From positions 1-35,348 of IMG/VR virus record IMGVR_UViG_3300027974_000082: a DNA stretch of 35,348 nt; one strand, written 5' to 3'. The notes under the pieces were generated by a model that was not told the DNA's origin, made no database searches, and saw nothing but the letters and a program-made list of their open reading frames with translations. Shown one piece after another: positions 1 through 35,348 of this stretch (the first letter of the stretch is position 1; every line of letters starts with the position of its first letter). This DNA comes from a virus. Both the position numbers and the translations under genes were made by a program.

Positions 1-1
1 A

Positions 2-391
2 TTAGTAAAAGCTACAGGTAAGAAGTTTTACAAATATGAGTTAACAAAAGGTACTTCAATGTTTACTGAAAACGTAGCATCGAATGTTCAAAATGGTACC
101 TTATTTTTCACTCCTGAATTAACAATAATCTTAAACAAATTACAAGCGAATACAAGAAATGAAATTCTTTTATTAGCACAAAATAGACTTGTCGCAGTTG
201 CTAAAGACAACAATGGTAAGTTCTTTATGCTAGGTAAAACAAGGTCATTGGATTTGACTGCCGGTAGTGCTGCAACAGGTACTGCTGAGGGAGACAGAAG
301 TGGTTATACTTTAACATTCACAGGAGCTGAACCTAGTTTAGCACCTGAGGTTAATAGTACAGTAGCTGCTGCTCTTACAACTGCAGGATAG
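2..391 (+). CDS. Tail-tube-like protein, copy A, 5' end missing
   Basis: This reading frame is open from the first bases of the window and ends at TAG 389-391. It matches the last 129 codons of the complete gene at 34759-35277 with only two amino-acid changes (Val for Thr, Ser for Ala). Seven of the other base differences are silent, so both copies look maintained. About 43 N-terminal codons are absent. An in-frame ATG at 59 could start a 110-residue protein, but the homology runs upstream of it, so the gene is probably cut by the window edge. The product is probably the major tail tube protein, inferred from its place downstream of the capsid gene and its beta-rich, small-residue composition. 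A terminator follows directly. Confidence 0.6.
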   Translation, partial: LVKATGKKFYKYELTKGTSMFTENVASNVQNGTLFFTPELTIILNKLQANTRNEILLLAQNRLVAVAKDNNGKFFMLGKTRSLDLTAGSAATGTAEGDRSGYTLTFTGAEPSLAPEVNSTVAAALTTAG

Positions 392-414
392 TTTACAGTT
401 TTTCATAGTTAGTT

Positions 415-445
415 CCCCTGCCTACTTTTCTAGGTGGGGGTTTTT
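415..445 (+). terminator. Rho-independent terminator after copy A
   Basis: The stem CCCCTGCCTA (415-424) pairs over ten positions with TAGGTGGGGG (431-440) around a CTTTTC loop, followed by TTTTT. Two of the ten pairs are G-U. The complementary strand would have C-A mismatches there, so the structure should work mainly on the plus strand. The same stem recurs at 35301 and 23895. Confidence 0.85.
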
Positions 446-455
446 GTATGTCAAA

Positions 456-495
456 AAGTCAAGTTATTGACTTACTTTATTACAATATAAGTCAA
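456..495. promoter_or_regulatory. AAGTCAA inverted repeat with a third half-site
   Basis: AAGTCAA (456-462) and TTGACTT (467-473) form a perfect inverted repeat around GTTA, and a third AAGTCAA lies at 489-495. The element sits between the copy A terminator and the next gene. It could be an operator or a small hairpin. A weak promoter-like pair (TTTG 517-520, then TATTTATA 540-547, spacer 19) follows, but would leave almost no leader before the ATG at 552. Confidence 0.35.
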
Positions 496-551
496 ATAAT
501 AGCTTTACATACTTGTTTTGTAAATATTATTATTATTGCTATTTATAATAG

Positions 552-926
552 ATGATACATTTAACTAAAGGACAGACCAATACAATTATAATGACTTTAA
601 CTGAAAAGCAGTTATTGATAACACCTAACTATTTATTTGTGTTTACAAATAGAAGTAGTAATAACATTATAAAATTTGTGGTTTTAAATACATCTGATTT
701 AAGTTTATACAAGGATAGATACAATGAATTTACAATTGTTACTAACACTAGCTTTAGTGCTGCATTAGAGGGTCAATATACCTACGAAGTGTACGAACAA
801 GCAAGTACTAGCAACTTAAATCCAACAGGCTTAAACAAGCTAGAAACAGGTATTATGTGGCTTTCAGGTTCAACCCTAACATATAACCAATATACAACAA
901 CAGACACTTATACAATTAGACAATGA
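552..926 (+). CDS. Hypothetical phage structural protein
   Basis: A 124-residue protein starting MIHLTKGQTN, without membrane segments or cysteines and rich in Thr, Asn, Tyr and beta-prone sequence. That composition suits a capsid decoration or other virion protein. It lies between the tail-tube-like gene and the portal gene, and its stop overlaps the portal start by four bases (ATGA), so the two are translationally coupled. The position supports a head or neck role, but I recognise no catalytic motif. A structural assignment is inference from context. Confidence 0.7.
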   Translation: MIHLTKGQTNTIIMTLTEKQLLITPNYLFVFTNRSSNNIIKFVVLNTSDLSLYKDRYNEFTIVTNTSFSAALEGQYTYEVYEQASTSNLNPTGLNKLETGIMWLSGSTLTYNQYTTTDTYTIRQ

Positions 927-2905
927 TAGATTTAAGAGTATTAACATTCGCAGAGGCTAGGCAACCTGAATTCAAAGAGAAGAAAGGTGTAGATGGTGGA
1001 TATATTAAATACGGAGAAAATAACGATTATCCGGAATACATAGTTGACTTATACAATAAGTCATCAAAGCATAGTGCCATTATTAAAAGTAAGGTGCATT
1101 ATATTACCGGCAATGGTTGGTCAGGTGAACCTGATGCACAGGCATTTATAGATAAAGCTAACAGGGTTGAATCTTTAAACGATTTAACTAGAAAGGTATC
1201 TTTAGATGTTGAAATATTTGGTGGTGCTTATTTAGAAGTTATTTGGGATTTAGCCGGTAACATTGCCGAGTTATGGCATTGTGATTATGTTAAGATTAGA
1301 ACTAACAAAGACAATACACAGTATTGGTATAAGGAAGATTGGAAGGACAATAAGGTAAAGCCATCTGTTGTGGCTGCATTTAACCCTAAGCAACCAACAG
1401 GCAAACAAATTCTTTACATAAAAGAATACAGACCTAATATTGGTATCTATGGGTTACCTAGTTATTTTGCTGCCTTAAATTATATTGAATCGGACATTGA
1501 AGTTTCTAAGCATATCTTAGGAAATGCACAGACAGGGTTTTCTGCTAGTAAACTTATTACCTTACCAAATGGTGAACCTAATGATGAAGAAAAGCGCAAC
1601 GTAGATAATAGATTAAGAAAAACTTATAGTGGTGCAGACGGTAAAAAATATATGATTGCATTTGTCAATGATATATCTAGGAAGCCTGTCGTAGATGATT
1701 TAGGTACAAGTGATTTAACAAAAGAAGATTTTGGCAGAGTAGATGAATTAATACAGACTAACATATTTAGTGGTCATCAGGTTACGACCCCATCAATTAT
1801 GGGTATTGCAGAAGCCGGTAAGCTAGGCAGCAGAACAGAGATGCGTGATGGCTATGAGATATTTAAGAACACATATGTAAATGCTAAACAAATGCATTTA
1901 GAAAGTGTATTTAATATGTTAGCTAAATATAAAAATGTTACAACTGAAATAAAGATAATCCCTACTGAACCAATAGGAATTGAGTTTAGTGAGCAGACTA
2001 TTAAAGAAGTAGCACCTAAAGAATGGATATTAGAAAAGATTGGTATTGATATGACTAAATACGCACCTACTGCTGAGGCAATAGTTCCGGCACAAGGCTT
2101 ATCTGTTAATGAGCATATCAAAGGTTTAAAAGGTCGTGAGTGGCAGAATATGCAACGTATCATTCGTGAGTTTACTAAAGGTAAAATCAATAGAGAACAA
2201 GCTGCTGCAATGCTTAAAACAGGATATGCTTTAAGTGATGATGAAGTAAACACTTGGTTATGTTCTGATGAGATGGATGCTGAATTTGCAGCACAAGACT
2301 TTGGTGTGTTTTATGAATTTGGTGAAAGCAAGGATGCGTTTAATGTTTGGAAGTCTAAGAAAAGATTTAGTGATGAATCCGACTTTCATATGTTTGCTGA
2401 TGTTACACAATTAGAATCAGACATATTAGACCAAATATCTAAACAAAAGGATGTAACCCCTGAGGTATTGGCAGAAGTTTTAGATGAAGATGTAAATACT
2501 ATCAATTCAATATTAAAGGATTTAGAAGATAGAAATATCCTAAAAACTACTGAAACAAAAATAGGCAAAGGTATTAATAGCAATATAATTGTTTCAAGAG
2601 AATTAACGCAACCATTATCTAAAACAGTAGGCAAAGTAAAACCGGAAACAACTGAAATATTAGTTAGGTATTCTTATGATTGGATAGCAGGATTTAATAA
2701 TTCTGATAAAACTAATAGCAGACCTTTCTGTGTAGCTTTACTAGATGCTAATAAAATTTATAGCAGAAGTGATATTGAAATGATGAGTGCAAGATTAGGA
2801 TATTCTGTTTGGGATAGGAGAGGTGGATGGTGGAACGATAACGGAACTATAAGTGAATCTTGCAGACACGAGTGGAAAACAAACATAGTAACAAGAAAAA
2901 AATAA
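923..2905 (+). CDS. Portal protein with extra C-terminal domains
   Basis: At 660 residues it is longer than a typical portal of about 400-500. Residues about 1-400 have portal character: an N-terminal loop that can engage the capsid, the SSKHSAIIKSKVHYITGNGW region typical of phage portals, then a wing and stem. The portal forms the dodecameric ring through which DNA enters and leaves the capsid. Residues about 490-550 look like a winged-helix segment (LESDILDQISKQ...LKDLEDRNIL). The last 90 residues form a separate Cys/Trp-rich module (RPFCVALLDANKIYSRSDIE, then SVWDRRGGWW and CRHEW). These additions may carry the minor capsid or head-morphogenesis function, as no separate gene for it is seen. 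Confidence 0.8.
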   Translation: MIDLRVLTFAEARQPEFKEKKGVDGGYIKYGENNDYPEYIVDLYNKSSKHSAIIKSKVHYITGNGWSGEPDAQAFIDKANRVESLNDLTRKVSLDVEIFGGAYLEVIWDLAGNIAELWHCDYVKIRTNKDNTQYWYKEDWKDNKVKPSVVAAFNPKQPTGKQILYIKEYRPNIGIYGLPSYFAALNYIESDIEVSKHILGNAQTGFSASKLITLPNGEPNDEEKRNVDNRLRKTYSGADGKKYMIAFVNDISRKPVVDDLGTSDLTKEDFGRVDELIQTNIFSGHQVTTPSIMGIAEAGKLGSRTEMRDGYEIFKNTYVNAKQMHLESVFNMLAKYKNVTTEIKIIPTEPIGIEFSEQTIKEVAPKEWILEKIGIDMTKYAPTAEAIVPAQGLSVNEHIKGLKGREWQNMQRIIREFTKGKINREQAAAMLKTGYALSDDEVNTWLCSDEMDAEFAAQDFGVFYEFGESKDAFNVWKSKKRFSDESDFHMFADVTQLESDILDQISKQKDVTPEVLAEVLDEDVNTINSILKDLEDRNILKTTETKIGKGINSNIIVSRELTQPLSKTVGKVKPETTEILVRYSYDWIAGFNNSDKTNSRPFCVALLDANKIYSRSDIEMMSARLGYSVWDRRGGWWNDNGTISESCRHEWKTNIVTRKK

Positions 2906-2908
2906 GAA

Positions 2909-3481
2909 ATGTCATTAAATATATTATTCATATCAGTACAAGGGATAAAAGATAGAACCGGCTTACACGCAAACGTGGATGAAAAATTAATATTGCCGGA
3001 AATTAAAACGGCACAAGATATGTATATACTACCTGCATTGGGTAGTACATTATATAATAAATTGCAGAGTGCAATAAATGGTTCTACATTAAATGGTAAT
3101 GAAACTATATTACTAAATAATTATATAGCAGATTGTTTGATTTATTATGTTATGAGTGAATTACCTATGGGGTTATCATATCAGTTTTATAACAAAGGTT
3201 TATTAAGAAAGTCAGGAGACAATACAGAGAACCCATCAATGCAAGATATGATTGATGTGGCTAACAGATACAGGACAAGAGCAGAATTTTACAAGCAAAG
3301 ATTGATTAAGTATTTAAGACAAAACAATACTTTGTACCCTGAATATTTAAACTTTACAAGTGGGATAGATACAATCATTCCTGATTTAGAGGGTTATACT
3401 TCATCTTTATATTTAGAAGATGATAATGTTTATGAGAATAAAAACTTAGAACAAAAGTATCAGGGCAAAATAGGATGTTAA
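2909..3481 (+). CDS. Head-tail connector-like protein
   Basis: A 190-residue protein directly after the portal gene (three-base gap). It is mainly helical with an acidic, Tyr-rich tail. The segment LPEIKTAQDMYILPALGSTLYNKL resembles the head-completion or adaptor proteins (gp6/gp15 type, including DUF6712) found in Bacteroidota phages. These form a ring below the portal and join it to the tail. The call rests on this general similarity and on position. No catalytic residues are expected. Confidence 0.6.
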   Translation: MSLNILFISVQGIKDRTGLHANVDEKLILPEIKTAQDMYILPALGSTLYNKLQSAINGSTLNGNETILLNNYIADCLIYYVMSELPMGLSYQFYNKGLLRKSGDNTENPSMQDMIDVANRYRTRAEFYKQRLIKYLRQNNTLYPEYLNFTSGIDTIIPDLEGYTSSLYLEDDNVYENKNLEQKYQGKIGC

Positions 3482-3482
3482 T

Positions 3483-3617
3483 ATGAGCAAAGAAGCGAAC
3501 ATTAAAAATCAAAATAAGCTAAAAGTTTATTTAGAAAAAACAAAAAATAATGGGATTAACACTAAATCAAATAGTAAAGCAAATAACAACATTCGGAAAC
3601 AACCACGAGCAAATTAA
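3483..3617 (+). CDS. Possible 44-residue peptide
   Basis: An ATG one base after the preceding stop opens a 44-codon frame that overlaps the next gene by 68 bases. The peptide is Lys/Asn-rich with no recognisable domain. Tight coupling to the upstream stop speaks for it; the long overlap and low complexity speak against it. It may only serve to bring ribosomes to the ATG at 3550. Confidence 0.25.
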   Translation: MSKEANIKNQNKLKVYLEKTKNNGINTKSNSKANNNIRKQPRAN

Positions 3618-3990
3618 GTTCGTGTATTTCGGTGATGTATGGGAAAGACTTAGCAATGGTGAGGTAACTTATCCTGCTATGTTTTTTAGTTTAGTAGATG
3701 CACAGATACTAACAAAGCAAATACAATATAATTTTTCTATCTATGTTATGGATAGAATGCTAATGGAAGAAACAAACGAGACAGAGGTATTAAGTGATAT
3801 GACTTTAGTTGGTCAGGATATGGTGGCTAAATTAAGAGACCCACAATACAATTGGATTGCTAGTGATAATATGACATTATCATTTTATACTGAATCAGAC
3901 CCTGATTATTTAGCAGGTGTTAAAATAGACTTTACATTAACATTATCTTCATTAAACGACACTTGTCAAATACCTACTAATGGAATCTAA
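3550..3990 (+). CDS. Tail terminator/completion-like protein
   Basis: A 146-residue protein in the neck gene cluster. Its size, alpha/beta pattern and position between the connector and a tail gene suit a tail-terminator protein, which caps the tail tube and joins it to the head. The segment VYFGDVWERLSNGEVTYPAM is followed by alternating strands and a C-terminal beta hairpin. Its last 11 bases overlap the fibre gene start. The assignment is by context, without a diagnostic motif. Confidence 0.5.
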   Translation: MGLTLNQIVKQITTFGNNHEQIKFVYFGDVWERLSNGEVTYPAMFFSLVDAQILTKQIQYNFSIYVMDRMLMEETNETEVLSDMTLVGQDMVAKLRDPQYNWIASDNMTLSFYTESDPDYLAGVKIDFTLTLSSLNDTCQIPTNGI

Positions 3991-6900
3991 AAAAATAAAT
4001 CAACTAGCGACAGAGATGGCTCCGGCATCTACTGACTTAACAATCATAGGTGACCCAATAACAGGTGTTTCTAAAAAGGTAACATTATTACAGATAGCTG
4101 ATTTATTTTCAACTATTGGAACAGTTACAAGCGTAGGTGTTACTGAAACAGGGGATGCTTTAACGATAACCGGAAGTCCAATAACAAGTGCAGGAACAAT
4201 TAATATAGGATTTGCAGGTGCTGCTTCTCAATATGTACGAGGTGATGGTGCATTAGCAGATTTCCCTACATCAACAGGTGGTGGTAGTTCGGTTTCTTAT
4301 TATCTTAATTCAAGTGTAAGTCAAGGTACTATTGGTGGTGTTGCTTATAGACAATTAAGTAAAACACCTATTGCTGGTGCAGGAACGGATATTACCATTT
4401 CAGCTAATGGATATGTAGCAAGTTATATAACTGATGCAAATGACCCTGCTTTATTAGAAGTCCCTGCAGGAAACTTTAATTGTGAATTATATTTTAGCGT
4501 AAATTCTAATGCTCATAATCCTTATGTTTATGCAGAACTTTATAAATATGACGGAACAACTTTTACATTACTAGGTAGCAGTCAGTCAATACCTGAATAT
4601 TTAAAAAATGGGACAACATTAAGTTCTTATTATTTTGCTATTCCTGTGGCTACAAGTGTTTTAACAATAACTGATAGATTAGCATTTAGAATTTATGCTA
4701 ATGTAGATACAAGAGTAGTTACTTTACATACAGAAAATAGTCATTTATGTCAAGTAGTTACAACTTTTTCTAAGGGATTAACTACGTTAAATAACTTAAC
4801 AAGACAAATACAATTTTTAGCAACAGGCACAAGTGGAACAGACTTTGCTATATCAAGTTCAACTGCAACGCATACTTTTAATTTACCTACGGCTTCGGCT
4901 GCAAATAGAGGTGCTTTAAGTAGTGCAGATTGGACAACGTTTAACAATAAACAAAATGCATTAGGTTACACTGCAGCAAACGATGCTTTAGTAGTGCATT
5001 TAGCAGGAACGGAAACAATTACAGGAGTAAAGACATTTACAAATTCTAATATATTTTCAGGTAATAATTTATTTACTACATATCCAAATAGATTTAATGA
5101 AGGTATTGGAATAAAAGAAACTGCTTCATACGGAACGATAAGTGGATATACAATAATTGCAGGAGCAACAAATGGATTATCTTTATATTTAGCAAGTGGT
5201 GGTATTAAGACTTTTGCTTTTACAAGTGGAACTTCTAATAATACTTTTACTTTCCCTAACGCAACAGGAACGGTTGCTTTAACAAGTGACTTAACAGGTG
5301 GTACTGTAACAAGTGCAGCCTTATCAGCACCTACAGGATTTAGCGTATCAGGCAGTCCTGTGACTACAACAGGAACTTTAGCTTTAGCTTTTGCAGCAGG
5401 GTATTCTTTACCTACAAATGCAAGTCAAACGACTTGGGATACTGCTTATACAAATAGAATAACAAGTTTAACTACAACAGGGAATAGTGGTTCAGCTACT
5501 TTAGTTTCAAATACTTTAAACGTACCGACTTATACCTTAGCCGGTTTAGGTGGTATATCTTTAACTTCTTTGAGTGCTACAACTCCATTAAGTTATAATA
5601 ATACAACAGGAGCATTTAGCATTCAAGTTGCTAACACTTCACAAGATGGATATTTAAGTTCTACTGATTGGAATACTTTTAATTCAAAGCAAAGCACAAT
5701 AACAAATCCGGTAACCGGCACAGGGACAAGTGGACAGGTAACTTATTTTAACGGTACTTCAAGCGTAACAAGTTCTAGTAACTTTAAGTTTGACGGTACT
5801 AATTTAACAATAGGGAACCCAAGTTCAGCATTGGCACAGTTGCACGTTTACAATGCAAGTGCGGCTGCAACTATATTACTACAAACAAATAGCACAACTG
5901 ACTATTCGGAGATAGCAGTAAGAAACAATAGTTCAACGGCTACTTCTTATTTTAGACAATATTCAACGGCTGCAACAGGAAGTGACTTTGGTATATCAAG
6001 AGCAGGGTTAGCTTTGTTCTTTAGTAACTATGCTACTAACTTTGCAATAGGAACTAGAAACGGTGGGGATTTAATATTAGGAACGGCTGATACCGAGAGA
6101 GCAAGGATAACAAGTACAGGCATTTTTGGAATTGGAACTGCATCACCGAGTGGTATTTTAGATGTGCAAAAAAACCAAAATGCTACAACGAACGTATATT
6201 TTAGAAATACCGATACTACAAACACAAATAGCAGAAACATACTAAACGTAATAGCCGGTAACGTTACTTTACAATTACAAGCAATTAATGCTGACAATGT
6301 TTATATTGGGCCAACAACTGCGGTAACTACATACTTAGGTTATAATAACCTTACAACTTTATCCTCCACAGGAGCAGCTACATTCTCAAGTAGTGTAACG
6401 GCAACGGGAGGATTAATATCAAATGGTGGAAGTATTGGATATGGTGGTGGAGAAATAGGATTAGGAGCATCAAGTTCAGGTTCAGTAGGAATTTACACAA
6501 ATGCAACAGGTTCTCCAACAATGTATTTTGACCATAGAGGGACAAGTAATACAGGTAGTTTCATATTTAGAAATGGAACAGGTGGTGCAAACACTTTACT
6601 TACCATAGCATCCACAGGAGCAGCTACATTCTCTAGTAGTGTAACTGCAACTCAAATAACTTCAAACTATGCGGGGAAAGATGGATTAATTGTTTCAGAT
6701 ACTACAACACAAGCTGCAGGCGTTGGGGGCTCTATATTATTTAAAGGTGTATATACAAATGGAGGTTCACCTTTATCTTTTGGTAGAATTTCATTAATGA
6801 AAGAGAATAGTACAAATGCTGATTATTCTTTTGGAATGGGATTTTATACAAGTGCTAATAATGGAAGTAATCCAAGCACTAATCCAAATGTGTATATAGC

Positions 6901-7708
6901 AGGTTCAGGCAATGTAGGTATAGGAACAAGTTCGCCTAATCTTACTGCTGCAAATAGAACTGTTTTAGATATTAATGGTACTTCAACAAGTTTAATTGCA
7001 TTAAGTAGTGGTGGAACTTATAAGTGTTACATTTTTAATGATGGAACTAATATAGAATATTTTGCTACGGGTTCAACTTTTATTAATTCAACTAGCAATA
7101 CAATATTTAAAACAAGTAGTACGATAGAGGCTATGCGTATTACAAGTGGGGGGAGTTTATTAGTTGGAACTACAACAAATGCAGGTAATTATAATTTAGT
7201 TGCTACTAATGCATACGCTAAACAATTTCTTGCACTTGGAGTAAATGATGATGGTAGATATATTGGTCAGGGAGACCAAATTTCAGGAGCATTTCAGTCA
7301 TACGATTTAACTATTGTAAACTATGCAACAAGTGGTAGAGTAACAATTACTAATGGTACTACAGGGGTTTACTTGGCAAATGGTGCAACTTCTTGGAGTA
7401 CATTTTCAGACGAAAGATTAAAAAACATTAATGGCAATATTGAAAATGCAGTAGAAAAATTATCTAATATAAGAGCAGTAGATTATAGTTGGAAATTAGA
7501 TAAAACACAAAAACATAATTTAGGTCTTATAGCGCAAGACGTACAAAAGGTATTCCCTGAAGTAATAGATATAAGCAAGGGATTTATTGAAAATGATGAA
7601 ACTGAATATTTAAGCGTAAAATATACTGAATTAATACCTGTTTTAATAGCTGCAATACAAGAACAACAAAAACAAATAGAAGAATTAAAAGCAAAAATTA
7701 ATGGATAA
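3980..7708 (+). CDS. Tail fibre with C-terminal intramolecular chaperone (peptidase S74)
   Basis: A 1242-residue Ser/Thr/Gly/Asn-rich protein of repetitive beta structure, as expected of a trimeric receptor-binding fibre. The motif SxxDWxTFNxKQ occurs twice (near residues 315 and 560), and the phrase TGAATFSSSVTAT recurs further on. Residues 1143-1242 are a typical S74 chaperone: SDERLKNI, then NLGLIAQDVQKVFPEV and YTELIPVLIAAIQEQQKQIEELK. In this family the chaperone drives trimer assembly and is cut off next to the Ser-Asp pair, here S1143-D1144. The N-terminal part should attach to the tail. It is the largest gene of the window and probably the main host-range determinant. Confidence 0.9.
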   Translation: MESKKINQLATEMAPASTDLTIIGDPITGVSKKVTLLQIADLFSTIGTVTSVGVTETGDALTITGSPITSAGTINIGFAGAASQYVRGDGALADFPTSTGGGSSVSYYLNSSVSQGTIGGVAYRQLSKTPIAGAGTDITISANGYVASYITDANDPALLEVPAGNFNCELYFSVNSNAHNPYVYAELYKYDGTTFTLLGSSQSIPEYLKNGTTLSSYYFAIPVATSVLTITDRLAFRIYANVDTRVVTLHTENSHLCQVVTTFSKGLTTLNNLTRQIQFLATGTSGTDFAISSSTATHTFNLPTASAANRGALSSADWTTFNNKQNALGYTAANDALVVHLAGTETITGVKTFTNSNIFSGNNLFTTYPNRFNEGIGIKETASYGTISGYTIIAGATNGLSLYLASGGIKTFAFTSGTSNNTFTFPNATGTVALTSDLTGGTVTSAALSAPTGFSVSGSPVTTTGTLALAFAAGYSLPTNASQTTWDTAYTNRITSLTTTGNSGSATLVSNTLNVPTYTLAGLGGISLTSLSATTPLSYNNTTGAFSIQVANTSQDGYLSSTDWNTFNSKQSTITNPVTGTGTSGQVTYFNGTSSVTSSSNFKFDGTNLTIGNPSSALAQLHVYNASAAATILLQTNSTTDYSEIAVRNNSSTATSYFRQYSTAATGSDFGISRAGLALFFSNYATNFAIGTRNGGDLILGTADTERARITSTGIFGIGTASPSGILDVQKNQNATTNVYFRNTDTTNTNSRNILNVIAGNVTLQLQAINADNVYIGPTTAVTTYLGYNNLTTLSSTGAATFSSSVTATGGLISNGGSIGYGGGEIGLGASSSGSVGIYTNATGSPTMYFDHRGTSNTGSFIFRNGTGGANTLLTIASTGAATFSSSVTATQITSNYAGKDGLIVSDTTTQAAGVGGSILFKGVYTNGGSPLSFGRISLMKENSTNADYSFGMGFYTSANNGSNPSTNPNVYIAGSGNVGIGTSSPNLTAANRTVLDINGTSTSLIALSSGGTYKCYIFNDGTNIEYFATGSTFINSTSNTIFKTSSTIEAMRITSGGSLLVGTTTNAGNYNLVATNAYAKQFLALGVNDDGRYIGQGDQISGAFQSYDLTIVNYATSGRVTITNGTTGVYLANGATSWSTFSDERLKNINGNIENAVEKLSNIRAVDYSWKLDKTQKHNLGLIAQDVQKVFPEVIDISKGFIENDETEYLSVKYTELIPVLIAAIQEQQKQIEELKAKING
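6365..6387 (+). repeat. Direct repeat inside the fibre gene (second copy 6611-6633)
   Basis: A 23-base stretch starting TCCACAGGAGCAG is identical at 6365-6387 and 6611-6633, 246 bases apart in the same frame, and similarity continues downstream (both encode TGAATFSSSVTAT). Such in-frame repeats allow fibre domains to be gained or lost by recombination. Confidence 0.75.
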
Positions 7709-7769
7709 ATTATTTGTAGATTTAACAACGCATAATGGTAATTTAATAGGAAATTTAAAACAAAATAAA

Positions 7770-8111
7770 ATGAGTACAACTTACAATTGGGTAATCAATC
7801 AAATGGACACCAAACCTCAAGAGGATGGTTTAATGGATGTAGTAGTAGTAGTTCACTGGACTAGAACGGCTGAACAATTTGTAGGGGGTGAGCCTATTAA
7901 TGTTTCAAGTTACGGTACTATGAATTGCACTACTCCAAGTGAAACGGATTTTACTGCATACCCTGATTTAACACAGGCGCAAGTTTGCGGTTGGTTAGAA
8001 AATGGGCTAGATACGGAGACAATAGATTTAAACCTAGACAAGCAAATAGAGAACATTATTAATCCACCGATTATAATTTTGCCACTCCCTTGGTCAAATC
8101 CAACTATTTAA
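7770..8111 (+). CDS. Hypothetical fibre-associated protein
   Basis: I chose ATG 7770, giving 113 residues starting MSTTYNWVIN. It has an A-rich leader, and the 23 extra residues from ATG 7701 look unlike the rest. The upstream ATG would overlap the fibre stop by eight bases and remains possible. The protein has a beta-rich core with the run DVVVVVHWTRTAEQ, a conserved-looking GTMNCT segment and a proline-rich tail. It resembles small conserved proteins found near tail fibres in Bacteroidota phages, but I know no function. A promoter for the lysis genes lies within its last codons. Confidence 0.6.
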   Translation: MSTTYNWVINQMDTKPQEDGLMDVVVVVHWTRTAEQFVGGEPINVSSYGTMNCTTPSETDFTAYPDLTQAQVCGWLENGLDTETIDLNLDKQIENIINPPIIILPLPWSNPTI

Positions 8112-8122
8112 TTATATCTTTG
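8090..8122 (+). promoter_or_regulatory. Bacteroidota-type promoter for the lysis cassette
   Basis: TTGG at 8090-8093 and TATCTTTG at 8115-8122 are separated by 21 bases and match the -33 / -7 (TAnnTTTG) consensus of Bacteroidota. Transcription would begin just upstream of ATG 8139. This promoter lacks the TTTACCGTTCA box seen at the other strong promoters, so its control may differ. Confidence 0.65.
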
Positions 8123-8138
8123 TAAAAAAATAAATATT

Positions 8139-8318
8139 ATGATTACATTAAACGAGCAACAAGTAAAAGAATTAGAACAATTTATTAACACTATTCCTAC
8201 TGCTTATGGATTGCCATTATTACAATTCTTAGGCAAATTAGCACAGGAGCAGAATCCACAAACAGAAGCAAATGATTTTACTAACAATCCAAATGACCCA
8301 AACGCAGGGTTAGGATAA
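8139..8318 (+). CDS. Small acidic hypothetical protein, first gene after the promoter
   Basis: A 59-residue frame starting at ATG 8139, preceded by an A-rich leader and a good promoter. Sequence: MITLNEQQVKELEQFINTIP, then a short hydrophobic helix and an Asn/Pro-rich acidic tail ending NAGLG. It heads the lysis cassette and ends 11 bases before the first membrane gene. No motif reveals a function; a cassette regulator or a small virion protein are both possible. Confidence 0.6.
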   Translation: MITLNEQQVKELEQFINTIPTAYGLPLLQFLGKLAQEQNPQTEANDFTNNPNDPNAGLG

Positions 8319-8329
8319 TTTTTTAAACA

Positions 8330-8518
8330 ATGACACCACATAGCAATCAAGCCGACATAGGCACAGGTATAAGCCTTTTATCAGCTATCGTAAGTATTTC
8401 AACAGTTCAGCCGATTATAACATTAATTGCCGGTTTGATTGCTATCATTTCAGGGGTAATGGCTATTAGATATTATTACAATGCAACTAAAAAAGTAAAA
8501 GATGAAATTCCTAAATAG
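8330..8518 (+). CDS. Small membrane protein, holin candidate
   Basis: A 62-residue protein with two hydrophobic segments (about 12-28 and 30-48) and a Lys-rich C-terminus (NATKKVKDEIPK). Two short membrane helices with a charged tail are typical of class II-like holins, which open the inner membrane to release the endolysin. It overlaps the next gene by 17 bases. Which of the two adjacent membrane proteins is the holin, and whether the other is an antiholin, cannot be decided from sequence. Confidence 0.6.
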   Translation: MTPHSNQADIGTGISLLSAIVSISTVQPIITLIAGLIAIISGVMAIRYYYNATKKVKDEIPK

Positions 8519-8696
8519 CATATATGGGTCTTGGGTTAAGATATTCCTTTCAGCAATATTAACTATGGTGATTGCTAAGGGTGATATATATTCGGTTACA
8601 TTAAAAGAATGTTTTAGTGCAGGTGTTATTTCAATCCTGCCGATAATTGTAAACTACTTAAACCCACACGATACTAGATATGGGAAACAAGACTAA
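8502..8696 (+). CDS. Small membrane protein, second holin/antiholin candidate
   Basis: A 64-residue protein with hydrophobic segments at about 9-25 and 38-52 (SWVKIFLSAILTMVIAKGD; GVISILPIIVNYL) and a charged C-terminus. It overlaps both the gene before it (17 bases) and the spanin-like gene after it (17 bases), a typical compressed lysis cassette. Size and topology suit a holin or antiholin. Confidence 0.6.
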   Translation: MKFLNSIYGSWVKIFLSAILTMVIAKGDIYSVTLKECFSAGVISILPIIVNYLNPHDTRYGKQD

Positions 8697-9180
8697 GATA
8701 TTTATTGTTTATTTAATATGCTTATTTTTAACAATAGTATTAGGATGTAATCCAATAAAGAAAGCTGAAAAGACAGTTTTAAACAATAGAGAAAGCAGCG
8801 AAAGGGTATTCAGGGAATTAGAAAAAACAAGACCCTGTGCTAATGATACAACAGTTATTAGCATTTCGGACACACTTTATAAAACAGATACGGCAATAGA
8901 CTATAAAGTAGATACAATAAACAATGTTGTAACATTGACAGAGAAGGGAAAAATAATTTATAAGACTAAGACAATAATAGAAACTAAAACTGCGTTTATA
9001 GTAGATAATCGTAGATTGGCAATAATGGCTGATTCGGTGCGTTTCTACAAGGTTTCTTTGCAGGATAGTATAAACACTAGCAAAAAATGGAGAAGCCGGT
9101 TTTGGTGGCTTATATTGGGTTTAGTTTCATACATAGGAATTAGAAGATTATTTTTAACATACATTAATAAAATAATATGA
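8680..9180 (+). CDS. Unimolecular spanin-like lipoprotein
   Basis: A 166-residue protein with a Lys-containing N-terminus, a hydrophobic signal (about 7-21) and a lipobox VLGC with Cys23 as the lipidation site. A periplasmic segment of about 115 residues follows, then a C-terminal membrane helix near 141-158 (WWLILGLVSYIGI). An outer-membrane lipoprotein end joined to an inner-membrane anchor is the plan of u-spanins, which fuse the two membranes in the last step of lysis of Gram-negative hosts. Its place between holin candidates and the endolysin supports this. Its stop overlaps the peptidase start (ATGA). Confidence 0.7.
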   Translation: MGNKTKIFIVYLICLFLTIVLGCNPIKKAEKTVLNNRESSERVFRELEKTRPCANDTTVISISDTLYKTDTAIDYKVDTINNVVTLTEKGKIIYKTKTIIETKTAFIVDNRRLAIMADSVRFYKVSLQDSINTSKKWRSRFWWLILGLVSYIGIRRLFLTYINKII

Positions 9181-9683
9181 AAGACCAAATCACATTAGAT
9201 AGGATTAATTTATTACATCCTAAGTTAAAAGAAGATGCTTTAAAAATATATGATGAAATAGTAGCTGCACTTAATGGTTCGGCTATTTGTCGTTTTGCAT
9301 ATACCCTAAGAACATTTGCTGAACAGGATGCATTATATGCACAGGGCAGAACAAAAGCCGGTGCTAAGGTTACAAACGCACGAGGCGGTCAATCATATCA
9401 CAATTACGGATTAGCAATTGATATTGTGTTATTAGTAGACAAAGATAAAAACGGCACATATGAGACTGCAAGTTGGGATATTAAAACAGACTTTGATGGT
9501 GATGGCAAAGCTGATTGGATGGAGATTGTAGCAATATTTAAAAGATACGGATTTGAATGGGGAGGGGATTGGAAATTTGTAGATAGCCCACACTTTCAAA
9601 AAACATTCGGCAAATCAGTTAACGAATTATTATCCTTACATACAAATAACAAAGTCGATAAAAACGGCTTTGTACTAATTTAA
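9177..9683 (+). CDS. Endolysin, M15-family peptidase (L-Ala-D-Glu type)
   Basis: A 168-residue protein with the zinc-binding signature of peptidase family M15: SYHNYGLAIDI gives His75 and Asp82, and DSPHFQ gives His139. It also has the segment GRTKAGAKVTNA typical of the T5/VanY-like branch. It should cut the peptide stems of peptidoglycan to release progeny. There is no signal peptide, so it depends on the holin. A short DKDKNGTYE...DFDGDGKAD segment is rich in Asp and may bind calcium. Confidence 0.9.
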   Translation: MKDQITLDRINLLHPKLKEDALKIYDEIVAALNGSAICRFAYTLRTFAEQDALYAQGRTKAGAKVTNARGGQSYHNYGLAIDIVLLVDKDKNGTYETASWDIKTDFDGDGKADWMEIVAIFKRYGFEWGGDWKFVDSPHFQKTFGKSVNELLSLHTNNKVDKNGFVLI

Positions 9684-9687
9684 ATTT

Positions 9688-10422
9688 ATGCTTAAAACCA
9701 AACGTAGAAGGCTTTACTTTGATTGTGAAGTGTCAGCGAACGTGGGTTTATTTTGGCAGTCGGGTTACAAACTACAAATAGGAACGGAGAACATTATCAA
9801 AGAACGTGCTATTATTTGTATCTGCTATAAATGGGAAGATGACAAAGATGTATATTATCTGCAATGGGATAGCAAACAAGATGATAAAAAGCTATTGCAA
9901 GAATTTATTAAGGTTGCAAATGAGGCTGATGAATTAGTAGGTCACAACGGAGACAAGTTTGATTTAGCGTGGATAAGGACAAGGTGTTTGTTTCATAGGA
10001 TTGATATGTTTCCAACATACAATACAATAGATACTTTAAAAATAGCTAGGTCTAAATTTAGATTTAATTCTAACAGGCTTGATTACATTGGTAAATTCTT
10101 AGGCTTAGGTCAAAAGAATCATACTAACTTTGATTTATGGAAAGACATAATGCTAAAGAATTGTAAAAAAGCAATGAACACAATGATTGATTATTGCATT
10201 CAGGATGTGGTTTTATTAGAAGCAGTTCATAAAGAATTAAACAATCATATACCGGCTAAGACCCATTATGGAGTTATCTTTGGAGCAGACAGAGGCAGTT
10301 GCCCTGAATGTGGGAGTGATGATTTAGTAAGAAAAGACAGAAGAATTTTAGCAAGTGGAGTTATTAAATTAGTTTTGCATTGCAATACCTGTGGGAAATA
10401 TCACAATAAAACAGACAAATAA
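9688..10422 (+). CDS. Stand-alone DEDD 3'-5' exonuclease with zinc ribbon
   Basis: A 244-residue RNase H-fold nuclease. The exonuclease motifs are visible: FDCEV with Asp12 and Glu14 (Exo I), GHNGDKFD with Asp92 (Exo II) and YCIQD with Tyr169 and Asp173 (Exo III). This resembles the proofreading domain of family B DNA polymerases without the polymerase. The C-terminus carries a zinc ribbon (CPECGSDD, then HCNTCGKYH). It probably trims DNA ends or removes mismatches during replication, recombination or host DNA breakdown. No DNA polymerase gene is seen, so it may act with the host enzyme. Confidence 0.8.
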   Translation: MLKTKRRRLYFDCEVSANVGLFWQSGYKLQIGTENIIKERAIICICYKWEDDKDVYYLQWDSKQDDKKLLQEFIKVANEADELVGHNGDKFDLAWIRTRCLFHRIDMFPTYNTIDTLKIARSKFRFNSNRLDYIGKFLGLGQKNHTNFDLWKDIMLKNCKKAMNTMIDYCIQDVVLLEAVHKELNNHIPAKTHYGVIFGADRGSCPECGSDDLVRKDRRILASGVIKLVLHCNTCGKYHNKTDK

Positions 10423-10423
10423 T

Positions 10424-10609
10424 ATGCGTTACCCTAAAAACTTTAATAAGATGACAATTGTAGAGCAAGAGATTTGGCTAGTTAAAAAACTATCTGAACT
10501 ATATACTGAGGAGAATAGTATAAAAAAAGCATTGGCAAAGGTAAGGGGTGGCAGCAAATACGAAGTCAAAGAAGTTGACAGACCTGATGAATTATTATTA
10601 AAGTCGTGA
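10424..10609 (+). CDS. Small hypothetical protein
   Basis: A 61-residue protein starting MRYPKNFNKM. I chose ATG 10424 over an upstream ATG at 10391, because the latter overlaps the exonuclease end by 32 bases and adds only 11 unconvincing residues. It is mainly helical and charged, with the segment MTIVEQEIWLVKKLSELYTE. It overlaps the next GTG start by four bases. Function is unknown; it resembles small helical accessory proteins. Confidence 0.55.
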   Translation: MRYPKNFNKMTIVEQEIWLVKKLSELYTEENSIKKALAKVRGGSKYEVKEVDRPDELLLKS

Positions 10610-10881
10610 AGAAAATAAAAGTCATATATAGAAAGTTAGGCAGACAAAAGGTCTATGGCTTTGCTCATTGTGGTTTTAACCAAATTGAAATAGACAGTCG
10701 TGTAAAATCCAAAAAGCATTTGGAGTTAATCATACACGAATCTATGCATATTCTTTTTCCTGAGGCTGAGGAAGAAGAAGTAGAATCTAAAGCCATTATC
10801 CTTTGCAATACAATATGGGGGGAGCACTACAGGAGGGTAGACAATTCTAGGTCTTTGCCCTTACAGGATGGCAGTAAGTAG
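10606..10881 (+). CDS. HExxH zinc-metallopeptidase-like miniprotein
   Basis: A 91-residue protein starting at GTG, coupled to the gene before it. The motif HESMH (about residues 45-49) matches the HExxH zinc-binding signature of metallopeptidases. It is followed by an acidic run (EAEEEEVE) whose Glu could supply the third ligand. An N-terminal beta hairpin precedes it, as in minimal gluzincin-like folds of phage proteins. It is the last gene before the replication promoter. Proteolysis of a host target is possible but not shown. Confidence 0.6.
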   Translation: MKKIKVIYRKLGRQKVYGFAHCGFNQIEIDSRVKSKKHLELIIHESMHILFPEAEEEEVESKAIILCNTIWGEHYRRVDNSRSLPLQDGSK

Positions 10882-10884
10882 CCG

Positions 10885-10913
10885 CTTATCCTTACATTTT
10901 ACCGTTCATCACA
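10885..10913 (+). promoter_or_regulatory. Shared upstream regulatory module, site 1
   Basis: CTTATCCTTA (10885-10894) is followed 13 bp on by TTTACCGTTCATCACA (10898-10913) and an A/T block. The TTTACCG box starts exactly 40 bp before the -33 TTTG. The same order and spacing occurs on the minus strand at 33065-33093, and the box recurs at 21902 and 21922. It is probably an activator or initiator binding site. Confidence 0.75.
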
Positions 10914-10937
10914 TTTTTTAAAAATAAGTGCATAGTA

Positions 10938-10969
10938 TTTGAATATTATGTACATAAGGTGTATATTTG
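10938..10969 (+). promoter_or_regulatory. Strong Bacteroidota promoter of the replication block
   Basis: TTTG (10938-10941), a 20-base spacer and TATATTTG (10962-10969) match the Bacteroidota consensus exactly. A small palindrome TTGAT-A-ATCAA at 10981-10991 lies at or just after the expected start site and may be a repressor site. The first start codon is ATG 11003. Confidence 0.8.
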
Positions 10970-11002
10970 CTTGTCATTAATTGATAATCAAAACAAAAAA
11001 CT

Positions 11003-11146
11003 ATGCAAGAAAACACCAAAATTGATTTACTAATTTACGCTATTAAAAGCCAATTATTAGTAGTAAACGATTCAGAACTAATTGTTTACAAAACCTTAAA
11101 ATCTATATTAGATTTAGCCGAGGCAATTAAAAATCAAAAACTTTAA
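11003..11146 (+). CDS. Small hypothetical protein, first early gene
   Basis: A 47-residue helical protein (MQENTKIDLLIYAIKSQLLV...) starting at ATG 11003 after the leader ending AAACTATG that recurs before several genes here. It is the first gene of the early transcript and ends three bases before the next start. No domain is recognised. First-position small early proteins often target host functions, but that is only a general pattern. Confidence 0.6.
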   Translation: MQENTKIDLLIYAIKSQLLVVNDSELIVYKTLKSILDLAEAIKNQKL

Positions 11147-11149
11147 ACT

Positions 11150-11371
11150 ATGAGTAAAATCTACGAAAACTACAAAACAGTTGCACAATCAGGATTAGGG
11201 ATAGGAAACTTTTATAACATTACTATAACTGATTTTGATATAAAATTTCAGGGTCATAATAGTATTGAAATAGTAAAACTATGCCAAGCTCTTGGATATG
11301 AATTTATATGGGATAATAAAAATAATTTTCTTATATCAGAAAATAAAGAAATATTTATTTGCTTAACTTAA
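11150..11371 (+). CDS. Hypothetical protein
   Basis: A 73-residue protein with alternating short strands and helices, starting MSKIYENYKTVAQSGLGIGN. The leader again ends AAACTATG. No motif is recognised. It is the second gene of the early transcript, 12 bases upstream of the next start. Confidence 0.55.
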   Translation: MSKIYENYKTVAQSGLGIGNFYNITITDFDIKFQGHNSIEIVKLCQALGYEFIWDNKNNFLISENKEIFICLT

Positions 11372-11383
11372 AAAACATAAACT

Positions 11384-11803
11384 ATGAACACACTAGCAAT
11401 TTGGGAAGTCGCACCATCTAAAAGCGAAATTGAAATATTAGCACAGAACGTGGCTAATGAATTAAATGATGGCACAATGAAAGCCGAAGATGTAGCTATT
11501 AAAATTTCAGTAATGGAAAACTTTACTAAAACATTAAGAGCAAAAAGTGAAGAACACATTATAGACTTTTTAGACAAATGCCCTAAGGGTAAGTATGATT
11601 ATCTAGGAGCAAGTCTAAGCCTTAAAGATTCACAGACTTACGACTATGCATCTTACTCTCCAAGATGGGCTGAATTACAGGCACAAATAGATGTCTTAAA
11701 AGAAGAACAAAAAGAAATAGAGGAGACCGGCAAAAAGTTTGAACGTGGTCAAATACCTTTAAAATCTTACAAGCAATCATTTACAATAACTTTAAACAAA
11801 TAA
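11384..11803 (+). CDS. Conserved-looking helical protein next to ERF
   Basis: A 139-residue, highly charged and mainly helical protein. A coiled-coil stretch lies near 96-122 (LQAQIDVLKEEQKEIEETGK). The middle segment DYLGASLSLKDSQTYDYASY looks like a beta hairpin. It lies directly upstream of the ERF annealing gene (two-base gap). Proteins in this position in related phages are thought to support recombination. I do not recognise a named family. Confidence 0.6.
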   Translation: MNTLAIWEVAPSKSEIEILAQNVANELNDGTMKAEDVAIKISVMENFTKTLRAKSEEHIIDFLDKCPKGKYDYLGASLSLKDSQTYDYASYSPRWAELQAQIDVLKEEQKEIEETGKKFERGQIPLKSYKQSFTITLNK

Positions 11804-11805
11804 CT

Positions 11806-12348
11806 ATGAACCTAGTAAACATTCAGGCAGAATTAAAAGTGCCAAAAAATCAAATGAACGCATTTGGTAAATATAAATACCGAAGTGCAGAGGACATTAT
11901 CGAAGCAGTAAAACCTATCTTAAATAAATACAAGACTGCATTAGTAGTAAGTGATGAAGTGGTGCAGGTAGGAGATAGGATTTATATAAAGGCTACTGCA
12001 ACCCTGTTAGATAATACTGACAATCATATATCGGTTAATGGTTGGGCTAGGGAAGAAGAAGTAAAAAAGGGAATGGATGCAGCACAGATAACAGGCAGCG
12101 CATCAAGCTACGCAAGGAAGTATGCTTTGAACGGTCTATTTGCTATTGATGACACAAAGGATGCTGATGCAACCAATGACCATAAAGACGAAGTAGGTGA
12201 GGTTAAAAGGATGGAATTAATTACCAAACTAGAAAAGACTACTTGGGATGAAGCTATGAAACAAAAGGTAGCTATTAAGATAAGTGCTATCACTACATCA
12301 GAGCAATATGAAAAGGCATTAAGAACTATTAATCAAAATCAAAACTAA
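11806..12348 (+). CDS. erf: ERF-family single-strand annealing protein
   Basis: A 180-residue protein with the hallmarks of the ERF superfamily: an N-terminal NAFGKYKYRSAEDIIEAVKP segment, a central beta region, and the signature around AAQITGSASSYARKYALNGL (about residues 91-112), ending in the IDDTKDADA acidic loop. These proteins anneal complementary single strands and promote phage recombination, often to circularise or concatenate genomes. Length suits the family core. It is encoded with a nuclease candidate (15757) and a DnaA-like protein (12928). Confidence 0.9.
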   Translation: MNLVNIQAELKVPKNQMNAFGKYKYRSAEDIIEAVKPILNKYKTALVVSDEVVQVGDRIYIKATATLLDNTDNHISVNGWAREEEVKKGMDAAQITGSASSYARKYALNGLFAIDDTKDADATNDHKDEVGEVKRMELITKLEKTTWDEAMKQKVAIKISAITTSEQYEKALRTINQNQN

Positions 12349-12349
12349 T

Positions 12350-12550
12350 ATGGAAAATATTTGGGGAATAAAAGTTAGTAGAATATCTTTACCTAGTGAG
12401 AAACTAAGTTTTAATGATTGGGTAAGAGCATTAAATGTATCTAGCAATTACCGTAGTAATACTAACAATAACGCACATTTTTTAAACAGTCAATATAATT
12501 TTTCTTTAATTAAAAACAAACAAAATGACACAACAAACGCAGGTGCTTAA
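12350..12550 (+). CDS. Small hypothetical protein
   Basis: A 66-residue protein starting one base after the ERF stop. It contains LPSEKLSFNDWVRALNVSSN followed by an Asn-rich, probably disordered tail. Its last 26 bases overlap the next gene. No domain is recognised. Position in the recombination block is the only functional hint. Confidence 0.5.
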   Translation: MENIWGIKVSRISLPSEKLSFNDWVRALNVSSNYRSNTNNNAHFLNSQYNFSLIKNKQNDTTNAGA

Positions 12551-12737
12551 TCACCTTAAAAAAGAACCATTAACACCATTAGTGGCATTAAGAAAGTACG
12601 GAACATTAAGACTAGCAGCATTAGTATTTAACCTAAGAGATGAGGGTTATAATATCAAAACCAATATGGTTAATGTTGGAACTAAAAGCAAACCTAAAAC
12701 GGTTGCACAGTATTCACTTTTAAAAAATAAAAACTAA
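12525..12737 (+). CDS. Small helix-turn-helix protein
   Basis: A 70-residue protein of the compact winged-helix type common in phages: QVLNHLKKEPLTPLVALRKYG is helix one plus turn, RLAALVFNLRDEGYNIKT is the recognition helix and wing. It probably binds DNA, either as a regulator or as a recombination or replication accessory. Its stop overlaps the next ATG (TAATG). It is one candidate for the factor that reads the shared promoter boxes. Confidence 0.65.
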   Translation: MTQQTQVLNHLKKEPLTPLVALRKYGTLRLAALVFNLRDEGYNIKTNMVNVGTKSKPKTVAQYSLLKNKN

Positions 12738-12925
12738 TGAATAGCGAAGTAAAAAAGAAGTATGGTGCTTGGAAAAAGCAGACTGCTAAGGGTGAAGTGA
12801 TTAGCTTTACAATCGAGGATAAAAAGTATTCAATGTGGGTTAACACCTATAAGACACAAGCTAACCATCCTGATTATCAAATCTATGAGGATAATTTTAA
12901 GCCGAAGGAGGACTTACCATTTTAA
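12737..12925 (+). CDS. Small basic hypothetical protein
   Basis: A 62-residue protein (MNSEVKKKYGAWKKQTAKGE...) with a basic N-terminus, a short beta region containing several aromatic residues, and an acidic tail ending EDLPF. A terminal acidic-hydrophobic tip is a feature of single-stranded-DNA-binding proteins, so a small SSB-like role is conceivable. The family is not recognised. Confidence 0.5.
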   Translation: MNSEVKKKYGAWKKQTAKGEVISFTIEDKKYSMWVNTYKTQANHPDYQIYEDNFKPKEDLPF

Positions 12926-12927
12926 TT

Positions 12928-13296
12928 ATGTCACTACAAAAAGAGATATATGAAGCTAATAAAATGCGAAAGTATGGTATTAACAAAGGAATCAAACCAA
13001 CTAATATAGTTGATATGGTTGAAGAAATGTTTAATACTGATATTAAAGTTAGAAACAGAAAACAAACAACTGTATTTGGTAGACAGGCAGCAGCATATTT
13101 ATTACGAGTATATACTAAATTAAGTCTAACAGAAATTGCAAATTATGTAGGAATTACTCATCATACTACAACCTTGTATTCTATTAAAAAATGTCGAGAT
13201 TTGATGGAGACAGAGGTATGGTACAAAGAAAAAATCTTACAAATTAGTACGGAATTAGATGAATATAATTTATATTTGTCTGCAAACAAAAACTAA
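12928..13296 (+). CDS. DnaA domain-IV-like DNA-binding protein
   Basis: A 122-residue protein whose middle and C-terminal part match the DNA-binding domain of bacterial DnaA: RNRKQTTVFGRQAAAYLLRV, then TKLSLTEIANYVG and the signature GITHHTTTLYSIKKC, which corresponds to the DHTTV/DHSTV recognition helix. The AAA+ ATPase part is absent. Such proteins can bind DnaA-box-like sites to mark an origin or interfere with host initiation. CTTATCCTTA boxes, which share seven of nine bases with TTATCCACA, occur upstream of two phage promoters and are plausible targets. Confidence 0.8.
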   Translation: MSLQKEIYEANKMRKYGINKGIKPTNIVDMVEEMFNTDIKVRNRKQTTVFGRQAAAYLLRVYTKLSLTEIANYVGITHHTTTLYSIKKCRDLMETEVWYKEKILQISTELDEYNLYLSANKN

Positions 13297-13372
13297 GTCG
13301 CATTTAGTTTAAGAACAATATTAGGGGGAGGATGAACTGCTTATGCGACAAGCAGGAATTCTGAACCCTATT
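13297..13372 (+). ncRNA. Structured intergenic RNA or leader with competing pairings
   Basis: GTCGCAT (13297-13303) is the exact complement of ATGCGAC (13343-13349). That second segment is also the whole loop of a perfect hairpin CTGCTT / AAGCAG (13337-13342 / 13350-13355). TAGGG (13322-13326) can pair with CCCTA (13366-13370) around that hairpin. The two main pairings compete, as in a switch. A TATATTTG -7 element lies at 13271-13278 without a clear -33. The element ends nine bases before ATG 13381 and is purine-rich around GGGGGAGGA. Confidence 0.5.
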
Positions 13373-13380
13373 TTTATTTT

Positions 13381-14097
13381 ATGAATAACAAATCTTTTTA
13401 TTTTAGTCACGACTACAATGCAGCTTATGATGAAAAAATACTTTATTTAAGGTCAAAGTATGGTATGGAATCATACGGTCTTTATTGGTATTTTATAGAA
13501 CTTTTACATCAAAGTCCTAATTCAAAATTAAAGTGCAAATTTATTGATGGCATATCTTATCAGCTTAACATTGATATAGATAAGATATTACAGTTCTATA
13601 ACATATGCATAGAAACCGAATTATTTGTTACAGATGGTGAATTTTATTGGAGCCAAAGGGTTTTAGAAAATAAGGAAATGCAGGATGAAAAAAGAAAATC
13701 AAAATCACTTGCCGGTAAAAAGGGAATGGAAAAGCGTTGGGGTTCAAGTAGTTATAACACAACTATAACAGAAGATAACACCTGCATAACAAAACATAAC
13801 AAAGAAAAGGAAAGTAAAGTAAAAGAAAGTAAAGTAAATAATAAAGAATTATTAATAACTAACATAGAAGAATATAAAATTTTACTAGGTGATTGTTATG
13901 ATGAATTTTTAGAATATTGGTGTGAGCCGGATAAAAATGGTAAATTGCGTTATGAACTTGAAAAGTTCTTTGATGTAAAACGCAGAGTAAATACTTGGAT
14001 AAAAAATAAACTACGTTATGGAAATACAAAAACATTTAAACCAACTGCCACAAGTCAGGAACGAATGGCATCCCTTAAAGAGTGGGTCAATAGCTGA
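13381..14097 (+). CDS. DUF4373-type replication initiator-like protein
   Basis: A 238-residue protein with the N-terminal fold shared by DUF4373 / Lin1244-like phage proteins: YFSHDYNAAYDEKILYLRSK, then GLYWYFIELLHQSPN and a winged-helix-like region to about residue 100. A basic linker (KKGMEKRWG) and a DnaD-like helical C-terminus follow. These proteins are linked to replication initiation and primosome assembly. Its 3' end overlaps the next gene by 80 bases in the +1 frame, an unusually long overlap. Confidence 0.7.
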   Translation: MNNKSFYFSHDYNAAYDEKILYLRSKYGMESYGLYWYFIELLHQSPNSKLKCKFIDGISYQLNIDIDKILQFYNICIETELFVTDGEFYWSQRVLENKEMQDEKRKSKSLAGKKGMEKRWGSSSYNTTITEDNTCITKHNKEKESKVKESKVNNKELLITNIEEYKILLGDCYDEFLEYWCEPDKNGKLRYELEKFFDVKRRVNTWIKNKLRYGNTKTFKPTATSQERMASLKEWVNS

Positions 14098-14758
14098 TAA
14101 CGAAATAGCTGATGCTTTTAAAGGCAGCAAGTTAAATCTTATTTCACCTGTCACTTTAAAGGAAAATTTAGCTTACATCTTCACTTTGCTAGGATTTACA
14201 AAATATCCGGACAAAGATGAAATGATGATTATTGAGGATTTTATTAGGACTAGCTACCCACTATACACCATTGAAGAATTTAGGATAGCTTTTAAAATGG
14301 CAGTACAGGGGAAGTTAGATTGCAGTACCGAGCACTACGAAAAGTTCAGCCCTAAGTTTATCGGTCAGGTTATGACAGCCTACACAAAAAAGGCAATAGA
14401 AGTTAGGAAAATGATAAAACCTATTTTAAGCCCAATAGAGCCCCCTAAATTATCGGATGAGGACATAGTATCATTTACCCAAAAAGAGTGGCTACAATCG
14501 CCTAAAAATGACTTTAACAGGGTTTTTAATGCTGATAAGGTATTCGCCATATTGCTAAGACAGGGAAAACTTAAATTTGAACCTAGCGAAATGTTGCAAA
14601 TTGTCAGGATGGTTCGTAAGGATAACCTGCTAAAACTAAATAAGTTATACGGACATGATGCTAAAGAATTTAGTAAAAGGATAAAGGATGATAATTTTAT
14701 TGATTCACAATGTAAAAAACTAGCTTTAGTAAAATATTTTGAAAATCTATCAGGTTAA
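14018..14758 (+). CDS. Replication-associated helical protein
   Basis: A 246-residue, mostly helical protein. The first ~25 residues (MEIQKHLNQLPQVRNEWHPL) lie within the overlap with the preceding gene and look less convincing than the rest. No internal ATG is well placed before SGSIADNEIADAF. Either this ATG, a rare start or a +1 frameshift from the upstream gene is used. The body has no Walker motif, so it is not an obvious helicase loader. Position suggests a DnaC/DnaI-like or primosomal role, but this is inference. Confidence 0.6.
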   Translation: MEIQKHLNQLPQVRNEWHPLKSGSIADNEIADAFKGSKLNLISPVTLKENLAYIFTLLGFTKYPDKDEMMIIEDFIRTSYPLYTIEEFRIAFKMAVQGKLDCSTEHYEKFSPKFIGQVMTAYTKKAIEVRKMIKPILSPIEPPKLSDEDIVSFTQKEWLQSPKNDFNRVFNADKVFAILLRQGKLKFEPSEMLQIVRMVRKDNLLKLNKLYGHDAKEFSKRIKDDNFIDSQCKKLALVKYFENLSG

Positions 14759-14915
14759 ATATGAGAAACAGGGGATTCAAAAATATGCATACACTCCTGA
14801 TTTTATAAACTATTATGCATCACATAAAGACGTAAAAACAAAAACAAATTTAATAACAGAGAAAAAAGAATTTTATGAGGAAGTGCAAAAAATGTGGAAT
14901 GACAAAAAAGTATAA
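14739..14915 (+). CDS. Short ORF without an ATG, possible frameshifted tail of the previous gene
   Basis: From TTG 14739 a frame of 58 codons runs to TAA 14915 and reads like real protein (KYAYTPDFINYYASHKDV...KKEFYEEVQKMWNDKK). There is no ATG before its middle, and it lies +1 relative to the gene ending at 14758, so it could extend that protein by frameshift. Otherwise TTG would be the start. It overlaps the zinc-ribbon gene by 41 bases. Confidence 0.4.
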   Translation: MKIYQVKYEKQGIQKYAYTPDFINYYASHKDVKTKTNLITEKKEFYEEVQKMWNDKKV

Positions 14916-15039
14916 TGAATTTAAAATTGAGAAAAACAATTTAACAGGATTTAGTTTAGTTACTTGTGCCGACTGTCATAGACATATTGAAAAAACAAAG
15001 TATAGAAATAAAATTAAAGAAACAATAATAGCATTTTAA
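14875..15039 (+). CDS. Zinc-ribbon miniprotein
   Basis: A 54-residue protein with two CxxC pairs (CKKC at residues 4-7 and CADC at 31-34) framing MTKKYNEFKIEKNNLTGFSL. The pattern CxxCG..K...EF......G....C..C is that of the zinc ribbon at the N-terminus of phage HNH / endonuclease VII-like proteins. The catalytic part is missing here. It probably binds DNA or a protein partner. The C-terminus is basic. Confidence 0.6.
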   Translation: MRKCKKCGMTKKYNEFKIEKNNLTGFSLVTCADCHRHIEKTKYRNKIKETIIAF

Positions 15040-15051
15040 AAACAATCAAAT

Positions 15052-15294
15052 ATGAAAACAGCAATGGAACTAGCATTAGCAAGAATTGAAATGTTATATA
15101 TTGAAAAAGATAGCATTCATTGGGAAATGTTTAAGAATGATTGTATGGAAAAAGAAAAAGAGCAAATAATGAATGCTTATTGTGATGGTGCTAAAGGTGG
15201 AGCAAATGGTACTAAAGGACAACACGAATTTGGATGGGTATCAAGACATACAAGAAAAAAATACTACAACCAAACCTATAACCAAAACAAATAA
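15052..15294 (+). CDS. Hypothetical charged protein
   Basis: An 80-residue protein, helical in the first half (ALARIEMLYIEKDSIHWEMF) and Gly/Lys-rich in the second (AKGGANGTKGQHEFGW). No domain is recognised. It begins a run of three small genes spaced by near-identical leaders. Confidence 0.55.
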   Translation: MKTAMELALARIEMLYIEKDSIHWEMFKNDCMEKEKEQIMNAYCDGAKGGANGTKGQHEFGWVSRHTRKKYYNQTYNQNK

Positions 15295-15301
15295 CCTATG
15301 A
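15278..15301 (+). repeat. Repeated translation-initiation region (second copy 15507-15530)
   Basis: A 24-base sequence, ATAACCAAAACAAATAACCT followed by ATGA, is identical at 15278-15301 and 15507-15530. Each copy places the stop of one small gene and the ATG of the next. It suggests local duplication of a gene boundary, or selection for one efficient A-rich initiation site. Confidence 0.8.
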
Positions 15302-15510
15302 AATTAAGATTAGTAAAAATGACTGATTCAAGAGATTATACAATGTTTTATCAAATACAACGCAAAACATTTTTTTTTGGATGGGTAGCATTAGGAACTA
15401 GAAATAATGGTACTAAATCAACTTTTAACAATTTAGAAGAAGCACAAAATCATTATAAGGCACATTTACAAAAACAATTATATAAAACACAAGTAATTGA
15501 AACACAATAA
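15298..15510 (+). CDS. Small basic hypothetical protein
   Basis: A 70-residue protein with an N-terminal beta meander (MKLRLVKMTDSRDYTMFYQI, then FFFGWVALGTR) and a helical Lys/Gln-rich tail with the element FNNLEEAQNHYKAH. This resembles small phage proteins of about 70 residues with a single sheet and helix. Function is unknown. Confidence 0.55.
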   Translation: MKLRLVKMTDSRDYTMFYQIQRKTFFFGWVALGTRNNGTKSTFNNLEEAQNHYKAHLQKQLYKTQVIETQ

Positions 15511-15526
15511 CCAAAACAAATAACCT

Positions 15527-15757
15527 ATGACACCAAAAGAAAAAGCAAAAGAATTGGTATTAAAATATGAAAAATACTTTAATAATATTTATACAAATTT
15601 TAAAGCTCAACAATGTGCATTAATAGCAGTAGATGAAATATTAGAATTAGATAACCAAAATACCTACAACTATTTAACTGAAAGTAAAGAACATTTAATA
15701 GTACAACTTGCTGATAATTATTGGACAGAAGTTAAAAATGAAATACAAAAATTATAA
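15527..15757 (+). CDS. Small helical hypothetical protein
   Basis: A 76-residue helical protein (KEKAKELVLKYEKYFNNIYT; AVDEILELDNQ). Small proteins starting MTPKEKAKELV are frequent in Bacteroidota phages and prophages, but their role is unknown. Its stop overlaps the next ATG (TAATG). Confidence 0.6.
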   Translation: MTPKEKAKELVLKYEKYFNNIYTNFKAQQCALIAVDEILELDNQNTYNYLTESKEHLIVQLADNYWTEVKNEIQKL

Positions 15758-16071
15758 TGGACATATCAGCTAATGACCTTACTAAGTGGGCAAAGAAAAA
15801 TTTAGAATTTATTGGATGCCGACTTAATAGAGTGAATAATATTCCATACGGTAAAAGAAAAGGAACGATAGAAAAAGGATGGGCAGACCTGCAAGGTTAC
15901 ACATCTGATGGTAAATATTTAGCAGTAGAAGTTAAAAAATTAGGAGACAGGTTAAGCCCTGAACAAAAAGAAAGATTACAAGATATTCATAATTGTAACG
16001 GAATAGTCTATATTTGTACCGAAAAGGAAAATAAACCGGTACTAATTGAATGGACAAAAATAAAATTATAG
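15757..16071 (+). CDS. VRR-NUC-like PD-(D/E)xK nuclease
   Basis: A 104-residue protein with the core of the VRR-NUC branch: KRKGTIEKGWADLQGYTSDG (Asp of the PD motif), KYLAVEVKKLGDRLSPEQKE (the ExK pair) and a closing strand VYICT. These single-domain nucleases are proposed to act on branched or flap DNA and often replace a Holliday junction resolvase in phages. Length is normal for the family. Its 3' end overlaps the next gene by 22 bases. Confidence 0.8.
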   Translation: MDISANDLTKWAKKNLEFIGCRLNRVNNIPYGKRKGTIEKGWADLQGYTSDGKYLAVEVKKLGDRLSPEQKERLQDIHNCNGIVYICTEKENKPVLIEWTKIKL

Positions 16072-16532
16072 AGCAATATTGGCTTAATGAAGAAGTCAAT
16101 CAGGCATTTGCAAAGATGCAGCCGGAAGAATTGCAATATGATTTAAAGATGGAAGTGTTTTTAGTGCTGCTTGAAATGGATGAAAGCAAATTATTTGGAT
16201 TATATGAAAGGAATGAAATAAGGTTTTACATAGTAAGGACTATGCTTAATATGATTAAATCAGATAGAAGTCAGTTTTGGAAGAAGTACAGGAATTACAC
16301 AGAGTATAAAGAAAAGGAATTGCCGGATGTAGAAAATTATTGTGTTATTGATGTGATGGAAAAAGGAATAGAAAAGCTGCATTGGTATCAAAAGGAAATA
16401 TTAAAACTATATACTTTTGATTTTAATAAGAACGCAAAAGAGTTAAGCAGACATACTGGCATACCATATATGTCAATCATTAGAACACTAAAACAAACAA
16501 AAACTGAACTGAAAAAACACATAAGGAAATGA
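16050..16532 (+). CDS. Sigma-factor-like / helix-turn-helix protein
   Basis: A 160-residue protein with the two-domain plan of small sigma-70-like factors. The first half is an acidic helical region around DLKMEVFLVLLEM and RFYIVRTMLNMIKSDRSQFW (region 2-like). The C-terminal HTH around NAKELSRHTGIPYMSIIRTL is region 4-like. It could redirect host RNA polymerase to phage late genes or act as a simpler transcription regulator. It lacks a clear region 2.4 signature, so the sigma call is tentative. Next start overlaps by four bases. Confidence 0.6.
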   Translation: MDKNKIIEQYWLNEEVNQAFAKMQPEELQYDLKMEVFLVLLEMDESKLFGLYERNEIRFYIVRTMLNMIKSDRSQFWKKYRNYTEYKEKELPDVENYCVIDVMEKGIEKLHWYQKEILKLYTFDFNKNAKELSRHTGIPYMSIIRTLKQTKTELKKHIRK

Positions 16533-16768
16533 TTCAAATAATTATAACAAGCATATGTGCATCATTATTTTTTAATACTATACACAACCTACACCGTAAG
16601 TGGGGAGTCGATTTCAAACCTTTCAATTGTGGAAGTTGTTTGGCTGCGTGGATTGGGGTCATACTATACTTTACACCTGAACTGATTGTAAACATAGCTA
16701 GTGTATTATTTATATCAGGATTTTTAGCACCGATTGTAGAAACATTAATTTATAAGATATGGAATTAG
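16529..16768 (+). CDS. Small membrane protein
   Basis: A 79-residue protein with an N-terminal hydrophobic segment (IQIIITSICASLFF), a loop containing FNCGSCLAAW, and one or two further hydrophobic stretches (AAWIGVILYF; LIVNIASVLFISGFLAPIV). The CxxC in the loop facing one side of the membrane is notable. It overlaps its neighbours by four and ten bases. Its role is unknown; it is outside the lysis cassette. Confidence 0.6.
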   Translation: MIQIIITSICASLFFNTIHNLHRKWGVDFKPFNCGSCLAAWIGVILYFTPELIVNIASVLFISGFLAPIVETLIYKIWN

Positions 16769-17046
16769 AACACAGACAATATTTAAAAGAGCATTATAAT
16801 AATTACGAAACTGCTTTAAGTGGCTATGTAAGGAATTTAGATTTGAGCATAATGAAAATGTATGAGCATATTTATAGGACTTATATTGACAAAGGATTTA
16901 TTTTAACTATTTGGTGTGGTAACTGCCGGATGGATATGGTGTTAAGATTATATGCTTATTATGAAAAAGCATTAGAACAGGATTTGACTATGAAACAAAT
17001 TACCGAACCAAAGAAGCGTGGTCGCAAACCAAAGACTAATGGCTAA
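16759..17046 (+). CDS. Protein with AT-hook-like C-terminus
   Basis: A 95-residue protein, helical for the first 80 residues with a CGNC pair at 53-56. It ends in KKRGRKPKT, a good AT-hook core (RGRKP at 87-91) able to bind the minor groove of AT-rich DNA such as this genome. The next gene starts inside its last codons. It may be a DNA-binding accessory; the zinc-binding suggestion from CGNC is weak with only one pair. Confidence 0.6.
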   Translation: MELEHRQYLKEHYNNYETALSGYVRNLDLSIMKMYEHIYRTYIDKGFILTIWCGNCRMDMVLRLYAYYEKALEQDLTMKQITEPKKRGRKPKTNG

Positions 17047-17521
17047 TTATATACATCCAACTGCAATTATTGGTGACAATGTTATACTAGGTGATAACAA
17101 TTACATAGGTGCTTATTGTATTATAGGAGACCCTGCAGAACATAAGAAGTATTGGGATAAGCCTAAGGGAAAAGTTATCATAGGGAATAATAATATTGTT
17201 ACCGGATTGGTTACAATTGATGCAGGGACAGAGCAAGTAACTTATATTGGTGATAATTGTTTTATTATGAAACACGCACATATTGGACACGATTGCACTA
17301 TAAATAATAATGTTACAATAAGTTGTGGTGCTAAAATAGGTGGACATTCCGTAATAGGTGAAAATTCAAACATAGGATTAAATGCAGTACTTCATCAATT
17401 TAGCAATATACACATTGGTTGTATGATTGGAGCAAGTGCATTTTTTAAAGGGGAATCAGAACCATATTCAAAGTATGCAGGTGTACCGGCAAAAAAAATA
17501 GGACAAAATAAACCACGATGA
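17039..17521 (+). CDS. Hexapeptide-repeat acyl/acetyltransferase
   Basis: A 160-residue left-handed beta-helix protein. The imperfect hexapeptide repeats run almost throughout (HPTAIIGDNVILGDNNYIGA ... IGDNCFIMKHAHIGHDC ... IGGHSVIGENSNIG), closing with YAGVPAKKIG, the usual end of sugar O/N-acyltransferases. The H-AHIGHDC histidines match the catalytic area of LpxA-like enzymes. I chose ATG 17039 rather than 17018, since the fold begins MANYIHP. It opens a sugar-modification module with the next two genes. Confidence 0.85.
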   Translation: MANYIHPTAIIGDNVILGDNNYIGAYCIIGDPAEHKKYWDKPKGKVIIGNNNIVTGLVTIDAGTEQVTYIGDNCFIMKHAHIGHDCTINNNVTISCGAKIGGHSVIGENSNIGLNAVLHQFSNIHIGCMIGASAFFKGESEPYSKYAGVPAKKIGQNKPR

Positions 17522-18105
17522 ACGCAGTAATATTTTTAAACTATCAGAATGATAGTGTAGCTACATTAGGTAGTAACTTAATAAATGCCGGTTCAGATAT
17601 TCAGCAGCTTATTATAGTTAAAGAAAAAGGGATAGCCAATGCTCTTAATGTAGGGTTAAATAAAATAGACTTTAGCAATATAGAATATGTAACACTATTA
17701 GCCAATGATATACTAGAACCGGACAATTGGTTATTAATGAGAAATGAATTTTTGCAGGATAAGACAATAGGCATTTGTTCAATTTCATTAGATGGCTTTT
17801 CAGGTGATTCATTAGATTTGATTGGTAACTTCACAATAACAAAAGAGGCTATAAAAAGAGTAGGTGCATTCAATCAAGAGTTAGACCCATATGGTGCAAT
17901 TGATTTAGATTATTGCACACGAGTAAGGGCAGCCGGATTGCATACTAAATTTATCCCATCTACTAGAGCCTTGCACATAGACCAAAATGGTAGTGACAAA
18001 TATGGTTACAATAAAATGGACTTAGTAAAAAAGACTTGGGATTTACATAATGATAATGTATGTAATTACTCAAACGGAAATAAAGCATACTACCTACCAC
18101 TATGA
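17518..18105 (+). CDS. Glycosyltransferase, GT-A fold (family 2-like)
   Basis: A 195-residue protein with the order of a small GT2 enzyme: an N-terminal MNAVIFLNYQNDS strand, IVKEKGIANALNVGLNKID (nucleotide-sugar binding), VTLLANDILEPDNW as the DxD-like region, then NFTITKEAIKRVGAFNQELD and IDLDYCTRVRAAG, the usual acceptor-side ED/DLD motif. It is shorter than cellular GT2 enzymes. Start and stop overlap both neighbours by four bases. It probably adds a sugar to a phage or host polymer. Confidence 0.8.
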   Translation: MNAVIFLNYQNDSVATLGSNLINAGSDIQQLIIVKEKGIANALNVGLNKIDFSNIEYVTLLANDILEPDNWLLMRNEFLQDKTIGICSISLDGFSGDSLDLIGNFTITKEAIKRVGAFNQELDPYGAIDLDYCTRVRAAGLHTKFIPSTRALHIDQNGSDKYGYNKMDLVKKTWDLHNDNVCNYSNGNKAYYLPL

Positions 18106-19106
18106 GAATACTAGCAGTAACAAGCAAATTTAGTGGGGTTGGCTATCATAGAATAATGATGCCTTTAGTTAATATGAAAAAAGACTATTGTATGATTACA
18201 GATACGATTAATGAATTAGTATTTGATAACAATTATGACATAGTTATATTCAATAGGTTTTTAACATCCACAGATGCAAAGCTATTAGTTAAGATGAAAT
18301 TAAAATATGATTTTAAATTAATAGTAGATAATGATGACTATTGGATTTTACCCCCATCTCACGTTTTATATGAAAGGTATAAAGAAAGCAATATATCAGA
18401 AGTCATAACAGAATATATGCGAGTGGCTGACCTTTGCACCTGCACACACGAAAGGTTGGCAGATGAAATATATAAGTATAATACCAATGTAGAAATCCTG
18501 CCTAATGCTTTACCTTATGGCAAAGAACAATTCCAAGATGACAAAATAGATTCTGATATGGTCAGATTGTTTTGGTCAGGTTCAGGTACACACGCACCTG
18601 ATATGGATATATTACGCAACCCAATTAAGAAAATTAACTTCCCTATAAAGACAGTTATTGCCGGTTATAATCTAGGGGAGAAACATATTTGGGATAGAAT
18701 GATAGGAGTGTTCACCAATGGCTTAAAGTTAAATCCAACTATCTATGACTATGCAGGAGTGACTAAATATATGGGTGCTTATGCTGATTCAGATATTAGT
18801 GTTATCCCTTTGGTAGATAATAAGTTCAACGCAATGAAATCTAATTTAAAGGTATTAGAAACTGCATCCAAAAGGAATCCGGCTATTGTTAGCAACGTAC
18901 ATCCTTATAAAGATATGCCGGTATGCTATGTAAATAATCAAAAGGATTGGTATTATTGGATTAAACTTTTGACATTTGATGATGCAGCTAGGATTGAATA
19001 CGGTCAGAAACTATTTGAATACTGTGACAGGGTATATAACTTTGACGCTATAAATAACAAGAGATTTGCTATTTATAATAAATTGATAGGTAATGCCAAT
19101 ATATAA
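18102..19106 (+). CDS. Glycosyltransferase, GT-B fold
   Basis: A 334-residue protein with two Rossmann-like halves. The N-terminal half starts MRILAVTSKFSGVGYHRIMM, with VDNDDYWILPPSH in the middle and CTCTHERLADEIYKYN before the hinge. The C-terminal half has LFWSGSGTHAPDMDILRNP, a hydrophobic strand FPIKTVIAGYN and DISVIPLVDNKFNAMKSNLK, which matches the acceptor and sugar-nucleotide site of GT4-like enzymes. It is encoded with a GT-A enzyme and an acyltransferase, so a multi-step glycan is likely. Confidence 0.8.
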   Translation: MRILAVTSKFSGVGYHRIMMPLVNMKKDYCMITDTINELVFDNNYDIVIFNRFLTSTDAKLLVKMKLKYDFKLIVDNDDYWILPPSHVLYERYKESNISEVITEYMRVADLCTCTHERLADEIYKYNTNVEILPNALPYGKEQFQDDKIDSDMVRLFWSGSGTHAPDMDILRNPIKKINFPIKTVIAGYNLGEKHIWDRMIGVFTNGLKLNPTIYDYAGVTKYMGAYADSDISVIPLVDNKFNAMKSNLKVLETASKRNPAIVSNVHPYKDMPVCYVNNQKDWYYWIKLLTFDDAARIEYGQKLFEYCDRVYNFDAINNKRFAIYNKLIGNANI

Positions 19107-19527
19107 ATGTAGCAACGGAAAATATAGAATAGGTACAGGTGGATGTGTATATGATACGCACAAAAAAGCTGCAGAAGTATGGGCAGCAATCCTTGCTAGT
19201 GGTAAAATGGCAGCTAAAAAAGTAAGCTATGATTATGATGGTGTACTAAGTACAGATGCCGGAAAAGAAAAAGCAAAGAGAGATATTGCATCAGGTAATT
19301 TAGTTTATATTATTTCAGCAAGAGGAGACAAAGAAACAATGCTAGGTACTGCAAAAGATTTAGGAATACCGGCAGACAGAGTTTATGCAACAGGTTCAAA
19401 TAAGGCTAAGGTTGAAAAGATTAGTTCACTAGAAATAGAAATTCATACTGATAATAACCCTGATGTAATTACGGAAGTAAATGCATTACCAAATGCAAGA
19501 GGAGTTAAATTTGAAGAAACATACTAA
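19093..19527 (+). CDS. HAD-like phosphatase
   Basis: A 144-residue protein. Residues 1-40 form a small Cys-containing module (KCSNGKYRIGTGGCVYDTHK). Residues 41-144 contain HAD motif I YDYDGVLST (Asp47, Asp49), YIISARGD as motif II and IHTDNNPDVI in place of the acidic motif. This is a cap-less HAD fold, similar to phage polynucleotide or sugar phosphatases. Its position after two glycosyltransferases suggests sugar-phosphate chemistry, but DNA 3' or 5' phosphate removal is equally possible. Confidence 0.75.
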   Translation: MPIYKCSNGKYRIGTGGCVYDTHKKAAEVWAAILASGKMAAKKVSYDYDGVLSTDAGKEKAKRDIASGNLVYIISARGDKETMLGTAKDLGIPADRVYATGSNKAKVEKISSLEIEIHTDNNPDVITEVNALPNARGVKFEETY

Positions 19528-19768
19528 GATATACTTAGATTACTTTGGATATGGAATAGAGGATTTTATCCCTTGTGAAAGTTGTGGTGCAAAAGGACAA
19601 GACATACATCATATCGAAGCTAGGGGAATGGGGGGAAGCAAAGAGGCAGACAAGATAGAAAACCTTATGGCATTATGCAGATACTGTCATACAGTTATGG
19701 GTGATACTAAAACACATATGGAATATTTAAAAAATAAACATAAAGAGAAATTAGATGGCAAAGGGTAA
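19511..19768 (+). CDS. HNH endonuclease-like protein
   Basis: An 85-residue protein from TTG 19511; an upstream ATG at 19481 would add ten residues and lengthen the overlap with the HAD gene. It has CESC, DIHHIEARGMGG (the ββα HH pair), ENLMALCRYCHTVMG and a basic tail. This is a compact HNH nuclease with a four-Cys zinc centre. HNH proteins often lie just upstream of phage terminase genes and help DNA packaging or cos cleavage, which fits its place here. Confidence 0.8.
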   Translation: MKKHTKIYLDYFGYGIEDFIPCESCGAKGQDIHHIEARGMGGSKEADKIENLMALCRYCHTVMGDTKTHMEYLKNKHKEKLDGKG

Positions 19769-19877
19769 AAACGATTCAACAAAATTAACATTTGGCAAAA
19801 GAAAAACAGGACAGGCAAAGAAATCTTATAACAAGCATTCACCTAAACCAAAACCTTACAAAGGACAAGGGAGATAA
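19755..19877 (+). CDS. Small, very basic protein
   Basis: A 40-residue protein starting MAKGKNDSTKLTFGKRKTGQ and ending in a Lys/Pro-rich tail. It overlaps the HNH gene by 14 bases. Such composition suits a nucleic-acid-binding peptide. No family is recognised. Confidence 0.5.
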   Translation: MAKGKNDSTKLTFGKRKTGQAKKSYNKHSPKPKPYKGQGR

Positions 19878-19881
19878 TAAT

Positions 19882-19956
19882 ATGAAACAATGGCTTAAAA
19901 CATTTTGCAGGTTATATATCAAATGCCAAAACAATCAATTCATTGGTAAATTCTAA
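19882..19956 (+). CDS. Possible 24-residue peptide
   Basis: MKQWLKTFCRLYIKCQNNQF and four more residues: a short basic, amphipathic peptide with two cysteines, placed four bases after one stop and two bases before the next start. Spacing is coding-like, but it could be chance or a leader that couples translation. Confidence 0.4.
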   Translation: MKQWLKTFCRLYIKCQNNQFIGKF

Positions 19957-19958
19957 CT

Positions 19959-20312
19959 ATGATAATACTACCTGCACAAATAGAAGGATTAACTTCTAGA
20001 AAAGACAAGACTATTAAAGTAACATTTGGCACACAGGAACTATCCCCAAATGATGCAGCGCAGATATTCCAACTGAATCAAAAGTTTTGCTATATAGCTA
20101 TCAAAGAAGAAACATTTCAGCCGGATGAACTTGATAACATAGATAGCATTAAGACAGACCTAGAAACAAACAAAACCCCATCACAAAGATTGAGGGGTAT
20201 TTTATATATTAGCTATCAACAAGATAGCGAGGGTTACAAAGATTTTATGACTTACTACATAGGTAAGATGGATAAACTTTGTGAGCATTTTAAATCTAAA
20301 TTAGATAAATAA
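19959..20312 (+). CDS. Hypothetical protein upstream of terminase
   Basis: A 117-residue protein with a beta-rich N-terminus (MIILPAQIEGLTSRKDKTIK, VTFGTQELSP) and a helical C-terminus rich in Lys and Tyr. I recognise a recurrent position in Bacteroidota phages, just before the small terminase gene, but no named function. A packaging or replication accessory is a guess. Confidence 0.6.
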   Translation: MIILPAQIEGLTSRKDKTIKVTFGTQELSPNDAAQIFQLNQKFCYIAIKEETFQPDELDNIDSIKTDLETNKTPSQRLRGILYISYQQDSEGYKDFMTYYIGKMDKLCEHFKSKLDK

Positions 20313-20328
20313 ACAGAACAATAACAGA

Positions 20329-20688
20329 ATGAGCAAAGAAGATTTAATACCATTTGTAAAGGGTCAATCAGGCAATCCAAATGGCAGACCTAGAAAATAT
20401 GTTAGCCTATTAAAAGAACAGGGCTATAAGCTATCAGAAATTAATGATAGCATTCAGGCTTTGATGTCTATGGATGAAGAAGAACTAAGAACAGTTAGCA
20501 CAAATGACAAAGCAACAGTATTGGAAAAGACAGTAGCTAAGGCTATCCTAAAGTCTATGAGCAATGGCAGCTTATACTCATTAGACACTTTACTTACTAG
20601 AGTGTACGGTAAGCCTAAAGAGCAGATGGATATTAAGTCAGATAATAAAATAGAAGTAATCTTTATTGATGGTAAAACCATTTTATAG
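20329..20688 (+). CDS. Small terminase subunit-like protein
   Basis: A 119-residue protein with the N-terminal motif FVKGQSGNPNGRPRK, typical of DUF5681-like DNA-binding proteins encoded before phage large terminases. A helical segment follows (ALMSMDEEELRTVSTNDKAT), then a region ending DNKIEVIFIDGK. It should recognise phage DNA for packaging. Its stop shares a base with the GTG start of the large subunit, so translation is coupled. Confidence 0.7.
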   Translation: MSKEDLIPFVKGQSGNPNGRPRKYVSLLKEQGYKLSEINDSIQALMSMDEEELRTVSTNDKATVLEKTVAKAILKSMSNGSLYSLDTLLTRVYGKPKEQMDIKSDNKIEVIFIDGKTIL

Positions 20689-21839
20689 TGCAAATATTTC
20701 TACCTAACCCACACCCTAACCAACAGAAAATACTAGAATGCGACAAGCGTTTCAGGGTTGTGATGTGTGGTCGTAGATTTGGTAAGTCAGAATTATCACA
20801 GATACTTTCAGTAGCCTATGCCGTTAAAGGGCTTTCTGTTGCTTATATAACCCCTACTTATGGATTGGCTAAGGTTTTCTTTGCAAAGCTAACTGAATCC
20901 CTAGAACTGCCTAAAAACAAGTCTGACCTTAAAATAGATTTCCCTAATGGTGGGCAGGTAGAATTCTTTACAGGTGAACGATTAGATAATCTTAGAGGTC
21001 GTAAGTTTCATTTAGTTATAATAGATGAGGCATCTTTTATCCCTGAGTTAGAATCCGGATGGCAAAATAGTATTAGACCAACGCTAACCGATTACAAGGG
21101 TAAGGCTATATTCCTTTCAACCCCTAGAGGTAAGAACTATTTTTATAGTCTGTTTATGAAAGCCGGTGAGAATGATTGGGCTTCGTTTAAGTTTACTAGC
21201 TATGACAATCCTTATATTGACCCACAGGAAATTGATGAAGCTAGGATGCAATTGCCAAATGTAGTATTTGAGCAGGAGTATATGGCTAACCCTAGTGAGA
21301 ATAGTGCGAACCCATTTGGTAACAAATTTATACAGGATTGCACAAAGCCTATGAGCAATCAGCCGGTAGTGGCATTTGGGATTGACCTTGCAAAGTCAGT
21401 AGACCATACCGTAATCATAGGGCTTGACAATAACGGTAACGTGGCTTATTTTGACAGGTATCAAATGGATTGGCATAATACTAAGGAAAATATTAAACGG
21501 CTGCCTAGATGCCCTATATTAGTAGATAGCACCGGAGTTGGTGACCCTATCCTAGAGGACTTACAAAGGGAGGGAATAGCCATTGAGGGATTGAAGTTTA
21601 CGAGTTCAAGTAAGCAGCAGCTAATGGAGGGTCTTGCTACTGCCATCCAACAAGGCAGGATAGGCTTCCCTGAGGGAGCAATCACAAATGAGTTACAAGT
21701 CTTTGAGTATCAGTTCACAGCTAATGGGGTTAAGTACTCTGCACCATCAGGATTTCACGATGACTGTGTTATGGCATTGGCTTTGGCTTGGAATAATTAC
21801 AGTATGAAAAGGGGTAACGGCAGATACTCATTCGTATAA
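20688..21839 (+). CDS. terL: Terminase large subunit (packaging ATPase and nuclease)
   Basis: A 383-residue protein from GTG. The ATPase part has Walker A CGRRFGKS (27-34), Walker B VIIDEAS (about 110-116) and coupling motif FLSTPRGKNY. The RNase H-like nuclease has FGIDLAKSVDHTVII (first Asp), ILVDSTGVGD and the terminal GFHDDCVMALALAW. It threads DNA into the capsid and cuts the concatemer. The length is on the short side for the family, but all motifs are present. It is far from the portal gene in this linear layout. A structured element follows its stop. Confidence 0.95.
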   Translation: MQIFLPNPHPNQQKILECDKRFRVVMCGRRFGKSELSQILSVAYAVKGLSVAYITPTYGLAKVFFAKLTESLELPKNKSDLKIDFPNGGQVEFFTGERLDNLRGRKFHLVIIDEASFIPELESGWQNSIRPTLTDYKGKAIFLSTPRGKNYFYSLFMKAGENDWASFKFTSYDNPYIDPQEIDEARMQLPNVVFEQEYMANPSENSANPFGNKFIQDCTKPMSNQPVVAFGIDLAKSVDHTVIIGLDNNGNVAYFDRYQMDWHNTKENIKRLPRCPILVDSTGVGDPILEDLQREGIAIEGLKFTSSSKQQLMEGLATAIQQGRIGFPEGAITNELQVFEYQFTANGVKYSAPSGFHDDCVMALALAWNNYSMKRGNGRYSFV

Positions 21840-21900
21840 TCAATCATAAGAAGTTGCTTTATAGTGCAACTTTGAGCCGTATTTGATTGATAACCGGCTC
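21839..21900 (+). other. Structured element behind the terminase gene
   Basis: Hairpin 1: AAGTTGC / GCAACTT (21851-21857 / 21866-21872). Hairpin 2: GAGCCG / CGGCTC (21874-21879 / 21895-21900) with a 15-base loop. That loop contains TGATTGAT (21884-21891), the exact complement of ATCAATCA (21839-21846) next to the terminase stop. The parts can form nested or pseudoknotted pairings. No good T-tract follows, so simple Rho-independent termination is uncertain. Confidence 0.5.
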
Positions 21901-21901
21901 A

Positions 21902-21937
21902 TTTACCGTTCATCCCTGATATTTACCGTTCATCACA
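21902..21937 (+). promoter_or_regulatory. Shared upstream module, site 2, with a double box
   Basis: TTTACCGTTCATC at 21902-21914 is repeated as TTTACCGTTCATCACA at 21922-21937, exactly 20 bp later (about two helical turns). The second box starts 41 bp before the -33 TTTG. An A/T block follows, as at the other two sites. The double site may give stronger or cooperative binding. Confidence 0.75.
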
Positions 21938-21962
21938 ATTATTTAAAATAGTTAGCAATATG

Positions 21963-21995
21963 TTTGGATTGTGTATATAAGTTGTAGTATATTTG
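21963..21995 (+). promoter_or_regulatory. Strong Bacteroidota promoter of the small-gene and tail block
   Basis: TTTG (21963-21966), 21-base spacer, TATATTTG (21988-21995). The palindrome TTTGAT-TT-ATCAAA at 21992-22005 overlaps the -7 element and the expected start site, as a repressor operator would. The promoter rules out an upstream ATG at 21971 for the next gene. Confidence 0.75.
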
Positions 21996-22042
21996 ATTTA
22001 TCAAACAAACAGAGAGGCACTCTTAAAACTGCAACACTATTT

Positions 22043-22318
22043 ATGAAAAATCAACAATTTGAAACAATCAAAAATTTTATTGAAGAAGAAGTTAGTAGCA
22101 CAAACTTAATGTTAGCTTGTCGTATTGCTTTAAAATTAATGCCTTATTCAGATGCTTTAGTTGAAATGATAGAAACTAAAGATGTAGATATGCTAAGGCA
22201 AACAATTGCTCACGATTATAATGGCTTAATGTCTATTGATGAAGATTTTTTACCAAGATTAAAAGCAAATAAAAAATTATCAGATTTAGTAAATGAGTTA
22301 CAAACTATAAATAATTAA
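22043..22318 (+). CDS. Hypothetical helical protein
   Basis: A 91-residue acidic, helical protein starting MKNQQFETIKNFIEEEVSST. The start at 22043 is fixed by the promoter, because an upstream in-frame ATG at 21971 lies before the -7 element. It is the first gene of the second early transcript. No domain is recognised. Confidence 0.65.
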   Translation: MKNQQFETIKNFIEEEVSSTNLMLACRIALKLMPYSDALVEMIETKDVDMLRQTIAHDYNGLMSIDEDFLPRLKANKKLSDLVNELQTINN

Positions 22319-22326
22319 CCCAAAAA

Positions 22327-22352
22327 GTCAGGGGTGCGACTGACCAACGCAC
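22327..22352 (+). ncRNA. Compact H-type pseudoknot candidate in a leader
   Basis: Stem 1 GTCAG / CTGAC (22327-22331 / 22340-22344). Stem 2 GTGCG / CGCAC (22334-22338 / 22348-22352). Loops of 2, 1 and 3 bases satisfy the geometry of an H-type pseudoknot. It ends seven bases before ATG 22360 and is GC-rich in an AT-rich genome. It may control initiation of the following small membrane peptide or bind a ligand. Confidence 0.5.
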
Positions 22353-22359
22353 ATATATT

Positions 22360-22443
22360 ATGAAACAGAAACAATATAACTTTGAGGCAGTAGTAATAAT
22401 GATATTAGCTATCTTAGCAACTGCATACATTCAAAATAATTAA
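22360..22443 (+). CDS. 27-residue membrane peptide
   Basis: MKQKQYNFEAVVIMILAILA and seven further residues: a basic start followed by one hydrophobic helix. The ATG lies directly downstream of a pseudoknot candidate. Short single-helix peptides are frequent in this block. It could regulate a host membrane protein, but no function is visible. Confidence 0.5.
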   Translation: MKQKQYNFEAVVIMILAILATAYIQNN

Positions 22444-22450
22444 ACATACT

Positions 22451-22520
22451 ATCCCTGCAACAAACAATCAAATAAATTAAACAATAGGGATGTTGGTTAG
22501 TTTCCTAGATGGGCAGGGAT
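22451..22520 (+). other. Leader with two mutually exclusive hairpins
   Basis: ATCCCTGC (22451-22458) is perfectly complementary to GCAGGGAT (22513-22520). Its first six bases can instead pair with AGGGAT at 22486-22491. The second hairpin would end 12 bases before ATG 22533. Such a choice of partners is typical of switch or attenuator leaders, but chance cannot be excluded. Confidence 0.4.
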
Positions 22521-22532
22521 ATTTTAAAAACT

Positions 22533-22781
22533 ATGACTATGAATAAAAACATTGAAGATTTATTATATCCTAATAATAATAAACTTATACTTAATGATGA
22601 TGAAATAACTACAACAATAGTAGACTGTGAATTAGATGAATATGAATGTAAGTTTAATGGAGCAGAAGATATACAAATAAATACGGAGGGTTATACCCAT
22701 ATAACATTAGATATTGATACACTTGAATCATTAATAACATTAATTAAGAAAGCAGAAAAGATGTATAATAAAATAAAATAA
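22533..22781 (+). CDS. Hypothetical acidic protein
   Basis: An 82-residue acidic protein. I chose ATG 22533, which has the AAAACTATG leader common here, instead of ATG 22509, which lies inside the hairpin sequence; ATG 22539 is also possible. Residues include NNNKLILNDDEITTTIVDCE and a helical end LITLIKKAEKMYNKIK. No family is recognised. Confidence 0.55.
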   Translation: MTMNKNIEDLLYPNNNKLILNDDEITTTIVDCELDEYECKFNGAEDIQINTEGYTHITLDIDTLESLITLIKKAEKMYNKIK

Positions 22782-22785
22782 CATT

Positions 22786-22950
22786 ATGAATAACTACGAA
22801 TTAAAACAAGGCATATTAGACAGGATGGAAATAGAGGGTCTCATTCAAAAGATACAAAGACTTGAAAAGCAATTAGCTGAAAAGGAATTGGAACTTAAAA
22901 ATATGACTAGGGAATTAATATCATTTCAGGAGGACTTTTATAAAGAATAA
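22786..22950 (+). CDS. Small coiled-coil protein
   Basis: A 54-residue protein, almost entirely charged helix: LIQKIQRLEKQLAEKELELK has a clear heptad pattern. It should form a dimeric coiled coil. The next ATG follows three bases after its stop. Confidence 0.55.
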   Translation: MNNYELKQGILDRMEIEGLIQKIQRLEKQLAEKELELKNMTRELISFQEDFYKE

Positions 22951-22953
22951 ACT

Positions 22954-23025
22954 ATGAAAGTAATATTAGCAATTATTATATGGGAGTTAGCCAAATGGAT
23001 ATTCTATAAATTCATAAACGATTAG
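22954..23025 (+). CDS. 23-residue membrane peptide
   Basis: MKVILAIIIWELAKWIFYKF and three more residues: one hydrophobic helix with aromatic edges. Leader AAACTATG and tight spacing on both sides support translation. Function unknown. Confidence 0.45.
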   Translation: MKVILAIIIWELAKWIFYKFIND

Positions 23026-23027
23026 CA

Positions 23028-23132
23028 ATGAAGTACATAAGATTTTTTATCATTAGTATTCCAATAGCTTGTTTAATATATGTAATTGTATTATCTTTAT
23101 CCAAAATCAAAAGCATATGTGGAACAAAATAA
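23028..23132 (+). CDS. 34-residue membrane peptide
   Basis: One hydrophobic helix (RFFIISIPIACLIYVIVLSL) and a basic tail KIKSICGTK, from ATG 23028. It overlaps the next gene by 16 bases. It is the third single-helix peptide in 800 bases. Confidence 0.5.
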   Translation: MKYIRFFIISIPIACLIYVIVLSLSKIKSICGTK

Positions 23133-23797
23133 ATGTTTGGCAATACCAACAGATATACAATGTCTATAATTCTAAAGACAAATATCTAACTGAAATAGAA
23201 GTCGATTCTAAGCTAGTATCAATAGTCAATAATATGACGGATGCACAGGTTGATAGCTTATCACTAACCGAATTTAGAAAGCTAAAGAGGAGCATTATAT
23301 TCCTAACTAAACCCATTGAAGGGAAGCCGGTTAAGTATATATCAATTAACAAAAACAAAAGGTATAAGCTAAACTATGATGTGAGCAAGATGCCATTTGC
23401 TAGGTATATTGAAAGCAAGGTATTTAGTGAGGACTTATATAATAACCTGCACAAGTTAGCAGCGACAATGGTCATCCCACAGAAAAGGATATTGGGCATT
23501 TGGTTCAAACAAAAGTATGATGCTAGTAAGCACGAACAATATTCAGAGGATATGCTGACTGCAAGATTTATAGATGTTTATCACTCGCTTGTTTTTTTTT
23601 ATCAAGTATACAGAAATTGGATAGAAGTTTCACAGGACTATATGGTGAGCAAAATGATGCAGACAGGGATGACACAGGACAAAGCGAAAGAGGTGGTTCA
23701 AGATTTATGCACTACTTTGGATGGCAGTATTCCACCAAACTTATTGCCGAATACGAAAGTTGCACAGTTACGGAAGCGTATGAACTTAGCACAATAG
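23117..23797 (+). CDS. Tail assembly chaperone-like protein
   Basis: A 226-residue protein from ATG 23117 (MWNKINVWQYQQIYNV); an earlier ATG at 23069 would add 16 residues lying inside the preceding peptide gene. The order, ahead of tail genes and the tape measure, plus a small overlapping downstream frame, fits the G/T-type tail chaperones, which bind the tape measure during tail assembly. A run of nine T (23592-23600) lies in the coding sequence as T TTT TTT, a possible slippery site. Confidence 0.6.
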   Translation: MWNKINVWQYQQIYNVYNSKDKYLTEIEVDSKLVSIVNNMTDAQVDSLSLTEFRKLKRSIIFLTKPIEGKPVKYISINKNKRYKLNYDVSKMPFARYIESKVFSEDLYNNLHKLAATMVIPQKRILGIWFKQKYDASKHEQYSEDMLTARFIDVYHSLVFFYQVYRNWIEVSQDYMVSKMMQTGMTQDKAKEVVQDLCTTLDGSIPPNLLPNTKVAQLRKRMNLAQ

Positions 23798-23871
23798 AAT
23801 GTTTAAATATACTTTCATACTTAAAAGCTAAGAATGATTATGACAAAGAGCAAATAAAGAAGGTTAGATAG
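23707..23871 (+). CDS. Second tail-chaperone-like frame
   Basis: A 54-residue protein starting MHYFGWQYSTKLIAEYESCT, with an acidic middle and Lys-rich end, overlapping the preceding gene by 91 bases in the -1 frame. It reads as real protein from ATG 23707; the same frame upstream looks like shadow sequence. It could be made from its own ATG or as the end of a -1 frameshift product, like the T part of the G-T pair. Confidence 0.55.
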   Translation: MHYFGWQYSTKLIAEYESCTVTEAYELSTIECLNILSYLKAKNDYDKEQIKKVR

Positions 23872-23894
23872 ATAGTGTTTTTTTGATTTGCTGA

Positions 23895-23917
23895 CCCCTG
23901 CCCTAAAAAGGTGGGGG
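23895..23917 (+). terminator. Terminator of the same stem family
   Basis: CCCCTGCC (23895-23902) pairs with GGTGGGGG (23910-23917), loop CTAAAAA, with the same two G-U pairs as at 415 and 35301. It is followed by TTAGTTATTTTTG rather than a pure T-tract. Confidence 0.7.
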
Positions 23918-23922
23918 TTAGT

Positions 23923-23938
23923 TATTTTTGTACCTTTG
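23923..23938 (+). promoter_or_regulatory. Two adjoining TAnnTTTG -7 elements
   Basis: TATTTTTG (23923-23930) and TACCTTTG (23931-23938) both match the -7 consensus and lie between a terminator and ATG 23953. No TTTG stands at the right distance upstream because the terminator occupies it. The promoter is therefore weak or factor-dependent. Confidence 0.4.
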
Positions 23939-23952
23939 CCCTATTTATTAGT

Positions 23953-24621
23953 ATGAGTATTAGCAAGTCACAGGCAATAGCTTTAGGGAATGGATTTTTA
24001 AATACACTAGGTGAGCAACCTATGAAAGAGGCAGATATGCCTGTCATTGAAAGGATGCTTAGGGACTTTGGTGGTGAGTTTATAAAAGCTGCACAAAAGA
24101 ATTTAAACAAAAATAAATCTATTGCATCCGGTGCTATTAATGACATTAGACTTGATTTAACAAAGTTTGGAACTAGATATACATTATCACTAGGTTATCC
24201 TAAAAGTGAACCGGCTTCTAAGTATTGGGACTTTATAAACAAAGGTGTAAAGGGTACTAAAAACATAAAGGCAGACGGAAATACCCCTTATAAATTTAAC
24301 CCATCTAAAAAAGCTATTCCAATATCTGCTGCTCAAAAATGGCTTGGCTATAATAAATTGAAAGTAACTGCAGTAAAGAAATATAAGAAATTAGGTGTAG
24401 AAGAAAAAGCAATAGATAGTAAAAAGTCATTAGCTTATATGGTGGCTAGGTCAATTCACAGAAAGGGAATAAGGTCAACGCATTATTTTGACAATGCACA
24501 AAAAGAAACCTTTGGTAAAAACTTCTATGAAGTTATGGAGGCAGCACTAGGAAAAGATATTCAAATAAAAATTAGACAAATAGGTAAAGAAATAAAAAAT
24601 GGCAATAACAATACAAAGTAG
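23953..24621 (+). CDS. Tail or head-tail joining protein
   Basis: A 222-residue basic protein. ATG 23953 (MSISKSQAIALGNG) is preferred over 23911, because the earlier one precedes the promoter-like elements and lies in the terminator. The N-terminus is helical; the C-terminus contains VARSIHRKGIRSTHYFDNAQ, similar to the end of HK97 gp10-like or minor tail proteins. It overlaps the next gene by 23 bases. Structural role by context. Confidence 0.55.
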   Translation: MSISKSQAIALGNGFLNTLGEQPMKEADMPVIERMLRDFGGEFIKAAQKNLNKNKSIASGAINDIRLDLTKFGTRYTLSLGYPKSEPASKYWDFINKGVKGTKNIKADGNTPYKFNPSKKAIPISAAQKWLGYNKLKVTAVKKYKKLGVEEKAIDSKKSLAYMVARSIHRKGIRSTHYFDNAQKETFGKNFYEVMEAALGKDIQIKIRQIGKEIKNGNNNTK

Positions 24622-25825
24622 CCCTGCACCTTATTCAAGTATGCACGATGACTTATGGTTCGTATCAAGTTCAACAAATGTAGGCTTAACTGCATTTAAA
24701 TTTGTGTATGATGTATATGTAAACAATGCGCAAGTGAGCAGGACAAAGGTATATCCATCTCCATCAGCAGAGGGCAGCTATGGGGTGTTTAATGCATCAC
24801 CAATGGTACGTTCATATGTAACTAATTACTTTGAACCATCCGGCAGTTCTATATTAGTGGCATCTAATGATAAGATAAAAGTAGATAGCCAAATTAGAGT
24901 AGGTGAAGAATATGTAAGTGGTGGCAATTTGATAACTACATCTAACCTTGCATCCGGTGCATTAGCTGCTTATAATTATTACCCACCATTATTTGCAGAT
25001 ATATTATTTGTAAATAACAATACACCATTAGTATTATCCGATTACTACGACAATCTATTATTAGAAAACTTTACAGATGATTGGATAACGGAAAGGGAAA
25101 CGGAAAAGATTACGATTGAATATGGTGATAATTTTTATGCTACATATTTTAAGATTACTGCAGGTACATATAATGCTTTTGTAGATGTTATAAACGAATC
25201 AGGTTCGGTCATAGATACCGTAAGTGGTGGTATAACATTCACAGGTGAAATGAATCTATTTAACTGTCAGGCAGGGCATATAAATACTTTTGCAGGTAGA
25301 ACATTGGTTACAGAAAATACTTATGGGTATAATGTTTATTTAAAACGAGGGGTGGCAATATCTAGAAAGCTACAGTTTATACAAAAGTGCTATCCTAAAT
25401 ATAGGCAGTACAATTTGCATTTCCTTAATAGGCTAGGGGGTTGGGACACTATGAAGTTTGCATTGGTTAACAAAAGGTCTACTGAATTACAAAGGGCTTC
25501 ATATAGAAGAAACGATTGGCAGCTATCCGGCAATACAATGTCAAACATTGATTCATATAACAAGTATAATGAAACGACATTGAACTATGCTATTCAGCAT
25601 AAGGATAAGTTCCATCTAATATCCGATTGGGTAAGTGAACAAGACTATGAATGGTTGGCACAGTTATTCGCAAGTACTATTGTATATATGGAAGTACAAG
25701 GTGCTTATTTCCCTGTAACAATTAGCAGCACTAACTATGAATATAAATTAGAAACAAGTGATAAGTTATTTAACTTTGAAATAGATATTGAAATTGGTAA
25801 ATATTTAACAAGTCAATTTAGATAA
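24599..25825 (+). CDS. Minor tail / distal-tail-like protein
   Basis: A 408-residue, beta-rich protein (MAITIQSSPAPYSSMHDDLW) with the internal phrase NLHFLNRLGGWDTMKFALVN, common in tail-tip proteins of Bacteroidota siphophages. It probably forms part of the tail tip or baseplate. Its stop overlaps the next ATG (TAATG). In this phage the tip genes precede the tape-measure gene, the reverse of the usual lambda-like order. Confidence 0.6.
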   Translation: MAITIQSSPAPYSSMHDDLWFVSSSTNVGLTAFKFVYDVYVNNAQVSRTKVYPSPSAEGSYGVFNASPMVRSYVTNYFEPSGSSILVASNDKIKVDSQIRVGEEYVSGGNLITTSNLASGALAAYNYYPPLFADILFVNNNTPLVLSDYYDNLLLENFTDDWITERETEKITIEYGDNFYATYFKITAGTYNAFVDVINESGSVIDTVSGGITFTGEMNLFNCQAGHINTFAGRTLVTENTYGYNVYLKRGVAISRKLQFIQKCYPKYRQYNLHFLNRLGGWDTMKFALVNKRSTELQRASYRRNDWQLSGNTMSNIDSYNKYNETTLNYAIQHKDKFHLISDWVSEQDYEWLAQLFASTIVYMEVQGAYFPVTISSTNYEYKLETSDKLFNFEIDIEIGKYLTSQFR

Positions 25826-27840
25826 TGATTAGTACAGAAATATATATAGAAGATAACAGACTAGATTTATTGCAGGACATAAGTACAGAATTTACTTATA
25901 CCATAGATGACATCACAGATTTTGGAACTAAGAACACATCATTTAGTAAAACAATATCTTTATCCGGTACGGCTAGAAATAACCAAATATTTGGATTTGT
26001 ATTTGATATTGGCAATGCTAATGAATTTGATGAAACTAAAGCAAATGTAAACTATAATTTCAATGCAAGTAAATCTGCTAAGTGTATTATATATATTGAC
26101 AAGGTACAAATATTTAAAGGTACATTAAGGGTTTTAGAAATAGTTGTAGATAAAGAAACTATTGAATATCAATGCAGCGTCTTTGGTGAGTTAGGTGGGC
26201 TTATGAATGCAATAGGTAATAAGAAATTAGAGGATTTAGATTTTAGTGCTTATAACCACGTTTACAATACAACTAATATTACTGCAAGTTGGGATGCTGC
26301 AAGAGGTTCAGGTTATTATTATCCATTGATAGATTACGGAAATGTAAGTACAAATAAAGTAGACTTTCAATATACTACATTTAGACCGGCAATATATATC
26401 AAAGAATATATAGATAAGATATTTGCCAATATAGACTATACTTATGAATGTGATTTCTTTTCAACAGATTACTTTAAAAGATTAGTAATACCACACAATC
26501 AAAAGCAGTTAACTAAAACGACAAGTGACTTAAACAATGCTTTACTAACTGCACCACAGGAGGTATTAAATATTTCATTTGTTAGATTTACAACAGTTAC
26601 AGGTTCAGGATTAGTTCCATCAAGTGCTAATTCTAAATTCACATATACAGGTGCTGCTTCATTCAATCTAAAGTTTGACTATAATTTTACCGGCACTTCT
26701 ACAATGGGAACATTTAGTATTCTTAAAAATGGTGTTACTGTTTATAGTGAATTCTTTAGTGATGACTTTTTTATTAGTGGAACTTTTGAAATACTAATGA
26801 TACAGAATGATTACATACAATTTAGATTTGCAAATGATGCAGATAATAAAGCAGATAATCCTGTTACAATAAATGATGGTGATGTTAGTTTTAATGCTAT
26901 TTCTTTAATACCGGTTGCATTATCAATAGGGGATAGTTTATTAATGAATGATTGTATTCCTAAAGGTATATTTCAAAGAGACTTATTTTTAAGCATTTGT
27001 AAAATGTTTAATCTTTATGTGTATGATGACAGGTATCAAGAGAATAACATTATCATAAAACCATATATTGATTTTTATGATGTTAACAGTTCCAACGCAA
27101 ATGATTGGTCTAATAAAATAGACAGGTCAAAGCCTTTAAGCATTAAGCCAATGAGTGAAATGAATGCTAGGTATTACAATTTTAAATTTAAAGAAGATAG
27201 CGACTTTTACAATGACAACTATAAAAAGAAATATTCGGAATCTTATGGTGACAGTATATTTGATACTTCATTTGACTTTAGTAAGAATACGGAGACTGTT
27301 GATGTAATATTTGCACCATCAGTTTTATTTAAAGCTATTGGAACTGATAAAGTATATCCGGCTATTTATAAAAAGTCTAATGCCAATAGTGCAGAGGATA
27401 GTATGGATAGCATAATTAGAATAATGCAAGTAAAGAAAATAGCATCAGTAGCTTCGTGGTCTATTAAAAATTTATCAGCAACGCTATTGACATTAACTTC
27501 ATACGGTTATGCAGGACATTTAGACGACCCTGCAAATCCACAAAATGATGTTAATTTTGGAGCACCTAAAGAGGTATTTTATAGTTCAGATAATTTCACT
27601 AGCAATAATGTGTTCAATGTATTTCATAGTACATATATGTCAGAGATAACGGATAAGAACAGTAAGCTATTAACCTGTTCAGCTTTATTAAATACTATCG
27701 ATATATTTAATTTAGACTTTAGCAAATATATATGGATAGATGGTGTACTATTTAGATTGAATAAGGTAGAAGGTTATAACCCAATGGAATATAACACAAC
27801 AAAAATAAGTTTATTAAAAGTAATTGAAACAACGTACTAA
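25825..27840 (+). CDS. Tail-tip / baseplate-like protein
   Basis: A 671-residue beta-rich protein. The first 150 residues (MISTEIYIEDNRLDLLQDIS, then DFGTKNTSFSKTISLSGTAR) resemble the hub or tail-associated proteins that anchor to the tube. A middle region with YYYPLIDYGNVSTNKVDFQY is followed by a carbohydrate-binding-like beta sandwich near 255-350. No peptidase motif was seen. Coupled to both neighbours by TAATG overlaps. Confidence 0.6.
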   Translation: MISTEIYIEDNRLDLLQDISTEFTYTIDDITDFGTKNTSFSKTISLSGTARNNQIFGFVFDIGNANEFDETKANVNYNFNASKSAKCIIYIDKVQIFKGTLRVLEIVVDKETIEYQCSVFGELGGLMNAIGNKKLEDLDFSAYNHVYNTTNITASWDAARGSGYYYPLIDYGNVSTNKVDFQYTTFRPAIYIKEYIDKIFANIDYTYECDFFSTDYFKRLVIPHNQKQLTKTTSDLNNALLTAPQEVLNISFVRFTTVTGSGLVPSSANSKFTYTGAASFNLKFDYNFTGTSTMGTFSILKNGVTVYSEFFSDDFFISGTFEILMIQNDYIQFRFANDADNKADNPVTINDGDVSFNAISLIPVALSIGDSLLMNDCIPKGIFQRDLFLSICKMFNLYVYDDRYQENNIIIKPYIDFYDVNSSNANDWSNKIDRSKPLSIKPMSEMNARYYNFKFKEDSDFYNDNYKKKYSESYGDSIFDTSFDFSKNTETVDVIFAPSVLFKAIGTDKVYPAIYKKSNANSAEDSMDSIIRIMQVKKIASVASWSIKNLSATLLTLTSYGYAGHLDDPANPQNDVNFGAPKEVFYSSDNFTSNNVFNVFHSTYMSEITDKNSKLLTCSALLNTIDIFNLDFSKYIWIDGVLFRLNKVEGYNPMEYNTTKISLLKVIETTY

Positions 27841-30149
27841 TGGCAGAGAATTTAAATTTAAATGTAAACGTAGATACCTCAGGTGCTACAAGTTCGGTAG
27901 GTTCACTTAAAAAGCAATTAAGAGAGGCGCAACAGGAGGTTATGGCATTGGCTGATAAGTTTGGTGCTACATCAAAACAAGCTGTTGAAGCTGCTAAAAA
28001 AGCAGGAGAATTAAAAGATAGAATTGGTGATGCTAAGGCATTGACAGACGCTTTTAATCCTGATGCAAAGTTTAAAGCATTGACTGCTTCGCTATCAGGT
28101 GTAGCCGGTGGATTTGGTGCAGTACAAGGTGCTATGGCATTGTTTGGTGCTGAATCAGATAATGTTCAAAAGACATTATTAAAGGTGCAATCAGCAATGG
28201 CTATTTCGCAAGGGTTACAAGCAGTAGGTGAAAGTATAGATTCATTTAGACAATTAGGTGCAGTAATACAAAACAATACTTTATTCCAAAAAGCTAACAA
28301 TGCAGCAATAGCAGCAGCAGGTGTAGTTCAAAAATTATTTACCGGTGCAGTAGATATGACATCTACATCATTTAAGTTTTTAAAAGGCGCAATTGCTGCA
28401 ACAGGTATTGGGTTATTATTAGTTGCAATAGGTACATTGGTAGCATATTGGGATGATATTAAAGCAGCAGTAAGTGGTGTGACTTCTGAACAAACTAGGT
28501 TAAATGAACAAGCTAAATTAAATTTAAAAGCAGAAGAAGATAAGTTAGAAGCAATAGATAGTCAAACCAATCAACTTAAACTTCAAGGTAAATCAGAAAG
28601 GGAAATTCTTAATATCAAAATTAAACAAAGTGATGAAGCAATTAAAGCTGCAGAAATTACTTTGCAAAATGCTAAGATTACTAAAGATTTACAATTACAA
28701 GCATCAAAAAGAAACTATGATATTTTAAAAGGTATATTAGATTTCATTGCTACTCCTAGTAAGTTATTATGGCAATTATTAGATGCTATAAATAAAGCAT
28801 TGGGTAAAACTACAAATCTTGCTGCACAAATGCAAGCAAGTAATGATAGTTTAGTTACTCAATTGTTTGACCCTAAAGAAGTTGAATCAGAAGGTAATGC
28901 AACAATAAAAGAAGCAGAAAAAACATTAAATGGTTTAAAAGAAAAAAGAGCAGGATATATATTATCAGTTCAAGGTTTAGATAAAGCAGCAGGAAAAGAG
29001 GGAGCACAAAGTCAAGCAGAAATTGATAAGAAATTACAAGAGGCAAATGCTATCTTACACGAAGCAAACAAAAAACTAAAGACACAACAGCAGCAAGAGA
29101 TTCAATCAATAGAAGAAGCATATGCAGAAAAAAGGAAGAAACTTGCAGAAGCAGGAATAAAAGATAATGGTGATTTAGCAAAAGCAGAACAAGCTGAAAA
29201 GGATGTAGTAAATGAAAAGTTTAAAAAACAAGACTTAGCAAAAGAAGAATTATTTCAAAAAGAATTAAATAAAATAAAACTTGAAAGCAAGTTAATAGGT
29301 ATTAAGAATGAATATGAAAAAGCTAAAGAACAATTAGAAGCAAACTATTTATTACAATATCAAGATATTGAAAAAAATGAAACATATAATGCAGAACAAA
29401 AGATTGCTTTAAAAGCTGCACTTCAACTAAAAGAAAATGCTGAATTAGATGCATTGAAATTAGTTTCAGATAAAAAGAAAGCAGAAGAAGATATTACTGA
29501 CTTAGATAAAGAGATAGCAAAAAATGTTGGAAAATTTGATATTCAAAAAGAATTATTAGATAAGAAAGATTTGTTATTAAAGGAATCTTTTGATAAAGGT
29601 TTAATTTTAGAGACTGCATATAATGCAGGAGTTGAAGCCAATTCAAAGGCTAGGGTTGATATTGATAAAGCAGAGGCACAAGCTAAGATAGAAAATGCAC
29701 AAAAAATATCAGCATTACTTGGTGGACTATCTGATGTAATGGGTAAAGAAACTGCAGCAGGTAAAGCATTCGCAGTAGCAAGTGCAACCATTGATACATA
29801 CTTAGCAGCACAAAAGGCTTATCAAGCAATGGCAGGGATTCCTGTTGTTGGCCCTGCATTGGGAGCAGTTGCAGCAGGTGTTGCAATAGCAGGTGGTATA
29901 AAGAATGTAAAAGCTATTATGGCAGTAAAGACACCAACAGGCGGTGGAGGTTCAGCACCATCACTACCAAATGTATCTACTTCTGCACCTATGACACCGG
30001 CTGCACCACAAGCACAGACTACAAACATTAGCCAACAGTCAATTAACCAAATGGGCAATCAAGCAGTAAGGGCATATGTGATTGAGACTGATGTAACAAG
30101 CAACCAACAAAGAGTAGAAGCAATAAAACAAAGGGCACGATTTAGTTAA
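27840..30149 (+). CDS. Tail tape-measure protein
   Basis: A 769-residue protein with long helical, Ala/Lys/Glu/Gln-rich stretches, a hydrophobic segment near 180-205 (GAIAATGIGLLLVAIGTLVA), a coiled-coil centre and a Gly/Ala-rich hydrophobic C-terminus (GPALGAVAAGVAIAGG). This is the usual pattern for the protein that sets tail length. By the rule of about 1.5 Å per residue the tail would be near 115 nm. It follows the tail-tip genes. Confidence 0.85.
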   Translation: MAENLNLNVNVDTSGATSSVGSLKKQLREAQQEVMALADKFGATSKQAVEAAKKAGELKDRIGDAKALTDAFNPDAKFKALTASLSGVAGGFGAVQGAMALFGAESDNVQKTLLKVQSAMAISQGLQAVGESIDSFRQLGAVIQNNTLFQKANNAAIAAAGVVQKLFTGAVDMTSTSFKFLKGAIAATGIGLLLVAIGTLVAYWDDIKAAVSGVTSEQTRLNEQAKLNLKAEEDKLEAIDSQTNQLKLQGKSEREILNIKIKQSDEAIKAAEITLQNAKITKDLQLQASKRNYDILKGILDFIATPSKLLWQLLDAINKALGKTTNLAAQMQASNDSLVTQLFDPKEVESEGNATIKEAEKTLNGLKEKRAGYILSVQGLDKAAGKEGAQSQAEIDKKLQEANAILHEANKKLKTQQQQEIQSIEEAYAEKRKKLAEAGIKDNGDLAKAEQAEKDVVNEKFKKQDLAKEELFQKELNKIKLESKLIGIKNEYEKAKEQLEANYLLQYQDIEKNETYNAEQKIALKAALQLKENAELDALKLVSDKKKAEEDITDLDKEIAKNVGKFDIQKELLDKKDLLLKESFDKGLILETAYNAGVEANSKARVDIDKAEAQAKIENAQKISALLGGLSDVMGKETAAGKAFAVASATIDTYLAAQKAYQAMAGIPVVGPALGAVAAGVAIAGGIKNVKAIMAVKTPTGGGGSAPSLPNVSTSAPMTPAAPQAQTTNISQQSINQMGNQAVRAYVIETDVTSNQQRVEAIKQRARFS

Positions 30150-30175
30150 TATTTAAAATAAATATATTTATAGTT

Positions 30176-31636
30176 ATGGAATTACCTTTATATATGTTGG
30201 AAATATCTGATGATTTAAATGATGATGCAGAGGTGCAATTCGTTTCATTAGTAGATAGACCTGCAATTCAAAAGAATTGGAATGCATTTAAAAATGAACA
30301 GAAGTTTCAAATTGTTAGTGAAGATAAGCATATTATTAGTGGCTGCGCTATGTTGGCTGACACTCCTATCTTTAGAAGTGATGCTAATTTTGGTGATTAC
30401 TATGTTGCTTTTTCTAAAGACACGATTGTTAAGATTGTGCAAAAGTATTTTAAGAAAGGGTATCAAAACAATGTGAACCTAATGCACGACCCTAACCAAA
30501 TTGAAACAGGGGTAACAATGTTTGAGAGTTTTATTAGTGATAAGACAAGAGGCATACACCCAATGAAAGGATTTGAGGATGCACCGGATGGCAGTTGGTT
30601 CGTTTCTATGCTAGTGGAAAATGAAGATGTATGGAATCAAGTAAAGCAAGGGAACGTGAACGGATTTTCTATTGAGGGTATATTTAATTATTCCCCTAAA
30701 GTTTCAAAAGAACAACAGGTAATGAGTGAAATATATAAAATATTAGAAGAAGTTGAATTAGGAGGGCCGGGAAGTGGTAGGCAACCTGAGGGTGGTGGTG
30801 ATAAAGAATCAACAGGTGATGGTAAAATAAATGGAATGACACCTGAAGAAATAGCAGCTAAATATCAAAAAGATGCACAGGCTAGTGTAGATAAATTAAC
30901 AAGTTCTAATGACCCTGATTATGGTACAGATAAATTATATCAAGATAAAGATGGTAATTATAATGAAGAAAGAACTGCTTTTCACGAAAGTATAGTGCAG
31001 GATAAAATAAATCAAGGTTCTACTAATTTAGGTACTACTTTTTTTTTAGGTGGCGCACCTGCAACAGGTAAAAGTTCATTAGAAAATTCAGGTCAGGTTG
31101 TATATCCACAAGGGATATTAAGAGTAGACCCTGATGCAATTAAAGAAACATTGCCTGAATATAATAAGATGAACCAAAATAAGGAATCAAAGAGTGCTTC
31201 ATTAGTTCACGAAGAAAGCTCAAAGATTACAAAAGATGTAATTAATAATGCTGCTAATATGAAAATGGATGCAGTTATTGATACAGTTGGTGATGGTACA
31301 TTTGAAAAGGTTGCAGAAAAAGCACAACAACAAAGGGATGCAGGAAAAAGAGTAGTGGCACACTATGTTACTACAGATGTTCAAACATCATTAAATAGGG
31401 CAGCATCAAGGGCAGAAAAAACAGGTAGAAATGTTCCAACAGATTATATTAAAGATATGCATAAAGAGGTATCTGCTATATTCCCAAAATTAGCTACAAA
31501 TAATACTTTTAATGAATTGCATCTATACGATAATAATGGAGCTACCCCTAAACTTATATATAGCAAAAAAGATGGTATTGAAACCATCTTAAATAAAAAT
31601 GCTTATAATAGCTTTTTAAAAAAGGCTAAAGGTTAG
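30176..31636 (+). CDS. Prohead protease fused to a zeta-toxin kinase domain
   Basis: A 486-residue two-domain protein. Residues 1-185 look like an XkdF-type prohead protease: LYMLEISDDLNDDAEVQFVS, NLMHDPN with His104, and VKQGNVNGFSIEGIF with Ser165 as candidate catalytic pair. A linker starting GGPGSGRQPEGGG (196-208) follows. Residues about 285-486 are a complete zeta-toxin fold: Walker A GGAPATGKSS (292-301), RVDPDAIKETLPEY, LVHEESSKIT, VIDTVGDGTF and the Arg-rich lid RAASRAEKTGRNVP. Zeta toxins phosphorylate UDP-activated amino sugars and block wall synthesis. A protease that can sever its own linker might package and later release the kinase. That mechanism is inference. No epsilon antitoxin is recognised beside it. 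Confidence 0.85.
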   Translation: MELPLYMLEISDDLNDDAEVQFVSLVDRPAIQKNWNAFKNEQKFQIVSEDKHIISGCAMLADTPIFRSDANFGDYYVAFSKDTIVKIVQKYFKKGYQNNVNLMHDPNQIETGVTMFESFISDKTRGIHPMKGFEDAPDGSWFVSMLVENEDVWNQVKQGNVNGFSIEGIFNYSPKVSKEQQVMSEIYKILEEVELGGPGSGRQPEGGGDKESTGDGKINGMTPEEIAAKYQKDAQASVDKLTSSNDPDYGTDKLYQDKDGNYNEERTAFHESIVQDKINQGSTNLGTTFFLGGAPATGKSSLENSGQVVYPQGILRVDPDAIKETLPEYNKMNQNKESKSASLVHEESSKITKDVINNAANMKMDAVIDTVGDGTFEKVAEKAQQQRDAGKRVVAHYVTTDVQTSLNRAASRAEKTGRNVPTDYIKDMHKEVSAIFPKLATNNTFNELHLYDNNGATPKLIYSKKDGIETILNKNAYNSFLKKAKG

Positions 31637-31799
31637 AAGGAATGTAAGGAATTTGACCGTTCTTTTTCATTTCTTCTAATTGAGCAGCAACCTGTTCTTC
31701 ATAAGCATTGGCAGGTTTTTTACCATTAATCAATTGGATTAAGACCTTTTCTTTTGGGTCAATCTGAATTGGCTTGTTATCTATTATCACTTCTTTCAT
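31626..31799 (-). CDS. Small protein convergent with the protease-toxin gene
   Basis: A 57-residue protein from ATG at 31799 (MKEVIIDNKPIQIDPKEKVL, helical C-terminal part, end PYIPSNL). Its 3' end overlaps the fusion gene tail to tail by 11 bases. It is the last gene of the minus-strand island. Its position makes an antitoxin role imaginable, but it does not resemble epsilon antitoxins, and no other evidence supports it. Confidence 0.6.
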   Translation of the reverse strand: MKEVIIDNKPIQIDPKEKVLIQLINGKKPANAYEEQVAAQLEEMKKNGQIPYIPSNL

Positions 31800-31844
31800 A
31801 TATGTAATTTAAGGTATTTATTATAAATAGCAAAATCTAATTTA

Positions 31845-32420
31845 TTAAGCATACCAACTAGAATAAACTCCTGATTCTGCATTTGCATACTCGCAGAAAC
31901 AACCATGTTTAGCTGCAATGTGATAGCTAATGCTTCCGTTATAATTTACTGAAATATTAATTCTTTTAAGAATTGGTTCGCCTACAAAATAATCTTTAAC
32001 AGGCTTAACACTTGCACTCATAAAACCTTCTGAACCTGCAACAGTGCTACTAGCAATTTCTCTTAAAATTACTGATTTTTCTTTAATTTTAACAATTTGA
32101 TAGAAGTCAATGTTAGTTTGGTCATATCCCCAACTATTGTAAAGAATCATACCTTCTTTGAAATTGTGGTTCATAACCTTTTGGGCTTCTTTCTTTTTAG
32201 CTTTTCTTTCATTTTGTGAATTGATATTAGTTTCTACTCTTTCAATCCATTCAGTACAGAATTCATTCATTCTTTCAATGCTTCTGAATCTGAAATTAAA
32301 TAAAGGCTTAGGAAATCTTGCTTTACTTTTGATTCTTACACAATAAGCAATAATAAGTGGTTCTTCTTTAATTGAAAGGTGAAAACCAAGACCTTCATAC
32401 TTTGCGATTAAATTTTTCAT
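31845..32420 (-). CDS. Hypothetical protein, minus-strand island
   Basis: A 191-residue protein with two parts. Residues 1-75 form a basic alpha/beta region (LGFHLSIKEEPLIIAYCVRI; FNFRFRSIERMNEFCTEWIE). A charged linker RKAKKKEAQK precedes a beta-rich domain with the phrase FKEGMILYNSWGYDQTNIDF, which I associate with accessory proteins of plasmids and phages. Three cysteines sit near the C-terminus (HGCFCEYA). Function unknown. Confidence 0.7.
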   Translation of the reverse strand: MKNLIAKYEGLGFHLSIKEEPLIIAYCVRIKSKARFPKPLFNFRFRSIERMNEFCTEWIERVETNINSQNERKAKKKEAQKVMNHNFKEGMILYNSWGYDQTNIDFYQIVKIKEKSVILREIASSTVAGSEGFMSASVKPVKDYFVGEPILKRINISVNYNGSISYHIAAKHGCFCEYANAESGVYSSWYA

Positions 32421-32425
32421 AGTTG

Positions 32426-32677
32426 TTATTTTAATTTGTTAGGAAATTTAATAATATGTGATAATTCTATTTCGTAAAATTTATACCTTCCTTTCTCTTG
32501 TTTTACTACAAAATTGTCCAATTTACCTTTGATTCCGACAATATCGTAGCTTATCCCATTAGTAGTTTGATAGGGTATTAATTTGTAGCTACTTGAATAA
32601 AAATAGTTATTTACCATTTTTTCAGCATCTTCCAATTTAGGTGATGAACTTAATAACTTAGTGTTAAATAATTTCAT
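32426..32677 (-). CDS. Hypothetical protein, minus-strand island
   Basis: An 83-residue protein (MKLFNTKLLSSSPKLEDAEK) with a short beta sheet (YKLIPYQTTNGISYDIVGIK) and a Lys-rich end. Its stop lies five bases from the next start. Cotranscribed with the 191-residue gene. No family recognised. Confidence 0.6.
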   Translation of the reverse strand: MKLFNTKLLSSSPKLEDAEKMVNNYFYSSSYKLIPYQTTNGISYDIVGIKGKLDNFVVKQEKGRYKFYEIELSHIIKFPNKLK

Positions 32678-32708
32678 AATTTTTTAGTTTTATTAGTTAA
32701 TTTTTTAA

Positions 32709-32846
32709 TTAATGTTCTTTTGGTGAATTCATTATCTGCATAATAATTTCAAAACTACTAGGAACTCTTTCAAGTTCATCTAATTTATCTGATAATTCAT
32801 TCCATAAATCCCCATTTGGGAAATTGTTTTCTACTTCAAATTCCAT
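32709..32846 (-). CDS. Small acidic protein, minus-strand island
   Basis: A 45-residue acidic helical protein (MEFEVENNFPNGDLWNELSD ... MQIMNSPKEH) with an A-rich leader. Size and charge resemble anti-host or antitoxin-like peptides, but no motif supports more. Confidence 0.5.
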   Translation of the reverse strand: MEFEVENNFPNGDLWNELSDKLDELERVPSSFEIIMQIMNSPKEH

Positions 32847-32882
32847 TTGTTTTTTTAATTCATTTTTTTCATAATTGATTTT

Positions 32883-32996
32883 TTATTTGATTAATAATTG
32901 AATAATAACTGAAACGATAGCTGAAACGATTAAAAGCAGAAACATCTTAACTTCAATCGGAGGGGGGAGAATCTTGTGGCTCATAGTGTTTGTCAT
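32883..32996 (-). CDS. 37-residue membrane peptide, first gene of the island
   Basis: MTNTMSHKILPPPIEVKMFL followed by a hydrophobic helix (LLIVSAIVSVIIQLLI) and a terminal Lys. It begins just downstream of the minus-strand promoter, so the leader is very short; the internal ATG five codons in (start at 32984) could be used instead. Confidence 0.5.
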   Translation of the reverse strand: MTNTMSHKILPPPIEVKMFLLLIVSAIVSVIIQLLIK

Positions 32997-33008
32997 TTGA
33001 TTACATAA

Positions 33009-33040
33009 CGAAAGTACACAGGTTTTGTACATCTTCCAAA
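33009..33040 (-). promoter_or_regulatory. Minus-strand promoter of the island
   Basis: Read on the minus strand: TTTG (33040-33037), a 20-base spacer, and TACTTTCG (33016-33009), one base off the TAnnTTTG consensus. The matching upstream module lies at the same spacing as at the plus-strand promoters. Confidence 0.65.
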
Positions 33041-33064
33041 CAATTAGGCACCTTTTTTAAAAAA

Positions 33065-33093
33065 TGTGTTGAACGGTAAATAATAAGGATAAG
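33065..33093 (-). promoter_or_regulatory. Shared upstream module, site 3 (minus strand)
   Basis: On the minus strand: CTTATCCTTA (33093-33084), then TTTACCGTTCAACACA (33080-33065), starting 40 bp before the -33 TTTG, and the A/T block ATTTTTTAAAAAA. Order, spacing and sequence agree with 10885-10913. Confidence 0.75.
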
Positions 33094-33142
33094 TGGTTAA
33101 GTGATAAACTAGGCTATATATTAACATTTAAAGAAAAATAAA

Positions 33143-33739
33143 ATGAATCCAAAAGAAGCATTAAAACAAATTAAGGCATTATTCGAAGATATGCCACAAG
33201 TTGTTGAACCTGTTGCACCTGTAGAACCTACAGTTACAAAGGTAGAGATGGCTGAATATTCTTTAGTAGATGGTACTAAGGTTATGATTTCCGCTTTGGA
33301 AATTGGTGGTATGGTAGAGATGGCTGACGGTACTCCTGCTCCACAAGGTGAGCATCAACTAATGGATGGTACAATTATCCAAGTTGATGAGTTAGGTGTA
33401 ATCGTAGAAATAGCATCTCCTAAAGAAGATGTTATTGTTGAAGAACCTGTTGCACCGGCTGCACCTGTTGCACCTGCACAAGATACAACTGCAATGGTTG
33501 CAGAATTAAAGGCAGACTTCGCAGCACAAAAAAGTCAATTAGAAACAAAGATTGCTGAATTAGAGAGCAAAGTTAAACAAGGATTTGCACAAGTAGCTGA
33601 ATTAGTAGAAGCACTTTCAAATACCCCAACTGCTGAACCTACTCAAAAAGCAGCAAACGCATTTCAATCTTATGTAAGTACTAATGATAGTAAATACGAG
33701 AGATTAGAGAAATATAGAAACGCAATTTTAAACAAATAA
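33143..33739 (+). CDS. Scaffold-like protein of the capsid
   Basis: A 198-residue acidic protein directly upstream of the capsid gene. The N-terminus MNPKEALKQIKALFEDMPQV, two related beta elements (YSLVDGTKVMISALEIGG; HQLMDGTIIQVDELGVI), a Pro/Val-rich linker (VEEPVAPAAPVAPAQ) and a C-terminal coiled coil (MVAELKADFAAQKSQLETKI) fit a scaffolding protein. It is the probable substrate of the protease encoded at 30176. It ends 11 bases before the capsid start. Confidence 0.7.
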   Translation: MNPKEALKQIKALFEDMPQVVEPVAPVEPTVTKVEMAEYSLVDGTKVMISALEIGGMVEMADGTPAPQGEHQLMDGTIIQVDELGVIVEIASPKEDVIVEEPVAPAAPVAPAQDTTAMVAELKADFAAQKSQLETKIAELESKVKQGFAQVAELVEALSNTPTAEPTQKAANAFQSYVSTNDSKYERLEKYRNAILNK

Positions 33740-33750
33740 ATTTATAACAA

Positions 33751-34701
33751 ATGTCATTTTCAGTAAGTACATTAACAAACTATACAAAAGAAAACGAAGC
33801 ATCATTGGTGACTTCTTCTGTATTAGGAGCAAAAACTGCAGCTTTAATTAAGAGTGCAGGTAACGTAATGGTTGGAGTTAAATCCGCAGAAACCATTAAC
33901 ATTATGGACACAGATGCTTTTTTCCAAGCAGGTGGGTCTTGTGGTTGGAACGCATCAGGTACAACTTCTTTCACACAAAGAACTGTAACAGTAGGTAAAA
34001 TCAAAGTACAAGAGGCTTTATGTCCAAAGGCATTAGAAGCTAAGTATTTACAAAAGGCTTTACCAACAGGTTCTCAGTATGATTCAATTCCATTTGAGCA
34101 AGATTATTCTGATAGAAAAGCTAAAACAATTGCTTCTCAATTAGAGACTGCTATTTGGCAAGGTGATACTGCTTCTGCTAACGGTAACTTAAACAAGTTT
34201 GATGGTTTAATCAAATTGATTGGTGCTGCTAGTGGTGTAGTTGATGCTAACGTATCAGGATATGTTTCAGGTGCGCCATTAAGTTCTATCACTTCAGCTA
34301 ACGTAATTAGTTTATTTGATGGTATTTATAAAGCAATCCCTGCAAAAGTTGTATCAGCAGATGATATGGTGATTGTATGTGGTGTTGATACTTTCAGAAC
34401 TTACACTATTGCATTGAAGAATGCTAATATGTTTAATTATTCTTTTGATGGTAAAGCTGATAGCGAATTCGTATTGCCGGGGACTTCAATCAAAGTTATT
34501 GCTTTGAATGGTTTAAACGGAACTAATGATTTATATGCAGTAAGACTTAGCAACTTGTTCTTAGGTACAGACTTATTGAACGAAGAAGAGAAATTTGAAA
34601 TCTTCTTTGCTAAAGAGGCTGATGAAGTACGTTTTGCAGCAGAATTCAAAATGGGTGTGAACATTGCATTCCCTGATGAGATTGTAAAAGTAGCTATCTA
34701 A
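33751..34701 (+). CDS. Major capsid protein
   Basis: A 316-residue protein after the scaffold gene. The N-terminal helix (SVSTLTNYTKENEASLVTSS) precedes a body with FEQDYSDRKAKTIASQLETA, the spine-helix-like segment of HK97-fold capsids of Bacteroidota phages, and a C-terminal strand RFAAEFKMGVNIAFPDEIVK. Length and position suit the family. It is followed by a strong terminator. Its codons are enriched for frequent ones (GGT, GCT, AAC), as expected for an abundant protein. Confidence 0.85.
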   Translation: MSFSVSTLTNYTKENEASLVTSSVLGAKTAALIKSAGNVMVGVKSAETINIMDTDAFFQAGGSCGWNASGTTSFTQRTVTVGKIKVQEALCPKALEAKYLQKALPTGSQYDSIPFEQDYSDRKAKTIASQLETAIWQGDTASANGNLNKFDGLIKLIGAASGVVDANVSGYVSGAPLSSITSANVISLFDGIYKAIPAKVVSADDMVIVCGVDTFRTYTIALKNANMFNYSFDGKADSEFVLPGTSIKVIALNGLNGTNDLYAVRLSNLFLGTDLLNEEEKFEIFFAKEADEVRFAAEFKMGVNIAFPDEIVKVAI

Positions 34702-34708
34702 TTATAAA

Positions 34709-34736
34709 GGGGAGTTGAAACATACTCCCCATTTTT
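34709..34736 (+). terminator. Terminator after the capsid gene
   Basis: GGGGAGT (34709-34715) pairs with ACTCCCC (34724-34730), loop TGAAACAT, followed by ATTTTT. It separates the capsid gene from the tail-tube-like gene and could limit read-through. It is not related to the CCCCTGCC family. Confidence 0.8.
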
Positions 34737-34758
34737 AAATAAAATAAAATAAAATATT

Positions 34759-35277
34759 ATGGCATGTGCATTAACACAAGGATATACCCTTGATTGTCGT
34801 GATTCCCTAGGTGGAATTACAGAGGTTTATTTTATTGCAAGTTCGGATATTACTTCAAGTACAGAAGCTAGTGGTGTTATTACTGCTTTAGTAAAAGCTA
34901 CAGGTAAGAAGTTTTACAAATATGAGTTAACAAAAGGAACTTCAATGTTTACTGAAAACGTAGCATCGAATGTTCAAAATGGTACCTTGTTTTTCACTCC
35001 TGAATTAACAATAATCTTAAATAAATTACAAGCAAATACGAGAAATGAAATTCTTTTATTAGCACAAAATAGACTTACAGCAGTTGCCAAAGACAACAAT
35101 GGTAAGTTCTTTATGCTAGGTAAAACAAGGTCATTGGATTTGACTGCCGGTAGTGCTGCAACAGGTACTGCTGAGGGAGACAGAAGTGGTTATACATTAA
35201 CATTCACAGGAGCTGAACCTGCTTTAGCACCTGAGGTTAATAGTACAGTAGCTGCTGCTCTTACAACTGCAGGATAG
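34759..35277 (+). CDS. Tail-tube-like protein, copy B, complete
   Basis: A 172-residue protein starting MACALTQGYTLDCRDSLGGI, then a beta-rich body (YKYELTKGTSMFTENVAS; NNGKFFMLGKTRSLDLTAGS; GDRSGYTLTFTGAEPALAPE). The sequence and location resemble the major tail tube protein of Bacteroidota siphophages, which polymerises into the tail tube around the tape measure; a capsid decoration role is the alternative. Its 3' 129 codons recur at 2-391. A terminator follows 23 bases after the stop. Confidence 0.75.
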   Translation: MACALTQGYTLDCRDSLGGITEVYFIASSDITSSTEASGVITALVKATGKKFYKYELTKGTSMFTENVASNVQNGTLFFTPELTIILNKLQANTRNEILLLAQNRLTAVAKDNNGKFFMLGKTRSLDLTAGSAATGTAEGDRSGYTLTFTGAEPALAPEVNSTVAAALTTAG

Positions 35278-35332
35278 TTTACAGTTTTTCATAGTTAGTT
35301 CCCCTGCCTAGTTTTCTAGGTGGGGGTTTTTT
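34887..35332 (+). repeat. Direct repeat, right copy (partner at 1-445)
   Basis: This copy covers the end of the complete tail-tube-like gene and the terminator. After the terminator T-tract the sequence (TTCACCTTATTCAAT) differs from the left copy's continuation. That argues that it leads somewhere other than base 446. Confidence 0.9.
35301..35332 (+). terminator. Rho-independent terminator after copy B
   Basis: CCCCTGCCTA (35301-35310) pairs with TAGGTGGGGG (35317-35326), loop GTTTTC, then six T. Ten pairs, two of them G-U. It is identical in stem to the terminator at 415-445 but differs in the loop. Confidence 0.85.
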
Positions 35333-35348
35333 GTTCACCTTATTCAAT

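Follow-up and report, generated by a model that had tools for sequence, protein, structure and literature searches.

The window, that is, the whole stretch of viral DNA analysed here (35,348 bases), carries terL, portal, DNA polymerase exonuclease subunit and tape measure genes recognised by PHROGs. A near-identical gene copy lies at each of its ends (59-391 and 34759-35277); the copies differ slightly, and their presence at both ends points to a genome record that is circular or has terminal repeats. A promoter, a variable gene, a compact pseudoknot (hereafter, the knot) and a small membrane peptide follow one another in this order (Table 1) between terL and the next conserved gene, with seven bases (22353-22359) separating the knot from the ATG at 22360. 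The surrounding segment (21840-23116) is a hypervariable cassette, in which relatives have zero to two knots and varying small genes, and it is likely a hotspot for accessory genes, among which anti-defence functions tend to be concentrated and may be represented here.

Table 1. Features of the knot region in the window
Feature	Coordinates	Strand	Basis
Bacteroidota-type promoter, TTTG-N21-TATATTTG, with -33 and -7 boxes; starts the unit	21963-21995	+	sequence; same place in relatives
First gene of the unit (variable; 91 aa; no match in PHROGs), with its end 8 nt upstream of the knot	22043-22318	+	
Stem 1, 5' strand GTCAG; covariation-backed part TCAG, 22328-22331	22327-22331	+	sequence, relatives
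Loop 1, GG; invariant among collected copies, but fixed by the search patterns	22332-22333	+	
Stem 2, 5' strand GTGCG; second position U or C, switching with its partner	22334-22338	+	covariation
Loop 2, single base A (relatives: mostly A)	22339	+	
Stem 1, 3' strand CTGAC; covariation backs CTGA, 22340-22343	22340-22344	+	
Loop 3, CAA; shorter or longer in relatives (UAA, NCAA)	22345-22347	+	
Stem 2, 3' strand CGCAC, then a conserved A at 22353	22348-22352	+	
27-aa peptide with one hydrophobic segment; exchangeable neighbour of the knot, not a fixed partner	22360-22443	+	

Read directly, 22327-22352 is GTCAG GG GTGCG A CTGAC CAA CGCAC, so that the layout proposed in the first-pass annotation (stems GTCAG/CTGAC and GTGCG/CGCAC interleaved with loops of 2, 1 and 3 bases, seven bases ahead of an ATG) is exact throughout. 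This is the single 5+5 bp H-type arrangement in the window with at least seven G-C pairs, and no such arrangement occurred in 60 dinucleotide-preserving shuffles of the window; for a degenerate motif with up to three mismatches allowed, the expectation was 0.00 occurrences. The exact 26-mer is found letter for letter in 29 other IMG/VR viral contigs, where the 26-mer itself stays constant and the flanking genes vary on both sides. Because it is repeated in this way between unrelated genes, the knot lies far beyond chance. Each stem, taken alone, is predicted to be stable in some context, and either strand of the sequence can be read as a knot. The minimum free energy fold has a competing hairpin between CCC (22319-22321) and GGG, which we rejected as a general part of the element since the C-run is absent in many relatives.

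The pseudoknot family and the covariation of its stems

When stem 1 was left free in the search pattern, at least 120 contigs were matched and the freed positions proved complementary (AATAG/CTATT, CAAG/CTTG, CGAG/CTCG, TGAG/CTCA, AATGG/CCATT and others); with the second pair of stem 2 freed and U-A forbidden, 36 contigs were matched, nearly all with C-G. At least as common is a short form with a stem 1 of 3 bp and UAA as loop 3 (CAGGGGYGCGACUGUAACGCRCA). Altogether about 283 distinct copies were gathered, 23-27 nt in size, mostly one and up to four per genome regardless of neighbours, with the family consensus (N)NCAG GG GYGCG A CUGN(N) (N)CAA CGCRC A and a strictly conserved core (GGGG, GCG/CGC, AA). 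A covariance model (R1) recovers 50 of the 51 records picked as family members, the one missed (G037) having a four-base loop 3, and it gave no match in the five records behind non-family loci (G005-G008 and G014). Variants at position 3 of stem 2 were rejected: among 43 and 9 loose matches for two loop lengths, none forms both stems convincingly, and these chance matches, mostly in coding sequence, were used as a negative control. A-U or G-C variants at position 2 of stem 2 (loci L216, L219 and L222), which have a weak stem 1 and lie inside coding sequence, were also taken as chance.

A covariation search in relatives, set beforehand as the test of the fold, found compensatory changes in both stems. 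Among 55 distinct sequences of the loop class of the window, 65 cells are changed on both sides of a pair, compared with 20.2 +/- 3.4 in shuffles (none of 500 reaching this value), and the covariation score is 0.289 as against 0.091 +/- 0.010; in every control with a slid register the covariation collapses. The changes on both sides fall at pairs 5-20 (UA, AU, CG, GC, GU), 6-19 (CG, GC, UA, AU, UG) and 7-18 of stem 1 and at pair 12-28 of stem 2 (UA, CG). The other pairs of stem 2 are uninformative: they are constant among these sequences, in part because they were specified in the search patterns. In the short class, where both of the stem 2 positions concerned were unconstrained, all 111 distinct copies pair (63 U-A, 46 C-G and 2 U-G). 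As judged from these compensatory changes, the element is an H-type RNA pseudoknot of two interleaved stems, as originally proposed. The claim of a 5-bp stem 1 holds for the inner four pairs (TCAG/CTGA) and fails for the outermost, G22327-C22344, which is paired in 17 and unpaired in 38 of the 55 relatives; the supported stem 1 is thus one of 4 bp.

The carriers include Bacteroidota-type phages, phages of Corynebacterium, Mycobacterium and Microbacterium, the phAPEC8 group, crAss-like phages and one microvirus record (Microviridae MG945485, unverified), and both phages that use Shine-Dalgarno (SD) sequences and phages that do not. In Corynebacterium phages, phi673 has two copies, BFK20 also carries the knot, and PSonyx gives four model matches (weakest E 6e-4). 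Among Mycobacterium phages the knot is found in LilMcDreamy, Vincenzo and Fishburne, with BLAST matches in 124 Mycobacterium records; it is also carried by the Microbacterium phage Pumpernickel, by the crAss-like cr50_1 and cr55_1, and by the Escherichia phages phAPEC8 and Ro121c4YLVW together with dozens of related records. These E. coli phage matches are weak singly by BLAST (E 0.09), and the covariance model scores them at 2e-12 to 3e-12 per genome. The 397 Mycobacteriales genomes searched for chromosomal copies gave five matches as against three for a reversed control pattern, and thus no evidence for such copies there. In GC-type phages with AGCAG as stem 1 (L192, L203, L207, L212, L215 and L226), the upstream genes differ, and the following gene often has a related beginning, H-I/L-I/F-E-I-P-E/Q/D-N/D/E.

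Rfam 15 has no match in the window at the gathering score and none around the element at E<=5; in relatives, nine gave no match at E<=1 and ten more gave tRNAs only. Known riboswitch classes (preQ1, SAM-II and others) were therefore rejected, permissive E-values included. The first-pass annotation, which had found no resemblance to preQ1 or SAM-II and raised the possibility of a new element, was right on the former, no Rfam 15 family fitting the sequence, and the element is apparently new. The preQ1, SAM-II and SAM-V riboswitches are small H-type pseudoknots upstream of genes; unlike them, the knot family is associated with no metabolic gene. Neither topic nor sequence-string searches of the open full-text literature turned up a description of the family, although subscription papers could contain one, and it appears to be previously undescribed.

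Position after stop codons and the promoter-gene-knot unit

In 262 of 277 copies, an open reading frame of at least 40 codons ends on the same strand no more than 30 nt before the knot, compared with 51 of 278 on the mirror side and 180 of 1415 (13%) random positions. The stop-to-knot distance has a median of 8 nt (6 nt in the short class), with 160 of 169 within 30 nt, whereas the knot-to-start distance is broad (5-129 nt). What follows the knot is diverse: a tRNA 3-5 nt on in cr50_1, cr55_1 and Pumpernickel, a new promoter directly 3' in L007, L053 and L157, a hairpin-plus-T terminator about 40 nt away in phAPEC8 and, in L316, a convergent gene, its stop codon directly adjoining the knot, which lies exactly between the two stops. 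A programmed readthrough or frameshift signal, which TAA CCC AAA AAG followed by the knot resembles, was rejected: of 142 contexts, 48 have the downstream start in the frame of the upstream gene, which is the third expected by chance, and the read-through tails are of all lengths.

The genes on both sides are exchanged. Before the knot there are 92 families among 162 genes, and after it 67 among 171; 27 upstream families occur with one downstream family and up to 5 the other way round. In 78 loci fetched by terL and not by the knot, a knot came next in 40 of 54 cases for families known to precede one, and came just before in 25 of 61 for families known to follow one; since both sets of families had themselves been chosen through the knot, these figures serve for comparison and not as absolute rates. 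An empty site also exists, L327 having the same flanking genes as L331 and L329 with no knot between them; as such relatives keep both genes, the knot is dispensable. Exchange on both sides and the empty site are what would be expected of a repeat kept only as a DNA recombination site, but such a site calls neither for a fixed sense orientation nor for a fixed spacing from stop codons, and compensatory changes would lower its homology, so that we consider this reading highly improbable.

A 27-residue membrane peptide is a fair description of the open reading frame at 22360-22443, which has homologues in relatives. The proposal that the knot belongs to the initiation region of this peptide, or forms its leader, is not supported: the spacing to the start is broad, the downstream gene is swapped or absent, and in the terL loci the linkage is stronger to the preceding gene than to the following one. 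A fixed link with the peptide was rejected as well, 12 of its 23 homologues near terL having no knot in front. Two families of peptides of 27-45 aa with one hydrophobic segment (D0 and D1) are found in Bacteroidota-type phages both with and without a knot nearby.

A more general control of downstream translation, in which the knot, in or near the initiation region, would limit or time initiation in the manner of the T4 gene 32 leader pseudoknot, or act on terminating ribosomes that would re-initiate, seems to us unlikely. It would account for the start codon found 5-45 nt downstream in most copies (7 nt in the window), for the recurrence of some downstream families, small membrane peptides making up 63 of the 171 genes, and for the order promoter, knot, gene in L098 and L343; however, the broad spacing and the low share of downstream families with a knot in front tell against it, there is nothing to initiate after knots that precede tRNAs, promoters, a terminator or a convergent gene, and the knot occurs in SD-using and non-SD phages alike.

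The preceding gene tends to have a promoter of its own. A Bacteroidota-type promoter (TTTG ... TAnnTTTG) lies at most 160 nt upstream of 53 of 104 genes followed by a knot, as against 38 of 1324 other genes (p 1.6e-42) and 1 of 68 genes that come next after a knot (p 7.5e-14), these p-values being too small because the loci are related. The enrichment, measured by consensus for promoters of the Bacteroidota type, is also seen away from terL (18/43 versus 13/706) and in the short loop class (19/57 versus 43/997). Among 53 loci chosen by terL alone, the interval from terL to the next conserved gene contains a knot in 39, and exactly one in 37, the commonest order being promoter, one variable gene, knot and small genes. 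Tandem units of the form gene-knot-promoter-gene occur in L007, L053 and L359. Short repeats TTTACCGTTCATC lie upstream of the promoter of the unit in the window (21900-21940), L007 and L053, and similar repeats are found between knot and promoter in tandem units. The unrelated genes gp36 and gp34 of Corynebacterium phage phi673 have the same leader of about 150 nt upstream and the same knot downstream. These near-identical leaders (L227 1270-1430 and 2146-2298) contain a hairpin ACCCCTAAAC/GTTTAGGGGT, a promoter-like stretch and a ribosome-binding site, and a similar hairpin plus leader precedes BFK20 gp33.

Phages have mosaic genomes, put together from small genes that are acquired singly. 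In lambdoid phages, morons are autonomous single-gene insertions between conserved genes, with their own promoter and an intrinsic terminator. The unit described here likewise has its own promoter, by consensus, and a variable gene inserted between conserved genes, and comparable knot units are also present in Corynebacterium phages; unlike the lambdoid morons, it has at its 3' side a pseudoknot, with no general U-tract, in the place of an intrinsic terminator. The recurring unit is thus, as far as its sequence allows it to be classed, moron-like, with the pseudoknot standing where a terminator would be expected.

This placement raises the question of a transcriptional element, at which RNA polymerase would pause or would terminate, as it does where a lambdoid moron ends, or, conversely, become resistant to termination, as polymerase is made to do by the HK022 put RNA. 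The polymerase is universal, in keeping with conservation across phyla, and knots are found immediately ahead of tRNA genes and ahead of a terminator. On the other hand, the knots of actinophages and crAss-like phages have no U-tract after them, no intrinsic terminator was found near the knot on the + strand of the window, and transcription apparently has to cross the knot to reach the genes and tRNAs that lie downstream; such an element is rather improbable.

The knot as a proposed 3' boundary

Established here are the covarying structure, the sense orientation, the position after stop codons, the link to single promoter-bearing genes and the exchange of genes on both sides. We infer, with a probability of about 0.5, that the knot sets the 3' end of the mRNA of the preceding gene and protects it, the stabilising role and its mechanism both belonging to what we infer. 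The knot would form in the mRNA as the 3' boundary of the transcript of that gene and block 3'-to-5' exonucleases. Downstream, the message would be cut in the spacer by enzymes of the RNase E or RNase Y type, or by RNase P where a tRNA comes 3-5 nt later, or transcription would terminate further down; trimming would then proceed only as far as the knot and leave the coding region intact. That the knot lies immediately behind the stop codon, that it is indifferent to the sequence downstream and that it can precede a tRNA so closely all fit best with a knot that defines and protects the 3' end. The knot would also serve as a joint for gene exchange between phages, since the knot and its spacers are common to many genes.

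Some observations count against the 3'-boundary reading. The 5' position of the knot in L098 and L343, the nearby start codon in most copies and the dispensability of the knot are among them, and the core is stricter than a physical roadblock needs, which suggests a specific partner. Such a partner would also be compatible with transcriptional, ribosome-linked or trans-acting RNA roles. In the last case, a knot cut from the 3' UTR would bind a host protein (a nuclease, a defence factor or a part of the ribosome) and its neighbours would be incidental; conservation of the core far beyond what the stems require, the number of copies irrespective of neighbours and their recurrence in accessory-gene regions are in line with this, yet a trans-acting or decoy RNA has no need to lie 4-16 nt after a stop or after promoter-bearing genes and would require the same target in hosts of several phyla, which makes it improbable. 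Type III antitoxin RNAs (ToxI, CptI and TenpI), which are tandem pseudoknot repeats beside a toxin gene, were rejected on the arrangement of copies, the knots being mostly single and otherwise usually hundreds of bases apart. We also propose, at somewhat less than even odds, that an undescribed pseudoknot family spanning several phyla specifically engages a universal host machine (ribonuclease, RNA polymerase or ribosome) and so punctuates phage messages behind single accessory genes, the pseudoknot serving across phage moron units as a general signal for the 3' end.

Several known systems offer partial parallels. The conserved intergenic PeSL elements of T4-type phages, mobile regulatory cassettes made of a stem-loop plus an early promoter, also accompany gene shuffling, whereas the knot is a pseudoknot and lies where a gene ends. 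REP/BIME elements and other structures that stabilise mRNA at its 3' end are intercistronic chromosomal hairpins; they resemble the knot in lying just past a stop codon, where they would protect the upstream message, and differ from it in that the phage element is a pseudoknot of 23-27 nt with an invariant core. To our knowledge, little is known outside lambdoid phages about how an added gene is expressed without disturbing its neighbours. The knot offers a 3' mark, recognisable by sequence, of single-gene units in phages of several host groups, and accessory genes could be found through it; so short and so strongly conserved an RNA is also a direct bait for its partner. A further parallel is the pseudoknot in the gene 32 leader of T4, T2 and RB69, which is tied to one gene and its protein gp32 and lies 67 nt upstream of the start (PMC3014915). 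Both are compact H-type pseudoknots of phage mRNA that adjoin an A+U-rich region and a start codon; the knot, in contrast, is found with dozens of unrelated genes, has no fixed downstream gene, has another sequence and sits after stop codons. A leader of the gene 32 type, upstream of the gene for a single-strand-binding protein that binds it, was rejected in view of the 67 downstream families and the occasional lack of any downstream gene.

Further features were observed near individual knots. In PSonyx (L234) and Pumpernickel (L232) the gene directly before a knot encodes an AAA-ATPase, and a gene for an RtcB-like RNA ligase lies nearby. In cr55_1 (L280 997-1151) and cr50_1 (L228 1226-1340), a tRNA-like sequence that the record does not annotate and ARAGORN does not call precedes the gene before the knot, and this gene may therefore lie between two tRNAs. 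In the window, a second intergenic element that looks structured (22445-22543) is found ahead of the next gene, with a closing helix ATCCCTGC ... GCAGGGAT and TAGATGGG inside, and in L015, L118 and L183 the knot is followed by a TAGATGGGG element similar to it.
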